This document shows, piece after piece, positions 1-64,000 of a stretch of DNA of 64,000 bases. The DNA is from Pyrococcus yayanosii CH1 (GTDB lineage: Archaea > Methanobacteriota_B > Thermococci > Thermococcales > Thermococcaceae). The notes beneath the pieces were generated by a model, which worked only from the letters and a program-made list of their open reading frames with translations, had not been told where the DNA came from and did not search any database. Position numbers and translations under genes: made by a program. How positions within the stretch are numbered: the stretch's first letter is position 1; each line of letters opens with the position of its first letter. The stretch covers positions 930,001 to 994,000 of the forward strand of contig NC_015680.1 of the NCBI RefSeq assembly GCF_000215995.1, given 5' to 3'.

Positions 1-393
1 ATAGTGCTCGTCTGCACAAATTGTGGGAAGGCTTGGGAGACTAGGGTAGGACGGCTGGAGGAGAGAGCGGAAGAGCTAAAGTGCCCTGCTTGTGGCTCCA
101 TAATGCTAGCCCCACTGCACCCCAAGGACGCTGAGGAGTTTCAGAAGGCCCTAAAGAAGATGCGGAGGGGCAAATCCCTCAGTCCGGAAGAGGTGAAAGC
201 TTATAGGAAGGGTCTGAAGGCCAGCGACCTGCTCAGGAGCTACGGGTTTGATGCAATCCTAGCCCTAGCTACTTACGGCGTCGGACCTGGGACTGCTACG
301 AGGTTACTCGCTCAGTACAGGGGAGCCGCTCTGTTGCTGGTCCTCATGGAAGCTGAGAAGCAGTTCATACGCACGAAAAGGTTCTGGCGCTGA
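1..393 (+). CDS. C-terminal part of an Lhr-type ATP-dependent helicase (5' truncated by window)
   Basis: The frame is open from base 1, so only about the last 130 residues are present. They hold a four-cysteine zinc ribbon (CTNC near the start, CPAC about 25 residues later) and a helix-hairpin-helix-like stretch containing VGPGTATRLL. The end EKQFIRTKRFW is what I remember from the C-terminus of large archaeal Lhr-family helicases acting in DNA repair or recombination. The helicase motors would lie outside the window, so the family call rests on this tail only and another zinc-ribbon helicase is possible. Confidence 0.55.
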   Translation: MVLVCTNCGKAWETRVGRLEERAEELKCPACGSIMLAPLHPKDAEEFQKALKKMRRGKSLSPEEVKAYRKGLKASDLLRSYGFDAILALATYGVGPGTATRLLAQYRGAALLLVLMEAEKQFIRTKRFWR

Positions 394-404
394 CACCAAA
401 AGAG

Positions 405-413
405 CTTTATACT
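405..413 (+). promoter_or_regulatory. Candidate TATA box for the secreted protein gene at 483
   Basis: CTTTATACT lies in the short gap after the helicase gene, about 70 bases before the next start. It matches the Thermococcales TATA pattern. No upstream element was identified. Confidence 0.4.
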
Positions 414-482
414 CACTCTCCATTTAAAGCCTTAGGTATTTATGATGCCCTCCCAAATAAAACGTCCGGAAAGGGGATGAAA

Positions 483-2552
483 ATGAGGAAGCTCGCGGTA
501 ATTCTTATCGGGCTCGCATTCTTCGCAATCTTGCAACCCATAGAAATTGTCAGCGCCCAAGAGAGCTATTCAGGTCTGTCAAAGATGATTGGACTAAAAC
601 TGGGGGGTTATATAGAGTTCGGGAGATACACGGTAAAATTCACGGACGTTGACCAAGATTGGACGAAAGCCGTCATAACAATATATGAGGACGGGGTCAA
701 AAAAGCGGAGGAGCCACTGTCCGTCGGTGATGTCCTCTACTATCCTAGCTCGGCAAACGTTCTCTTCGCCGTAAAGCTGTCGTGGGTCGCCTCCTACAGG
801 GAAATGGTGTACCTGGAGCTGATGACACCCCTTAAGCTCCTGAAGGAGAACTACAAGATGACCGTGGGAGCCACCTACACTCTTCCCAGTGGATACCCGC
901 CTTATAAAATCACCCTGACAGAGGTCACGGACAACACCGCGACCTTTAAGATAACGACCCCGAGTGGCAGTATCATCGTGAGAAGTGTCGACGAAGGAAA
1001 GCACCTTATCGTTGCGTATCCAATCACATCGGACATATCCCAGACCCCAATCATATATCTCATCCTTGACGACGCCGTTAAGGATGATTACGCCATAGTT
1101 GACATTTACGTTCCAACGCTCATATTCTCCGGTCTGAAGATCGTGGAGGGTGGCAACACCTCTGAAAAGGAGAACGCCCAGGTAGTTGAGGAACCTACCC
1201 AGCTTATATACAGCGACATACTTTACGTCGGGGAGCGCCTTAGGGTTGATTACAATGGAACAACTTACCAGATATACCTAGCCACCTTGGGCTACTATTC
1301 CAAGTTCTCCATCCTCGACAAGGCCGGTAAGGTTCTCGAAACGTTCACCGTGAAGGAGGGTGGGAGCTATACCTGCACGAAAGCCCCGCTGAGGGTTGAG
1401 ATCCCTCCGAACAGCGTCGACCTTGAGTATAACAGAACCCTAGTAAGGGTTTACGCACCCCCCGGGGCTGTTGCGGAACCGATAATTAGAGAAGCCAAGG
1501 TAATAGCTGAGCTAAGCGTCAGTAGCAGGGCTCTTCTGCTGGATGGGGAGGAACTCATAGTTTTCATCAATGTGAGGAACGATGGGAGAGGTAACGCCTT
1601 CAGGGTTAAGGTCGTGGCACCCTTGCCCAACGACTTCGAGCTCAAGAGTGGCATAGGCGTCTGGACACTCAGCACCCTTGACCCATTCTCCGAGATGCCC
1701 GTCCTCGTCTACACGATTAAGCCCACAAAAGTCGGAACTTACTCCCTCGGGCCCGTGAAGGTGGAGTACTACAACGAGGCCGGAAAGAAGATCTCCGTGA
1801 CCTCTAATACAATTGACAAAATAGTTGTTTATGCGATTCCACGGCTCGAACTCAAAGCGGTTGCGTACAATGGCACCTGGAGTAACTACGTGAGGGCAAA
1901 GGCTAACTCGACGATCAGGCTCAGATTCACGGTTTCCGCTGCGGGAACAGATCCCACCTACGAGTTCGTGAAGAACGCAACCCTCATTCTCAAGCTGGGG
2001 AACGCCCTGGATGGTGAGGAGACACTGTATATAGGAGACCTCGCGGCGGGCGAGGAGAAGGTTGTGGAAGGAGAATATCTGGTCCTTGGGGAGGGCATCT
2101 CCATAGTTGGTGCGACCCTTAGGTATCAAGACCCGCTCGGCAACTGGCATGAGCAGGAATTCCCGAACCTCGTTCTCATAAACTCGGTGCCCCCTACGGT
2201 CATTGTCAAAGAGAAGGTCATTGAGAAGTGGCCGACGCCAGAAGATCTACCTGAGTATATAGACAGCGTCCTAGCTTCAATGGGCAACTCTTCTTCGACA
2301 CTCGCGGAAGAGATAATGAACGTCACGGCCAAGTATGTACCCCAGGAAGAGAAGAAGGACCGCATCAAGATACTCCTAAGCATCCTTCTCACGGTATTCC
2401 TCGTGACTACCGTTGCCTTTGGAACAATGATGCTGAAGTATAAGGGAGAATACGAAAAGCTTAGGGAGAAGCTCAGAAGAAAGTCCAGGCCAGGAGGCCT
2501 TCCCAAGAAGGAAGAGCAGGGGTACAAAGAAGAAGGTATCGAAAAAGTATGA
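483..2552 (+). CDS. Secreted, C-terminally membrane-anchored surface protein of unknown function
   Basis: About 689 residues. An N-terminal signal peptide (MRKLAVILIGLAFF..., cleavage near VSAQ) is followed by a long beta-rich extracellular region. Its middle part (about residues 340-450) resembles CARDB/NEW-type adhesive domains (FINVRNDGRGNAF). One transmembrane helix lies near residues 635-655, followed by a short Lys/Arg-rich cytoplasmic tail. I start at the ATG at 483 rather than 477 because GGGG at 473-476 is then six bases away. The topology suggests a cell-envelope or adhesion protein. It heads a plus-strand run that continues through CetZ and the pilin-like genes. No specific function is recognised. 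Confidence 0.75.
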   Translation: MRKLAVILIGLAFFAILQPIEIVSAQESYSGLSKMIGLKLGGYIEFGRYTVKFTDVDQDWTKAVITIYEDGVKKAEEPLSVGDVLYYPSSANVLFAVKLSWVASYREMVYLELMTPLKLLKENYKMTVGATYTLPSGYPPYKITLTEVTDNTATFKITTPSGSIIVRSVDEGKHLIVAYPITSDISQTPIIYLILDDAVKDDYAIVDIYVPTLIFSGLKIVEGGNTSEKENAQVVEEPTQLIYSDILYVGERLRVDYNGTTYQIYLATLGYYSKFSILDKAGKVLETFTVKEGGSYTCTKAPLRVEIPPNSVDLEYNRTLVRVYAPPGAVAEPIIREAKVIAELSVSSRALLLDGEELIVFINVRNDGRGNAFRVKVVAPLPNDFELKSGIGVWTLSTLDPFSEMPVLVYTIKPTKVGTYSLGPVKVEYYNEAGKKISVTSNTIDKIVVYAIPRLELKAVAYNGTWSNYVRAKANSTIRLRFTVSAAGTDPTYEFVKNATLILKLGNALDGEETLYIGDLAAGEEKVVEGEYLVLGEGISIVGATLRYQDPLGNWHEQEFPNLVLINSVPPTVIVKEKVIEKWPTPEDLPEYIDSVLASMGNSSSTLAEEIMNVTAKYVPQEEKKDRIKILLSILLTVFLVTTVAFGTMMLKYKGEYEKLREKLRRKSRPGGLPKKEEQGYKEEGIEKV

Positions 2553-2586
2553 GCTCGCCCTTTTATCACATTTTCTTGGAAAAGTT

Positions 2587-2597
2587 TATTTATAACG
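2587..2597 (+). promoter_or_regulatory. Candidate TATA box for the alpha/alpha-toroid protein gene
   Basis: An AT-rich TTTATTTATAA-like box precedes the start at 2632 by about 40 bases. A strong AGGAGGTG ribosome binding site follows, six bases before the ATG. This suggests separate transcription from the upstream surface-protein gene. Confidence 0.45.
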
Positions 2598-2631
2598 AGC
2601 TCCAGAAGTTCTCAATCAGGAGGTGCACATC

Positions 2632-4722
2632 ATGAAGAGTAGGATACCGGTCACGATAATACTTGTTCTAATTATGCTCGCCGCCCCCGTATCGTCAATT
2701 CCCGTTCTCCAGGGCTCCATAGAGTTTCTAAGCGGGGTTGACGAATATCCATACGAAACCCACCAGCTTAGTCTTCTCATAATGGCCCTCTCCTCCGCCC
2801 ATGGGAAGGTTGAGGGAGAATATGAAGACGAGCTATGGAAGGCGGTTGATGAGCTTCTTCAGAGACAGAACTCAGACTGGGGATGGGGTTATTACAAGGG
2901 GAGTATAAGCAACGTCCCTGACACCGCCTATGCCCTCATGGCCCTGAACCGGGCCAAGAACGTTTACCCGGCCACGGATGGCCGGAGAATCACTATAGAG
3001 GTAGCTATTAAAAAAGGTATGTATTACCTGACTAAAGCCTTCAACGGTGATGGGTGGGGGTATATATGGGGCTCCCCAACGGACTTCTACCCAACCCTAA
3101 TGGCGACCCTGGCCCTTGCCGAGCTCGGCGAGGATTCCGTAACCCTCGAGGCCGGGATAAGGTACCTTAAAGAAAACAGGCCAACGGACAAAAAGGAGCT
3201 CGCACTCTGGACGCTTGCCCTCTTTCTCGGGGGTGAAGAAGTCCCCGAAGATGCCATATCCTCCCTTGAATCTGCCCTCTCCGGTGATGTTAGCGACGAG
3301 GAACGAGCCCTGATAACATACGTTCTTCTAAGGGTAAAGGGGCTGAATTTCGAAGTCGCGAAGTCCCTTTCAATCCTTGAAGAAAATGCGCTTGGGGATG
3401 ACGTTTCATTCTGGAGAGGTCTTGAGGCTTCGGCATACGCCACGATGGCATTTTCTCTTGTCTCGGACAAGCTCATTGAGGCGGGAGAGGATTACCTGGG
3501 AATAGCCTGCTCTCGCTTGCCCAAGCTTCAGAACGAAGATGGGGGTTGGGGTCCCTATCTGGGATTCAAGTCGGATGCAAAATCAACTTACTATGCCCTC
3601 CACGCACTCAAGGTCTGCAACCCTATGAGCCCAGCGATCGGTAGAGGTCTCGAGTTCATGAGGAATGTCATGAAGGAGAGAGCCTACTGGATAAGGGTGA
3701 ACGGCTACCTACCGAACGATTACCTATTCGCCGTAACCGCCCTAGCCGAGTTCGGAAACCTCACAAAGGATGAAAAAGAGGAGGCAATCTCCCTCATAAA
3801 GGGCGCTAGGTGGGGTAACATCTTCGGTCGGCAACCCTTAACGACTGCCCTCGCCATAAAAGCTCTTCTTGCCCTTGGCGTATCCCCAACTGACTCGAAG
3901 ATAGTTGAAAGAAAGAGGTGGCTCCTGGGGCTTTCAAATGGAGGATGGGGTCCCTACGTTCAGTTCTTCTTCACGGGATACATGGCTGGTCCCAGCTATG
4001 CCGACACCCTCATAATCATAGACGCGCTCTCCCCAATCTCAACTGAAGATGAATTAAAGCCCCACCTCACGTGGCTGCTTAATGCTGACGCTACAGCCGA
4101 GTGGCTAAGGGTTTACGCGATGAGGATTCTCAAGACCTGGGGCATCGACCCCGGATGGACGATTGAGAAACCAGACTACGACGATGTTCTCCTCGATTCC
4201 ATGATAATCCTATACCTTTCGGCCTTTCCAGAGGTTCCCACGGTTAATATCTACACCGTCATGGAGACTCTCAGGGCTGAGAACTTCACCGTTAGCTACA
4301 CTAACCTTCAGGAGGCAGGGAAAATCGTCGCGAAAGGCCTCGAAAGGCTATTTGAAAAGAATGTAACCATTAAGCCCTTTACGGAGATAGGAGACGGAAA
4401 CTACGTGGTTGTTGCTCCCTTTGGCACTATGAACGTCTCGGAGTACAACCGGAACGTGAAGCTGGAAGTCGAGGATAATAAAGTAATAATAAACGGCAGA
4501 GAGTACAAGAGAGACAAAATCATCGCCATAATCCCGGGTAGGACTAGGACGGGGGTCATACTCTTCGTGCTGTTAGAGGAAGATGCCCTACCCGCGTTGG
4601 AGACCCTCTTCAGTAGCGGAATCCTCAGATACCTGCACGGAGGTATCTTTGTGCTCACGTGGAAGGACACCAATGGGAACGGAAGGGCGGAGCTAGAAGA
4701 GCTTGAGGCGGAGTTCCTGTGA
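2632..4722 (+). CDS. Secreted prenyltransferase/squalene-cyclase-fold repeat protein with an EF-hand-like C-terminus
   Basis: About 696 residues with a signal peptide (MKSRIPVTIILVLIMLAAP). The body has repeats of the alpha/alpha toroid family seen in squalene cyclases, prenyltransferases and A-macroglobulins: blocks around DWGWGYYKG, DGWGYIWG, DGGWGPYLG and NGGWGPYV, each followed by an A-hydrophobic-A-L helix. No squalene-cyclase DxDD acid motif is evident, so a cyclase role is unlikely; peptide binding or envelope structure is more plausible. The last 20 residues contain DTNGNGRAELEE, which fits a calcium-binding EF-hand/dockerin loop. The ATG at 2632 has AGGAGGTG six bases upstream. Confidence 0.75.
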   Translation: MKSRIPVTIILVLIMLAAPVSSIPVLQGSIEFLSGVDEYPYETHQLSLLIMALSSAHGKVEGEYEDELWKAVDELLQRQNSDWGWGYYKGSISNVPDTAYALMALNRAKNVYPATDGRRITIEVAIKKGMYYLTKAFNGDGWGYIWGSPTDFYPTLMATLALAELGEDSVTLEAGIRYLKENRPTDKKELALWTLALFLGGEEVPEDAISSLESALSGDVSDEERALITYVLLRVKGLNFEVAKSLSILEENALGDDVSFWRGLEASAYATMAFSLVSDKLIEAGEDYLGIACSRLPKLQNEDGGWGPYLGFKSDAKSTYYALHALKVCNPMSPAIGRGLEFMRNVMKERAYWIRVNGYLPNDYLFAVTALAEFGNLTKDEKEEAISLIKGARWGNIFGRQPLTTALAIKALLALGVSPTDSKIVERKRWLLGLSNGGWGPYVQFFFTGYMAGPSYADTLIIIDALSPISTEDELKPHLTWLLNADATAEWLRVYAMRILKTWGIDPGWTIEKPDYDDVLLDSMIILYLSAFPEVPTVNIYTVMETLRAENFTVSYTNLQEAGKIVAKGLERLFEKNVTIKPFTEIGDGNYVVVAPFGTMNVSEYNRNVKLEVEDNKVIINGREYKRDKIIAIIPGRTRTGVILFVLLEEDALPALETLFSSGILRYLHGGIFVLTWKDTNGNGRAELEELEAEFL

Positions 4723-4734
4723 GGTGGTGAGGAG

Positions 4735-5844
4735 TTGAGGGCGATCATCATAGGGGTGGGGCAGTGCGGCACGAAGATAGCGGATATATTCGCCCTCGTT
4801 GACTTCGAGGTCCTCGCCGTGAACACATCGAGGGGTGACCTTGAGTATCTGAAGCATATACCTCCTGAGAGGAGGATACTCATAGGAGAAAGCCTGGTTG
4901 GTGGAAAAGGGGTGAACGCCAACCCAGTGCTTGGCAGGGAGGCCATGAAAAGGGACCTGCCCCTCGTGATGCGAAAGATAGCCTCCCTCGTGGGATACGA
5001 GGACGTGGACGTATTTTTCTTAACTTTCGGCTTTGGCGGGGGTACTGGAGCAGGCGGGACACCTGTGCTGGCAGAAGCTCTCAAGGAGGAATATCCCGAG
5101 GCCCTTGTCGTCGCCCTAGGAGCCCTTCCCCTGAAGGAGGAAGGCATAAGACCGACGATAAATGCCGCCATAACCATAGACAAGCTCTCCAAGGTCGTGG
5201 ACTCAATAATAGCCATAGACAACAACAAGCTGAAGGAGAGCGGAGATGACATAAGCCAGGCGTACGAGAAGATAAACTACACCATCGTTGAGCGCATAGC
5301 TTCCCTCTTAGCTCTCATCGACGTCCCGGGAGAGCAGACCCTTGACGCGAGCGACCTTAAGTTCGTCCTCAGGGCGATGGGTAGCTTCGCTACAATAGGC
5401 TACGCGAAGGCCGACGCTTCCAAGGTAAAAAGCCTTTCCCGCCTGATAATCAGATCTTTCGAGAACGAGGGCCTTTACCTCGATGTAAACATTGAAGCCG
5501 CCCTCTATGGCCTCGTCGCAATTCACGGACCTCCCGAGGCTCTGAAGGCCAAGGAGATATTTGAGGCCCTAAACGAGCTCACAAGGAGGATAAGGGGAAA
5601 GCAGATATTCAGAGGCTTCTACCCTGACCCACGGGAAAGAGAGGTGGAGGTTGTGACGTTGCTCAGCGGCATATACGAAAGTAGGAGTATAGAGGAAATC
5701 GTCATGACGGCAAAGAAGTACGCAGTCGAGTTCATGAGGGCAAAGGAGGAGGCGGAAATTAAGAAGAGGGAGCTCCTGAGTGGCCTGCCAGATTTCGACG
5801 ACATATATCCAGGTGAGGCAGATGAAGGTACGGGATTCCGTTGA
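4735..5844 (+). CDS. cetZ: CetZ-type tubulin/FtsZ-superfamily GTPase
   Basis: 369 residues. The N-terminus has the nucleotide-binding start IIGVGQCGTKIAD, then the tubulin signature FGFGGGTGAGGTP near residue 100 and a later T5/T6-type segment (TINAAITIDKL...AIDNNKL). This is the archaeal CetZ lineage rather than division FtsZ. CetZ proteins polymerise with GTP and affect cell shape and motility in haloarchaea (family knowledge). The start is TTG at 4735, supported by GAGGTGGTGA just upstream and by spacing from the previous stop. It overlaps the next gene by 23 bases, so the two are probably cotranslated. Confidence 0.85.
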   Translation: MRAIIIGVGQCGTKIADIFALVDFEVLAVNTSRGDLEYLKHIPPERRILIGESLVGGKGVNANPVLGREAMKRDLPLVMRKIASLVGYEDVDVFFLTFGFGGGTGAGGTPVLAEALKEEYPEALVVALGALPLKEEGIRPTINAAITIDKLSKVVDSIIAIDNNKLKESGDDISQAYEKINYTIVERIASLLALIDVPGEQTLDASDLKFVLRAMGSFATIGYAKADASKVKSLSRLIIRSFENEGLYLDVNIEAALYGLVAIHGPPEALKAKEIFEALNELTRRIRGKQIFRGFYPDPREREVEVVTLLSGIYESRSIEEIVMTAKKYAVEFMRAKEEAEIKKRELLSGLPDFDDIYPGEADEGTGFR

Positions 5845-6433
5845 TGTTGTTATGGAGCTTGACGAGAAGAGCATTTATTCCCATATAGCCCACGAGAGCG
5901 CTGAGGACATCATCAGGATAATTTCCGCCATAGATGCGGAGAGGGCAAGGCTCAGGGGGGAAGAAATTTACCACAGGGACGACTGGGATGAGCTCATCAG
6001 GGAGAGGATAAGGAAGGGGAAGAGGCATACTGCCTTCGATTTCTACAACCCCACCCTACTTGATCTTTGGGAGGAGAAGGTGAAGGATGCCAAGAGGTTC
6101 AAAAACCTAAAGATGGTAGGCCTCGCCGCCATCTCCATTCTACTCACCGGAACCTTCATGGCATCACTGCTCACAGGAGAGCCGTGGGTAATTATTGGCC
6201 TCGGCGCGGCCCCGTTAATTCCCCTCCTGTTTGATGTCTCGAGGGAGGGAGCTGACCTTCGCTACTACGAACTTGCCCAGTTCTTCATCTACGAGCTCTC
6301 TGCCCTGTTGGATAAATTCGGCCTGCCAGCCGAGAAGTACAGGTTCAAAGTGTACAGCCAAGATTACCGGGGAATCAAGGTGGAGAAAAGGCGAGAGGGT
6401 ATCTTTGCGAAAATTGTCCGGGACAAGGGTTAA
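5822..6433 (+). CDS. Small membrane protein coupled to CetZ, unknown function
   Basis: 203 residues from the ATG at 5822, which has AGGTGAG a few bases upstream inside cetZ; a longer in-frame extension to 5780 lacks such a site. A charged N-terminal half (about residues 1-95) precedes two adjacent hydrophobic helices (about 97-140, VGLAAISILLTG... and WVIIGLGAAPLIPLL), then a charged C-terminal half. Both ends are probably cytoplasmic, as a membrane anchor with large cytosolic domains. The overlap with cetZ suggests a functional partner, for example a membrane receptor for CetZ polymers; that is inference only. Confidence 0.7.
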   Translation: MKVRDSVDVVMELDEKSIYSHIAHESAEDIIRIISAIDAERARLRGEEIYHRDDWDELIRERIRKGKRHTAFDFYNPTLLDLWEEKVKDAKRFKNLKMVGLAAISILLTGTFMASLLTGEPWVIIGLGAAPLIPLLFDVSREGADLRYYELAQFFIYELSALLDKFGLPAEKYRFKVYSQDYRGIKVEKRREGIFAKIVRDKG

Positions 6434-6438
6434 ATATG
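6428..6438 (+). promoter_or_regulatory. Candidate TATA box for the pilin-like gene cluster
   Basis: GGTTAAATATG at the very end of the preceding gene lies about 35-40 bases before the first pilin-like start at 6471. Confidence 0.35.
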
Positions 6439-6470
6439 GTGGAGACGAAAATTAGTTGCGGGAGAGAAAG

Positions 6471-7010
6471 ATGGTGAGAAGGGGTCAGATGTCACTTGAA
6501 TTCATGGTCATATTCAGTCTGCTCCTGATAATGTTGTTTTACTCAGTTAACAATCTTGCTTTCACCCAAGGAACAATCGCTCAGACCCAACTTACTGTTG
6601 AGGTGGCCCTGGAAGCCAAACAAGTTGCAACAACGATTGCCGGCACTATCTCGCAAGTATATGCCCAAGGGCCCGGTTCAAAGGCAACCTCCTATGTCTC
6701 TCTCCGCTACCTTTCAAACACTTATTATCTCGAGAGAGCTTTCTCATCATCTCAGGTTCAAATAGCCTACATTAACGGTAGCGTCCGGGTTACCATAGGG
6801 GACACACCTATAACGAACGGTCCCGATAAGAACACCTTCTCAGCCCCCACCCTTTACAACACAACCTTTGACACGGCGATTTCCTTTTCGGACGGCGTCC
6901 CAGTGAAAACATTAAAGGTGGTTGTAGAGTGGAATCCCGATAAAGGCGAGAGCTGGACCTTCGATGATGCTAAGGGAGTGTTGATGATAAATATAAACCC
7001 CGGTGGATGA
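6471..7010 (+). CDS. Pilin-like protein with class III signal peptide
   Basis: About 179 residues starting MVRRGQMSLEFMVIF. This is a textbook archaeal class III (type IV prepilin) signal: basic residues, G|Q, then S-L-E-F and about 20 hydrophobic residues. Cleavage by a prepilin peptidase before Gln is expected. The rest is a Thr/Ser-rich, beta-prone extracellular domain. The ATG at 6471 is preferred over an upstream TTG because the signal is then of normal length. It is the first of six consecutive genes with related N-termini. Confidence 0.75.
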   Translation: MVRRGQMSLEFMVIFSLLLIMLFYSVNNLAFTQGTIAQTQLTVEVALEAKQVATTIAGTISQVYAQGPGSKATSYVSLRYLSNTYYLERAFSSSQVQIAYINGSVRVTIGDTPITNGPDKNTFSAPTLYNTTFDTAISFSDGVPVKTLKVVVEWNPDKGESWTFDDAKGVLMININPGG

Positions 7011-7011
7011 G

Positions 7012-7446
7012 ATGAGAGGACAGCTCAGCCTGGATTTCCTACTGGCGTTCCTCCTCATTAGCATAACCGCGCTCAACTTAACATATCTCGCCGTGGGGGA
7101 AAAGGTAAAGGCCGAAGAGTTCGATACCGTGGCCAAGCTTAAAGTCTTTGCCATAGACGTGAGAGATACCGTTGCTAAAGTTCACTCCATGGGAGGCGGC
7201 TTTTCCATCAGGAAGGAGTATCCCTTTGAGCTAAAACCTGGCGATAGGATAATTGTAATCCTCGACAATACAACTAATGTGATTAAAATCGAAGCAACAA
7301 TAAATGGAAGGGTTTACTCAGTCATTCAAAGAAGCCAAGTGCCAATATACGAGCAAACCCTCGTAATCCTCGATGCTTCGCATTCAAGCTTTTGGATAAC
7401 CGCCAGTGATGAGGGGGGGTTCACCCATGTCAGGGTCTCCCAGTAA
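7012..7446 (+). CDS. Small pilin-like protein with class III signal peptide
   Basis: 144 residues beginning MRGQLSLDFLLAFLL: a class III signal with Asp in place of the usual Glu at +5. The ATG at 7012 follows a GGTGGATGAG ribosome binding site that overlaps the stop of the previous gene. The downstream part is a small beta-rich domain. The size suggests a minor or priming pilin. Confidence 0.72.
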   Translation: MRGQLSLDFLLAFLLISITALNLTYLAVGEKVKAEEFDTVAKLKVFAIDVRDTVAKVHSMGGGFSIRKEYPFELKPGDRIIVILDNTTNVIKIEATINGRVYSVIQRSQVPIYEQTLVILDASHSSFWITASDEGGFTHVRVSQ

Positions 7447-7900
7447 AGCCCAAACGGCTCTTGAAATGATGTTTCTCATGGCCGTGATATTCTTAGGGGC
7501 AGCTGTCATAGTGCCCACGTACTTGTCCATCAACAATTCTGCAATGCTCGTCACTTACGTCAGGAACTCGGCCTCGGAAGCCTGTGATTACTTAAATATA
7601 GGCGTCATCGTGAATGAGTCTAAGTACGAGCCCCTTAATGCAATCATCCAGAACTATACTGGCTACAACTATCTTGGGTTTAGGCTCCTCGGTATTGGAA
7701 TAGTGGCTGAGACAGAGCGGAATGTGACGGTGCAGATACGAATAGGAACTCGCATTACGGAAAGTGAGAAGGTTAAAGAAGCAATAGGAAAATTCTTGAT
7801 GAGAGATCTCACTGGGATGAAAGGATTTGTTGTGCGAAATGGGAGGCTCTACTTCGATGGGAGAGAGGTCATATTGGAGATAACGGTTGAGAAGGATTAG
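7427..7900 (+). CDS. Small pilin-like protein with class III signal peptide
   Basis: 157 residues from the ATG at 7427, which lies inside the previous gene behind a GGGGGGT ribosome binding site. The N-terminus SPSKAQTALEMMFLMAVIF fits the class III pattern (K-A|Q, A-L-E), followed by a hydrophobic helix and a short domain with a C-terminal beta segment. The overlap implies cotranslation with the preceding pilin-like protein. Confidence 0.72.
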   Translation: MSGSPSKAQTALEMMFLMAVIFLGAAVIVPTYLSINNSAMLVTYVRNSASEACDYLNIGVIVNESKYEPLNAIIQNYTGYNYLGFRLLGIGIVAETERNVTVQIRIGTRITESEKVKEAIGKFLMRDLTGMKGFVVRNGRLYFDGREVILEITVEKD

Positions 7901-7911
7901 GGGGCGAAAGA

Positions 7912-9402
7912 ATGAAGAGGGCCCAAGTGCTTTCCATGGACGCACTCCTTTCCTTAATCCTAGTCATGTTTATCATCGGAACCGTTACAAGCACATCAGA
8001 AACTATAAGGGGCGAGATAACGTCAATGATAGGGTGGTACGAGAGGACAAACATAGCCGATAATATGCTTGACGTGTTGACGAAAAGCCCAGGAGAGCCA
8101 GAGAACTGGGAAGAAAACATCAATAATCTAAGGGTTATTGGACTTGGAGACACAGATTGTTATTGCCTCGCTGGTGAAAAGATACTAAGACTTGCCGAGA
8201 TGTACAATGCTTCCCAAGTAATATCTGCCATGGAGAACCTCTCATTAGGATATGACTTTGCTATAAGTATATACTACACCAACGTTACACTTGCTGGAAA
8301 TATAACGACTAGAGTTACCTATACTAACATTACAATCTATGAAAACATAACAATACCATTCTCGGATCGGATCGAGATATCTACGGGACACGGCCAAGGG
8401 TATGGAAAATACTTTTTTGTGGACAGATATCTGTCTTACTTTATAATTGACGGAACCGAGTACGGCATATTCAATGCCATTTTCCAATATGGCAATCCGG
8501 TCATATTAAACCCGGGAGATAAATTCGTGTTCTACTATCCATCAAGAGGAGGATCTGGGCGAGCAAGGATAATTGTTGATAATGGAACTGCAACTCGGGT
8601 GACGGATTACATTTACGGCATCATTGAAGTTGATAGCGGCCAAGTCTATGTTAACATAGCCTACCAGCAGGGAGGGCGGTGGAAAGTTGCTGTATATGTA
8701 TATTCATCGAGCGCAAGTGGAAGGGTTATTATAATCACGGGAGAAGGGGGGCAAGTAACCAAAGAGACAAAGATTCTGGTTGCAAATATCTCGACAATGT
8801 TTACTTACTCTACAATCATTAAAACACCAGAAATAATGTTTGGGATAATAAACGGCACAATTGAGACAAATCCTTTAAAGATCAGGAGTTCTATGAACAA
8901 CTCTCCGTGGATACAATCGGCTTCACGGACGCTTCCAGTGAAATGGCTGATATATGACGCCGAGTATACTCTCTACCCTTCAGATGGTCCAAAGCTCTTA
9001 TTAAGTGGAATGGTTGACCAGCCAATTCCGCCGGGAGAGATATTGTTCTCTCCCAGTGGCCGGGGAAATGCAACATTCATAGCACTGAGTGTTTTAGAAG
9101 AGGGTGTCCAGCAAGTCATCATTGTAATTAACGCCACAGACGCTGAGATAGTCAAGGCACACATATTTTATCCCGATGGCACGACGAGAACAATATACGG
9201 CAATTCGACAACTGTTCCAGTCCCCCTTGAATTCATTTTCCAGAACCCAGGGATAGGAGAAAAAGCAACCCTATATCTATGGGAATACTCCATGGTAAAT
9301 TTAGATAGCGTTTCAGTTTCAATTCCGCCCATTTTAGGGGAGATTTTAAAGCCGCAATACTTGCCGATAACGATAAAGCTCTGGGTGTGGGATGACAGAT
9401 GA
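7912..9402 (+). CDS. Large pilin-like extracellular protein
   Basis: 496 residues. The N-terminus MKRAQVLSMDALLSLILVM keeps the basic-A-Q plus hydrophobic-helix plan with the acidic residue one position later than in a standard class III signal. The long extracellular part is rich in N-x-S/T sequons (many NIT, NVT and NNT sites), so it is probably heavily N-glycosylated. It carries a Cys pair (CYC) near residue 82. It may be a tip adhesin or minor pilin. No catalytic motif seen. Confidence 0.7.
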   Translation: MKRAQVLSMDALLSLILVMFIIGTVTSTSETIRGEITSMIGWYERTNIADNMLDVLTKSPGEPENWEENINNLRVIGLGDTDCYCLAGEKILRLAEMYNASQVISAMENLSLGYDFAISIYYTNVTLAGNITTRVTYTNITIYENITIPFSDRIEISTGHGQGYGKYFFVDRYLSYFIIDGTEYGIFNAIFQYGNPVILNPGDKFVFYYPSRGGSGRARIIVDNGTATRVTDYIYGIIEVDSGQVYVNIAYQQGGRWKVAVYVYSSSASGRVIIITGEGGQVTKETKILVANISTMFTYSTIIKTPEIMFGIINGTIETNPLKIRSSMNNSPWIQSASRTLPVKWLIYDAEYTLYPSDGPKLLLSGMVDQPIPPGEILFSPSGRGNATFIALSVLEEGVQQVIIVINATDAEIVKAHIFYPDGTTRTIYGNSTTVPVPLEFIFQNPGIGEKATLYLWEYSMVNLDSVSVSIPPILGEILKPQYLPITIKLWVWDDR

Positions 9403-11966
9403 AGAGGAGAGGTTTCATATTCACCCTTGATGCCCTGCTTGCTCTAATCCTTGTGACTATAATGGTCGCAGGCGTGGTAAGGGTAACAACCACCGCCCCA
9501 AATGTATACATTACAAAAATACAAGAAAACAACAAGTATATAGCCCAGAGCCTATTAGAGACCCTTAGAACTGTACCATTGAGCAACCTCGTCCCTCCAA
9601 CTCAAATTTCCAAGTGGATAGAGGACAGAACAATAGATTTAACATACGTCAACCCGCAGATGTCTCCTCTGGATATAGTAGCAACATACTGGGCGCTTAA
9701 CTCCGCAGAGTATAAACAAAAGGCGGAGAGGATAATGAAGTACCTACTTGACAACCTTGCCAGGGGCTACAAGTACCAGCTGATAATAAACAACTACACG
9801 AGCCCTTACCTCACCTTTGACAATTCCTATGAAAACGCGAGCAACGTCGGCTCGGCAACGGTGATGATAAGTGGATACGTGAAAAACCAGACGCCGAGGG
9901 GATACGTTGCGAAGGCCTACCTGACCAAGCTCGTAACCGCGCAGGAGAAGCTCATTGGAATACAGAGGGTTTTGGCTGGGGGGTATTACTGTTTTCAATT
10001 GGCACCAACGGGTTACAATGAATATCCATTAACGGTCTTGTCCCTTTACCTTGAGTATCAGACAGTTCCGGGGGACGAAAACACAGTGCAATCCGGAAGG
10101 TTCCAGCTCTCAGGGAACTATAGCGGGGGAAGCGTGGAAGTTAATGATGACCTAAGTGGGTGGAGTGTTGAGTATTCCTTAAATCGGAGGGGATACGTTG
10201 AGAAAATTAGCCTAACAAACGGCGCAGAGACAATTATAATTTACACATCATATACCAGTGGATATAATCCCGAGTTATATGAAGTTCGGGCTATAGTTTA
10301 CGAAGACGCCAATGGCAATCAGGCTGTCGTTTACCTTAACGAGGGGATTTATGTTGAGGTCAGCTGGATACAGATTGGTAGATGGTGGTATATATCCTCA
10401 TCAAGGGCCTACACGACTGTTCCAAATATTGACAGTGCAGTTTACCGCGTTCCGGTATATGGATGTTACCGCTGGATGGATAACTCCCTAGATGTTACCT
10501 TTAAATTCGAACTCCCCCTCGATGCATCAGATATAACCGGTTTATTAAACTACGCTACCAGAGCCGGTGAGTCAGTTAACTTTGAACTGAACGGAGAGCC
10601 TGTGACATCAGCTGATATCTCAACCCTACTTAAAGGTGGAGAGAACGTTTTCAGTGCCTATTTCTATAATCCACAATGGTATGAAATCGGCTTCGGTAGC
10701 GGTAGCTGGATAAGCCTGAGGTACAAGACCTCGACTCCCTTGGTAGAGGACCCCGGCCTGGTTAAGCTCTACAACATAATCAGCGAAGGGACTGGGATTT
10801 ACTATCTCAACTCCCTATTCGTTCCTGGGACCGTTACAGGTATAAGCATGAAGCTCACCGTTGAGGGTGTCCACGAGATCAGGGTTTACTACTCCAACGG
10901 GACGGCTTTAAACCTCATATACGAGAACACAACATTGGATGGCTCAAAGACAACTGTAACTATAGACAATTCAACGCTGGTGGGCAACCTCACAAATTAC
11001 GTCCCCCTCAGCGAGCTGAGCAGGAGAAACTTCAATCTGATAATCATGCTCGACGCCTATTACAACTCTAGCTACTCAAGACCTGTTCGTTATGCCGGCC
11101 AGGATTATAATTATCAGTGGAACAATCAGAGGATTCTCTACGGCTATCCCGACTCGTACATAAATATAACCTATATACCAAAGGTTACGACTACAAGATT
11201 TATGATACCTATCGAGCAGACTTATTCCCTAAACGGCGAAAATCCAGCCTATTGGTGGAGCGGGTGGAGATGGTATCTGGCCGGCTATAGAACTATGTAC
11301 TTCAACTATTATCTCCCAGATAAAGCAATTCCTTGGTACGTTGATGTATGGACGGCTATACACTTTTCGGGGTATCCAGAAGGAACCACTACCCTCTACG
11401 AGGGCCCGAACGCGAACACAAGGGTGTTTGAGTTCCCCCTTGACTATTACCTTATCCGTCTCGCATATACAAGACTGAACGAAAACATTATGGTACCCAG
11501 TGAGACAAACACGTTCAAACTTGAAAGTAGTTCGGAGAATTATGTCTTCAGGGTCGATGATAGTAAGGCAATCGTCCACTACTTCCTCAACGGCTATGCT
11601 CCCTACGGTAACGTGTTCCCCTACTACTCCAAGAATGGAGCTTGCGGCTATGTCCTCACCTACTATTACAATCTCAGCGGAATCATAGATTCAGACACCG
11701 TATTCATTGGGAATTGTAAGCCCACCGAAACTCCGCTTGCCATATCGGCAAGCGAACTCGAGCCAACGAAGTATGCTCTTGACGATGCCATATTCCGGCT
11801 CTTCGTACAGCTTGGAGCCAGAGAGGACTATAATGCCCTACCAGGAACCAAAGAAAACCCAATAAGAGTTAAGCTTGAAGGGTTAGCCGCTAAGTCAATA
11901 GGGATTAGGAACGTTCCAACGACAATAGAACCTATCCAAATAACATTAAGGATATGGAGGGACTAA
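9399..11966 (+). CDS. Very large pilin-like extracellular protein (855 residues)
   Basis: The N-terminus MKRRGFIFTLDALLALILV resembles that of the preceding protein (F-T-L-D-A-L-L versus L-S-M-D-A-L-L). A beta-rich, Tyr/Asn-rich ectodomain of over 800 residues follows, with many sequons and few cysteines. The start codon overlaps the stop of the previous gene (ATGA). It is far larger than a structural pilin, so a tip adhesin or a surface protein using a prepilin-type anchor is more likely. No family is recognised for the ectodomain. Confidence 0.7.
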   Translation: MKRRGFIFTLDALLALILVTIMVAGVVRVTTTAPNVYITKIQENNKYIAQSLLETLRTVPLSNLVPPTQISKWIEDRTIDLTYVNPQMSPLDIVATYWALNSAEYKQKAERIMKYLLDNLARGYKYQLIINNYTSPYLTFDNSYENASNVGSATVMISGYVKNQTPRGYVAKAYLTKLVTAQEKLIGIQRVLAGGYYCFQLAPTGYNEYPLTVLSLYLEYQTVPGDENTVQSGRFQLSGNYSGGSVEVNDDLSGWSVEYSLNRRGYVEKISLTNGAETIIIYTSYTSGYNPELYEVRAIVYEDANGNQAVVYLNEGIYVEVSWIQIGRWWYISSSRAYTTVPNIDSAVYRVPVYGCYRWMDNSLDVTFKFELPLDASDITGLLNYATRAGESVNFELNGEPVTSADISTLLKGGENVFSAYFYNPQWYEIGFGSGSWISLRYKTSTPLVEDPGLVKLYNIISEGTGIYYLNSLFVPGTVTGISMKLTVEGVHEIRVYYSNGTALNLIYENTTLDGSKTTVTIDNSTLVGNLTNYVPLSELSRRNFNLIIMLDAYYNSSYSRPVRYAGQDYNYQWNNQRILYGYPDSYINITYIPKVTTTRFMIPIEQTYSLNGENPAYWWSGWRWYLAGYRTMYFNYYLPDKAIPWYVDVWTAIHFSGYPEGTTTLYEGPNANTRVFEFPLDYYLIRLAYTRLNENIMVPSETNTFKLESSSENYVFRVDDSKAIVHYFLNGYAPYGNVFPYYSKNGACGYVLTYYYNLSGIIDSDTVFIGNCKPTETPLAISASELEPTKYALDDAIFRLFVQLGAREDYNALPGTKENPIRVKLEGLAAKSIGIRNVPTTIEPIQITLRIWRD

Positions 11967-11967
11967 T

Positions 11968-13071
11968 ATGAAGCGGGGATTCCTCCTTAATGTCACTGCA
12001 CTCCTGCTCCTAATTCCCATCCTCCTCCTAGTGGCCACTTATGAGAGTGTATCGTCAACTATAATCAGCGGCCAAATTACTAGGACTCAAGCAGAAACGA
12101 TGTATTTTAACGTAGACACAATCCAAAAGGATCTTCAGAATGTTGTCGATTTGAGCATTAAAAGGGCATATTTAACCCTAACGGAATACGTAATAACCCA
12201 TAACGTGTTCGTTAACAACGCTTCGAGGATTCTTGAGGAGCTTATAATAAACGGTACCATTAATGGACGTGTCCAACCCACAATGAAGAACATGACCCTT
12301 AAAAAGTGGTTCAATAATGTCATTACGTACCTTAGGGACAAAGGAATGAGCATAGAACCCTCAACCCCCGATGAGCTTGAATCCCACTTAGATATCCTTG
12401 TTGGCCCTCTGGATTCTTTTCATATTGCCGTTAGGGTTAAAATAAAGAATATTACTATAAGGGACAACTCGGGAATAGTTAAGTACCAGGGAGACATTGG
12501 ATACGTGTACTCTGTGGTGAGCGTTGTAGGATTTGAGGATCCATTTATAGTGAAGGAGCTAAATGGTTTGTACACACGAGTCATAATGCCATGCAGGATA
12601 CCATTTCCCGGCCCACTCTATGGATATTACAATCCTAACAGCACCGATGACATAGACGAGCTTGCCCTTGAGCAGTGCTACGTTGGGCTTTCGGACAACA
12701 AAACCGCGGGGGTCTATTACCCGTCTATATTGGAGAGATTTGAAGGGGATATTGGCAACCACGACTATTACCTCTCCGTCGCCGTGATACTCCAAAAGGA
12801 TCTCGGATACACAGAACAGCTTCCCATTGGTCTCGTAACATTTATGGTTCCCTCCACGGATAGCACGCTTATAGGGGCTTTCACGAGCCTGGGAATATCA
12901 GCTCCGCTAAACTCAACCAGCGTGGATTACTATTACCTAAAATGTGCCGTCGAGGGGGAGGAGTGCCTCGGAGGATATCCCCTGTTGAATTCCCCTTACC
13001 CTGATCTCAGGTTCGACAACGCCACGGCCATTGCCCTGTTCAACACAACGGAAGCGCTTGACACGGGGTGA
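11968..13071 (+). CDS. Pilin-like/secreted membrane-anchored protein
   Basis: 367 residues. MKRGFLLNVTALLLLIPILLL repeats the R-G-F plus hydrophobic pattern of the previous gene but has lost the acidic residue. A helical stretch (about residues 25-110) precedes a beta-rich ectodomain with several cysteines in its second half. Start one base after the previous stop. It may be a pilus accessory or signal-anchored protein of the same surface complex. Confidence 0.68.
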   Translation: MKRGFLLNVTALLLLIPILLLVATYESVSSTIISGQITRTQAETMYFNVDTIQKDLQNVVDLSIKRAYLTLTEYVITHNVFVNNASRILEELIINGTINGRVQPTMKNMTLKKWFNNVITYLRDKGMSIEPSTPDELESHLDILVGPLDSFHIAVRVKIKNITIRDNSGIVKYQGDIGYVYSVVSVVGFEDPFIVKELNGLYTRVIMPCRIPFPGPLYGYYNPNSTDDIDELALEQCYVGLSDNKTAGVYYPSILERFEGDIGNHDYYLSVAVILQKDLGYTEQLPIGLVTFMVPSTDSTLIGAFTSLGISAPLNSTSVDYYYLKCAVEGEECLGGYPLLNSPYPDLRFDNATAIALFNTTEALDTG

Positions 13072-13075
13072 AATA

Positions 13076-13819
13076 ATGAGATTTGAAGATTTCCTTTACT
13101 CTATTGGTGAGCTAACGGTGGATATTGCTAAACGGTTTGAATCGATTATTAAGGACTTACTTCGTCCAGAGCCAAAAGACACTCCTCCAAATTTCCGAAT
13201 CCTCAGAAAGCTCGTTAAGAAGGACCTCTCGATTCACGAATTGATTAGCCTAAAGCTTCAGATAACGTTCCTCATATACCTTTTCATAAACCTTCTAATA
13301 GTCGTCTTCTCTCCCTCCCTCTTGGTTCCAGTTGCTATCCTTTACTTTATCTACCTGAGGAGTCTGCTCATGAGGACCAAGAACTTCATCATAGAGCCAG
13401 AGCCCTACAGGGCCTTTTATTACTCGATATCACTGTTAACGTTCATGGCCTTTTTGGGGTATGTAGTTCTTAGAGGGCTAAATGTTAGGCCCCAGTATTA
13501 CTATGGTTATCTTGCTGGAGTTTTCATAACGGTTTTGGGCTTCAGGCACGTCTTCAGAAGTAAATACGGCCGGGACTACACCTATGGTGTCGTTGAGGAG
13601 ATAAAGGATGGAGCCGTTAGGGTCTTCGTCCACGACGACATAGCGGCCAACGTGAAGCCCGGCTACTACTGGGTAGATGCCCCCTCAGACGTCCCGCGGG
13701 GAGCCGTCGTCAAGCTCCTCGTTGAGGAAAGGCCGCTAAGAGGGGCCGTTCCGAGAAAGATCATCGAGGTTTACTCATCCTCCCAGACCTCGACGGAGCC
13801 AAAGGAGCAGAGGGAGTGA
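13076..13819 (+). CDS. Multi-span membrane protein, DUF2101-like
   Basis: 247 residues from the ATG at 13076. About 75 soluble residues come first, then four hydrophobic segments (about 70-180, for example LIYLFINLLIVVFSPSLLVPV), then a C-terminal soluble domain containing GVVEEIKDGAVRVFVHDD that looks like a small beta-barrel. I recall such proteins as DUF2101 in Thermococcales, without known function. It closes the pilin-like run and could be its membrane platform, but no type IV pilus ATPase or PilC motif is present in the window. Its end overlaps the convergent small gene. Confidence 0.65.
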   Translation: MRFEDFLYSIGELTVDIAKRFESIIKDLLRPEPKDTPPNFRILRKLVKKDLSIHELISLKLQITFLIYLFINLLIVVFSPSLLVPVAILYFIYLRSLLMRTKNFIIEPEPYRAFYYSISLLTFMAFLGYVVLRGLNVRPQYYYGYLAGVFITVLGFRHVFRSKYGRDYTYGVVEEIKDGAVRVFVHDDIAANVKPGYYWVDAPSDVPRGAVVKLLVEERPLRGAVPRKIIEVYSSSQTSTEPKEQRE

Positions 13820-14049
13820 AGGATAAGCAGATAGAGGGAGTGGTAAGGCTCAACGAGGTTTGTCTTTGCAAAGCCGAAGCCCCTTCTTGGAATGCTCAAG
13901 GGCTCGACGCGAGGACATTCAGGGAGAATCGTCAAGGTGCTATCTTCTTCCTTTACCTCATAGCCTAGGCCACGACAAATCCTCCGCAGGAAGGCCCTCA
14001 GCTCTCCCCACCTTTCTATGCGCGTCTTATAGTATAAGGTGTGGCCCAA
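13771..14049 (-). CDS. Small conserved-looking hypothetical protein
   Basis: 92 residues, with a probable TTG start at 14049 preceded by GGTGAT (the reverse strand reads GGTGATAGCTTG). An AT-rich TTTTTAAAGTT promoter-like box lies about 35 bases upstream. The sequence (MGHTLYYKTRIERWGELRAF..., PRRGFGFAKTNLVEPYH) is well-mixed alpha/beta and reads like a real soluble protein. It overlaps the 3' end of the membrane protein gene tail-to-tail by 49 bases. Function unknown. Confidence 0.6.
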   Translation of the reverse strand: MGHTLYYKTRIERWGELRAFLRRICRGLGYEVKEEDSTLTILPECPRVEPLSIPRRGFGFAKTNLVEPYHSLYLLILHSLCSFGSVEVWEDE

Positions 14050-14186
14050 GCTATCACCGTTAAGAGTAGAAAGAATAACTTTAAAAAGTTTTTGATTTTC
14101 TAATATGCAGTGATAGCAACCGCCAAGAATATTAATAGTCCAACACCAAGGATCAAGTGGGGACCCAAGAACAACATGGCAAAAGG

Positions 14187-14240
14187 ATGATGAATAAATC
14201 CGTTGCTGATGAAAAGATGAGGAGAGGACCGACTAGCTGA
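14187..14240 (+). ncRNA. Box C/D guide sRNA (candidate)
   Basis: In an otherwise empty 190-base gap the plus strand shows C box ATGATGA (14187-14193), a 12-nt guide (14194-14205), D' box CTGA (14206-14209), C' box ATGAGGA (14217-14223, one base off consensus), a 13-nt guide (14224-14236) and D box CTGA (14237-14240). Box order and guide lengths are those of archaeal 2'-O-methylation guides. The D' guide could pair 8 bp with CAACGGAU in 23S rRNA as I remember it; I have no target for the D guide. The D box abuts the stop codon of the opposite-strand guaAA gene. Confidence 0.6.
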
Positions 14241-14807
14241 CTAGAGCTCTCCACAGAGCTCTGCGAAGTTCCTGAGGATGTCTGCCCCCCTCTCCGTGTG
14301 AGCTACCTCCGGGTGGAACTGAACGCCATATATGGGGAGCTCCTTATGCTTCATGGCCTCAATGGGACATGTGTCGCTCCTCGCCAAAAGCTTGAAGCCC
14401 GGCGGGAGCTTTTTAACTTCATCCATGTGGCTCTCCCAGACTCTGAGCCTCTTTGGAAGCCCCCTGAAGATATCGTTTTCTTCCAAAATCTCAATCTCCA
14501 CGAGGCTGTACTCGGCTCTCTCCCCTCTGCCCACCTTCCCACCGAAGTACTTCGCTATGAGCTGATGACCGAGGCAGATGCCTAGGATCGGCACGTTGAA
14601 CTCGTCGTAGTGTTCCAAAACAGCTTCACAGTTGCCAGTCCTGTTTATGTCAGGACCGCCCGAGAAGATTATGCCCTTTGGCTTTAGTCCCTTTATCTCC
14701 TCAAGCGGCGTCGTGTTCGGGATTATCTTTGCCTCGACGCCGAGGTATCTCAACGTTCTCCAAATCCTGTGAACGTATTGGCCCCCATTATCCATGATAA
14801 CTATCAT
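14241..14807 (-). CDS. guaAA: GMP synthase glutamine amidotransferase subunit
   Basis: 188 residues: a class I glutaminase domain with nucleophile Cys78 in GICLGHQL and the later FHPEVAH (His, Glu of the triad). It releases ammonia from glutamine for XMP to GMP conversion. Archaea often encode the two halves of GMP synthase separately, and the partner ATP-pyrophosphatase subunit lies directly upstream (14817-15740). This is the last gene of a purP-guaAB-guaAA purine operon. Confidence 0.93.
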
Positions 14808-14816
14808 GCCCTCACC

Positions 14817-15740
14817 TCACTCGAACTCTATTGTGGCGGGCGGCTTGTTCGTGATGTCGTAAAGCACCCTACCGACTTGTGGAATCTCGCTCGTTATCCT
14901 AAAGGCAATCCTCTGGAGAACCTCCCAGGGGACGTTCATGGCATTAGCCGTCATTCCATCCAAACTCTCAACTATTCTAACCGCTATCGTCTCCTTATAG
15001 GCCCTTATGTCTCCCTGAACTCCCACGGTCTTGACACCAAGGAGAACCGCAAATGCCTGCCAAGGTCTCAGCCCGGCCCTCTCGACTTCCTCCTCAACTA
15101 TGGCGTTGGCCTCCCTAACGATGGCTATCCTCTCGGGAGTTACTTCACCGATTACCCTGATGGCCAAGCCGGGGCCCGGGAAGGGCATCCTGTTGTAAAT
15201 CTTCTCAGGAAGGCCCAGCTCCTTGGCTAGCTCGCGAACCTCGTCCTTGTAGAGATCACGGAGCGGCTCGATTAACTTGAGATTTAATCTCTCGGGAAGA
15301 CCGCCAACATTGTGATGGCTTTTTATTTTCCCCTGGCTCTCTATCCAGTCGGGGGCAATAGTTCCTTGGATGAGGAACTCTGCTCCAATATCCCTCGCGA
15401 CCTCTTCGAAGACCTCGATAAAAACGCGACCGATAATCTTCCTCTTCTCCTCAGGGTCGGTGACGCCTCTTAAGGCCTCAAAGAACCTATCCTGAGCGTC
15501 TACGTAGTGCAGGTTCATGCCGAACTCGTCCCTGAACGTCTTCACCACGAACTCCGGCTCGCCCTTCCTTAGGAAGCCAGTGTTCACGAAGACCGCATGA
15601 AGCCTGTCGCCTATTGCCCTATGGGCAAGAACAGCCGCTGTAGAGCTGTCAACACCCCCACTGAGCGCTATTATGGCCTTTCCGCCTCCCACTGTTTCCC
15701 TTATCTCCCGAACCTTCTCCCTTATGAATCCTTCCCACAT
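14817..15740 (-). CDS. guaAB: GMP synthase ATP-pyrophosphatase (synthetase) subunit
   Basis: 307 residues. The PP-loop SGGVDSS lies near residue 30, and the dimerisation-domain end [20 protein letters not shown]...TIEFE is typical of GuaA. It adenylates XMP and uses ammonia from the amidotransferase subunit encoded ten bases downstream. Located 22 bases after purP on the same strand. Confidence 0.94.
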
Positions 15741-15762
15741 GCTTGAACCTCCTACAAAGGGT

Positions 15763-16782
<1,020 letters not shown>

Positions 16783-16811
16783 TCAAAAATTGCCATCTTT
16801 TAAGCTTTATT

Positions 16812-16829
16812 TTGCCATGTAAATGGCAA
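16812..16829. promoter_or_regulatory. Palindromic operator candidate TTGCCAT-n4-ATGGCAA
   Basis: A perfect 7-bp inverted repeat with a 4-bp spacer lies between the divergent purP and binding-protein genes. An additional TTGCCAT half-site at 16790-16796 lies between the likely purP TATA (16797-16806, minus strand) and its start. The plus-strand TATA candidate (GATTTAAAAG, about 16853-16862) is some 25 bases from the palindrome. The position suits one regulator controlling one or both genes. Which regulator is unknown; a thiamine (ThiR-type) or purine regulator are both possible. Confidence 0.5.
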
Positions 16830-16924
16830 CATCGAGCGAAGTTCGAACCGCCTGATTTAAAAGGCGTTTCCTCACACTGGGTTATGGAAGGAAATAACCG
16901 GGTTAGTCTGGAGGGTGAGCGAAG

Positions 16925-17968
16925 ATGAAGAAGCTATTCGGGGTTTTCCTCCTGACCCTCCTCGTGGTTGGGTGCATAGGGGGACCAGAGACGTCCACAG
17001 AAGAAAAAAAGCTCGTCGTATACGCCTATGACAGCCTCGAGTACTGGCTCAAGGAGGTAATCCCCGAGTTTGAAAAAGAATACAATGTCACCGTCGAGCT
17101 CGTGCTCGTAGGAGGAACGGGTGAGCTCCTCAACAGGTTGATACTCGAGAAGGACAACCCCAAGGCCGACGTCGTCGTTGGAATTGACAGCACTTACCTG
17201 GCCAAGGCAATAAACGCGGACATCCTTGAACCTTACAAGCCCAAGAACGCGGACGTTATTCCCGAGTGGATAATCGAGAGCTTCGACCCAAGCTTCCACC
17301 TTACACCCTTCGACTATGGCTACATAGCGATTAACTACCGCAAGGATGAGGTCTCAGAACCACCACAGAGCCTCGAAGATCTCACAAAGCCTGAATGGAA
17401 GGGTAAGCTCGTCATAGAGGATCCGAGAACGAGCTCCCCAGGTATGGCCTTCCTCCTCTGGACGATAGCCGTTTATGGCGACGACTGGCTCGATTACTGG
17501 GCCAGGCTCAGGGACAACAACGTCCAGATAGTCAAGAGCTGGAGTGCAGCTTGGAACGCCTTCAGCCAAGGTGAATTCCCCCTTGTCCTGAGCTACTCCA
17601 CTTCCCCAGCGGCCACCGTCTACTATGAAAACAACACCAACGTGGGTGCCATCGCCTTCAAGGAGGGCAACTACCTGCAAATAGAGGGTGCCGGGATAGT
17701 AAAAGGGGCCAAGCACCCAGAGCTTGCCAAGGCCTTCATAGAGTTCCTCATAAGTGAGGAAGCCCAGTCAAAGCTCCCAACGACCCAGTGGATGTATCCC
17801 GTTAACAAGAACGTCCAGCTACCGCCTGTGTACGAGTACGCCGTAAAGGTAGAGAAGCCGGTAACCCTCGACCCCAAGCTCATCGCCGAGAACTACAAGA
17901 AGTGGCTTGACCAATGGGTGGCGGTCGTCGTCGAAGGCAAGAGTCCAGATGAGGTTAGAGAAGGCTAA
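16925..17968 (+). CDS. Thiamine-type ABC transporter substrate-binding lipoprotein
   Basis: 347 residues. The signal peptide ends in a lipobox-like VVGCIGG (Cys17), so it is probably lipid-anchored. The body is an extracellular solute-binding protein of the TbpA/ThiB group: LVVYAYDSLEYWLKEVIPEFEKEY, then EDPRTSSPGMAFLLWT and a ligand-site-like SWSAAWNAFSQG. The cognate permease and ATPase are probably the two convergent minus-strand genes immediately downstream, whose last gene overlaps this one by 14 bases. Ferric iron or another small ligand cannot be excluded. Confidence 0.75.
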   Translation: MKKLFGVFLLTLLVVGCIGGPETSTEEKKLVVYAYDSLEYWLKEVIPEFEKEYNVTVELVLVGGTGELLNRLILEKDNPKADVVVGIDSTYLAKAINADILEPYKPKNADVIPEWIIESFDPSFHLTPFDYGYIAINYRKDEVSEPPQSLEDLTKPEWKGKLVIEDPRTSSPGMAFLLWTIAVYGDDWLDYWARLRDNNVQIVKSWSAAWNAFSQGEFPLVLSYSTSPAATVYYENNTNVGAIAFKEGNYLQIEGAGIVKGAKHPELAKAFIEFLISEEAQSKLPTTQWMYPVNKNVQLPPVYEYAVKVEKPVTLDPKLIAENYKKWLDQWVAVVVEGKSPDEVREG

Positions 17969-18953
17969 ACGCCTTCACCTTTATCCTAACCTTTTTTGGG
18001 ACTTCCTCGGGAGAAAACGGGAGCCTACTTAAGAGCTCCTCCGCAATCAACTCCACGCCCTCGATGGACAATCTAAGCCTTATCCTACCCGGAAGGAGCT
18101 CGTAGCTGAGAACCTCCGCCTCGGCTCCCTCCCCGATGATGATATTCTCAGGCCTGAAGAACACCCGAACTTTTCCCTCAAGGCCAACGTCGAAGCAGAG
18201 TTCTCCAAGGCATGCCGTGCCTCCCTCAGCTCTCAGCTCGATGATGTTGGAGATTCCTAAGAAACTTGCCACGAACTCTGTTTTTGGCCGGTAGTAAAGC
18301 TCCAACGGCTTTCCTATCTCAAGAATTCTTCCGTCCTTCATAACGGCCATCCTGTCGCTAATGGCCATGGCCTCTTCCTGGTCGTGAGTGACATAGACGG
18401 TGGTTATCCCAACCTCTCTAACGATTCTTCTAATCTCCGACCTCAGCCTCTCCCTTATCTTGGCGTCGAGGTTACTAAGGGGCTCGTCTAAGAGCAGGAC
18501 CTCGGGTTCTATCACGAGGGCCCTAGCTATGGCAACCCTCTGTTGCTGACCTCCACTCAGCTGCTCCGGATAGCGGTCTTCGAAGCCTCTCAAACCCACA
18601 AGCTCCAGAACCTCCCTCACCCGGTCCTCAATCTCTTGGCGAGAGATTCTCCTCATCCTGAGGCCGAAGGCAACGTTCTCAAAGACGGTCATGTGTGGAA
18701 ATAATGCATAGTCCTGGAAGACTATGCCCACATTCCTCTCATGGGGCGGAACCCTCGTCACATCCCTCTCTCCAAAGAGGACCCTTCCTTCGGCCTCCTC
18801 TAGCCCGGCTATTATCCGGAGGGTCGTCGTCTTGCCGCAACCGCTTGGGCCAAGGAGCGTGAAGAGCTCGCCCTCTTTAACTTCGAGTTCGGGAATGAAG
18901 AGCTCAAACCCCTCCCTCCTTAGGCGTATTCCTTCAAGCCTCACCCTCACCAC
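17955..18953 (-). CDS. ABC transporter ATP-binding protein (thiamine/Fe3+/spermidine type)
   Basis: 332 residues. Walker A GPSGCGKTT near residue 35, signature LSGGQQQRVAIARAL near 130, Walker B VLLLDEPLSNLD, switch His in YVTHDQEEA and a C-terminal regulatory (TOBE-like) domain from about 240. It powers uptake with the fused permease encoded just upstream (7-base overlap). The binding protein is on the opposite strand immediately downstream. Confidence 0.88.
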   Translation of the reverse strand: MVRVRLEGIRLRREGFELFIPELEVKEGELFTLLGPSGCGKTTTLRIIAGLEEAEGRVLFGERDVTRVPPHERNVGIVFQDYALFPHMTVFENVAFGLRMRRISRQEIEDRVREVLELVGLRGFEDRYPEQLSGGQQQRVAIARALVIEPEVLLLDEPLSNLDAKIRERLRSEIRRIVREVGITTVYVTHDQEEAMAISDRMAVMKDGRILEIGKPLELYYRPKTEFVASFLGISNIIELRAEGGTACLGELCFDVGLEGKVRVFFRPENIIIGEGAEAEVLSYELLPGRIRLRLSIEGVELIAEELLSRLPFSPEEVPKKVRIKVKAFSLL

Positions 18954-20542
18954 GCTTCCTCACCCACCCTCTCAATTATCATGAAGCCGATGGCCGATAT
19001 AACCATTAGGAGGACCGCAAGAGCTGAAGCTGGTCCGAACTGCCTGGCCCCTATATACCGGTAAACGGCTATTGTCATCGTCGTGTATTCGGGCTTGTAG
19101 AGCATGTAAGTAGCACCCAGCTCCGCCATGCTCATTGCGAAGGAGAATATGGCACCCACGATGAGGCCACCGAGTGCGAGGGGGAGTTCCACATTGAGGA
19201 ATGCCCTCAGCTCCGTTGCTCCAAGGCTCATGGCCGCCTCCCTTACGCTGACTCCAACTTTTTTTAAGGCTGCAGAAATGGAGCGAAGGGCAAAGGGGTA
19301 AGCCATTGTGGTGTGGGCCATTATTATCAGAAGGGGACTGCCGACGAACTCCCGGAAGGCGAGTAAGTATCCGAGACCGAGGACTATAGGAGAAGATGCC
19401 AGCGGAAGCGTTGCGAGAGTATCAAATACCCTCTTGCCCCTAAAACTCCATCTGTGAGAAACGTAGGCTGTCAAAAGGGCGAGAAGGGTCGCCAAGACGA
19501 CCGTCGAGAAACCGAACAGGAGGGAGTTCTTGATTATCCCCAGCACGTTCGTGCCGAAGAGTGGGTTGTATTCCTCAGAGAACAGCCTCTTGTACCATTC
19601 CAAAGACAAACGGTCTCCGTAGATTAGAGAGCTGTAAACAACTGCAAAGAGAGGACCGAGGATAAAGGCCGTTATGAATGCGAAGTATAGGAGCATTACG
19701 AGACCTTTCACCGTTAGAAGGTCTCCTAATGAGACACGCCTTTGTCTCCTGATGATGCCCTGGGAGCTTGCCCTTGAGTACTCGTCCAAGAGGTTAAGGT
19801 AGAGGTACATGAACGTGAAGCTGAAGGCCATCTGGAGGAGGGCGAGGGCAGAGCCCGTTCTAAAGTCGAGGAGCGTCATTATAGACGTGAATATCGCGAC
19901 CTCAAGAGTGGTGTAGCGGTAGCCACCGAGTATCAGGGGTATTGAGAAGCTCATGAAGCAGAATATGAACGTGAGCATGCCAGCTGCTGCGAGGCCAGGG
20001 AGGAGCATCGGCAGGGTCACGCTGAAGAACAGGGTAAAGCCCTTCGCTCCAAGCGTCGAGGCGACCTCTTCGTATGATGGGCTTATCCTCTCCCAGAGAG
20101 CGGAGACCATCCTCAAGACCACGGGGAAGTTATAGAAGGCGTGGGCCAAAATTATAGCCTTCCAGCTGTAGAGGATGCCAGGGTCTCTCCCAATAAGTGA
20201 TGCCACCATCCCACTTCTACCGAAGAGGACTATGAAACCGAGGGCCACCATGACACTTGGCATGACAAAGGGAACCGTCAGAAGAGCCTTCAAAACTCTC
20301 TTTCCAGGAAATTCGTAGTTAGCGAAGAGATACGCCCCGGGAAGGCCGATTGCAAGGGTTAAGAGCGTGGATAGGATGGCCTGCCAAAAGGTGAAGGCGA
20401 TTACACGCCGGTAATATTCATCTCTCAGCACCTCAAGGAGGGTGGAGGGAGAGAAGCCCCATACGAGTATGGACACTACCGGGTAGTAGAAGAGGAGCGC
20501 GAGGGCCGAGAGAGATGCCAGCAAGAGTATCTTAGACCTCAT
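18947..20542 (-). CDS. ABC transporter permease, fused two-domain (ThiP-like)
   Basis: 531 residues from the ATG at 20542; a longer frame to 20614 would overlap pdxT and adds an unstructured stretch. About 12 membrane helices occur in two homologous halves. Each half has an EAA-type coupling loop (PSYEEVASTLGAKGFTLFF... near 170, and VREAAMSLGATELRAFLNVELP near 430). Fused permeases of about 530 residues are typical of ThiP and FbpB. Coupled to pdxT 22 bases upstream and to the ATPase gene downstream. Confidence 0.87.
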   Translation of the reverse strand: MRSKILLLASLSALALLFYYPVVSILVWGFSPSTLLEVLRDEYYRRVIAFTFWQAILSTLLTLAIGLPGAYLFANYEFPGKRVLKALLTVPFVMPSVMVALGFIVLFGRSGMVASLIGRDPGILYSWKAIILAHAFYNFPVVLRMVSALWERISPSYEEVASTLGAKGFTLFFSVTLPMLLPGLAAAGMLTFIFCFMSFSIPLILGGYRYTTLEVAIFTSIMTLLDFRTGSALALLQMAFSFTFMYLYLNLLDEYSRASSQGIIRRQRRVSLGDLLTVKGLVMLLYFAFITAFILGPLFAVVYSSLIYGDRLSLEWYKRLFSEEYNPLFGTNVLGIIKNSLLFGFSTVVLATLLALLTAYVSHRWSFRGKRVFDTLATLPLASSPIVLGLGYLLAFREFVGSPLLIIMAHTTMAYPFALRSISAALKKVGVSVREAAMSLGATELRAFLNVELPLALGGLIVGAIFSFAMSMAELGATYMLYKPEYTTMTIAVYRYIGARQFGPASALAVLLMVISAIGFMIIERVGEEAW

Positions 20543-20564
20543 GGATGGGTGATAGAAAGGGAAA

Positions 20565-21158
20565 CTAAAGGACTTTTCGGAGGAAGTACTCGTGGACCCT
20601 CGTGTCGTCGACAAGCTCCGGGTGGAATTCCAATCCCATTATGTTGCCCTGCTCAACCCCAACGATTCTCTCACCAAGCCACGCTATGGGCTTAACCTTC
20701 TCGCTGAGGAGCTTTATAATCTGGGGGGCCCTTATGAAGACGCCCGTGAAGGGTTCATCACTGAAGGCCAGCCTCAAAGGAGCCTCAAAAGAATCGACCT
20801 GGCGGCCGTAGGCGTTTCTGTTCACCCTCACGTCGAGGAGCTCCAGGAAACGCTGCTCCTTCGTGGCCCCTTCAACTTCCTTTGACAGCATTATAAGGCC
20901 AGCACAAGTGCCCATTATGGGCAGGCCTTCCTCTCCCAGCTTCCTAACAGGCTCGAAGAGGCCGTTCTTGAGCATGAGCCGTGATATTGTCGTGCTCTCT
21001 CCCCCAGGGATGATTATCGCGTCAACCTTTTCAAGCTGCTCCTTCCTCCTTAGCCAAAATGCTTCACCCTCGACGCCCATCCTCTTAAGAGCTTGTGTGA
21101 CAGCGTCCACATGCTCCTGGACGTCGCCCTGAACCCCTATGACGCCAACCCTAATCAT
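20565..21158 (-). CDS. pdxT: Pyridoxal 5'-phosphate synthase glutaminase subunit PdxT
   Basis: 197 residues. Class I glutaminase with PGGESTT, nucleophile Cys85 in GTCAGLIML and the C-terminal FHPEL catalytic pair. It hydrolyses glutamine and channels ammonia to PdxS, encoded 29 bases upstream. The operon then continues into the transporter permease and ATPase, linking vitamin B6 synthesis and a B1-type uptake system in one transcript. Confidence 0.94.
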   Translation of the reverse strand: MIRVGVIGVQGDVQEHVDAVTQALKRMGVEGEAFWLRRKEQLEKVDAIIIPGGESTTISRLMLKNGLFEPVRKLGEEGLPIMGTCAGLIMLSKEVEGATKEQRFLELLDVRVNRNAYGRQVDSFEAPLRLAFSDEPFTGVFIRAPQIIKLLSEKVKPIAWLGERIVGVEQGNIMGLEFHPELVDDTRVHEYFLRKVL

Positions 21159-21187
21159 GGAAACACCTCCAGCAAAAAAGAAAGGGA

Positions 21188-22195
21188 TTAGATGCCCCTC
21201 TCCTCCATCCTCACGGCGAGCTCTGCTATGTCCTGGCCGCGCATGGGCTCTCCTATCTCCCTGCTTATCTCCGCAAGGACATCGGGCTCGTCCCAGTGAT
21301 TGACGGCCTCGACGATTGCCCTCGCCATCTTTGGCGGGTTGGAGCTCTTGAATATTCCACTACCCACGAATACGCCGTCCATTCCCATCGCCATCATTAA
21401 AGCGGCATCCGCGGGCGTGGCAACGCCACCGGCTGCGAAATTAACGACGGGAAGCCTGCCGAGCTTCTTAATCTCGAGCAGTATCTTGTAAAGGCCCTCG
21501 ACTATCTCCCTATAGGTGAAGCCCTCGTAGATGGGCTCGTTTTCAAGGACCTGCTTGGGTAGGCCACTGATCTCCTTGACGCTGAAGGCCAGCCTCAGAT
21601 AGGGCTCCGCGAACCTCTCTGCTACACCGTAAATCTGCTCGTCCGTCATCCTCTGTATGAGCCTTATGTTCTCGTTGACAAGGCGAACGTGCCTGACCGC
21701 CTCGATGATGTTGCCGGTCCCAGCCTCTCCCTTGGTCCTTATCATCGCCGCCCCTTCCCATATCCTCCTCACGGCCTCGCCAAGGTTCCTGGCGCCGCAG
21801 ACAAAGGGGACGGTGAACTTCTTCTTGTATATGTGGAAGAACGGGTCTGCGGGAGTTAGAACTTCGCTCTCGTCTATCATATCAACGCCGAGGGCCTCAA
21901 GTATCCTCGCCTCGGCCTCGTGGCCAATCCTGACCTTCGCCATGACCGGGATCGTGACAGCATCCATTATCTCCTGTATCTTCTCGATGGGCGCCATCCT
22001 GGCCACTCCACCTGCCTTCCTGATGTCGGCGGGAACCTTGTGAAGGGCCATGACAGAAACGGCACCAGCCTCTTCCGCTATGCGAGCCTGTTCCGCGTTG
22101 GTAACGTCCATTATGACGCCACCTTTAACCATCTTCGCGAAGCCCCTCTTCAGCCTCTCGGTACCCTTCTCCATAATCACATCGAGCTTACCCAT
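21188..22195 (-). CDS. pdxS: Pyridoxal 5'-phosphate synthase lyase subunit PdxS
   Basis: 335 residues from the ATG at 22195, which has GAGGTGGTG five bases upstream. It makes PLP from ribose 5-phosphate, glyceraldehyde 3-phosphate and ammonia. Visible are [47 protein letters not shown] and the phosphate site [15 protein letters not shown]. Archaeal PdxS are longer than bacterial ones by an insert near residue 200, which fits this length. First gene of the pdxS-pdxT-permease-ATPase operon. Confidence 0.95.
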
Positions 22196-22243
22196 TGGCA
22201 CCACCTCAAGCTAACCCTTTCAAAAGAATCTCAAGTTAAAACT

Positions 22244-22252
22244 TGCATATAA
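22244..22252 (-). promoter_or_regulatory. pdxS: TATA box of pdxS
   Basis: The minus strand reads CTTATATGC about 50 bases before the pdxS start. Just downstream of it (22231-22244) lies the short palindrome AAGTTAAAACTT, positioned near the expected transcription start and a possible operator. Confidence 0.45.
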
Positions 22253-22262
22253 GGTTTACCCC

Positions 22263-24062
22263 TCAGGGCCTATCCTTGCCCTTGTGCTCACACCACTCGG
22301 GGTTCTCCCAGTACCCGTGCATTTCGCCCGGAATATGGCCGGTATCCGCCACGGCCTCGTCAAGGTCGTAAAGCGATTCGATGATACTCTTCAAATCGCC
22401 TGGCAGGTCCCTCTTGCCGACGTAGAGGGCTGCCCTCGTCACGACGTTGTAGCGGCTGTTGGGAACCTCGCTCTTAAGGGAGTCAAACCATGCCTCCTCG
22501 CTTGTCTCCCAACCCTCCAGTCCCCTCATCCTGAAGAGGTCGTAGTCGTAGTAAAGCTGGGGAAATGCGAGGAGCTTCATATACTCGAGAAGGAGGTAGT
22601 TTGCCCTCTCCTCGTTCTCCCCCATGTAGAGGTTCATGAGTTCTATGAGGGCCTTGGTTATGGCCGCCACGTTTCCAAAGGTAACCCGGGTGTCGATGGG
22701 CTCCCAGAAGCGAGGACAGGAGTGGTTTGCCAGAAGCATGATGTAGTATATGCGGCCGAGCTTGAGGGCTAGGGAGGGGTCGGCCTCACCTAAAGGCTCC
22801 ATCACGTAGTCCACGGAGGTTTCCATCTCAAAGTACTCGTAGTGCTCCCTGAAGAATATCCGGGCGTACCTTACGAGGAACTCTTTCACCGCTTCAACAT
22901 CAGCTTCTGATGTCTTCCGGAGAAGGTCTATGACTCCGAACCTTATGCTCCTGTTGAGCTCGCGGAAGAGCTTAGTAAAGGCATACTTCCAGAGCTGCGA
23001 GATCTTCCTTCCCTTGTACAGGCGGTGAATTACTACACCATCTTCCCTCCTAACGCCCGTCCACCTCATGTCGCTCGTCCTGCCGTCCACGCTGAGGTCG
23101 TAGTAGTCGCTCCAGCTCGAGTAGTCCTTTATGTTGACGTGAAAGCTCTCGCTGCACTCCCCCTCAAGGCATTTATAGACGCCGGAGAGCTTCCTCCTGA
23201 CGAACTCGGCAGCATTCACGGCCTCGATACCCTTCTCCCTAAGTCCATCTATCCAGCCAAAGAACCTGTCCAGCTGCTGAGGATTCGCCACGAGGCTTTC
23301 AAGATCGCTGGAGAGGAAGGCGAGGTATTCTATGCCATTCTTCTCCTTGAAGACGTCCACCTTCCCCTCCGCAACCGCCCTAACAAGACCCTCAACGTCA
23401 AGGATGTTGAAGGCAAAGGCGTCGCTCAGGTAGTGATCCCTCCCGAACACGAAGGCTATCTTTCCATCGCACCTGTAGGTGTTGCAGGAGAACTTGGCCG
23501 GCGGTATGTTGAGACCCACGAACTGCCTCTCATCGAGGAGAAAAACGACCTTCTTATCGGTCGCCTCTGTCACTATGCGCGCTGTCTCCCTAGTTATGAC
23601 GTTCTCGGGAAGCCAGAAGCCCACAACGTCCCTGGTAGCTATCAGAGGCTTGTAGAAGTCGAAAGCAACCTTTGCCAGTATCTCCTGCTCAAAGACGCTC
23701 AGGTGGGGCATTATAGGATGGAAGGGCACGGTTGGGGTGGGCTCGACATGCGTCTCAAGCGTCTCGACGATTTCCCCGTATATCTTTGGTTTGTACTTCA
23801 GAACCATATAGAGAGTGAAGGGCTCAAAATCAACGCTGACGGAGTTCGGCTCAAGCATTCTGAGAGTGTCGTCAACGTACTCGTAGGCCTTTATCATGGC
23901 ACGGGTCCAGTTCCTCCCCTTAACTTCATCGTCCCTTATCTTTAGAGACACAGGGCTAAGCCTTTCCGAATACTTTATGGGATCCCAACCGGAGCCGTCG
24001 TGGATGTAGATTATGTCACCTGGCTGATAGGCGTGGAAGTGGTAACCAAACTTCATAAACAT
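22263..24062 (-). CDS. Glycoside hydrolase family 57 protein
   Basis: 599 residues. The start FGYHFHAYQPGD is GH57 motif 1 (HxHxxQP type), and GFWLPENVITRETA near residue 150 is motif 3 with the likely catalytic Glu. The C-terminal half is helical. GH57 members include alpha-amylases, 4-alpha-glucanotransferases and branching enzymes; this cytosolic-looking protein has no signal peptide and I cannot assign its substrate. The first ATG has AGGAGGAG six bases upstream. Three bases follow the previous gene, so it is in an operon with the KaiC-like gene. Confidence 0.8.
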   Translation of the reverse strand: MFMKFGYHFHAYQPGDIIYIHDGSGWDPIKYSERLSPVSLKIRDDEVKGRNWTRAMIKAYEYVDDTLRMLEPNSVSVDFEPFTLYMVLKYKPKIYGEIVETLETHVEPTPTVPFHPIMPHLSVFEQEILAKVAFDFYKPLIATRDVVGFWLPENVITRETARIVTEATDKKVVFLLDERQFVGLNIPPAKFSCNTYRCDGKIAFVFGRDHYLSDAFAFNILDVEGLVRAVAEGKVDVFKEKNGIEYLAFLSSDLESLVANPQQLDRFFGWIDGLREKGIEAVNAAEFVRRKLSGVYKCLEGECSESFHVNIKDYSSWSDYYDLSVDGRTSDMRWTGVRREDGVVIHRLYKGRKISQLWKYAFTKLFRELNRSIRFGVIDLLRKTSEADVEAVKEFLVRYARIFFREHYEYFEMETSVDYVMEPLGEADPSLALKLGRIYYIMLLANHSCPRFWEPIDTRVTFGNVAAITKALIELMNLYMGENEERANYLLLEYMKLLAFPQLYYDYDLFRMRGLEGWETSEEAWFDSLKSEVPNSRYNVVTRAALYVGKRDLPGDLKSIIESLYDLDEAVADTGHIPGEMHGYWENPEWCEHKGKDRP

Positions 24063-24064
24063 GG

Positions 24065-24487
24065 CTATCTCCTCCTAATGACGCGGGGAAGCCTCAGAAA
24101 ATTAACATCTTTCAAAACGGCCGGCAACTTGGATATCTTAGGTTGTTCAAGGATTTTAGGAGTGCTCAGTATGTCGGTGAGAGGTGCTTCGGAGGATATC
24201 TTTTTGATTTTCTTCCGGCGGACTTCCACCTCTCGCTCTTTCATGAGGCCCTTCTGAAGGAACTCCTCCCTCCGCTCCCTGCCGTCCTGCTTCCCTCGGA
24301 TGTAAGCCTCCTTGACATCCTCGTACATTCTCCGCTCCTCTGCTTCTCTGAATATAGCTTCCTTAATCTCCGCGACCCAGCCGGACCAGTCTATGTGGCC
24401 GTATAAGCCTACGTAGAAACCGAAGAGATACGCCTTCTTAACGACGTCCTTTTCAGCCAGTATTTTCTTAAGTTCATCCTTCGTCAT
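24065..24487 (-). CDS. Charged hypothetical protein
   Basis: 140 residues. The N-terminal part is helical (KKAYLFGFYVGLYGHIDWSGWVAEI), followed by a long, highly charged coiled-coil-like stretch (about 45-100) and a Pro/Leu-rich tail. No motif recognised. It is one base from the KaiC-like ATPase gene and three bases from the GH57 gene, so all three form an operon; it could link the other two. Confidence 0.65.
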   Translation of the reverse strand: MTKDELKKILAEKDVVKKAYLFGFYVGLYGHIDWSGWVAEIKEAIFREAEERRMYEDVKEAYIRGKQDGRERREEFLQKGLMKEREVEVRRKKIKKISSEAPLTDILSTPKILEQPKISKLPAVLKDVNFLRLPRVIRRR

Positions 24488-24488
24488 C

Positions 24489-25205
24489 TCATTCAGCCTC
24501 GAAAGGGGACTTGTTGTAAACGACCAATCCCTTGTCGGTGAACCTCATTAGCTTCAGGTTGGGATCGTGCTTCGTCCCCCTCATCTTGAAGACTTGGATT
24601 GCCCTTGTCATCCTTCCATTGTGCATAAAGTAGTGGAGCATTATTATGCCACTCACGAGGTAGTGCTCCTCCGTGTACTTGTCGAGGTCCGTCATCTCGG
24701 CTATTAGGTACGCCGTAACCCCCAGGTCCTCAAGGCCCCTTATGAACTTGGCTAGCTCAACCCTCTTCTCCACAGGATTCTGCTGGGGAAAGTCTATAGC
24801 CGTTAAAGGATCTATCACGAGCCTCGTTATCTTTTCATCCTCCACGATGTCCCTAATCCTCAAGAGAACGCTCCTCCATGTTGGAACCCTCGAAGATTCC
24901 CTCCAGAGGATTGGACCGAGGTCGTAAAGGATGAGCTTCCAGGTGTTTACATAGGCATAGATGGATGGATCGAAGCGAACCATGTCCCTGACGACTTCCT
25001 CTGGTTTCTGGACCAGAGAAATGTAAGCTACCTTTTCCCCCCTCCTTGCCCCTTCAAGAAGAAAGTGCATGCCAAAAACGGTCTTCCCACTGCCCGGGGG
25101 TCCAACGATCAGGTAAACCCTTCCCGGAATGAGCCCACCTTCTATGAGCTCGTCAAGACCCTTGACGCCGGTGGATATCCTCGCCAAGTGAGAGGCAACC
25201 TGCAT
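24489..25205 (-). CDS. KaiC-like RecA-superfamily ATPase
   Basis: 238 residues. The start ISTGVKGLDELIEGGLIPG and Walker A GPPGSGKT (about residue 35) are followed by a Walker B-like LVIDPLTAIDF. Single-domain archaeal KaiC homologues bind ATP and act as signalling or complex-assembly switches; their partners are mostly unknown. First gene of a three-gene operon with the charged protein and the GH57 enzyme, divergent from the dipeptidase. Confidence 0.85.
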   Translation of the reverse strand: MQVASHLARISTGVKGLDELIEGGLIPGRVYLIVGPPGSGKTVFGMHFLLEGARRGEKVAYISLVQKPEEVVRDMVRFDPSIYAYVNTWKLILYDLGPILWRESSRVPTWRSVLLRIRDIVEDEKITRLVIDPLTAIDFPQQNPVEKRVELAKFIRGLEDLGVTAYLIAEMTDLDKYTEEHYLVSGIIMLHYFMHNGRMTRAIQVFKMRGTKHDPNLKLMRFTDKGLVVYNKSPFEAE

Positions 25206-25274
25206 AGTCTCTCCCTCAGATGATACCTCGGGAAAGCTTAAATGCTTTTAGGGGCTAAGCGAATGGGGATAACC

Positions 25275-26204
25275 ATGATCTTCGACGCCCACTCGGACCT
25301 TCCCACCTATATCTACGAGGAAAGAGAAAAGAGAACCAGAGTCCTTGAAAGCGAGTTTGAGCGCTTCTTTCCCAACGTCTCCGCAAGAGTTATGAGCGTC
25401 TGGAGCAGGCCTGAAAAGAGGCCCACAATTCTGAGATACGCCCTTGAAGCCTTCAACAGAATCTTTAACGACGTCATAGAAAGCGAAAGGTTCGTCATAG
25501 TCGGAAATGTGAGAGAAATGGATGAAGCCATCAAAGAAGGGAAGGTGGCTCTATGGCTGGGCCTCGAGGGGGGAGAGCCCATAGAGAGCCTCGACATACT
25601 CGAAGTCTTTTACGGGCTCGGCCTTCGTGTTCTAACTCTCACTTGGAGCCTGAGGAACCAGATAGGGGATGGAGTCTTCGAGAGAACGAACGGTGGACTT
25701 ACAAACTTCGGCGTGGATGTTGTCGGAAAAGCTGAAGAGCTAGGTATAGTGCTCGACCTCAGCCACATAAACGAGGCCGGCTTTTGGGATGCCCTCGATA
25801 TCACAGCTTTCCCGGTTATAGCGTCCCACTCGAACGCGAGAAAGCTGTGTGACCACCCGAGAAACCTTACCGACGAGCAGATAAAGGCCATAGCCGAGCG
25901 GGACGGCGTCATCGGGGCGGTGGCAATACCGAGCTTTGTTGATAAAGAAAGACCGACGCTCGAGAGGTACGTTGAGCATATCATCTATATGGCCGACCTC
26001 GCCGGTTACAAGCACGTCGGTCTCGGCTTTGATTTCGTCTATTACCTGCCAAACTGGAGCGGAAAGAGCGTTGAGGGCTTTGAGAGCGAGAAGGACATAC
26101 CGAAGCTCATAGCCCTCCTTAGGGATAGGATGTCCGAGAGGGAAGTTCGGGCAATCGCCTTCGAGAACTTCAGAAGGGTATTCGAGAAGGTCGTGGGGCC
26201 GTAA
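25275..26204 (+). CDS. Membrane dipeptidase (peptidase family M19)
   Basis: About 309 residues from the ATG at 25275 (GGGGAT five bases upstream; an in-frame ATG at 25263 is an alternative). Zinc ligands are visible: DAHSDLP (HxD), the bridging Glu in GLEGG, and His in DLSHINE and in SHSNAR. It is a dinuclear zinc dipeptidase cleaving dipeptides. No signal peptide, so probably cytosolic. It is two bases from the methyltransferase gene. Confidence 0.88.
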   Translation: MIFDAHSDLPTYIYEEREKRTRVLESEFERFFPNVSARVMSVWSRPEKRPTILRYALEAFNRIFNDVIESERFVIVGNVREMDEAIKEGKVALWLGLEGGEPIESLDILEVFYGLGLRVLTLTWSLRNQIGDGVFERTNGGLTNFGVDVVGKAEELGIVLDLSHINEAGFWDALDITAFPVIASHSNARKLCDHPRNLTDEQIKAIAERDGVIGAVAIPSFVDKERPTLERYVEHIIYMADLAGYKHVGLGFDFVYYLPNWSGKSVEGFESEKDIPKLIALLRDRMSEREVRAIAFENFRRVFEKVVGP

Positions 26205-26206
26205 CC

Positions 26207-27049
26207 ATGGTCCTTTACTTCTTGACTTTCAGGGAGGCAAGGAGAATACTGCAGGCAAGGGGAGATGTTAGAATAAATACGGACCTGCAAAAGAGCAACA
26301 GGACGGTTAGGGTCAAGGTAGAGGGAGGTAGAGCTGTATTCCCGGACGGAACCTCCCTCGAGCTGGAGCTTTTGAGAAAAATCGCCAAGGACGAAAAGAC
26401 AGTTTACTTTCTCAAGGATGGAGAGCTCTTTAAGGCGGCCATAGCGAGGGAGCACTTCTACAAGCTTGTCCCAACGATTCCGCCGACGATCGAGATAAAC
26501 GGCATAAGGATGCACCGGACCAAAGACGTAAACCCTCTCCAGGACACGAGGGCCAAGGTCAACACCGTGAGGCCGAAGGAGGGCGAGAGCGTTTTGGACA
26601 CCTGCATGGGTCTAGGCTATACGGCGATAGAGTCGGCGAAGCGAGGGGCTTACGTCATAACCGTCGAGAAGGACAAAAACGTCATAGAGCTCGCGAAAAT
26701 AAACCCTTGGAGCAGGGAGCTCTTCACGAGCCAGAAAATTCAAGTCGTTCACGGTGACTCCTTTGATGTCGTCAAGCGCTTTAAGGAGGAGAGCTTCGAT
26801 GTTGTAATCCACGATCCTCCAAGATTCAGCTTGGCAGGCGAGCTCTACAGTCTGGAGTTCTACGAGGAGCTCTTCAGGATTATGAAGCCGGGTGGCAGGC
26901 TCTTCCACTATGTTGGCAATCCCGGAAAGAAATACAGGAGAAAGGACTTGCAAAGGGGCGTTATGGAACGGCTGAGGAAAGCGGGCTTCGTTGAAATTAG
27001 GAGGGTGGAGGAAGCGCTGGGGGTCGTGGCAAAAAAACCGAAGAAATAG
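26207..27049 (+). CDS. Class I SAM-dependent methyltransferase
   Basis: 280 residues. The N-terminal domain (about 1-90) is not recognised. The Rossmann methyltransferase starts with SVLDTCMGLGYTAIESAKRGA, then VEKD at the end of beta 2 and IHDPPRFS (DPPR, the motif IV region of some N-methyltransferases acting on tRNA bases) near residue 205, with the C-terminal MKPGGRLFHYVGNPG. The substrate is uncertain: tRNA/rRNA or a small molecule. It ends one base before the convergent peptidase gene. Confidence 0.78.
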   Translation: MVLYFLTFREARRILQARGDVRINTDLQKSNRTVRVKVEGGRAVFPDGTSLELELLRKIAKDEKTVYFLKDGELFKAAIAREHFYKLVPTIPPTIEINGIRMHRTKDVNPLQDTRAKVNTVRPKEGESVLDTCMGLGYTAIESAKRGAYVITVEKDKNVIELAKINPWSRELFTSQKIQVVHGDSFDVVKRFKEESFDVVIHDPPRFSLAGELYSLEFYEELFRIMKPGGRLFHYVGNPGKKYRRKDLQRGVMERLRKAGFVEIRRVEEALGVVAKKPKK

Positions 27050-27050
27050 T

Positions 27051-28916
27051 TCAATCCTCCTTCAGAATCTCCTCGACGTTGAAGCCCTCCTCGTACTTCT
27101 TTAGCTTCCTCTCGAAGAATTCTACGAAGAGCTTGTAGCGCTTGGCCCTGTGCCTTGGGCTACCGCGTACGCTGTGGCCATGGGCACCGCGCTTGAATAT
27201 CGCTATGTAGACTTCCTTGCCAAGATCCTTGAGGGCGTGGTAGAACATGAGGCTCTGGTCGAGGGGACAGCGGTAGTCCTCCAGCGAGTGAATGAGCAGT
27301 AATGGAGCCTTGACGTTCTCGACGTAGAAGAGCGGGCTGAGCTTCCTGTAGTTCTCATTTTTCAGAGGGTCTGCTCCAATGACCTCCTTATCAAACCAGA
27401 GGCCTATGTCAGAGAAGGCGTAGCTAGTAAGCCAGTAACTTATGCCGTTTTCGCTAATTCCAGCTTTGAACAAATCACTCTGTGTCAGGGCCCAGTTCGT
27501 CATAAAGCCGCCGTAGCTTATGCCCGTTATTCCTACCCTTTCCCTGTCGGCCTGGGGCTCGAGCCTGAAGAACTCTTCGATTCCGTTCAATATGTCCTTG
27601 AAGTCCTCGAGACCTGTCCTCTCTAGGACGCGGAGGGCAAACTCCTCGGAATAGCCGTTGCTCCCCCTCGGATTGAGGAAGACTACGTAATAACCTTTAG
27701 CCGCCATCAGTTGCATTTCATACTTGAAGTAGTATCCGTACATGCCCTTCGGCCCGCCGTGAACGAAGACTATGACGGGGGCTTTTTCCTCCTTAAGCTC
27801 TGGCCTTATATACCACCCGTCTATCTCAAGGTCGAGGCTCTTGAACTTAAAGTGCCTCGGCTCGAAAGTTTTGAGCTTCGCAAATATCGGCCCGTTGTAG
27901 TCAGTAATCTGCCTCTCCTCTCCGTCCCAAATGTAGAGCTCCCTCAGCCTTGTAGCGGTTTCCTTGAGGTAAACGACCCTCCCGTTGTCAACGTCGAATC
28001 CCATTATCCAGTGCTCCCCCTTGGCTATCGGCCTTATCTCGCCATCCCAGACGTAGAGGTTAATACTGCCAGCCTCATAGAGCGTGAAGTAAACTCTATC
28101 ACCATCGAGCTTCGCTTGGCCAGTGTCCCTGTCGAGGTGTTCGTTCATGGTTTTAAGCTCACCATCCCAAAGGTATAGGAAGTCGTGCTCGCTTATCTTC
28201 TTCTTTTCCGGCTTTCCCTTAAGCAATATCCTTTTGCCGTCGGAGTCCATAGCTTCAAAGGAGACCCTCTCAAAGAGCTTCTCCTCCTCACCATCTTTCC
28301 AGATGTAGATGTCGTAGAACTTGAAGTAGGCCGGCTTGCCATTCTCGCGGTGGGGAACGTTCACGATTACCGCATCGCCGTGCCAGATTCCAGAGGAAAA
28401 GCGAGGCTTCTCGAACTCTTCGATTATTTCCTCGCTCTCCGTGTCGAGAATCCAGAAGGTCGTCTTCTCACCGTCGAAGAAGCCCAAGCTGTCAAACCAG
28501 ACAGGAATGTCGTCCTCGAAGATGAAGTCTTCATCATCCCTGCGCTTAAAGCCTACGACGAGAAGGTGGCGGGAGTCATCATTCCACTCAATCGAGCGAA
28601 CGTTTTTGGCCTCGAGAACCTTCTTGGTGCTAAGGGTCTCGACGTCAGCGATCCAAATCTCGGAGGTCTTCTTTTCTTCGTTGAGCCTCATAAAGGCGAG
28701 CCTTTTACCATCAGGCGAGAATCGGGGCATCGTGGCGTTTTCTATGAACCTCTTTGTGCCGGCTTTAATATCTTCTATAACAACCGTGTTCTCGTAGCGG
28801 TTGTTCTTTAGGTTGGCCTTAGTCAGGACGTAGGCCACCCGGTCATCCTTAATCCGCGGATCGCCCAGGTAGGCGAACTTAGAAAATGTCTTTTCATTCC
28901 ATTCGATGCCGCTCAT
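27051..28916 (-). CDS. S9 family peptidase (acylaminoacyl-peptidase/prolyl oligopeptidase type)
   Basis: 621 residues. An N-terminal beta-propeller (about 1-360, with WDGE-type repeats) gates an alpha/beta hydrolase domain with catalytic Ser in GISYGGFMTNW, Asp in HSLEDYRCP and His in RGAHGHS. It cleaves short or N-acylated peptides in the cytosol. The minus-strand upstream sequence has TTATAAGG and GGTGAT before the ATG at 28916. Confidence 0.92.
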   Translation of the reverse strand: MSGIEWNEKTFSKFAYLGDPRIKDDRVAYVLTKANLKNNRYENTVVIEDIKAGTKRFIENATMPRFSPDGKRLAFMRLNEEKKTSEIWIADVETLSTKKVLEAKNVRSIEWNDDSRHLLVVGFKRRDDEDFIFEDDIPVWFDSLGFFDGEKTTFWILDTESEEIIEEFEKPRFSSGIWHGDAVIVNVPHRENGKPAYFKFYDIYIWKDGEEEKLFERVSFEAMDSDGKRILLKGKPEKKKISEHDFLYLWDGELKTMNEHLDRDTGQAKLDGDRVYFTLYEAGSINLYVWDGEIRPIAKGEHWIMGFDVDNGRVVYLKETATRLRELYIWDGEERQITDYNGPIFAKLKTFEPRHFKFKSLDLEIDGWYIRPELKEEKAPVIVFVHGGPKGMYGYYFKYEMQLMAAKGYYVVFLNPRGSNGYSEEFALRVLERTGLEDFKDILNGIEEFFRLEPQADRERVGITGISYGGFMTNWALTQSDLFKAGISENGISYWLTSYAFSDIGLWFDKEVIGADPLKNENYRKLSPLFYVENVKAPLLLIHSLEDYRCPLDQSLMFYHALKDLGKEVYIAIFKRGAHGHSVRGSPRHRAKRYKLFVEFFERKLKKYEEGFNVEEILKED

Positions 28917-28959
28917 AGCGGTATCACCGATGACTTATCAGGCTCCACCCTTATAACCC

Positions 28960-29787
28960 TTACTCCCTGAGCTCGTTCCAAACGGCCACGAGGATGAGTA
29001 CGGCTCCGAGATACCCCCAAGGATCCAGTACCTCCCCAAGCGTTATGAAGGAGGCAACATGACCGAAGAGGGGCTCCGCCGAATATATAAGGGCCGCCCT
29101 ATGGGCGGCTACGAAGGGCTGATACCTCATCTGGAGGGTGAAAGCAATCGCCGTGGCGAAGGTGGCCGTGTAAAGGATACCGAACCAAGAGATTGATGAG
29201 GTCGGCACGGTGAGCCCTTCGAAGAGAAGGGCGTAGGTAAGAGATAGTATAAAGTTCCAGAAGACCTGCCAGAAGGCCAGGGAAACTTCACCCCCGCTGA
29301 ACCTCTCCACGAGAACTATCTGGAACGCGAAACTTATTGCAGCAAACACCGTGAGGAGGTCGCCATAGTTGAGCCTCAAGGTGGCTCCTGATATCAGGTA
29401 GAGGCCGACGAGAGCTAGAATGAGGGATATGACGTCCCTTTTATCTACCCGACGGTTGAGGAGAGCATAGGCCACGAAGGGCGTGAAGACGACGTAGAGG
29501 GAGGTTATGAAGGCGGAGTTCGAAGCGGTCGTGTATTTGAGGCCGATTATCTGAAAGCCGTGCCCAAAGAAGAGCGTTACTCCGAGGACGAAGCCCTTAA
29601 GCATAACCTCTCTACTGGCAATCCTTTGCCGAAAAATTATTAGAAGAAGGAGAGTCGCGAGTGCGAAGCGGTAGGTTATGAAGGTGACGGGGGGAATACC
29701 CTCTAACCCTACCTTCATCACGGGGAACGTCGAACCCCAAATGGCGGTTATCCCAAGTAATATTAGTTCCGCCTTCTTAGCTTTCAT
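28960..29787 (-). CDS. EamA/DMT-superfamily transporter
   Basis: 275 residues with about ten predicted membrane helices in two EamA repeats. The start AELILLGITAIWGSTFPVMK and the repeat-2 motif ALIYSAEPLFGHVASFITLGE are typical of drug/metabolite exporters. The substrate cannot be read from sequence; amino acids or nucleotides are common in the family. Confidence 0.88.
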   Translation of the reverse strand: MKAKKAELILLGITAIWGSTFPVMKVGLEGIPPVTFITYRFALATLLLLIIFRQRIASREVMLKGFVLGVTLFFGHGFQIIGLKYTTASNSAFITSLYVVFTPFVAYALLNRRVDKRDVISLILALVGLYLISGATLRLNYGDLLTVFAAISFAFQIVLVERFSGGEVSLAFWQVFWNFILSLTYALLFEGLTVPTSSISWFGILYTATFATAIAFTLQMRYQPFVAAHRAALIYSAEPLFGHVASFITLGEVLDPWGYLGAVLILVAVWNELRE

Positions 29788-29821
29788 GAACCGCGTCCCT
29801 ACCCTTCATGAGCCGCGTCGG

Positions 29822-30874
29822 TTATAAGCGTTGACCTTCCGCCAGCATTATCTTTTCAATTACCTCTTCCCTGAGCCGCTCGTCCGAGATGTAGGAGACT
29901 AGCTTTTTGGCGTCCTCGTACTCTTCGTCCTCTATCAGAGCCTCGATTATCCCTTTTATGGCAATGTCCCGCTTTTCGGTGTCCTCAAGGGATAGGGCAA
30001 ACTTAAGAGCTAAGTTAATCTTTCTCAGCTCCGTGAGGAGGAGGGTAGCCTCGTAGGCCCCCTCCTGGGAAACTTCCGTTTTCGACAGCTCGTCAAGTGC
30101 CCTCCCCAGCAGGCCATACCTCTCGGGGGCCATTGACCTTTTGGCCCAGAGAGCCATCTCTAATATCGCTATGGCTTTATTCTCACCCGTTAGGACCAGC
30201 TGAATGAGGTGGAGAGCTTGTTGATATTTCCCTTCATAAACGGGGTGCCTGATGTCAGGCCATCCACCCCTCTTCAAGACGCGGGCAAGCTCTATCTTCT
30301 TCTCGAGGGTTCCAGCCCTCTGATTTACCCTCAGCTTCTCGAATATGTCGTGAGCCCTGAGGTATATTGGGAGGGCTTCCTCCGAGGTGAGGTCATCACC
30401 TGTTTCCTCCATCAGGTCGGCTAGCTGGAGTATCATATCAATTTTCTTCGAAAAATCTACCTCAAGGTTCATTATAGTGTCGAAGGCGAACTCGAAAGTC
30501 TCCAGAGCAGCGTCTATGAAGCCGGCGAGGGCGAGCCTTGAAGCTATAATCCCAGCGACGGGACCGGCTCCCTTGGGCTCCAGACCCTCCACGATCCTGA
30601 GAGCCTCGTTGAAGAGCTCAGTTGCCTTCTCCATATCGCCAAGAAGGGAGTGCGCAAGGGCAACCTCCGAATAGGCTATGGCCTTCTCCCCCTTCTTTTT
30701 AACTTTCTTAAGGAGATATGCAGCGTCCTGAAGAAACGCAAGATCCCCAACGACCTTGGCTATCCCAACAACTGCAAGAACTTTATCGAAGGGGTCGCCG
30801 AGAGCTTCAACCCGCTTAAGGGCTTCTTCTACCATACCTTTCTTCGCAAGAACAACTATATCCTCGATCGTCAT
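29822..30874 (-). CDS. TPR-like helical repeat protein
   Basis: 350 residues, almost wholly helical, with repeated units such as AIAYSEVALAHSLLGDMEKATELFNEAL that look like TPR hairpins. No enzyme motif and no membrane segment. A protein-interaction scaffold is likely; partner unknown. Divergent from the DUF531 gene with only about 50 bases between starts. Confidence 0.72.
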   Translation of the reverse strand: MTIEDIVVLAKKGMVEEALKRVEALGDPFDKVLAVVGIAKVVGDLAFLQDAAYLLKKVKKKGEKAIAYSEVALAHSLLGDMEKATELFNEALRIVEGLEPKGAGPVAGIIASRLALAGFIDAALETFEFAFDTIMNLEVDFSKKIDMILQLADLMEETGDDLTSEEALPIYLRAHDIFEKLRVNQRAGTLEKKIELARVLKRGGWPDIRHPVYEGKYQQALHLIQLVLTGENKAIAILEMALWAKRSMAPERYGLLGRALDELSKTEVSQEGAYEATLLLTELRKINLALKFALSLEDTEKRDIAIKGIIEALIEDEEYEDAKKLVSYISDERLREEVIEKIMLAEGQRL

Positions 30875-30925
30875 TAGCCTAACATCACCAAAGCCTTATT
30901 AATACCTTTCCCAAGTCTGGAAACG

Positions 30926-31486
30926 ATGCTGACGATAGCTCTCTACAATACCTATGACCCCAAAAAGCTCCACGAGACCCACCTGAGGGCGATAGCGAGA
31001 GCTGCCCCCGTCGCCCACGCCTTTGGTTTCCACCTTGCCCTCGTCGGGTTTCCCCTCACGGGTAAACCTTTGGACGTCGCCGAAGAGGTCGCGGAGCACA
31101 CAACGATAGGTGAAGGAGGAAAATACCTACTGGAGCTCGCGAGGGCAAACAAGTTCCACCTCCTTGACTTTCCAGAGAAAGGATTCTCACCTCAGTTCGG
31201 AACCCCCATAGCGACGACATCCAAGCCCTGGGAAGAAAAAAAGATTACGAGCCTTGAGGTTGCCGAGAGAGCCCTCAGGGGAGAGAGCTTCATCTTCCTT
31301 ATAGGTCTCGGGAGGCACGGGCTCCCTAAGGAAATCTTTAAGATGGCCCGCCATCACCTTGATATAACGGACGGCCTCGGTGTAAGCCTCGAAACATGCA
31401 CTGCCATAGGCATAATCCCCGCTAGGATAAAAACCCTCATGGAGGCCCTAAAATGGAGAGGTGGATTGAAGAGACCGTCGCGCTGA
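30926..31486 (+). CDS. DUF531 family protein (SPOUT-like?)
   Basis: 186 residues. The sequence (MLTIALYNTYDPKKLHETHLRAIARAA..., LIGLGRHGLPKEIFKMARHHLDIT) matches my memory of DUF531 of methanogens and Thermococcales. The C-terminal glycine-containing knot-like region (GLGRHGLPKE ... SLETCTAIGIIPARI) resembles SPOUT RNA methyltransferases, so RNA modification is a reasonable guess. A TATA-like TTATTAATA about 25 bases before the ATG suggests a nearly leaderless transcript. The 3' end overlaps the signal peptidase gene by 34 bases. Confidence 0.75.
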   Translation: MLTIALYNTYDPKKLHETHLRAIARAAPVAHAFGFHLALVGFPLTGKPLDVAEEVAEHTTIGEGGKYLLELARANKFHLLDFPEKGFSPQFGTPIATTSKPWEEKKITSLEVAERALRGESFIFLIGLGRHGLPKEIFKMARHHLDITDGLGVSLETCTAIGIIPARIKTLMEALKWRGGLKRPSR

Positions 31487-31920
31487 TACTCCTGATCTTG
31501 CTAGTCCTCGGGATCCAAACTGGCCTGAAGGTTATACTTCACACGGACTCTCCCCTCGTGATAGTCGTGAGTGGATCTATGGAGCCAGTGTTCTACAGGG
31601 GAGATGTCGTCCTGCTGGAGGGCGTGAAGCCCGAGGACGTGAAGGTTGGGGACGTCATCGTTTACAAGAGCCCCCTCTCCAAGTACCCAATCATCCATAG
31701 GGTTAGAAAGATAAAGACTGTGGAAATAGGAGGTAGAGAAGAGCTCTGCTTCGTGACGTGGGGAGACAACAATCAAATACCTGATATTTATCCTCTCGGT
31801 GTGAGGGTTCTTGACTGCGTCCCCGGCTATGCCGTAGAGGCTAAGGCCCTCCTAGTGTTCCCGAAGATAGGCCTAATACCCCTGGAGATTCGAGAACGGC
31901 TTGGCTTGCTCGGTGGATGA
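31453..31920 (+). CDS. Signal peptidase I (S26B, archaeal type)
   Basis: 155 residues. The N-terminal membrane anchor (about 10-28) is followed by catalytic Ser42 in SGSMEPVFYRGD, the PEDVKVGDVIVYK strand and IIHRV, whose His replaces the bacterial Lys general base. It removes signal peptides from Sec-exported proteins such as those encoded at 0.5-4.7 kb. The C box of a box C/D sRNA overlaps its stop codon. Confidence 0.9.
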   Translation: MERWIEETVALILLILLVLGIQTGLKVILHTDSPLVIVVSGSMEPVFYRGDVVLLEGVKPEDVKVGDVIVYKSPLSKYPIIHRVRKIKTVEIGGREELCFVTWGDNNQIPDIYPLGVRVLDCVPGYAVEAKALLVFPKIGLIPLEIRERLGLLGG

Positions 31921-31965
31921 TGTGAGGGTAGGTAGCTGAGCTGTGATGAGCTAATCGGCCCCTGA
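31917..31965 (+). ncRNA. Box C/D guide sRNA with two 16S rRNA-matching guides (candidate)
   Basis: C box ATGATGT (31917-31923), 12-nt guide (31924-31935), D' CTGA (31936-31939), 3-nt spacer, perfect C' GTGATGA (31943-31949), 12-nt guide (31950-31961), D CTGA (31962-31965). From my memory of Thermococcales 16S rRNA, the D' guide pairs 10 bp with ACCUACCCUC and the D guide 10 bp with GGCCGAUUAG. Both sites are in the 5' domain, about 100 nt apart, and the N+5 rule would place 2'-O-methyl C in each. The C box overlaps the signal peptidase stop, so the sRNA is probably processed from that transcript. Confidence 0.72.
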
Positions 31966-31995
31966 CACAACCTTTATTATTTCCTGCCCTATTAA

Positions 31996-33402
<1,407 letters not shown>

Positions 33403-33407
33403 CCCTC

Positions 33408-33420
33408 GAAAAATTTTTAA
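33408..33420 (+). promoter_or_regulatory. Promoter of tRNA-Glu
   Basis: CGAAAAATTTTTAA, an AT-rich TATA region directly after the glucokinase stop, lies about 30 bases before the mature tRNA 5' end, as expected for an archaeal tRNA promoter. Confidence 0.5.
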
Positions 33421-33447
33421 GCCACCTTTTGCGGTTAGATAGTGGGA

Positions 33448-33525
33448 GCCCCGGTGGTGTAGCCCGGTCAAACATGCGGGCCTTTCGAGCCCGCGCCCCG
33501 GGTTCAAATCCCGGCCGGGGCACCA
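33448..33525 (+). tRNA. tRNA-Glu (anticodon TTC), CCA encoded
   Basis: Full cloverleaf by eye: acceptor GCCCCGG/CCGGGGC, D stem GTGT/ACAT, anticodon stem CGGGC/GCCCG with loop CTTTCGA (anticodon TTC at 33484-33486), 4-nt variable loop, T arm CCGGG-TTCAAAT-CCCGG, discriminator A and genomic CCA (33523-33525). No intron. It reads GAA/GAG codons. Confidence 0.96.
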
Positions 33526-33544
33526 AAAACCTCCTGGTGATTCT

Positions 33545-34246
33545 ATGATAAAGGCCATTTCTCTTGACATAGACGGAACCATAACCTACCCGGATAGGAG
33601 ACTTCATGAAGAGGCTCTCAAGGCCATAAGGAAGGCGGAAGAGCTTGGCGTTCCCGTGATGCTCGTCACGGGCAACTCGATTCCCTTCGCAGAGGCCGCC
33701 AGTATAATGATTGGCACGAGCGGCCCAGTGGTGGCCGAGGACGGTGGTGCAATCTCCTATAGAAAGGGCAGGATCAGAGAGAGGATTTACCTAACAAACA
33801 TGGATGAGGAATGGGTTCTCTGGAGCGAGATAAAGAGGCACCATCCCGACGCCCTTCTCACCTTCACAATGCCAGAACGGAAAGCCGGACTCGTCATGAT
33901 GCGCACGATTCCCATAGAGGAAGTTAGAGCCATAATAAGGGAGCTTGGCCTGAACCTCGTTGCCGTAGATTCTGGCTTCGCAATACACGTCAAGAAGCCC
34001 TGGATAAACAAGGGAGAAGGGATAAAGAAGGCCTGCGAGATCCTTGGGATAAAGCCCGAGGAAGTTGCACACATAGGCGATGGCGAGAACGATTTGGACG
34101 CATTCAGGGTCGTTGGCTACCGCGTCGCCGTTTCCCAAGCGCCAGAATCCCTTAAGCGCGAAGCCGACTACATAACCAAGGAGAGCTACGGAGCCGGGGG
34201 GGCCGAGGGAATATACCACATCCTGGAGAAGTTCGGCTACTTATAG
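33545..34246 (+). CDS. Phosphoglycolate phosphatase (HAD family, archaeal type)
   Basis: 233 residues. HAD motif [10 protein letters not shown] at residues 6-14, motif II LVTGNS, motif III Lys region and motif [14 protein letters not shown]. The cap is of the Cof/type IIB kind. Archaeal homologues hydrolyse 2-phosphoglycolate; the sucrose-phosphatase-like relatives are the main alternative. It starts 19 bases after the tRNA gene, with GGTGATTCT upstream of the ATG. Confidence 0.87.
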
Positions 34247-34290
34247 CAAAACTTTTAAGCGTTTTTTCTTTTTTACTACAAGGTGATGGT

Positions 34291-36194
<1,904 letters not shown>

Positions 36195-36284
36195 TCACCG
36201 GAGGAGAACTCGATGACCTTCTTTTAAACTTTGAGCTCGGAAATGAACATCTTCGTCCGAAAATTTTTCAAAGAAAGAAGGCGT

Positions 36285-37277
36285 TCATTCGATAACCTTT
36301 CCACCCCAGCTTTCAAGAAACTCCTTGGCCGAGTTCGCTGCTATAGCCCCCTGACCCACCGCAACGACTATCTGCTTGAAGACGTTGGTTACATCGCCGG
36401 CCGCAAAAATGCCGGGAACCTTGGTGCGCATGTGCATATCTACTTTTATGTAGCCGTACTCGTCCGTTATGCCAAGGTGCTTGACGAAGTCCGTCTTGGG
36501 CTCGTAGCCTATGAATATGAAGACTCCATTGACTTTCTTCTCGAAGGTTTCCCCCGTCTTGACGTTCTTCAGGACGACGGCTTCGACCTTGTCCTTTCCT
36601 TTTATCTCCGTGACGACAGTGTTCAGTATCATGGGTATTTTTGCCTCCCTGAATCTGTCTTGTAGTATCTTATCGGCCCTGAACTCCTCCCTCCTGTGTA
36701 CGAGCGTAACCTTGACGCCAATGCTGTGGAGGTATAACGCCTCTTGAAGGGCGGTATTTCCACCGCCGACGACTATGACCTCCTTACCCACGAAGAGCGG
36801 ACCATCGCAGGTTGCGCAGTAAGAGACGCCCCTGCCCGTGAACTCCCTCTCTCCCGGTACGTTGAGCTTCCGAGGTTCCGCACCAACGGCTATGATTACA
36901 GCCTTAGCCCTGTAGGATTTGTCATTCTTTGTCTTCACGATGAACTGACAAGGGCCTTCGTAGTAAGCGCACTCCGTCTGATCTATGCGAACTACCTCGT
37001 CGAATATCACGCCAACGCCATACTTCCTGACGTGCTCGTACATCCTCTTCGAGAGCTCTGCACCGCTTATGCCATCCGGGAATCCCGGATAGTTCTCTAC
37101 GAGGTCTGTCAGGGCCATGTTGCCACCAAGGTCCTTGCTTATTATCGCCGTATCCAAACCAAAGCGCGCCGCATATATTGCGGCGGTGTAGCCTGCCGGA
37201 CCTGCTCCTATTATTATGACATCCCAAACCTTGCTCTCATCGGTGGCACCCTTCGATAGGGCTCCCAAGCTGAACAT
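36285..37277 (-). CDS. trxB: Thioredoxin reductase
   Basis: 330 residues. FAD-binding GAGPAGYTAAIYAARFG near residue 25, redox-active CATC (Cys154, Cys157), NAD(P)-binding VVGGGNTALQEAL and the C-terminal FAD motif GIFAAGDVTN. It reduces protein disulfide oxidoreductases. It is divergent from frhA. From memory, work on T. onnurineus reported electron transfer from the FrhAGB hydrogenase to this enzyme, which fits the placement. Confidence 0.94.
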   Translation of the reverse strand: MFSLGALSKGATDESKVWDVIIIGAGPAGYTAAIYAARFGLDTAIISKDLGGNMALTDLVENYPGFPDGISGAELSKRMYEHVRKYGVGVIFDEVVRIDQTECAYYEGPCQFIVKTKNDKSYRAKAVIIAVGAEPRKLNVPGEREFTGRGVSYCATCDGPLFVGKEVIVVGGGNTALQEALYLHSIGVKVTLVHRREEFRADKILQDRFREAKIPMILNTVVTEIKGKDKVEAVVLKNVKTGETFEKKVNGVFIFIGYEPKTDFVKHLGITDEYGYIKVDMHMRTKVPGIFAAGDVTNVFKQIVVAVGQGAIAANSAKEFLESWGGKVIE

Positions 37278-37317
37278 TTTCTCACCCCCTTAATCCTCTA
37301 ACCTAAGCTCGTGGTGA

Positions 37318-37329
37318 ATATTTAAAAGC
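37318..37329 (-). promoter_or_regulatory. trxB: TATA box of trxB
   Basis: The minus strand reads GCTTTTAAATAT about 45 bases before the trxB ATG, which also has GGGGGTGAG as its ribosome binding site. Confidence 0.5.
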
Positions 37330-37378
37330 ATTTTGGGACATAATTGGGTATTGAAAATATGTTCATTCTGCCAAAATG

Positions 37379-37389
37379 GGTAAACAAAA
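37379..37389 (+). repeat. 11-bp sequence GGTAAACAAAA, copy 1
   Basis: The same 11 bases recur at 60373-60383 in direct orientation and at 41225-41235 inverted. All three copies are in non-coding gaps of the energy block (trxB-frhA, fdhD-fdhA, upstream of mbhA). Confidence 0.5.
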
Positions 37390-37422
37390 GCGTTTATGAT
37401 TTCGATAATCATCCAAAATTCC

Positions 37423-37439
37423 GTTCTAAACCTCCGGTT
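37423..37439 (+). promoter_or_regulatory. SurR-type binding site upstream of frhA
   Basis: GTTCTAAACCTCCGGTT fits the extended SurR consensus GTTn3AACn5GTT exactly. It ends nine bases before the frhA TATA candidate at 37449-37457, the place expected for an activator, and lies about 145 bases from the divergent trxB start. SurR is the redox-sensitive regulator that activates hydrogenase genes when sulfur is absent in Thermococcales. Confidence 0.65.
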
Positions 37440-37448
37440 CAAAAAACA

Positions 37449-37457
37449 CTTTTATTC
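37449..37457 (+). promoter_or_regulatory. TATA box of the frhAGB genes
   Basis: CTTTTATTC preceded by an A-rich stretch, about 60 bases before the frhA start, directly downstream of the SurR-type site. Confidence 0.45.
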
Positions 37458-37512
37458 ATTGAGCTCCAAGACAAAAAGGGGTGGTGAGAACTTTGTCGCT
37501 GGGGGTGATCAG

Positions 37513-38688
37513 GTGAGTGAGACCGTCATAAACGAAATCTGCCGGATAGCCGGTGAGGCTAAACTGGTGCTCTACGAGGAGGATGGGATTGTTCAAGATG
37601 CTTTCTTCATTGCAACGGCTCCTGTCAGGGGATTCGAAAAGCTCGTCGTCGGTAAGAATCCCCTCTTCGCGGTCGAAGCCGTCATGAGGATATGCGGCCT
37701 CTGTCATGCATCCCACGGCATAGCGGCGAGTGAAGCCATTGAGAACGCCATAGGTATAACTCCCCCAAGAAATGGACTCCTGATGAGGGAAGCCATTGGA
37801 CTAATTAACAGGGTTCAGAGCCACATCCTCGAGTTTCTCATGGCCGCCGGCGACCTCCTCGCTAAGGAGAAAAGGAACGAAGTCCTCTTCAAGCTTATGG
37901 AGTTCCACGCAAAGATAAGCGATTATCTCTTGAAGCTTGGAGGGGCGGCGACACATCCGCCGAACCTGACCATCGGAGGAATGCTAAGCGTTCCTAAATG
38001 GAGCGTCTTTAACAACCTCAAGGCCCGATTACCGAGCCTTATGAAGAACTGGGAGGAGCTTAGACATCTCCTTACCGATGAGGACATCCAGACGGAAATT
38101 GCCGATGAGCTGAGGGAAAAGAAAGTTGATAGCGAATACCTCGCGACAGGTCTCTTTTACGGAGATAGGTTTAATCTTGAGGTAAAAGGCATAGAGACAA
38201 CCCCATACTATGAATTCAGAAAGGAAAACCAGCATTCTAAAGATTCAACGACTCTTGTGGCCTTCTACAGAGGACATAAGGTAGAAACCGGACCAAGGGC
38301 AAGGATGAAGCTCTACAGAAACTTTAGGGACTCTTCCCTTTATGGACTTCACTTGGCCAGGATAGAGGATACAACGCTTGCCCTTTTGAGATTTGAGGAA
38401 ATTCTCGACGGAATAAAAATGGACCAACCATTTAGAACCGAAAACATAATCTTTGGACCCGGTAAAGGGGTTGGCGTCTATGAGGCGCCGAGAGGGACGC
38501 TAATACACATCGTGGAGCTTGGCGAAGAGGGTAGGGTTATGTCCCTGAAGATAATCGTCCCAACGATGTTCAACATCCCAATAATGGAGGAGATGGCCAA
38601 GGGGCTGAGCGTTAAGGCGGCTGAGGCTAGCGTGAGGCTCTACGATCCGTGTATCCCATGCACAACCCACGTTATTAAGCTGGGGTGA
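37513..38688 (+). CDS. frhA: F420-hydrogenase-like [NiFe] hydrogenase large subunit
   Basis: About 391 residues from GTG at 37513, which has GGGGGTGAT just upstream; an in-frame ATG at 37396 lies before the TATA box and is rejected. The nickel ligands are RICGLCHASH (Cys61, Cys64) and C-terminal DPCIPCTTH. Only five residues follow the last His, much shorter than the cleaved tail of most group 3 enzymes. It belongs with frhG and frhB in a group 3-type enzyme. Since Thermococcus is not known to use F420 for methanogenesis, the real electron partner is more likely thioredoxin reductase or another flavoprotein. Confidence 0.88.
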   Translation: MSETVINEICRIAGEAKLVLYEEDGIVQDAFFIATAPVRGFEKLVVGKNPLFAVEAVMRICGLCHASHGIAASEAIENAIGITPPRNGLLMREAIGLINRVQSHILEFLMAAGDLLAKEKRNEVLFKLMEFHAKISDYLLKLGGAATHPPNLTIGGMLSVPKWSVFNNLKARLPSLMKNWEELRHLLTDEDIQTEIADELREKKVDSEYLATGLFYGDRFNLEVKGIETTPYYEFRKENQHSKDSTTLVAFYRGHKVETGPRARMKLYRNFRDSSLYGLHLARIEDTTLALLRFEEILDGIKMDQPFRTENIIFGPGKGVGVYEAPRGTLIHIVELGEEGRVMSLKIIVPTMFNIPIMEEMAKGLSVKAAEASVRLYDPCIPCTTHVIKLG

Positions 38689-38693
38689 TTCAG

Positions 38694-39374
38694 ATGGAGA
38701 AGCTTAGGGTTCTTCATGTCGATATCGGTGGGTGTGAGGGTTGTAACGTCAGCATAATCCGCGCATACCCAAAGCTTATGGAGCTTATTGACCTAGACAT
38801 AACCTATCTAAGGGACGACGGCCTCAAGTTCGATGACTACGACGTCGCTATTATAACTGGTGGAGTCTGCATGAACGAACCGAGCAAAATTGAAAAGCTT
38901 AAGGATATCAGGGAGAAGGCAGACGTCGTGATAGCCTTTGGTTCCTGCGCGACCTTCGGCGGAATCCTGCGCTTCTGCCGCGGTGGCCAGGAGCCGAGGC
39001 CAGATCACAGGAACTTCCAGCCCATAAACGCCGTGATAAGCATTGATTATTCTATCCCCGGCTGCCCGCCAACACATCAGATGTTTCAGTCCTTCTTCAA
39101 GTTCTTTGTGAGCGGCAATGAAGCCAGATTGAGGCTCTTCAAAGTCAGTGCGAATATAAAGAAGCTGAGCGGCTTTGACCTGCTCGACGACATCGTTCTC
39201 ACGGGCCTCTGCATCGGGTGCGGCGCATGTGAGCTCTCCTGCCCGACGGGTGCCATAAAGCTCATTGACAGGAGGCCTACATTAGTCCAAGAAAGGTGCA
39301 TCCGATGTGGGACGTGTTATATAAGATGTCCGCGCGCTTCTCAGCTTCTATCTATGGGGGGTGAGAGGATATGA
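38694..39374 (+). CDS. frhG: F420-hydrogenase-like small (gamma) subunit with two [4Fe-4S] clusters
   Basis: 226 residues from the ATG at 38694 (GGGGTGAT upstream, inside the frhA end). The N-terminal [NiFe] small-subunit domain has the proximal-cluster ligands GGCEGC (Cys14, Cys17), GSCATFGG and PGCPPTHQ. A C-terminal 2[4Fe-4S] ferredoxin domain has CIGCGACELSCP and CIRCGTCYIRCP. It wires the active site to FrhB. Confidence 0.9.
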   Translation: MEKLRVLHVDIGGCEGCNVSIIRAYPKLMELIDLDITYLRDDGLKFDDYDVAIITGGVCMNEPSKIEKLKDIREKADVVIAFGSCATFGGILRFCRGGQEPRPDHRNFQPINAVISIDYSIPGCPPTHQMFQSFFKFFVSGNEARLRLFKVSANIKKLSGFDLLDDIVLTGLCIGCGACELSCPTGAIKLIDRRPTLVQERCIRCGTCYIRCPRASQLLSMGGERI

Positions 39375-40201
39375 TGGTTACCCCCGACAACCTACTCGGT
39401 AGCGTGGTGGGGGTGTACCTCGCAAGGGCAAAGGATGAAGAGATACTCAAGAGGAAAGTAGCAAGCGGCGGTGCGGTTACCGCGATGCTAATCTACGCCC
39501 TTGAAAAAGGCCTCATAGATGGCGTCGTGACGGCAAAGAGGGTTAGCGGATTTGAAGGGCAGGCCGTTGTTGCGAGGACTAGAGAGGAGATACTTGAAAC
39601 CGCAGGTAACAAGTGGAGTATAGTTCCCTTTGCGGCGAGGGTGAAAGCTAAGATTGAGGAAGAAGATCTCAAGAAAGTTGCCATTGTCTGCCTGCCCTGT
39701 CAGGCCCAGTTCTTCGGCCAGATGAGAGAGTTCCCAATACTGGAAACGGACTTTGGAGAACGGATAAGGTACATCGTAAGTCTGTTCTGTATGGGAACCT
39801 TCGCCTTTGAAGCCTTCCTGAACTACTTAAGGATGAAGTATGACATAAAGGCAGAGGAGATAAAGAACATGGCTCTCAAGGAAGGCTTCCTCGAGATACA
39901 GCATGATGACTCCCTCTTACAGCTACCTCTTAAAGAAGTTTACTCCTATCTCCAGACCGGTTGCCTTGTCTGCGCCGATTATACGGGAACTTGGAGCGAT
40001 ATATCGGCGGGCTTTATCGAAAAAGAGAAGGGCTGGACTGTCATCATAACGCGCAATGCCCGTGGGGAGGAGCTGGTTAAGGGGGCGGAGAAGGAGGGAT
40101 ACCTCGAGGTGCGTGATGGTTCCCAGGTGATGGGAGATATCCTCAGGGCAGCGAGGGAGAAGCTTGCTAGGGCGCAGAGGAACATGATGAGCCTGCTTTG
40201 A
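39371..40201 (+). CDS. frhB: F420-hydrogenase-like beta subunit (FrhB family flavoprotein)
   Basis: 276 residues. The family hallmark KVASGGAVTAMLIYALEKGLID sits near residue 25, with CLPCQAQ near 115 and CLVCADYTG near 200 as Fe-S/FAD-site cysteines. FrhB-family proteins hold FAD and a [4Fe-4S] cluster and pass electrons to F420 or, in other enzymes, to other acceptors. The start codon overlaps the frhG stop. Confidence 0.88.
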   Translation: MMVTPDNLLGSVVGVYLARAKDEEILKRKVASGGAVTAMLIYALEKGLIDGVVTAKRVSGFEGQAVVARTREEILETAGNKWSIVPFAARVKAKIEEEDLKKVAIVCLPCQAQFFGQMREFPILETDFGERIRYIVSLFCMGTFAFEAFLNYLRMKYDIKAEEIKNMALKEGFLEIQHDDSLLQLPLKEVYSYLQTGCLVCADYTGTWSDISAGFIEKEKGWTVIITRNARGEELVKGAEKEGYLEVRDGSQVMGDILRAAREKLARAQRNMMSLL

Positions 40202-40231
40202 TTCGCCTTAACTATTTCCGGAGGTGGTGTA

Positions 40232-40990
40232 GTGATTAAAAAAGTAAAAGTAATTAAGTGGCAGGGTGACCTCACAGAGACAGAGGATTACGTCTGCGTT
40301 GAGGAGACCTTTGAGATATTTGCGGTGTATGAAGGTCAGAAAGAATTTATCGCCGAGTTACCAGCTTCTCCAAGTCAACTCAAAGAGCTTGGAGCCGGGT
40401 TTCTTGTCTGCGAGGGACTTGCAGAGCAGGAAGATATTATGGACGTTTGGGTTGATGGGAACAGAATTTACGTGGAGATTGGAAGACCTCCTATCTATGG
40501 GAGACTGATGAAGATACACTCCCCTTGTGGTGACCCTTACAGGGCTAGAACCGGAAAAACCAAAGGGACCAACGGTGGAGACCTAAAGGTTTCCCCCGAC
40601 CTCATCCTACGAATTTCCTCCGCGATGACAACACTGCCCGAGACGTGGAAGAAAACTGGTGGAACTCATTGGGCCGCCCTCTTCGAGTTGAACGCCAACA
40701 TCGTGGCCTTCAGTGAGGACATAGGTAGACACAACGCCATTGACAAGGTCGTCGGGCACGCCGTTTTAAACGGGATGGACCTTGGAAAACTAATCTTAGC
40801 TTCGAGTGGCAGGATGCCGTATGGAATGGTAAAGAAAGTCGTTAACGCCGGCATCCCCATTGTCGTAACGAAGTCCCCTCCAACTGATAAGGGTGTGGAG
40901 CTCGCCAAGAGATACGGGGTAACGCTCATAGGCTTCGCAAGGGGAGGCCGCTTCAACGTTTATGCAGGGGAAGAGAGGTTGGCTTTCTGA
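40232..40990 (+). CDS. fdhD: Formate dehydrogenase accessory sulfurtransferase FdhD
   Basis: 252 residues, GTG start with GGAGGTGGTG upstream. It delivers sulfur to the Mo/W-bis-pterin cofactor of FDH. The family block GGTHWAALF...FSEDIGRHNAIDKVVG is clear. The flexible loop that in E. coli has CxxC reads HSPCGDPYRARTG here (about residue 95), so only one cysteine is present. It lies between the frh genes and fdhA, on the same strand. Confidence 0.92.
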   Translation: MIKKVKVIKWQGDLTETEDYVCVEETFEIFAVYEGQKEFIAELPASPSQLKELGAGFLVCEGLAEQEDIMDVWVDGNRIYVEIGRPPIYGRLMKIHSPCGDPYRARTGKTKGTNGGDLKVSPDLILRISSAMTTLPETWKKTGGTHWAALFELNANIVAFSEDIGRHNAIDKVVGHAVLNGMDLGKLILASSGRMPYGMVKKVVNAGIPIVVTKSPPTDKGVELAKRYGVTLIGFARGGRFNVYAGEERLAF

Positions 40991-40999
40991 AAACTTTAT

Positions 41000-41224
41000 T
41001 CATGCTTTCGTATACGAGATATCCACAATAAATGCCGGCATTGTTAGAGGGTCCAATATTCTGAAGAAGAACGCATAATCCCGAGCCTTCCCACTTTAGT
41101 TAGGAGAAAGGGCTAACGAGCCAAAGATTGGTCCGAAGAGCTTCTTCAGGTTCCTCAACATCCTCACCCATTGGTTGAAATGGGGGAATATCAGTTCTTT
41201 CAGGGATTCCACAGCATAAATCAT
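41000..41224 (-). pseudogene. Degraded small gene with internal stop, unidentified
   Basis: An ATG at 41224 opens 42 codons (MIYAVESLKELIFPHFNQW...). A TAA at 41096-41098 follows, and the same frame then continues for 31 protein-like codons (ARDYAFFFRILDPLTMPAF...) to a TGA at 41000. Both halves have the composition of real protein and one substitution would join them into 74 residues. No family recognised. It may be a remnant of a gene carried with, or disrupted by, the fdh region; chance is a real alternative. Confidence 0.35.
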
Positions 41225-41235
41225 TTTTGTTTACC
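41225..41235 (-). repeat. 11-bp sequence GGTAAACAAAA, copy 2 (inverted)
   Basis: The plus strand reads TTTTGTTTACC. Same 11 bases as at 37379 and 60373, immediately upstream of the degraded minus-strand frame. Confidence 0.45.
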
Positions 41236-41318
41236 TTCAGGAGGCGCAGTATACAAATTAAGTCAAGGAAACTCTTCGACGACTTTATTTAGGCTGTACT
41301 AGGCGATTGTAACCTTTT

Positions 41319-41327
41319 GTTAAAAAC
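41319..41327 (+). promoter_or_regulatory. SurR-core-like site upstream of fdhA
   Basis: GTTAAAAAC fits the core GTTn3AAC but the third GTT half expected five bases later is GGG. It sits about 16 bases before the fdhA TATA candidate. Weak compared with the frhA and mbh sites. Confidence 0.25.
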
Positions 41328-41450
41328 TAAGCGGGTCAAAAAGAGTTTTAAGTAAAAAAGCGCTAAAATTCCACGAAGAACAAAGATGGGCATGGTACCA
41401 TTTAGGGACGACAGCAACCAAAATAGTTCCTCAACGTGGGGGTGTGATGA

Positions 41451-43586
41451 ATGAGTGAAAGGCTCGTCCCCGTGGTCTGCCCCTACTGTGGTGTGGGGTG
41501 TAGACTCTACATTAGAAGTGTCGATGGATATCCCGTAGGCATAGAATACGCCAAAGACATTCCGGGCATTGCAAACGAGCTCGGTAAGCTCTGTCCTAAG
41601 GGTAACGCCGTCATCGAATATCTCCTCGCCAAAGACAGGCTCAAAAAGCCGCTCAAGGCCAAGGAGCAGGGCAAGTTCGTTGAGATCAGCTGGAGTGAGG
41701 CGATAAGAGAGGTGGCCGAAAGACTCAAGGACTATGCCAAGGACGACCCGAATCAGCTCATGTTCTTCGGTTCCGCAAGAACGTTCAACGAGCCCAACTA
41801 CCTCATTCAGAAGTTGGCCAGAATGCTTGGAACTAATAACGTGGACCACTGTGCAAGGCTCTGCCACGCGCCCACCGTTACAGGCCTCAAGGCCATTTTT
41901 GGTGCCGGTGCAATGACTAACACCTACAAGGACATCGAGGAGGCGAACGTTATCTTCATCATCGGCCACAACTACGCCGAGACACATCCTGTTGGCTTCC
42001 GTTACGTTCTCAAGGCTAAGGAAAGGGGTGCCAAGATTATAGTCGCTGATCCGAGGTTCACGAGAACAGCTTGGTTTGCCGATATATTCCTCCAGCACTA
42101 CCCCGGAACGGACATCGCACTGATAAACGGCCTTATTCATATCATAATCAAGGAGAGGCTCTATGATGAGAAATTTGTAAGGGAGAGGTGCGTAGGCTTC
42201 GATGAGGTCGTCAAGGCTGTTGAGAAGTTCACGCCCGAATTCGTTGAGAAAGTTACTGGCGTCCCAGCCGAACTCATCATCCAGGCCGCAAGGACCTTCG
42301 CAACTGCTGGAAAGGGCGTCATAACTTGGGCTATGGGTCTTACCCAGCATACTCACGGAACTGAGAATGTTAAGCTTCTTGGAACGCTCTCCGCAATATG
42401 TGGCTACCAAGGAAAGGAGGGGTGCGGTTGTTCTCCAATGCGTGGTCAGAACAATGTCCAGGGAGCCTGTGATATGGCCGCTTTGCCCAACGTCTTCCCA
42501 GGTTACCAGGCGGTTACTGACCCGGAGAAGAGGAAGTTCTTCGAGGAGTTCTGGGGAGTTGAGCTGAACGGCGAAGTGGGCCTGACGACGATAGAAGCTG
42601 CATATGCCGCTGAGAAGGGCAAGGTCAAGGCCTACTACATTATGGGTGAGAATCCAGTTATAAGCGAGGCCAACGCGAATCACGTGGTGCATGTCCTCCA
42701 GAAGCTCGAATTCATAGTTGTCCAAGATATAGTCCCGACCCCAACCATGGAGTTTGCCGATATCGTTCTGCCGGCTGCCGCAATGCTCGAGAATGAAGGT
42801 TCCCTTACTAATACCGAAAGGCGCGTGCAGTGGAGCTTCCAGGCTATCAATCCGCCGGGAGAAGCTAGGCCTGACTGGTGGATACTCAGCGAGATAGGAA
42901 AGGCCGTTGGCTTCGATGGTCAGGGTCCGAAGGGTTTCGACTACACTAGTCCAGAAGATATTCTAAGGGAAATTAATGCCTGCACGCCCCAGTATCGCGG
43001 CATAACCCCTGAGAGACTTAAGGAAAACCTCGCAGGAATTCACTGGCCGTGCCCGAGCCCGGACCATCCAGGAACGAGAGTTCTTTACAAGGATAAGTTC
43101 CTAACCCCAGATGGAAAAGCGCACCTTGTGGCCGTTTCAGAATACAAGGGACCGGTCGAGCTTCCGGACGAGGAGTATCCGTTCCTCCTGACTACTATGA
43201 GATACGTCGGCCAGTACCACACTGTAACCATGACCATGAGGACCCAAGCCCTCAGGAAGCGCTGGCCAGAACCGTTGGCAGAGATACACCCCGAAGATGC
43301 GGCTAAGCTTGGAATAAAAGATGGAGACTGGGTTAAGATAGTCACAAGGAGGGGAGAATACCCAATAAAGGCCAAGGTGACCAGAACCGTTAAGAAGGGC
43401 GTCATAGCGGTTCCATGGCACTGGGGAGCTAATGTCCTTACCAATGACGCCCTTGATCCGATCGCGAAGATACCGGAGACCAAGGCCTGTGCCTGTAAGG
43501 TCATCAAGATAACCGAGGAAGATGCAAGGAAGCTCATGGACAAGCTTCCGCAACTCATACCTAAGATTGAGATTGTGAGGGGGTGA
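41451..43586 (+). CDS. fdhA: Formate dehydrogenase catalytic subunit (Mo/W-bis-pterin)
   Basis: 711 residues. The N-terminal [4Fe-4S] ligands are Cys10, Cys13, Cys17 and Cys48. VDHCARLCHAPT places Cys138 where E. coli FdhH has selenocysteine, with the adjacent catalytic His139. The C-terminal molybdopterin dinucleotide-binding domain starts near 590 (LLTTMRYVGQYHTVTMT). It oxidises formate to CO2. Length and lack of a Tat signal fit the soluble FdhF/FdhH type, docked to the membrane hydrogenase by the ferredoxin encoded five bases downstream. Confidence 0.95.
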   Translation: MSERLVPVVCPYCGVGCRLYIRSVDGYPVGIEYAKDIPGIANELGKLCPKGNAVIEYLLAKDRLKKPLKAKEQGKFVEISWSEAIREVAERLKDYAKDDPNQLMFFGSARTFNEPNYLIQKLARMLGTNNVDHCARLCHAPTVTGLKAIFGAGAMTNTYKDIEEANVIFIIGHNYAETHPVGFRYVLKAKERGAKIIVADPRFTRTAWFADIFLQHYPGTDIALINGLIHIIIKERLYDEKFVRERCVGFDEVVKAVEKFTPEFVEKVTGVPAELIIQAARTFATAGKGVITWAMGLTQHTHGTENVKLLGTLSAICGYQGKEGCGCSPMRGQNNVQGACDMAALPNVFPGYQAVTDPEKRKFFEEFWGVELNGEVGLTTIEAAYAAEKGKVKAYYIMGENPVISEANANHVVHVLQKLEFIVVQDIVPTPTMEFADIVLPAAAMLENEGSLTNTERRVQWSFQAINPPGEARPDWWILSEIGKAVGFDGQGPKGFDYTSPEDILREINACTPQYRGITPERLKENLAGIHWPCPSPDHPGTRVLYKDKFLTPDGKAHLVAVSEYKGPVELPDEEYPFLLTTMRYVGQYHTVTMTMRTQALRKRWPEPLAEIHPEDAAKLGIKDGDWVKIVTRRGEYPIKAKVTRTVKKGVIAVPWHWGANVLTNDALDPIAKIPETKACACKVIKITEEDARKLMDKLPQLIPKIEIVRG

Positions 43587-43591
43587 TCTGA

Positions 43592-44092
43592 ATGGCCCGC
43601 AAGACCATCTTTATCGACTTTTCAAAGTGTATCGAATGTAGGGCCTGTGAAGTTGCTTGTGAGCGTGAGCACGATGGAAGGTCCTTCATTAGCGTCTTTG
43701 AGTGGCAGGAAATGGCTGCCATGGCTCTCAACTGCCGCCACTGTGAGAAGGCACCGTGTGTCGAGGTTTGTCCGACAAATGCGCTCTACCGTGATGAGGA
43801 TGGGGCTGTTCTGCTCGCTCCTCAGAAATGTATTGGCTGTCTCATGTGCGGCATAGTTTGTCCCTTCGGAATACCAGAGCTGGACCTCATCAACAAGATC
43901 ATGATGAAATGTGACCTCTGTGCTCACAGAAGAGCCGAAGGGAAGCTACCTGCCTGTGTTGAGACCTGCCCAACGGATGCTCTATTCTACGGCGACTTCA
44001 ACGAAATAATCAGGGAGAGGAGGAAGAAGTTCACAGAGAAGGCCATCGAGCTTGCCAAGACCGCGGAGCGCATCAAGCTGACTGGGGTGTGA
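43592..44092 (+). CDS. Polyferredoxin electron-transfer subunit (HycB/HydN-like)
   Basis: 166 residues with four [4Fe-4S] binding sets: CIECRACEVACE, CRHCEKAPCVEVCP, CIGCLMCGIVCP and CDLCAHRRAEGKLPACVETCP. This is the HycB/HydN plan that carries electrons from FdhA to hydrogenase. A second protein of the same design is encoded at 59757, and they probably serve different partners. Five bases separate it from the genes on either side. Confidence 0.9.
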   Translation: MARKTIFIDFSKCIECRACEVACEREHDGRSFISVFEWQEMAAMALNCRHCEKAPCVEVCPTNALYRDEDGAVLLAPQKCIGCLMCGIVCPFGIPELDLINKIMMKCDLCAHRRAEGKLPACVETCPTDALFYGDFNEIIRERRKKFTEKAIELAKTAERIKLTGV

Positions 44093-44096
44093 TTAA

Positions 44097-45539
44097 ATGG
44101 AGGAGCTTTTCCTTCTTTCCTTTTTAATTCCACTTATTGGGGCTCTTTTACTGTTCAAGCTCGACGGTAAGAGGGCAGACTATTTCATGCTCATAACGGT
44201 CATCTTAGCAACTATCCTGAATCTTGTTGGCGTTTATGAGTTCTATTCCACTGGGATGCCATCCATTCACAAAGTTCTTGTAAGCTTCGGAAGTTTTGGA
44301 GAGGTCTATGGCCTTCTAATAGACCCGATGAGCGTGTGCGTGGGTTTGGTCGTCATAACGGCAGGCCTGCTCTTCATGCTCTACGCCAAGGACTACATGA
44401 GTCCGGACAATAAGGAGCATCCCGTTTATGAAGGTAAAGGTCGCTTTTACGCATGGATGGTCCTCTTCATAGGCGCAACGTTGGCCTTCATTTACTCCTC
44501 GTCCGTCCTCCAGCTTCTGATATTTTTCGAGCTCATGAGTCTCGCCTGTTGGGGTGTGGTCAGCTACTACGGGACGAACAAGGCCAAGAGGGCCGCCTAC
44601 AAGGCGCTGATAGTCACTAACTTCGGAGCGATGATAGGTCTATACACGGCCGTTGGTATTGGCTTGATTAAGCTTCATGACCTCAGCCTGTTCGCGTATT
44701 CGAGCCTTGACGACCACTTCAAGCTCATCGTTTTCATAGCGGTCATGATAGCGGCCTTCACCAAGAGTGCCCAGTTTCCGCTCTACTCGTGGCTTCCAGA
44801 TGCTATGGTAGCTCCAACTCCGGCAAGTGCATTCCTGCATGGTGCGGCAATGGTCGAGATGGGTGTGTTTTTGCTCGCGAGGTTCATCCAGTCCATGCAC
44901 CCAATTCCCAGGGAGGGCTTTTACATAATGGCCGCCTTGATAATAGCCACCCAGATAATCTGCATCCTCATGTATCCGCTCCAGAGGGGCGCCAAGAAGC
45001 TTCTCGCATACTCAACAATAGCCGAGTCAGGGTTGATGTACGTAGCCCTCGCAGTTGCCGTCCTTGGATTGCAAGGCGGACTAAAAGCCTCCATGTTCCA
45101 GCTATTCAACCACGCCTACATCAAAGGTCTGGCATTTCTAACGGCCGGAGCCTTCAGCTACGCCCTCGGAACGCTCGACATGGACAAAATAAGAGGCCTA
45201 ATCAAAGCCCCGGTAGTCGGCTATGGCTGGACCTTCGCGCTACTCGGCCTGGCAGGGATCCCACCCTTTGGTGTCTTCTTCGGTAAGCTCGGCATACTCA
45301 GCAATGCCCAAGCGATGAGGGAGAGTGCCCTCATTATTGCCATGTTTGTCCTGCTACTTATAGACTCAGCCGTATTCCTCATGGTGTCCCTGAAGAGGAT
45401 ACACGACATGGTATTCAGCGGGGGGGACGCAAAGGTTGAGATAACTCCTCTGATGAAGGCGGTGATGATTATCCTGCTCGTACTCGCGATAATCGCTCCG
45501 TACATAGCTTATCCGTTGATCCTCAAGGTGGGGTGGTGA
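44097..45539 (+). CDS. Membrane hydrogenase antiporter-like subunit 1 (NuoN/HyfF type)
   Basis: 480 residues, about 14 membrane helices. Conserved proton-path features: Glu in FFELMSLACWG (helix 5) and Lys in FTKSAQFPLYSWLPDAM (helix 7), plus the GIPPFGVFFGK loop. It is one of three consecutive antiporter-type subunits of the formate-linked hydrogenase (Mfh2-type), comparable to HyfB, HyfD and HyfF of E. coli FHL-2. Expected to translocate H+ or Na+ during formate-driven H2 production. Confidence 0.85.
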   Translation: MEELFLLSFLIPLIGALLLFKLDGKRADYFMLITVILATILNLVGVYEFYSTGMPSIHKVLVSFGSFGEVYGLLIDPMSVCVGLVVITAGLLFMLYAKDYMSPDNKEHPVYEGKGRFYAWMVLFIGATLAFIYSSSVLQLLIFFELMSLACWGVVSYYGTNKAKRAAYKALIVTNFGAMIGLYTAVGIGLIKLHDLSLFAYSSLDDHFKLIVFIAVMIAAFTKSAQFPLYSWLPDAMVAPTPASAFLHGAAMVEMGVFLLARFIQSMHPIPREGFYIMAALIIATQIICILMYPLQRGAKKLLAYSTIAESGLMYVALAVAVLGLQGGLKASMFQLFNHAYIKGLAFLTAGAFSYALGTLDMDKIRGLIKAPVVGYGWTFALLGLAGIPPFGVFFGKLGILSNAQAMRESALIIAMFVLLLIDSAVFLMVSLKRIHDMVFSGGDAKVEITPLMKAVMIILLVLAIIAPYIAYPLILKVGW

Positions 45540-45542
45540 GGA

Positions 45543-46757
45543 ATGTTCGAGTTCACACTCACGCTCTCACTCGACAGGATTGCCCTACTATTTGTCTTCA
45601 ACGTCGCGATACTCGGCTTGGCGGCAATACTCGCGTCGGTGAGATACCTAGAGATTTACACCTTCAAGCCGAAGATCCCCTACTATCCAACCCTGCTAAT
45701 CTTTATAGCCTCAATGCTCCTCATACCGCTTGTCCACGACTGGCTCAGCTTCCTCTTCCTCTGGGAGACAATGACGCTCGCATCCTATTTCCTCATAATC
45801 TACGACTGGCCCGAGGAGAGCGCCAAGAAGGCCGGGTGGAAGTACTTCGCCACAATGCACCTCCTCGATACTTCGCCGCTGATGCTGGCCATCACAATTT
45901 ACTACGCCTTCCACGGCACCTTCAACTTTGGGCCCATAACTGCCTACAAGGACGTCATCGTTCCTCTGTTCCTCCTTGGATTCGTGGCCAAGGCTGGTCT
46001 CTTCCCGCTTCACTTTTGGCTTCCCGATGCCCACCCGGCCGCACCCAGCCCCGTCTCGGCATTGTTGAGTGGTGCGATGGTCGAGCTCGGCCTATACGGA
46101 ACGATAAGGGTGCTCGAAAGCGTTGGCTGGAGCGTTTCGGGGTGGATAGTCTATGCTCTTTGGATTATGGCAGTTCTCAGCATGCTCGCTGCTATACTTA
46201 GCTATGCCATTCAAGATGACGTCAAGAGGCTCTTCGCCTGGTCAACAATAGACAACATAGGCTGGATGTACCTGCTGATCTTAGCCGGCCTGCTTGGGGT
46301 TACTGGTGTTGAGAAGGCCGTCGGTTACTACGTTGTTTCCCACGGTTTGGCCAAGGCCGCCGCCTTCATATCGACAGGAGCCATGCTCTATGCCTTTGGA
46401 ACAAAGAACCTCAATAGGGTTAGGGGAATGATAAATTCCGACCAGCTCACCGCTGGACTTTTAATAGCCTCAATATTCGCCCTGGAAGGTGTTCCGCCCT
46501 TCAACCTCTTCCTGAGCAAGCTCGACGTCATAAGGACTCTCTTAACCGTCAGTCCAGCTCTAGCTTACTTCACGGCCATTGAGTGGGTTATAGCGTTCAT
46601 CCTGTTCCTCAGAGTAATTCACGCATACATCATCGGCGACGGCAGGCCGGAACCTAAGAGGAAGCTCGCGGGAAGCATAGCGATAGCGGTAATCTTGCTG
46701 TTGCTCCTCTCGATGGTGAGCCAATTCGTCTGCCAGTACCTGTGGGTGAGGTGGTGA
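45543..46757 (+). CDS. Membrane hydrogenase antiporter-like subunit 2
   Basis: 404 residues, shorter than its two neighbours. FLWETMTLASYFLIIYDW (helix 5 Glu) and FVAKAGLFPLHFWLPDAHPAAPSPVSALLSG (helix 7 Lys region) are intact, as is GVPPFNLFLSKLD. The first helices are fewer than in a 14-helix subunit, as in HyfD-like proteins. Three bases after the previous stop. Confidence 0.85.
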   Translation: MFEFTLTLSLDRIALLFVFNVAILGLAAILASVRYLEIYTFKPKIPYYPTLLIFIASMLLIPLVHDWLSFLFLWETMTLASYFLIIYDWPEESAKKAGWKYFATMHLLDTSPLMLAITIYYAFHGTFNFGPITAYKDVIVPLFLLGFVAKAGLFPLHFWLPDAHPAAPSPVSALLSGAMVELGLYGTIRVLESVGWSVSGWIVYALWIMAVLSMLAAILSYAIQDDVKRLFAWSTIDNIGWMYLLILAGLLGVTGVEKAVGYYVVSHGLAKAAAFISTGAMLYAFGTKNLNRVRGMINSDQLTAGLLIASIFALEGVPPFNLFLSKLDVIRTLLTVSPALAYFTAIEWVIAFILFLRVIHAYIIGDGRPEPKRKLAGSIAIAVILLLLLSMVSQFVCQYLWVRW

Positions 46758-46759
46758 GG

Positions 46760-48814
46760 ATGGCGGAGCTCTTCACTCTCATGATATGCCTCTATGCGGC
46801 CTCGATGCTTGCAGTCCTGCCCATCAGAAACAACTATGAGAAGTCAATTCGCGTCGGGCACGCCTTCACGACGCTGGCCTCACTGGCACTGTTGGCCTTC
46901 GTAGTCGAGGCCGTACCCACCGCGATAAGGGGAGGGGCAATCGACTTCACCTTGGCCGGAATTCCCTTCCACGTTGACGGGCTCTCTCTGGTACTCTGCA
47001 TGGTCCTCGGCATTCTTGGGCTAGCTACCTCCCTCTATTCCCCGCGCTACATGGAGTCCTACAAGAAGCTCGGAAGGGGATGGGTCTACGTAATCCTTTA
47101 CTCGACCTTCGTGCTTTCGATGATACTCATAGTAACGGTAGCCAACCTGCTCTGGTTCGTGTTCTTCTGGGAAGTGATGACCTTGGCCTCTTACGTGCTC
47201 ATGATATGGGAGCACAACGAGGGCCACGTCAGGAAGGCCGGCTGGAAGTATTTCGTCACAATGCACATCACCAGCACCTTGCCTCTCATCCTAGCCCTGG
47301 CCCTGCTCTACGCCAAGACCGGCTCGGTGGAAGGTTTAAACTTTGTAAGTTTATCCAAGCTCCATCTTGGGGCAGTCTACTACCTCCTGTTCCTCATGGG
47401 CTTCGGTAGCAAGGCAGGCGTTGTTCCAGTTCACTTCTGGCTACCAGAAGCCCATCCTATAGCTCCGAGCAACGTTTCAGCGTTGATGAGCGGTGCCATG
47501 ATTAAAGTTGCCGTCTACGGCCTAGTCAGGCTCACTTGCTTCGTCATGAAGCCGAATGAGATCTTTGGCTACATCGTCGGAGCAATAGGTGCAATAACCT
47601 TGACCGTTGGAACGCTCTACGCCCTCAAGCAGACAGATGCCAAGAGGCTTCTTGCCTATCACAGCGTTGGTCAGATGGGTTACATCTGGCTTGGAGTGGG
47701 CACAGGAATCTTCTTCCTCGCCAAGGGCGGCGAGTGGGCAGCCTTCGGAGCGATAGCTTTGGCCGCTGGGCTTTACCACCTCCTCAATCACGCCGTCTTC
47801 AAGGGCTTGCTCTTCCTCTCGGCCGGTTCGATCCTCTACAGGACGGGAAGTAAGGATCTCAACAAGCTCGCCGGACTTGCGAAGCTCATGCCGGTAACAG
47901 CGCTCTTCACTTTCGTAGCGGCAATGTCAATAGCTGGAGTCCCACCCTTTAACGGCTTCATGAGCAAGTGGATGATATATCAAGCCACCTTCCTTTCAAG
48001 AAACGTCATCATCGTCATCTTCGGCATCTTTGCTCTCTTCATAAGCTCCGCTACCTTAGCATCTTTCCTCAAGTTCTACACGACAGCCTTCGGAGGTGAG
48101 CCCAACGAGCTGACTAAGGAGGCCAAAGAGGTCCCGAGTGAGATGCTCATTGCCAAGGGTCTCTTGGCACTGCTTTGCCTTCTCTTCGGGCTGATACCTT
48201 CCAGCGTAGTCCCGTTGCTAGTCTCGCCCGGAAAGATCCTCAGCGGTTCCGATATCTCTGGATGGCTTACCACAACACACTCACTCATCATGATAAAGGC
48301 TCCCGGAATGCCCGCCGGAGGAGAGACTGTCTTCAAGCCGCTCCTCTTCGTGATAGTTTTCGGCATAGCTTTTACTGTGCTCTATGTGGCATTTCCAATT
48401 CGCAAGAGAATCTACAAGCCCTGGACGCTCGGAGAACCCATTCCGATGGGTGCCTACAAGATGAAGGCCAGCAACTACTACGAGCCCTTCGAGGAATACA
48501 TCCACGTCCTTTACCACTGGGGCAAGGAGCTTAGCAAGCTCGGCGGAAGGATAACGGATGGCGTTAGTTACGCTTACCTCTGGCTCTGCACGAAGCTTCA
48601 CGAAATTGCGGATGCAACATCAAGGACCATAACAAATGCCGGCCTAGCATATTTGCGCTCCGCCAGAGAACTTTACCTCGATGAGTTCATCTTCGCGCCC
48701 TTCGTCAAGATACTGCGCGGGCTTGGCTTTGTGCTCGGTGAGATAAGAGTCAACGCAAGCTTAACGCTAGCCCTTGTGACCTTGGCGATAATCTTGGCCT
48801 TGGTACTCCTGTGA
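46760..48814 (+). CDS. Membrane hydrogenase antiporter-like subunit 3 (HycC/HyfB/NuoL type)
   Basis: 684 residues from the ATG at 46760 (GAGGTGGTGAGG upstream). The core has about 14 helices with FFWEVMTLASYVLMIW and GSKAGVVPVHFWLPEAHPIAPSNVSAL. A long C-terminal extension (about 500-684) contains an amphipathic lateral-helix region (YYEPFEEYIHVLYHW...) and a final membrane helix, the NuoL/HycC architecture that braces the membrane arm. Confidence 0.87.
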   Translation: MAELFTLMICLYAASMLAVLPIRNNYEKSIRVGHAFTTLASLALLAFVVEAVPTAIRGGAIDFTLAGIPFHVDGLSLVLCMVLGILGLATSLYSPRYMESYKKLGRGWVYVILYSTFVLSMILIVTVANLLWFVFFWEVMTLASYVLMIWEHNEGHVRKAGWKYFVTMHITSTLPLILALALLYAKTGSVEGLNFVSLSKLHLGAVYYLLFLMGFGSKAGVVPVHFWLPEAHPIAPSNVSALMSGAMIKVAVYGLVRLTCFVMKPNEIFGYIVGAIGAITLTVGTLYALKQTDAKRLLAYHSVGQMGYIWLGVGTGIFFLAKGGEWAAFGAIALAAGLYHLLNHAVFKGLLFLSAGSILYRTGSKDLNKLAGLAKLMPVTALFTFVAAMSIAGVPPFNGFMSKWMIYQATFLSRNVIIVIFGIFALFISSATLASFLKFYTTAFGGEPNELTKEAKEVPSEMLIAKGLLALLCLLFGLIPSSVVPLLVSPGKILSGSDISGWLTTTHSLIMIKAPGMPAGGETVFKPLLFVIVFGIAFTVLYVAFPIRKRIYKPWTLGEPIPMGAYKMKASNYYEPFEEYIHVLYHWGKELSKLGGRITDGVSYAYLWLCTKLHEIADATSRTITNAGLAYLRSARELYLDEFIFAPFVKILRGLGFVLGEIRVNASLTLALVTLAIILALVLL

Positions 48815-48824
48815 GGTGGTAAAG

Positions 48825-49751
48825 ATGATCGAAAAGGCCATCTTCGGAATTTCATCCCTCCTCATAATCCTCGCCCTTCCACCACTCCTCGACGGAATCA
48901 GCAGGAAGATCAAGGCGACAATCCAGGAGAGGCAGGGGCCTCCGATCCTTCAGACCTACTATGACCTAGCTAGCCTGCTCTCCATGGAGCCCACCCTTCC
49001 AACTGACAGGCTAGGCTTTATATTAGCCCCCTATGTAGCCCTTGCCGCCGTCATATCGGCTGGAATGCTCCTTCCCTACGGCAACTTCACTCCGATAGCG
49101 TTTTCCGGAGACATCTTCGTCTTTGTCTACGTGCTCGGAATATTCTCCGTTTCACTCATGATGGCCGGCTTCCTCGTGAATAACACCTACGCAAACGCCG
49201 GAGCAAACAGGGAGATGATGCTAATCCTTGGCGTCGAGCCGATACTGGGCATAGCCGTCGGAATAATGGCTCTAAAGGAGGGCACGCTCAGTATCAGCGG
49301 CTTAGCCTTTAACCTAACGCCAAACCTTGCGATGCTCTTGATCCTCGCGTTCCTAGGTTACTGGAGCTATGTCGAGTGCGCCTTCATACCCTTCGACATA
49401 GCGGAGGCGGAGACGGAGATACTCGAGGGTCCGCTCGTAGAGTACAGCGGGAGGTTGCTTGGACTCTTCAAGTGGGCCTTGCTGGCCAAGAGGGTTGTCC
49501 TGACATGGTTCTTCGCAAGCATGCTGTCGATACCTATCTTGAAGAACTATGTTGATGTCTCAACGTTGATCGGCGGTGTTGTGATATTTATCGTGCAGCT
49601 AGCTCTCCTAATTATCCTCTACGCCCTATCGGCGGTTATAGAAGCGACGACGGCGCGCATGAAGGTAATACAGGCTCTCAGGCAGAACACCATAATATTC
49701 GTTATTGGACTCATCCTGCTGGTGCTCGCGTCCTTGGGGGTGGGAATGTGA
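48825..49751 (+). CDS. Membrane hydrogenase NuoH/HycD-like subunit
   Basis: 308 residues from the ATG at 48825 (GAGGTGGTAAAG upstream), eight helices. The cytoplasmic loop ISRKIKATIQERQGPPILQTYYDLASLL and FIPFDIAEAETEILEGPLVEYSG are the signature of complex I subunit H/HycD, which anchors the hydrogenase arm and contributes the coupling channel. Confidence 0.92.
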   Translation: MIEKAIFGISSLLIILALPPLLDGISRKIKATIQERQGPPILQTYYDLASLLSMEPTLPTDRLGFILAPYVALAAVISAGMLLPYGNFTPIAFSGDIFVFVYVLGIFSVSLMMAGFLVNNTYANAGANREMMLILGVEPILGIAVGIMALKEGTLSISGLAFNLTPNLAMLLILAFLGYWSYVECAFIPFDIAEAETEILEGPLVEYSGRLLGLFKWALLAKRVVLTWFFASMLSIPILKNYVDVSTLIGGVVIFIVQLALLIILYALSAVIEATTARMKVIQALRQNTIIFVIGLILLVLASLGVGM

Positions 49752-51475
49752 GCGAGAAAGCTAATTCAAAATCCGTTGAGGAGAGGGTCGAGGTTACGCG
49801 GAAGTATCTTGACGAAATTATTGAGAGGTTTGGGGAGAAGATAAAGGACGTCAAGCAGGTTGCCTATAACCAATGGATCATTACTGTCGATAGAGAGGAC
49901 CTACCTGAAGTTGTCCTCTACTTCCTCAATCATCCCGAGTTGAAGGAGACTCAGCTTTCCACAATGGTAGCGACCGACGAAAGGCCCCTGAACGGCAAGT
50001 TCAGCATCACATACTGGCTCAGCGTGAACGGAAAGGCCGGGGACTTTTACCTTGGTGTTAGAGCTTATATACCCGAGAACGACCCATGGTTCATCTCGAT
50101 AACGCCGAAGCACAGGGGCGCCAACTGGTACGAGAGGGAAGCTATGGATATGTTAGGCCTCGAAGCGAGGGACCATCCTGACCCGAGAAGGCTCGTCCTC
50201 CCCGACGATTGGCCACCCTGCGTTTATCCCCTCAGGAAGGACTTCCACTACTCGGACAGCCCACCTGGAGAGAAGTTCTACCCCTACAAGAAGCCCAAAG
50301 AGAACGAGGCCATCGTCCCCTATGGGCCCTACCACGTCGCCCTCGAAGAGGCGGCCCACTTCAGGCTTTACGTCAAGGGAGAAACAATCACCGATGTAGA
50401 CTACCGCGGCTTCTACGCCCACAGGGGGATAGAGAAAATAGTGGAGGGAAGGCTGACCTACGACCAGGTCTGCTTCATAGCCGAAAGGATATGCGGAATA
50501 TGCGGCTGCACCCACTCAACTGCCTATTGTCAGGCCGTTGAGAGGGCCGGTGAGATAGAGGTTCCCGAGAGGGCTGAATACATAAGGACGATAGTTCTCG
50601 AAATAGAGAGGCTCCACAGCCACCTCCTTCACCTCGGAATAGTCTGCCACCTCACGGGCTACGACTACGGCTTCATGAAGGCCTGGAAGATAAGGGAGCA
50701 CGTCATGTGGCTAGCTGAACGCTTAACGGGCAACAGGAAAACTTATGGAATGCTTCTCATCGGAGGAGTTAGAAGGGACATTCTCGAGTATAGGCGCTCT
50801 CTCATAGAGAAAACCATCAAGAAGATCAAGACCGAATTCGAGGAGTTCGTTGACGCCGCAATGTCTACGAGGACCTTCGTGAAGCGTTGCGAAGGAGTGG
50901 GTGTTCTTCCCTACAAGCTCGCCAAGGAGTGGGACGTTGACGGTCCCCTCGGAAGGGCCTCGGGCAGAGACTTCGACGTCAGGAGGGACCATCCGTACGC
51001 GGCCTACAAGGATCTGGACTTCAAGGTGCCGGTTTACAAGGAGGGCGACGTCTTCGCGAGGGCCCTCGTCAGGATCGACGAGGTCAGGGAGAGCATATGG
51101 ATAATCGAGCAGGTCCTCGACACGATGCCCGGGGGCGACATTCTGGCGGAATACAGGGAGATACCTGCCTACAGGGAGGCAATAGGAGCCACCGAGGCTC
51201 CGAGGGGTGAGAACGTTCACTACGTTATGACCGGACCCGGGAACAAGCTCTACCGGTACCGCGTAAGGGCGGCGACCTACAACAACCTCCCGGCCGTTCC
51301 AGATATGATGAGAGGTTATACAATATCGGATGCACCGCTCATAGTGGCCTCTATAGATCCTTGCTACTCCTGCACAGAGAGGGTGCAGATAGTGGATATC
51401 GAGACTGGAAAGGTGAGAGTTCTGACAGAAGCTCAATTCAATAAGCTGTCCATAAAGGCCTCAAGGAGGGTCTGA
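49748..51475 (+). CDS. Group 4 [NiFe] hydrogenase large subunit fused to NuoC domain (HycE-like)
   Basis: 575 residues. The N-terminal NuoC-like domain (about 1-175) contains GANWYEREAMDMLGLEA. The large-subunit domain has nickel ligands RICGICGCTHS (Cys249, Cys252) and DPCYSCTER (Cys539, Cys542). Thirty residues follow Arg545, so a HycI-type protease should cleave there, as in HycE; no such protease gene is in this window. The C/D fusion distinguishes it from the split MbhK/MbhL pair of the neighbouring mbh operon. Confidence 0.93.
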   Translation: MSEKANSKSVEERVEVTRKYLDEIIERFGEKIKDVKQVAYNQWIITVDREDLPEVVLYFLNHPELKETQLSTMVATDERPLNGKFSITYWLSVNGKAGDFYLGVRAYIPENDPWFISITPKHRGANWYEREAMDMLGLEARDHPDPRRLVLPDDWPPCVYPLRKDFHYSDSPPGEKFYPYKKPKENEAIVPYGPYHVALEEAAHFRLYVKGETITDVDYRGFYAHRGIEKIVEGRLTYDQVCFIAERICGICGCTHSTAYCQAVERAGEIEVPERAEYIRTIVLEIERLHSHLLHLGIVCHLTGYDYGFMKAWKIREHVMWLAERLTGNRKTYGMLLIGGVRRDILEYRRSLIEKTIKKIKTEFEEFVDAAMSTRTFVKRCEGVGVLPYKLAKEWDVDGPLGRASGRDFDVRRDHPYAAYKDLDFKVPVYKEGDVFARALVRIDEVRESIWIIEQVLDTMPGGDILAEYREIPAYREAIGATEAPRGENVHYVMTGPGNKLYRYRVRAATYNNLPAVPDMMRGYTISDAPLIVASIDPCYSCTERVQIVDIETGKVRVLTEAQFNKLSIKASRRV

Positions 51476-51476
51476 G

Positions 51477-51974
51477 ATGGCGGTAACGCTGAAGTATCCG
51501 TTTGTAAAGCTCGAGGCCCCACCCGAATACAGGGGCATTCCACAAATAGATCCAACGCTCTGCATTGGCTGCGGAGCCTGCGTTAACGCCTGTCCGCCCG
51601 ATGCCATCCTCAGGATAGACGACTACGAGAAGGGAACGAGAAAGATTGTCCTCGACGTAGGAAGGTGCATCCGCTGCGCTCGCTGTGAAGAAGTCTGTCC
51701 GACCGGTGCGATAAAGCTAACCAACTTCTTTGAGGCAGCATCGCCCAATAGGAAGGACCACGTGGAACTCGTTGAGCTTAGGCTTGTGAAATGCAAGAAC
51801 TGCGGTAGGTACGCTGACTTTACCGTCAGGCAGGTTCAGAAGGCCCTTCAGATACTTCCGAAGAAAGTTTTAGAGGAAGAAGCGCTCGAGGAGAAGGTTT
51901 GGCTCTGCATGGAATGTAGAAGAAATGGAACAGTTGACAGAACGATAAGGGCCAGCAGGGAGGTGGTTCTATGA
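51477..51974 (+). CDS. Hydrogenase ferredoxin subunit (HycF/NuoI-like)
   Basis: 165 residues. Two [4Fe-4S] motifs, CIGCGACVNACPP and CIRCARCEEVCP, come first, then a C-terminal part with CKNCGR and CMECRR (about 103-155) that may bind a further metal. It passes electrons between the formate dehydrogenase side and the hydrogenase small subunit. One base after the large-subunit stop, and overlapping the next gene. Confidence 0.9.
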   Translation: MAVTLKYPFVKLEAPPEYRGIPQIDPTLCIGCGACVNACPPDAILRIDDYEKGTRKIVLDVGRCIRCARCEEVCPTGAIKLTNFFEAASPNRKDHVELVELRLVKCKNCGRYADFTVRQVQKALQILPKKVLEEEALEEKVWLCMECRRNGTVDRTIRASREVVL

Positions 51975-52786
51975 AGCCCAAACTCCGCTCCATATGGGTT
52001 TTCCACCTCAATACGGGCTCGTGCAACGGCTGCGACATCGAGATAATCGACGTGCTCACGCCATTCTACGACGTCGAGCGCTTCGGAATAAAGCTAGTTG
52101 GAAGTCCAAGACACGCGCACGCGCTCCTCGTCTCCGGTCCGCTCACGAGGCAGGCCTACTACGGTGCTAAGGAGACGATAAAGGCGATGCCACCACAGCC
52201 AAGGGTAATAGTGGCAATTGGAACCTGCACTTGCAGTGGCGGGATATTCTACGACGGCTATCCAATCTACAGAAGGCCCGAGAGCGGCAGGAAAGGCCTC
52301 GAATATCCGCGGAAAGGAGGTATAAACGAGCTCTTAGCGGATCTCAGGGAGGAGGGGGAGCCGATAGGGCCAGTAATCTATATCCCCGGTTGCCCGCCAA
52401 GGCCGGAGGAGATAATCTACGGAATAGCTCAGCTCGTGGGACTCGTTGAGAAGAGATTGAGCTATCAGGAGTACAGCGATGATATCGTGAAGTTCAGGCT
52501 ACCGGAGGGCCCGATAGAGGAGAGGATAAGGCTGACCCTTAGGGAGAGGCTCAGGCACCTCGTCGGCTACCTGGATAGGGAGAGAATCCTGGAGGACTTC
52601 ATGAAGCTCGTCGAGCAGGCGGAGAAGAGCGAGAACCCAAGAGGAGAGTTAGCAAGGCTTGTCAAAGAGTACGCCGCCAAATGTGGCGATGTCAGGCTGG
52701 CCTTCTGCATGGCTCTCCTAGAGAGCGAGTATTGGAGGGTTAGAGATGCCCTGGATGCTGGTAAAGAGTTCGTATATTGGATTTAA
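51971..52786 (+). CDS. Group 4 [NiFe] hydrogenase small subunit (HycG-like)
   Basis: 271 residues. Proximal [4Fe-4S] ligands: NTGSCNGCDIEI, IAIGTCTCSGG... and PGCPPRPEEI. The C-terminal third (about 165-271) is a helical extension absent from minimal small subunits such as MbhJ. It forms the catalytic heterodimer with the HycE-like protein. Confidence 0.91.
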   Translation: MKPKLRSIWVFHLNTGSCNGCDIEIIDVLTPFYDVERFGIKLVGSPRHAHALLVSGPLTRQAYYGAKETIKAMPPQPRVIVAIGTCTCSGGIFYDGYPIYRRPESGRKGLEYPRKGGINELLADLREEGEPIGPVIYIPGCPPRPEEIIYGIAQLVGLVEKRLSYQEYSDDIVKFRLPEGPIEERIRLTLRERLRHLVGYLDRERILEDFMKLVEQAEKSENPRGELARLVKEYAAKCGDVRLAFCMALLESEYWRVRDALDAGKEFVYWI

Positions 52787-53021
52787 AACTCGTATAGGAG
52801 CTGGTCTCGCTCACATAGAGGGAGACTTCGAGGTGAAGGAGGTAATCGGGGAGATAAGCTCCAAAGCGGCTCACATACTTAGAAGGCGCTTCCCATACAT
52901 CACGCTCGCCGATGCTCCCCTGATTCCCTTGGAGGAGCTGGATGAGGGGGATAGGCAACTGCTGATTAAAGCTCTCTCAAGTCTAAAGGAGAATGAAAGG
53001 CTCAAAATAGAGTGGAGGTGA
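52746..53021 (+). CDS. Small protein of the formate-hydrogenlyase cluster, unknown
   Basis: 91 residues (ATG at 52746, or 52755 if the second Met is used), overlapping the small-subunit gene by 41 bases. Readable pieces: IGAGLAHIEGDFEVKEVIGEIS and YITLADAPLIPLEEL; no cysteines. The place matches that of hycH-type assembly genes in enterobacterial FHL operons, but I see no clear sequence likeness. Probably a hydrogenase assembly or assisting factor. Confidence 0.6.
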   Translation: MPWMLVKSSYIGFKTRIGAGLAHIEGDFEVKEVIGEISSKAAHILRRRFPYITLADAPLIPLEELDEGDRQLLIKALSSLKENERLKIEWR

Positions 53022-53024
53022 AGG

Positions 53025-54056
53025 ATGATGGCTGAAACGAAGGAAAAAGTCCTGTATGGAGTTGATACGACCTTTGAAGCGATAGCCAAGAAGGCCACGC
53101 CAAAATTCAAGACTACGCCAGGCAGATTGCTCTTCGCCGGCTTCATGGCAGGTGCCTTCATTGCCTTCGGATTCCTGCTTGCCATAATTGCTTCCACGGG
53201 ATACAGTCCCAAGCTGTTCCCAGACAAGGGCAACATCTCAGCGTTCAAAGTGCTACTCGGTGCCGTCTTCCCAGTTGGCCTCATAGCGGTCATCTTGGCG
53301 GGAGCGGATCTCTGGACCGGTAATGTGCAGTTCCTCAGCTCCGCTAAGGCCAAGGGCTACGCTGACTTCAAGTGCGTCCTTTACAACTGGTTCGGAAGCT
53401 ACGGTGGAAACTTCATAGGCTCGATATTCCTAGCGCTCCTAGCGGTTTCACTCACCGGGCTCTTTGGCCACGTTGGCGAGCCGAACTACTTCGGTCAGGT
53501 CGCAGTTGGCATAGCAACAGGGAAGGTCTCCAAGGACTTACTGGCGTTGTTTTTCCTCGGTATCGGCTGTAACTGGCTCGTCAATGTGGCCATTTGGCAG
53601 TCAGCAAGGGTTCAGGACGGTGCCGGCAAGATACTCGCCATCTGGTTCCCAATCTTCGCCTTCGTCGCCATAGGCTTCGAACACGCCATAGCTAACATGT
53701 GGGTAATCCCGACTGGCATCTTCCTAAGTGACTACTCCATAACCTGGACCCAGTTCTTCCACAACCTCATACCAGTAACCTTCGGCAACGCTGTCGGTGG
53801 CTTCCTCTTTGTGGCCTTCTATTACTGGTACCTCAGCCATCCAGAGCTGAGCACTGAGAGAATCATCAAGGAGATCGTTGACTTTTTCATTGTCTTCATG
53901 GCCTTCTGGGCCGTTGCGACTCTCATCCCCGCAGGAATTGGCATAGCACTCGACAAGGCACTCGGCAAGGGCGCCATGTACATCGTCCCGCTGGTGCTGT
54001 CCCTCTACTACATCGTCGGCGCCTTCCTCCTCTACAAGAAAACCAAGCGCGACTGA
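53025..54056 (+). CDS. Formate channel/transporter (FNT family, FocA-like)
   Basis: 343 residues with the six-helix FNT fold. AGADLWTGNVQFL is the family signature ((E/D)LxTGN), and FLGIGCNWLVNVAIW and GFEHAIANMW are the equivalents of the conserved second-half motifs with the channel His. It imports formate (and may export it) for the FdhA-hydrogenase complex. GGAGGTG precedes the start. A T-run follows the gene. Confidence 0.93.
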   Translation: MMAETKEKVLYGVDTTFEAIAKKATPKFKTTPGRLLFAGFMAGAFIAFGFLLAIIASTGYSPKLFPDKGNISAFKVLLGAVFPVGLIAVILAGADLWTGNVQFLSSAKAKGYADFKCVLYNWFGSYGGNFIGSIFLALLAVSLTGLFGHVGEPNYFGQVAVGIATGKVSKDLLALFFLGIGCNWLVNVAIWQSARVQDGAGKILAIWFPIFAFVAIGFEHAIANMWVIPTGIFLSDYSITWTQFFHNLIPVTFGNAVGGFLFVAFYYWYLSHPELSTERIIKEIVDFFIVFMAFWAVATLIPAGIGIALDKALGKGAMYIVPLVLSLYYIVGAFLLYKKTKRD

Positions 54057-54064
54057 CTCTTTCA

Positions 54065-54070
54065 TTTTTT
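54065..54070 (+). terminator. T-run after the formate channel gene
   Basis: TTTTTT within CATTTTTTCATTC, eight bases after the stop. Archaeal termination often uses such runs, but the next gene starts 25 bases further on with no new TATA, so this would be at most a partial terminator. Confidence 0.25.
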
Positions 54071-54094
54071 CATTCACTATGAGAGGTGATATAG

Positions 54095-54376
54095 ATGCTC
54101 GAAGACGCGTTCATGACGCTCATGAAGCTTGCGATTCCGCTGTACCTGCTGGCGATAGTTATCTACACGGTTAGGGCCTTTAGAGGACCGACTGTTCCAG
54201 ATATAATCCTTGCAGTGGATTGCATTAGCTTTGACTTGGCAGCCTTTATGGCCATTCTTGCCGTCTACTTCAAAAGCGTCTTTCTGATCGGGGGAGCCAT
54301 AACCCTCGCCCTCTGGGCGTATCTCCTAGACATATACGTTGCCAAACACCTGGCGAGAGGGGAGGTGGGAGCATGA
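54095..54376 (+). CDS. mnhF: Mrp-type Na+/H+ antiporter subunit F
   Basis: 93 residues, three helices; AFRGPTVPDIILAVDC is the MnhF/MrpF hallmark. First of seven antiporter genes (F, G, B1, B2, C, E, D) tied to the formate hydrogenlyase. The module would turn the proton gradient made by the hydrogenase into a sodium gradient for the Na+-driven ATP synthase of Thermococcus. Confidence 0.88.
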   Translation: MLEDAFMTLMKLAIPLYLLAIVIYTVRAFRGPTVPDIILAVDCISFDLAAFMAILAVYFKSVFLIGGAITLALWAYLLDIYVAKHLARGEVGA

Positions 54377-54732
54377 GCGAGATCCTCTTCTACCTTGGAG
54401 CACTCATGATCATCATTGGAGGAATCTGCGACCTACTTGGAGCCATAGGCCTGCTCCGCTTCCCCAACTTCTATGTCAGGCTACACGCTGCAACGGTAGG
54501 TACAATTGGCGGTGCAGTTGTTCCTCTCTTTGGAATCTCGCTCCTCTCCCTCGGTGCCGACTTCCTCCCCCACAAGTATGCAATCGCGGGAGCAAGCTTT
54601 GTCACGGGGGTTATAATTCTCCTCGCGGCTCCAGCCGGAGCAACAGCTTTAGCTTACGCTGCCCACAGGGCCAAACTCGTGAAGTGGGAGCCAAAGGTTG
54701 ACCACCTCGCAGAGGTGAGGAAGAATGATTAA
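54373..54732 (+). CDS. mnhG: Mrp-type antiporter subunit G
   Basis: 119 residues, three helices, with DLLGAIGLLRFPNFYVRLHAAT as the MnhG signature and LLAAPAGATALAYAAHRA near the end. Start overlaps mnhF stop (ATGA). Confidence 0.88.
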   Translation: MSEILFYLGALMIIIGGICDLLGAIGLLRFPNFYVRLHAATVGTIGGAVVPLFGISLLSLGADFLPHKYAIAGASFVTGVIILLAAPAGATALAYAAHRAKLVKWEPKVDHLAEVRKND

Positions 54733-54979
54733 AGTTCACCTGATAATCTTGGCAATCGCGGCGGTCCTTGGGATGGCCTTTTCATACCTCGCAGTGACAG
54801 AAAAGGATCTCCTCAAAGCCATAGGTTACTCGGCGGTTCAGGCTGTGGCCTATGCCGTAGCCTTCTACATCCTGATGGCGCCAGACGTTGTCCTAGCTTA
54901 CATTGCCATTGCTGTTGGAATTTACTCAGCACTTCTCGTCTTCGTGGTAAGCAAAACCGAAAGATACGAGGTGGTGTAA
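54725..54979 (+). CDS. MnhB/MbhD-like small antiporter subunit (DUF4040 type)
   Basis: 84 residues, three helices. DLLKAIGYSAVQAVAYAVAFYILMAPDVVLAYIAIAVG equals the DUF4040 region found at the C-terminus of MrpA or as MbhD. Start overlaps mnhG with GCAGAGGTGAGG upstream. Confidence 0.85.
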   Translation: MIKVHLIILAIAAVLGMAFSYLAVTEKDLLKAIGYSAVQAVAYAVAFYILMAPDVVLAYIAIAVGIYSALLVFVVSKTERYEVV

Positions 54980-55720
54980 ATGAAGCGCCTACTCAGCCTG
55001 CTCATCCTGCTCGGTATAATCATTGGTCTAGCATTTTATCTTAGCCTACCCACCCAAGAGGGCCTAAGGAGTCTTGGCGAGTTCTACCTGGAGAGCAGTT
55101 ACTTTGGTGATTATTCAGCCAAGAGCCCAGAGGTCGTCACGTCAATCCTCTGGGACTACCGTGGTGTTGACACACTATTCGAAACGGCCGTGTTCTTCCT
55201 CGCAATAATAGGAAGCCTTACAATCTTCAGGATAGAGGGTAAGAAGGAGAGAGCTGAAGCCAAGAGCTCCCTGCCTCTGCCGGTTCCGGTAGTTACCAAG
55301 TTTATCGCCACCCTCATCCTAGCTATCTCGGCATCAATAGCACTCCACGGCCAGCTCACGCCGGGTGGCGGCTTCCAAGGTGGCGTTGCCTTAGCGGTTG
55401 CGCCACTCCTCATAATTGCAGCATACTCCAAGTATGCACTCGAAAACAACGGCCTAGACAAGACGAAGGCGATAATACTCCGTTCAATAGGCCTCTTAGG
55501 CATAGCCCTTATTGCTTTGATCCCCCTCCTCAGTGGAGGCCACATAATGCAGAATCAACCGATTTTCCCGGCCGAAGCTTTAGGGGTTCCCCTCGGTGGT
55601 TCGCTGATCTACTACAACATCTTTGAATTTCTTGCCGTGGGAGCGGGCTTCACGGCGGTGTTCCTCCTGCTCGCCATTCCCGAAGAAGAGTTCAAGGAAA
55701 AAGGGGGTGCCTGTGAATGA
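54980..55720 (+). CDS. mnhB: Mrp-type antiporter subunit B, fused form (MbhE + MbhF equivalents)
   Basis: 246 residues. The N-terminal part (about 1-85, ending in SILWDYRGVDTLFETAVFFLA) equals MbhE. The C-terminal part (from about 100, with ALHGQLTPGGGFQGGVALA) equals MnhB/MbhF. In the mbh operon of this window the same two parts are separate genes (61791 and 62083), so this is a fusion, or the mbh pair a split. Confidence 0.86.
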   Translation: MKRLLSLLILLGIIIGLAFYLSLPTQEGLRSLGEFYLESSYFGDYSAKSPEVVTSILWDYRGVDTLFETAVFFLAIIGSLTIFRIEGKKERAEAKSSLPLPVPVVTKFIATLILAISASIALHGQLTPGGGFQGGVALAVAPLLIIAAYSKYALENNGLDKTKAIILRSIGLLGIALIALIPLLSGGHIMQNQPIFPAEALGVPLGGSLIYYNIFEFLAVGAGFTAVFLLLAIPEEEFKEKGGACE

Positions 55721-56118
55721 TTGCGTTCCTCTGGAGCCTAACGCTACTCTCGATAATAGCCACCATGCTCATCGGCCTTTATGGGATAGCAAGGAGGCCG
55801 AGCCTTGTCAAAAAACTCATAGCATTAACGATCTTCGGTGATGCGGCCAATCTCTTCGTAGTTGCTCTTGGCTACCGCCTGATATACCCGGTCCAGCCCC
55901 CTATCTTACCGAAGTGGGAGGAGAAGGCACTAAGCAGCTTTATAGCTCATTCAGTTGACCCGCTTCCTCAGGCGTTGGTAATTACCGCGGTCGTCATTGG
56001 AATGGCCGTCAACGTCCTCATAGCCTTCGCAATAATCCAGATACACCGCATCTACGGAAGTACCGACGTTAGGGAGCTCGGAAAGAAATTGCCTGAAATC
56101 CTGAGGGAGGGATGGTGA
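55717..56118 (+). CDS. mnhC: Mrp-type antiporter subunit C
   Basis: 133 residues, three helices, NuoK-like. DPLPQALVITAVVIGMAVNVLIAFAI is the MnhC signature. A loop (about 45-80) is extended as in Thermococcales MbhG. Overlaps the preceding gene by four bases. Confidence 0.88.
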   Translation: MIAFLWSLTLLSIIATMLIGLYGIARRPSLVKKLIALTIFGDAANLFVVALGYRLIYPVQPPILPKWEEKALSSFIAHSVDPLPQALVITAVVIGMAVNVLIAFAIIQIHRIYGSTDVRELGKKLPEILREGW

Positions 56119-56604
56119 ATGAGAGGCTTCCTATCGACGGCTCTCTTAGGGTTTGTAACTTACATCATCTTTACCGGATCAGTGACTCCCTACGATTTGG
56201 CTACCGGTGCTATCGTTGCCATCATTACCGGGGCCCTAATGGGGAAGTTCCTCGTCAGGAGCGATGCCAAGGCCCTCAATCTGGTTAGGTGGCTTTGGGG
56301 TGCCATATATTTCGTCTGGTATATGCTGGTGGCTGAAACGAAGGCTCACTTAGATGTCATGGCCAGGATAATCACCGGGAACGTCAACCCCGGCATAGTT
56401 AGGGTTCCAATCAGGGTGAATACCGATTACGCGAAGACCTTAGTTGCAAATTCGATTACGAACACGCCGGGAACCGTTGTTGTTGACATGGATGAAAACT
56501 ATCTCTATGTGAACTGGATTAACGTGACGAGTGAAGACCCGGAAAGAGCCAGGGAAAAAATCTCGGCCGACTTTGAGAAGTTCGCTAAGAGAATGTTCGA
56601 GTGA
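56119..56604 (+). CDS. mnhE: Mrp-type antiporter subunit E
   Basis: 161 residues: two to three helices, then a soluble C-terminal domain. The signature is NPGIVRVPIRV...LVANSITNTPGTVVVD. In mbh the homologous gene is first; here it lies between C and D, so gene order differs between the two antiporter modules. Confidence 0.88.
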   Translation: MRGFLSTALLGFVTYIIFTGSVTPYDLATGAIVAIITGALMGKFLVRSDAKALNLVRWLWGAIYFVWYMLVAETKAHLDVMARIITGNVNPGIVRVPIRVNTDYAKTLVANSITNTPGTVVVDMDENYLYVNWINVTSEDPERAREKISADFEKFAKRMFE

Positions 56605-56614
56605 GGTGGTGTGA

Positions 56615-58180
56615 ATGAACGTTGTTGGACTGACCCCCATAATCCCAATCGTCTTTGCCTTTGCACTTCCACTAACCTCAATAATCGTAAAGGGCAATAA
56701 GAAAATTATCCAGATGTATGCCTTGCTCGGCACAGGCTTGACGTTGCTTGCCACCTGCAAGCTTTTTAAGATAACTTATGCCGCAGAAAAGCCACTAATA
56801 TATACCTTCGGCGGCTGGAATGCGCCAGTGGGCATAATTTACGAAGTCGACAAGATGAGCGCCCTCCTTGCCCTAGTCACAGCCGTGCTCATGTTCCTCA
56901 TCGCAATCTACAGCTATCGGTACCTTGAAAGGGAGGGTGGTCTTGAATGGTACTACACACTTTATCTCGGCCTCGAAGCCGGCCTATTGGGGGTTTTATT
57001 AACGGGCGACGCTTTCAACCTCTTCGTCATGATAGAAGTAACCAGCATCGCGGCATACGCCCTCGTCATGTACTACAATGCCAGGGGGGATTCAATCTAC
57101 GCTGGTCTGAAATACGCCTTCATAGGTGCCATTGGGACCACCATGTACTTCCTTGCCCTCGGCGTCATATATTACGCCTTTGGAACCCTAAACATGGCCA
57201 ACCTAAGCGCTATAATTCACGGAATAAACTTTCCGATTGCCAACGAGACCTACTATAACATAGCCGTTGCCTCGGGTATCGTCTTGGCTTTAGCGAGCTG
57301 GGCGTTCCTAATTAAGGCGGCGATAGTTCCTAACCACTTCTGGCTTCCAGAGGCTCACCCCGCCGCTCCAAGTCCTGTATCGGCAATTCTCTCGGGACTG
57401 GTTGTAAACGTCGGCATTTACTCCCTGGCGAGGTTCCTCTACACAATCTATGGTGGCCAGCTAAGCGGCCAGCTCGGTCAGATGGTTCATATCATAAGCA
57501 CGATAATCATAACTCTCGGCGCTGTTTCGGCACTGTTTGGGGCTTTAATGATGAACGTTCAGAGGGACATCAAGAGGCTCATAGCATATTCAACCATTAT
57601 GCACATGGGTTACTTGGCAATGGCCGTGGGGGCTGGAACACAGCTGGCACTTCAGGCGGCGGTCTTTCACATGGTAAACCACGCGGTGGCCAAGGCGCTG
57701 CTCTTCCTTGCAGCGGGAGTCTTCGTTCACGCGGCCGGCTCCAGGAACATTAACGACCTCGCCGGTCTTGGCCGGAAAATGCCCCTCGCAACATTCAGCC
57801 TAGCCATAGCTTCCCTGAGTCTCGTAGGAATACCACCACTCAACGTCTTCTTCAGCAAACTGCTACTGTTCAACGCCTTTATGGAGAAGAGCTTTGTCCT
57901 AGCTCTTATCCTTGTGCTGAGCTCAATCATAGCACTCGTTGCCTATATCAGGGTGCTCTACGAGATATGGCTTGGCAAGCGTACAGGAGTGGTAAACGTC
58001 AAAGAGCCTATTAGCATGAGCACGGTCTGCCTGCTACTGGCTATAGCATCGATAGCCCTAGGTCTGCTGGCTCCATATATAATCGAGCACTACATCAACC
58101 CAGCCGTGAATCAGACCGTAGATTACGAGCTCTATATAAGGGCGGCGCTCGAGAGTGCGGTAAAGTTGAAACTCTCCTGA
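56615..58180 (+). CDS. mnhD: Mrp-type antiporter subunit D
   Basis: 521 residues, 14 helices. MIEVTSIAAYALVMYYN (helix 5 Glu) and LIKAAIVPNHFWLPEAHPAAPSPVSAILSG (helix 7 Lys region), with GIPPLNVFFSKLLL. This is the ion-translocating subunit and the last gene of the antiporter module. GAGGTGGTG precedes the start. Confidence 0.91.
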   Translation: MNVVGLTPIIPIVFAFALPLTSIIVKGNKKIIQMYALLGTGLTLLATCKLFKITYAAEKPLIYTFGGWNAPVGIIYEVDKMSALLALVTAVLMFLIAIYSYRYLEREGGLEWYYTLYLGLEAGLLGVLLTGDAFNLFVMIEVTSIAAYALVMYYNARGDSIYAGLKYAFIGAIGTTMYFLALGVIYYAFGTLNMANLSAIIHGINFPIANETYYNIAVASGIVLALASWAFLIKAAIVPNHFWLPEAHPAAPSPVSAILSGLVVNVGIYSLARFLYTIYGGQLSGQLGQMVHIISTIIITLGAVSALFGALMMNVQRDIKRLIAYSTIMHMGYLAMAVGAGTQLALQAAVFHMVNHAVAKALLFLAAGVFVHAAGSRNINDLAGLGRKMPLATFSLAIASLSLVGIPPLNVFFSKLLLFNAFMEKSFVLALILVLSSIIALVAYIRVLYEIWLGKRTGVVNVKEPISMSTVCLLLAIASIALGLLAPYIIEHYINPAVNQTVDYELYIRAALESAVKLKLS

Positions 58181-58226
58181 CACCTCTCTATTTAACCCTT
58201 GGTTGGGAAGGGAAAGTTCAGGAAAG

Positions 58227-58237
58227 TCTTTTATAGG
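58227..58237 (+). promoter_or_regulatory. TATA box for the ferredoxin/oxidoreductase module
   Basis: TCTTTTATAGG lies about 50 bases after mnhD and about 70 bases before the ATG at 58305, suggesting the three-gene module has its own promoter. Confidence 0.45.
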
Positions 58238-58304
58238 CCGGAGAGAAGCTAAAATTGGAAGAATAGAAAAATTCGAACCGAATCAAGGTCTATGGTGGCA
58301 GAAT

Positions 58305-58682
58305 ATGCTCCGCGAAGATAGATGCATCGGCTGTGGTGTGTGTTCAAAGGCATGCCCCCACGGAGCCATAATCGTTCGTGAGAATCAGGTGAGGATCTTG
58401 GAGTTTCATCCTGAACTCTGCAGGGACTGTGGATTTGAGTGCAACGCCTCTTGCCCTACGGGAGCTATTGAAGAAAAGCCCTCTTCCCGGGTGTTAAAGT
58501 TCGAATACGCCATCTGTGCCATGTGCGGACAAAGACTTCCCCTCACGAGGGAAGAAGCCGAACATCTTGCCCAAGTACTTATGAAATCTGGTGGAAGACC
58601 CGAATTCGCGTATTTGTGCGATGAATGCAAGATAAAGCTTCAGTCACGCGCATCTAAAGCTTATTATGGATACATGGTCTGA
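58305..58682 (+). CDS. Ferredoxin-like iron-sulfur protein
   Basis: 125 residues from the ATG at 58305; the frame is open to a TTG at 58203 but that would include the TATA box. [4Fe-4S] motifs CIGCGVCSKACPHG and CRDCGFECNASCPTG are followed by a zinc-ribbon-like pair (CAMCGQR near 75, CDECK near 110). It is the first of three genes with a flavin oxidoreductase and a polyferredoxin, and probably an electron carrier for them. Confidence 0.75.
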   Translation: MLREDRCIGCGVCSKACPHGAIIVRENQVRILEFHPELCRDCGFECNASCPTGAIEEKPSSRVLKFEYAICAMCGQRLPLTREEAEHLAQVLMKSGGRPEFAYLCDECKIKLQSRASKAYYGYMV

Positions 58683-58695
58683 GGGGTGATTCGTG

Positions 58696-59751
58696 ATGAA
58701 GGGTATGAGATTTGCCTTCCTGTGTAGGGAGAAGCCCCAACCTACTGGAAAGAGGGTGGCCGTTATCGGTGCTGGCCCCGCCGGCCTTGCGGCCACTGGC
58801 TACCTCGTCTGCCACGGACATGAAGTCCACGTTTACGACAAGCTTCCCGAGCCCGGAGGCCTAATGCTTTTCGGAATACCAGAGTTCAGGATTCCCATCT
58901 ATAGGGTCAGATTAGGTTACAAGGAGCTCGAAGAGGTCTTTGGCGTGAAGTTCTTCACTAGAACGAAGGTCATTTTCGGCGAAAGAGAAGATGAAGGTGA
59001 TGAGTACGTCGAAAGAACCGTGAACTTCGAGGATCTCGTCAGGGACTACGATGCTGTGCTCATAGCCACAGGAGCTTGGAAGTCTTGGGTGGCAAACATC
59101 GAGGGCATAAACCTAGAGGGAGTCTATCCGGCGCTCGAGTACCTATTCAAGATAAAGTCCGCCAAGCTCGGATACATGGACTGGACCGAGATTCCCCCGA
59201 TAGAGGGGAAGAGAGTCATGGTCATAGGAGCTGGCCACACGGCCGTCGACGCTGCCATGGAGAGCCTTCTCCTCGGAGCTGACACCGTGTATATGAGCTA
59301 CCGCAGAACGATTCGGGAAGCTCCGGCAGGAGCCTATGAGATAAACCTTCTGAAGAGCAAGGGCGTTAAGTGGCTTGAACTTACAATTCCAGTAAAGATA
59401 ATAGGCGAAGACGGGAAGGTGAGGGCAATAGAGCTCCAGAAGTGCAAGCTCGGTGAACCCGACGAGACGGGAAGGAGGAAACCTATTCCAATTGATGGAT
59501 CTAATTTCCAGGTGGAGGTTGATTACGTCGTGTTCGCAATTGGTCAGACGCCAACGCCTCCCTTCGCCGAGGACGCAGGCATAGCAGTTGACAAGAAGGG
59601 CAGGATAGTTGTCGATTCAAGGCATATGACAAGTAGAGAGGGAGTTTTCGCGGCTGGCGACGTCGTTCTGGGCCCCTCAAAGGTTGGGAGGGCCGTTAAG
59701 GACGGCCTTTATGCGGGCGAGAGTATTCACAACTGGTTAATGGGGAGGTGA
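58696..59751 (+). CDS. GltD-like FAD/NAD(P)H oxidoreductase (glutamate synthase beta-chain related)
   Basis: 351 residues. FAD site VIGAGPAGLAATGYLV near residue 20, NAD(P) site VIGAGHTAVDAAMESLL near 175, and C-terminal GVFAAGDVVLGPSKVGRAVKDG. It lacks the N-terminal [4Fe-4S] domain of full-length GltD/NfnB (about 470 residues); the separate ferredoxins encoded on both sides may supply it. Likely moves electrons between NAD(P)H and ferredoxin, formate dehydrogenase or hydrogenase, as in AegA-like systems. ATG at 58696 has GGGGTGAT five bases upstream. Confidence 0.85.
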   Translation: MKGMRFAFLCREKPQPTGKRVAVIGAGPAGLAATGYLVCHGHEVHVYDKLPEPGGLMLFGIPEFRIPIYRVRLGYKELEEVFGVKFFTRTKVIFGEREDEGDEYVERTVNFEDLVRDYDAVLIATGAWKSWVANIEGINLEGVYPALEYLFKIKSAKLGYMDWTEIPPIEGKRVMVIGAGHTAVDAAMESLLLGADTVYMSYRRTIREAPAGAYEINLLKSKGVKWLELTIPVKIIGEDGKVRAIELQKCKLGEPDETGRRKPIPIDGSNFQVEVDYVVFAIGQTPTPPFAEDAGIAVDKKGRIVVDSRHMTSREGVFAAGDVVLGPSKVGRAVKDGLYAGESIHNWLMGR

Positions 59752-59756
59752 TGGAG

Positions 59757-60263
59757 ATGAGGAGAAGGATCCTCCACGTTGACTATAGCCTCTGCATAGG
59801 ATGTGAGACCTGTCAGTCCGTCTGTGAGTTCATTCACAATGGGAAACCTAACATAAGGATATACTACACTGTCTCGGGTCTGCCGGTCCCAATAAGCTGT
59901 AAGCACTGCGATAAAGCTCCGTGCATGGACGTTTGTCCTGCAGGGGCTATTTATCGCGACAGTGATGGTGCCGTCATAATCAACCCCAAGAAGTGCATTG
60001 GGTGTCTCATGTGTCTCGCCGTTTGTCCCTTTGGCGCGCCGAGCTATGACGTGAGAATCAGGGCGGTTACCAAGTGCGATATGTGCGCCGACAGGAGAAA
60101 GTTAGGAATGGAGCCCGCATGCGCCGAGATGTGCCCAGCAGAAGCCATATTCTTTGGAAAGCCCGAGGAGGTCGAGGACGAAATAAGAAGAAGAACGGCC
60201 GAGAAGATAGCCCGCGAAAGAATTTCTCTCGAGAGCATGGAAGGTGTAGGGCGGCTTCTCTAG
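59757..60263 (+). CDS. Polyferredoxin (HycB/HydN-like), second copy
   Basis: 168 residues from the ATG at 59757 (GGAGGTGAT upstream, overlapping the end of the previous gene). Four cluster motifs: CIGCETCQSVCE, CKHCDKAPCMDVCP, CIGCLMCLAVCP and CDMCADRRKLGMEPACAEMCP. It parallels the FdhA-linked protein at 43592 and probably docks the flavoprotein to formate dehydrogenase or hydrogenase. Confidence 0.88.
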   Translation: MRRRILHVDYSLCIGCETCQSVCEFIHNGKPNIRIYYTVSGLPVPISCKHCDKAPCMDVCPAGAIYRDSDGAVIINPKKCIGCLMCLAVCPFGAPSYDVRIRAVTKCDMCADRRKLGMEPACAEMCPAEAIFFGKPEEVEDEIRRRTAEKIARERISLESMEGVGRLL

Positions 60264-60267
60264 CCTC

Positions 60268-60273
60268 TTTTTT
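60268..60273 (+). terminator. T-run terminator candidate
   Basis: TTTTTT five bases after the ferredoxin stop and ahead of the mbh promoter, a suitable place for an archaeal U-tract terminator. Confidence 0.4.
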
Positions 60274-60281
60274 AACCTTTG

Positions 60282-60298
60282 GTTGAAAACAGCCAGTT
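60282..60298 (+). promoter_or_regulatory. SurR-type binding site upstream of mbh
   Basis: GTTGAAAACAGCCAGTT matches GTTn3AACn5GTT exactly and runs directly into the TTTTATA box at 60297-60303. In P. furiosus SurR binds this motif at mbh and activates it when sulfur is absent (established), so the site is expected here. Confidence 0.72.
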
Positions 60299-60303
60299 TT
60301 ATA
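60297..60303 (+). promoter_or_regulatory. TATA box of mbh
   Basis: TTTTATA abutting the SurR-type site. An alternative box GTTTTAAAAG lies at about 60334-60343. The leader to mbhA would be 45-90 bases depending on which is used. Confidence 0.45.
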
Positions 60304-60372
60304 CTTCAATTTGCAATTCTAAGCTTCAGAAAAGCGTTTTAAAAGCTCGCGAGAATCAACCCCTGAAGTCAA

Positions 60373-60383
60373 GGTAAACAAAA
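60373..60383 (+). repeat. 11-bp sequence GGTAAACAAAA, copy 3
   Basis: Direct copy of the element at 37379, here in the mbh leader about 30 bases before the mbhA start. Confidence 0.5.
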
Positions 60384-60414
60384 CAATCTAATTCGAGTCC
60401 GGGAGGTGTCAGGG

Positions 60415-60918
60415 TTGTCGTTTATCGCGGCCTTCGCTTGGTCCTATATCCTCTGGCTCGTCCTCACCGCGGGTAGCAAGGGATTACTATGGAGCACGCA
60501 GGAGCTCGTGGCGGGCTTAATATTCTCAGCCATCGTGGGCTACGCGACGAGGGGGATAATAGGGGATAAGGCGGTAAGATTCCTAAATCCAGTGAAGTGG
60601 GTTCTTGCGATAGCCTATACTCCCGTGCTCTTCTGGGGCATGGTCAAAGCAAACTTTGACGTTGCCTACAGGGTCATAACAGGAAAGATAAGGCCCGGCA
60701 TAGTCAAGGTTCCCGTCAACCTTGAAAACGATGCCCAGTATGCAATCCTCAGCAACTCAATAACCCTAACCCCGGGAACCCTAACGGTGGACGCCTGCCC
60801 CGAAGAGAAAGCCCTGTACGTTCACTGGATAAACATCCCCGAAGGCCTTGAGTGGCCCGAGAACTCGGAGCCCGTCTCAGGCCCATTTGAAAGATGGGCG
60901 AGGAGGTTGGGAGAATGA
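60415..60918 (+). CDS. mbhA: Membrane-bound hydrogenase subunit MbhA (MnhE-like)
   Basis: 167 residues from TTG at 60415, which has GGAGGTG six bases upstream; that site overlaps the in-frame GTG at 60406. MnhE-like: membrane helices, then RPGIVKVPVNL...LSNSITLTPGTLTVD. First gene of the respiratory Mbh complex, which oxidises ferredoxin, makes H2 and drives Na+ export. Confidence 0.9.
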   Translation: MSFIAAFAWSYILWLVLTAGSKGLLWSTQELVAGLIFSAIVGYATRGIIGDKAVRFLNPVKWVLAIAYTPVLFWGMVKANFDVAYRVITGKIRPGIVKVPVNLENDAQYAILSNSITLTPGTLTVDACPEEKALYVHWINIPEGLEWPENSEPVSGPFERWARRLGE

Positions 60919-61169
60919 TATTCTTTTACGCCACACTCATGGTGGGAGTGGCGGCCCTCTTGGCCGTGGCCAGACTCATCCTCGGTCCCAGCGTCCCAGA
61001 CAGAGTCGTGGCCCTCGACACACTCAACACCTTAGTGGTAGCCGCGATGATACTCTTGGGGGCTGCTTACAGCAGAACTATCTACATCGACATAGCCATC
61101 GTTTATGCCTTGCTCAGCTACATTGGAACGCTTATCATAGCCAGGTATCTTCAGGGGGGATTGGCGTGA
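60915..61169 (+). CDS. mbhB: Membrane-bound hydrogenase subunit MbhB (MnhF-like)
   Basis: 84 residues from the ATG at 60915, three helices; LILGPSVPDRVVALDTLN is the MnhF signature. Overlaps mbhA by four bases. Confidence 0.9.
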   Translation: MIFFYATLMVGVAALLAVARLILGPSVPDRVVALDTLNTLVVAAMILLGAAYSRTIYIDIAIVYALLSYIGTLIIARYLQGGLA

Positions 61170-61531
61170 TAGAGTATGTGATCTATGCTTTCCTTACTAT
61201 CGCCATCGCCTTCAATTTCCTAGGAAGTATAGCGCTCCACCGCTTCCCCGACGTTTACACGAGGCTTCATGGAGCTACAAAATGCACTACTTTTGGCACG
61301 ATATTTGCCGTTCTGGCCGTTGTTGTCCACGCCCTCAATATGCTTCATAAAACGGGGAACCCCAAGTACCTGCAGATGGCCCTCCACAGCGTCGTTGCTC
61401 TCGTAGCACTGTTACTAACGAACCCAACGGGCGCTCACGCCATCGCCAAGGCGGCACACTTGAGCGGATATCTTCCCAAGGGGGCCGTCGTCGATGCTTA
61501 TCTGTTGAAGAGGAAGGGGGGAGAAGAATGA
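61166..61531 (+). CDS. mbhC: Membrane-bound hydrogenase subunit MbhC (MnhG-like)
   Basis: 121 residues from GTG at 61166, overlapping the mbhB stop. FLGSIALHRFPDVYTRLHGATK is the MnhG signature; LTNPTGAHAIAKAAHLSG follows. The frame stays open far upstream, but the GTG fits the operon's overlapping-start pattern and has GGGGGGATT upstream. Confidence 0.88.
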   Translation: MIEYVIYAFLTIAIAFNFLGSIALHRFPDVYTRLHGATKCTTFGTIFAVLAVVVHALNMLHKTGNPKYLQMALHSVVALVALLLTNPTGAHAIAKAAHLSGYLPKGAVVDAYLLKRKGGEE

Positions 61532-61794
61532 ACCCCGCAACCCTTGATATGGTAATCCAAGCGATGATACTGGTGGGCATCATAGTGAGCTCCGTCCTTA
61601 TCATCAACCTCAGGGACCTTCTTTCGGCCGCCCTCGCCTCGGCTGCCATGAGCCTACTCCTCAGTCTCGAGTTTTATATGCTCCACGCCCCCGACGTGGC
61701 TATAGCTGAAGCCGCCGTTGGTGCAGGCGTCGTTACCGCAATTGTTGTTTATGCGATAGCCAAGACGGAGAGATGGGAGCGTGAGGCCCCATGA
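61528..61794 (+). CDS. mbhD: Membrane-bound hydrogenase subunit MbhD (DUF4040 type)
   Basis: 88 residues, three helices; DLLSAALASAAMSLLLSLEFYMLHAPDVAIAEAAVGAG. Paralogue of the 84-residue protein at 54725. Overlaps both neighbours by four bases. Confidence 0.89.
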   Translation: MNPATLDMVIQAMILVGIIVSSVLIINLRDLLSAALASAAMSLLLSLEFYMLHAPDVAIAEAAVGAGVVTAIVVYAIAKTERWEREAP

Positions 61795-62090
61795 AGAAGA
61801 CACTGGCATTCCTTTCGCTACTCGTTATCTTTGCGGCCCTCCTACTAGCGACGCATCCCGATTACGGGATAAAGTTTGGCCTTGGCGGTGATGAGTGGCT
61901 TAGATATCGCTACACCGATGAGTACTACATAGAGCACGGCGTTGAAGAGGTTGGAGGAACGAACATCGTAACTGACATAGTGTTCGACTACCGTGGCTAC
62001 GATACTCTCGGCGAAGCCACCGTTCTGTTTACGGCCATAGCCGGTGCCGTGGCCCTGCTAAGGCCCTGGAGGAGGGATGAGAATGAGTGA
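61791..62090 (+). CDS. mbhE: Membrane-bound hydrogenase subunit MbhE
   Basis: 99 residues with a helix at each end and a loop between. DIVFDYRGYDTLGEATVLFTA matches the N-terminal part of the fused MnhB at 54980. Confidence 0.88.
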   Translation: MKKTLAFLSLLVIFAALLLATHPDYGIKFGLGGDEWLRYRYTDEYYIEHGVEEVGGTNIVTDIVFDYRGYDTLGEATVLFTAIAGAVALLRPWRRDENE

Positions 62091-62526
62091 CATGGGACTC
62101 ATCGTGAGGACGCTTGCACGAACCACAATACCGCTCATTGGAATATTCGGCGCCTACATCGTCTCGCACGGCCACCTTACACCGGGTGGCGGCTTCCAGG
62201 GAGGGGCTACGATAGCCGGGGCTGGAATACTCTTCCTCGTCGCCTTCGGCCTTGAAGAGGCCAAGAAGAGGATAAACAAGAGCCTGTATTCAGTTCTAGA
62301 AGGGATAGGGGGCCTCGTGTTCCTCGGCGCCGCAATGCTTGGCCTGAGTGTGGCCTTCTTCTACAACATCCTCTGGCATGAAGGGCCTTTCCTCAACGGT
62401 CAGCCCGGAACTCTCCTCTCGGCTGGCTATCTGCCAATAATGAACCTCGCCGTCGGTCTCAAGGTATTCACCGGACTCGTCTCGGCGCTTATGGCAATAG
62501 CCCTCTACAGGAGGTGGCGAAAGTGA
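62083..62526 (+). CDS. mbhF: Membrane-bound hydrogenase subunit MbhF (MnhB-like)
   Basis: 147 residues from the ATG at 62083 (GGAGG seven bases upstream, so preferred to 62077). SHGHLTPGGGFQGGATIAG is the MnhB signature; four helices. Confidence 0.89.
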   Translation: MSDMGLIVRTLARTTIPLIGIFGAYIVSHGHLTPGGGFQGGATIAGAGILFLVAFGLEEAKKRINKSLYSVLEGIGGLVFLGAAMLGLSVAFFYNILWHEGPFLNGQPGTLLSAGYLPIMNLAVGLKVFTGLVSALMAIALYRRWRK

Positions 62527-62876
62527 TAGCCCTCCAGTACCTCACGGCCTTTATAATGGTAGCTCTCGGGATATACGCTTTCCTGTACAAGCGCAACCTC
62601 ATCAAGCTGATACTCGCCCTGAACCTAATCGACTCTGGAATACACCTGCTCCTCATAAGTGAAGGCTACAGGATGGAGAACGGTATTCCCCCGACGGCCC
62701 CCGTCTACACTGGCTATGAGGGTGGCGCGATGGTAGCTCCGATTCCCCAAGCCCTTGTCCTGACGAGCATAGTCATCGGCGTTTGTGTGCTTTCCCTCGC
62801 GGTGGCCATGACGGTAAACGCCTACCGTCACTATGGAACCCTTGACGTAACGAAGATCAGGAGGTTGAGGGGATGA
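62523..62876 (+). CDS. mbhG: Membrane-bound hydrogenase subunit MbhG (MnhC-like)
   Basis: 117 residues from GTG at 62523 with GGAGGTG six bases upstream. NuoK/MnhC-like with three helices; APIPQALVLTSIVIGVCVLSLAVAMT is the signature. Confidence 0.89.
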   Translation: MIALQYLTAFIMVALGIYAFLYKRNLIKLILALNLIDSGIHLLLISEGYRMENGIPPTAPVYTGYEGGAMVAPIPQALVLTSIVIGVCVLSLAVAMTVNAYRHYGTLDVTKIRRLRG

Positions 62877-64000
62877 TACTGCCGTACCTCATAATAATCC
62901 CCCTACTCGGAGCGTTTTCCATGCCTATAGTGAGCCTCCTCGGAAGGAGAGCAAGAGAAGCCTGGGCCCTGCTCATCAGCGGCGCAACTCTTGCAGTAGC
63001 CGTTCAGGTCTTCAGGGATGTCTGGAATAGGGGGACGATAGTCTACACGCTCGGTGCCAAGAGCCCCTTCGGCATGGCGAACTTCCCAATAAGGATAGTC
63101 TGGGAAGTGGACAAGCTTGGAGCAATCATGGTCGTCATAGTGGCCTTTGTGAGCTTTCTGGCGGTGCTATACTCCCTCGAGTATATGGCCCACGACACCG
63201 GGCTCGAGAAGTTCTACACCCTCATCCTTATCCTCGAGCTCGGCATGCTTGGTATAGCGATAACGGGCGATATCTTCAACTTCTACGTCTTCCTCGAGAT
63301 AATGAGCATAGCCAGCTATGCCCTCGTCGCCTTTAGGAATGACACTTGGGAGGCCATTGAAGCGGGTATAAAGTACATGTTCGTTGGTTCCCTTGCCAGC
63401 TCCTTCGTCCTGCTCGGCATAGCTCTCCTTTACGGCCAGTATGGAACGCTGACGATGGCTTACTTGGCCATTAAGATGGCCGAGAACCCGACCATAGTGG
63501 CTAAGGTTGCCTTGGCGCTCTTCCTCGGAGGCCTGCTATTCAAGAGTGGTGCCTCACCCGTCCACATGTGGCTCGCCGATGCGCATCCAGCGGCCCCAAG
63601 TTCTATCAGCGCAATGCTGAGTGGGCTGGTTATAAAGGTTGGTGGCATATACGCAATAGCCAGAATTATCTTCAGCGTATTCTCTCCGGCAGTAAACCTC
63701 ACGACCGTGGGCTGGATAATAATAATCTTTGCCTGCATAACCCTCATCGTGGGTAACGCCATGGCCGTTATCCAGACGGACATGAAGCGCCTCCTCGCTT
63801 ACTCCTCGGTCGGGCAGATAGGCTACATACTCCTCGGCCTCGGTATCGGCCTAGCCGCCTACGGAACAAAGGTTGGCGAAATCGCCCTGGCTGGAGCCAT
63901 CTACCACACCGTCAACCACGCCCTGATGAAGGCACTCCTCTTCCTTGTCGCTGGGGCCGTCATCCACGAGCTTGGCACGAGGAACCTCAACGAATTGAGT
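62873..64000 (+). CDS. mbhH: Membrane-bound hydrogenase subunit MbhH (MnhD-like), 3' truncated by window
   Basis: The ATG at 62873 overlaps the mbhG stop and the frame stays open to the window end (376 codons seen; the full protein should be about 510). LEIMSIASYALVAFRN holds the helix 5 Glu and FKSGASPVHMWLADAHPAAPSSISAMLSG the helix 7 Lys. Antiporter-type subunit; the catalytic subunits mbhI-N should follow outside the window. Confidence 0.92.
   Translation, partial: MILPYLIIIPLLGAFSMPIVSLLGRRAREAWALLISGATLAVAVQVFRDVWNRGTIVYTLGAKSPFGMANFPIRIVWEVDKLGAIMVVIVAFVSFLAVLYSLEYMAHDTGLEKFYTLILILELGMLGIAITGDIFNFYVFLEIMSIASYALVAFRNDTWEAIEAGIKYMFVGSLASSFVLLGIALLYGQYGTLTMAYLAIKMAENPTIVAKVALALFLGGLLFKSGASPVHMWLADAHPAAPSSISAMLSGLVIKVGGIYAIARIIFSVFSPAVNLTTVGWIIIIFACITLIVGNAMAVIQTDMKRLLAYSSVGQIGYILLGLGIGLAAYGTKVGEIALAGAIYHTVNHALMKALLFLVAGAVIHELGTRNLNELS

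Follow-up and report, generated by a model that had tools for sequence, protein, structure and literature searches.

A predicted SurR site at the activator position of the frhAGB hydrogenase promoter in Pyrococcus yayanosii

Results

The frhA–trxB intergenic region

The window analyzed here is a 64,000-nucleotide stretch of the Pyrococcus yayanosii CH1 genome (contig NC_015680.1, positions 930,001 to 994,000), in which an Frh-type hydrogenase operon, frhAGB, diverges from trxB across a gap of 235 bp (Table 1). The frh–formate-hydrogenlyase block sits between trxB and mbhA. The original prediction was that this gap contains an exact GTTn3AACn5GTT motif, the extended recognition motif of the sulfur-sensing regulator SurR, just 5′ of the frhA TATA box. 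Both parts of that statement were confirmed, as GTTCTAAACCTCCGGTT is read on the + strand and ends 10 bp before TTTTAT, i.e., upstream of the BRE/TATA.

The GTG start codon of frhA is preceded by the Shine-Dalgarno sequence GGGGGTGATC. An earlier start at 37396, called by the ORF tool, would take the gene through its own promoter; the orthologues support 37513. A TATA-like sequence, AAAAGCGTTTATGA, is present at 37383–37400 (+) and is kept in all three genomes of the genus that have frh. It may represent a second promoter farther upstream, and SurR sitting at 37423 would then overlap the start region of that promoter.

Table 1. Features of the window and of related trxB promoters relevant to predicted SurR control
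Feature	Position	Strand	Basis and remarks
trxB, thioredoxin-disulfide reductase	36285–37277	-	TIGR01292 above cut-off; only close homologue in genome, next best 30% identity
trxB TATA/BRE TTTTAAAT	37320–37333	-	TATA ~37320–37327; conserved in genus; 95 bp from SurR motif
Predicted SurR extended recognition motif GTTCTAAACCTCCGGTT, activator position for frhA	37423–37439	+	Exact GTTn3AACn5GTT; kept in frhA orthologues
frhA BRE CAAAAAACAC and TATA box TTTTAT (37450–37455)	37440–37455	+	No variation in TTTTAT or in the adjoining C and AAA across 29 loci
frhA, Frh-type [NiFe]-hydrogenase large subunit, GTG start	37513–38688	+	TIGR03295 E 2e-82, below F420-hydrogenase cut-off
frhG, hydrogenase small subunit	38685–39374	+	TIGR03294 E 4e-62
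frhB	39371–40201	+	NF006807 E 4e-60
fdhD, formate dehydrogenase accessory sulfurtransferase	40232–40990	+	TIGR00129 above cut-off
Another exact extended SurR motif, 5′ of the fdhA promoter	41311–41327	-	fdhA 41451–43586, TIGR01591
Two exact extended SurR motifs, overlapping each other, 5′ of mbhA	60274–60298	.	mbhA 60406–60918, NF006245
trxB promoters with a TATA-downstream site (other genomes)			L087, L088, L090, L094, L095, L102, L103, L106, L108, L115, L118–L120, L122–L124, L126, L127

Conservation of the motif upstream of frhA

The comparative set comprised 94 Thermococcaceae genomes, and among the loci fetched from them 30 encode FrhA-like proteins (58–100% identity); frhAGB occurs in about a third of the family genomes searched. 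The orthologue set consists of 29 frhA loci, with a divergent second copy (L057, genome G088) counted apart. The motif lies 5′ of frhA in all 29 orthologues, with identical orientation and a motif-to-TATA spacing of exactly 10 bp in every case. It is exact in 24, while the other five, which form one group with ~67% FrhA identity, share a single change (G-to-A, giving ATT for the first GTT). Across the 29 loci the invariant bases comprise eight of the nine specified by the motif, one of the eight spacer bases and none of the 20 bases upstream (specified versus spacer P = 0.003, phylogeny ignored). This conservation, together with the fixed spacing, argues that the site has a function within the frhA promoter, where it occupies the reported activator position.

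Two observations were counted against the SurR reading, the first-triplet mismatch in the five orthologues and the absence of the motif at the divergent second frhA copy. Counted in favor of it was the absence of such a motif at FrhA relatives outside Thermococci, in Njordarchaeota and Thermoplasmata (loci L136–L139). Four genomes of genus g5 (G087, G088, G089, and G090) have two FrhA-type copies close together, G088 being the one whose second copy is missing the motif. In another genome frhA appears to be broken (G022:C1:1102378-1103531), with its two pieces in different stretches, one of them with an internal TGA.

The motif and the trxB promoter

It had also been proposed that SurR acts from this one site on both promoters of the gap, activating frhA and modulating trxB, so that a single switch would govern the sensing of sulfur, the use of H2 and the reduction of disulfides. 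In favor of this, both genes border the same gap, and in five other genomes of the genus, which are without frh, trxB likewise diverges from a hydrogenase operon with a SurR site, here mbh, the exact motif lying beside the mbhA start. It is also in keeping with a link between H2 and disulfides at the protein level, as electron transfer from Frh to TrxR is reported (Jung 2020, as cited in PMC10025317), and with the existence of a SurR site at trxB in other Thermococcaceae.

Against it, 95 bp separate the motif from the trxB TATA box, compared with 10 bp at frhA and 12 bp, from TATA start to motif start, where trxB has a site of its own, and in this genome no SurR motif is found next to the trxB TATA box on either side. 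Only three of the 29 orthologous loci have trxB adjoining frhA (G000, G007, and G011, which belong to the same genus as the window), and frhA keeps the motif in the 26 that do not. The mbh-type arrangement puts its exact site beside the mbhA start, still farther from trxB, and in T. piezophilus trxR is without a SurR motif (PMC8595942). Conservation of the proximal trxB promoter extends over the frh-type and mbh-type arrangements, and in neither, within the window's genus, does this promoter contain a SurR motif. The two genes are indeed adjacent, but with this distance and a motif-free proximal promoter the site is poorly positioned for acting on trxB. Shared divergent control was thus rejected on distance and the comparative loci; we regard it as unlikely, and 37423–37439 most likely does not control trxB. 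The protein-level link between Frh and TrxR can exist without this site co-regulating their genes.

Directly 5′ of the trxB BRE there is a conserved element of a different kind, approximately TACnCAnnTnTGnnCAAnAATGC (37320–37352, - strand), which also occurs in the trxB promoters of other genomes and is possibly the site of another regulator, perhaps one of oxidative stress.

SurR motifs at trxB in other lineages

Among 70 Thermococcaceae trxB promoters, 18 carry the long SurR motif as an exact match in inverted orientation, immediately after the TATA box (Table 1), which is the reported repressor position. In 17 of these the motif starts 12 bp from the TATA start and lies 30–33 bp before the ATG. 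The arrangement was found in all nine genomes of genus g4 that were searched and is absent, among these 70 promoters, from the window's genus. No mention of TATA-downstream sites at trxB was found in the SurR literature examined; the sites may be new, with their novelty uncertain because the key survey of Lipscomb 2017 lies outside this literature comparison. A trxB site and frh appear to occur together rarely, the operon being present in two of the 18 genomes with a trxB site versus 22 of the 52 without. We do not claim an anticorrelation, since Fisher's P is 0.02 over all genomes and rises to 0.45, which is not significant, within genus g3.

Other SurR sites and the regulator in this genome

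The genome encodes SurR itself (L026:1559-2251), identified by a full-length match to the solved P. furiosus SurR PF0095 (2qlz, 2quf), with its CxxC, CMEC, in the N-terminal winged helix; this CxxC is the redox switch of SurR (PMC12162507). The gene lies beside one of the intergenic sites and is divergent from a gene with thioredoxin/glutaredoxin domains, as in Pdo. Besides surR/pdo, intergenic sites of the genome adjoin genes for HypF, a HycI-type maturation protease, an acyl-CoA ligase, an ArsR-type regulator, a 4Fe-4S subunit resembling the sulfhydrogenase beta subunit, and a pyridine nucleotide-disulfide oxidoreductase, which we infer to be NSR-like. These neighbors correspond in outline to the known SurR regulon. 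The two motifs of the mbhA pair are in opposite orientations, whereas in the frh-less relatives only one exact site adjoins the mbhA start.

These sites bear on whether the conserved element at frhA might belong to another regulator, or be an extended BRE-proximal element, rather than a SurR site. In favor of such an identity, conservation continues through the BRE, where C and AAA are invariant, and SurR binding at 37423–37439 is a prediction from sequence. However, conservation of the element follows the published SurR pattern exactly, variable spacers included, and the same pattern is common to the mbh, fdhA, and surR/pdo promoters of this genome, which makes a non-SurR identity very improbable.

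The window contains four exact long motifs versus 0.21 expected, a 20-fold excess (0 of 100 shuffles reach four), and all four are intergenic, although by our own gene calls non-coding sequence makes up only ~4% of the window. The whole genome yields 27 matches versus 10 for a control pattern read backwards. It had been suggested that such a count be made, with many matches in coding sequence leaving the motif uninformative; by codon-model gene calls ~17 of the 27 are intergenic and ~10 coding, the latter equal to the control number. Since ~17 of 27 is far above expectation at any reasonable non-coding fraction (binomial P 2e-8 even for a genome that is 15% non-coding), the matches in coding sequence do not deprive the motif of meaning. 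The short form GTTn3AAC, with 18 occurrences in the window versus 10 expected, is weak evidence by itself. A functionless chance match at 37423–37439, for which the commonness of the short form and the ~10 coding matches of the long form might speak, was rejected as having a negligible likelihood in view of the window excess and the fixed spacing in all orthologues.

Discussion

We consider it highly probable that 37423–37439 is a SurR site dedicated to the frhAGB promoter, which it would activate when sulfur is absent. The motif is exact, lies 5′ of the BRE/TATA in a genome that encodes a SurR with the CxxC, and is thereby predicted to occupy the activator position, according to the rule that a SurR site 5′ of the BRE/TATA means activation (PMC12162507). 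Control of frhAGB by SurR, as originally predicted, is strongly supported by conservation, position, matching sites elsewhere in the genome, and published proteomics of T. onnurineus, in which the Frh subunits were detected on formate and starch and not on sulfur (PMC4463584). That control has already been proposed in print and is not new (PMC10025317, PMC8595942).

Binding, activation and the sulfur response at the frhA promoter are what we infer from these data, and the regulatory steps, all of them predictions, would be as follows. When sulfur is absent, reduced SurR, with its CxxC in the dithiol form, would bind immediately 5′ of the BRE/TATA at frhA and recruit or stabilize the transcription machinery, turning frhAGB on. 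When sulfur is present, the CxxC would be oxidized, SurR would leave, and frhAGB expression would fall. The same regulator would serve fdhA and mbhA via their own sites, and because SurR sites precede these genes as well, we propose that frh, the formate hydrogenlyase, and mbh constitute one SurR regulon block.

A loop from Frh through TrxR and Pdo to SurR has been proposed (PMC10025317). By this hypothesis H2 would be sensed via Frh, with TrxR and Pdo passing the signal back to SurR, and the present analysis gives it a concrete, testable form; the family-wide footprint confirms the predicted place of frhAGB in the SurR regulon, and control of frhA is separated from that of trxB. If the trxB promoter sites are real, about a quarter of the family would regulate TrxR itself in response to sulfur. 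We tentatively suggest, as a possibility that is rather less than even, that SurR is wired to the TrxR arm responsible for its re-reduction, and that the wiring takes two forms depending on the lineage, either direct repression of trxB through the TATA-downstream site (18 of 70 genomes) or activation of Frh, which is reported to feed electrons to TrxR; both wirings, if true, would close a feedback loop on the redox state of SurR.

The site at frhA shares its motif, its position 5′ of the BRE/TATA, and its target class with the SurR regulon of Thermococcales, in which GTTn3AACn5GTT occurs at mbh, SH-I/II, hyp, mbs, nsr, and pdo. Both surR and pdo are encoded here too, and nothing essential is different, except that the target is frhAGB, which is absent from P. 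furiosus. The T. piezophilus promoter for a hydrogenase of the F420-reducing type also has a long SurR motif 5′ of the first gene, at 71 bp versus 90 bp here (PMC8595942, Table 2), whereas its motif-free trxR is unlinked, unlike the trxB that adjoins frhA here. There is also a close likeness to the frh-fhl-mbh (Group 1) cluster; a survey that included P. yayanosii places a SurR motif just 5′ of the BRE/TATA in the frh, fhl, nfd, and mbh promoters (PMC10025317). The architecture is the same in the window, where the order also agrees with the published one, the formate cluster PYCH_11030-200 preceding mbh PYCH_11230-360 (PMC4890121); trxB lies beside frhA only in this genus and elsewhere in other frh-bearing genomes.
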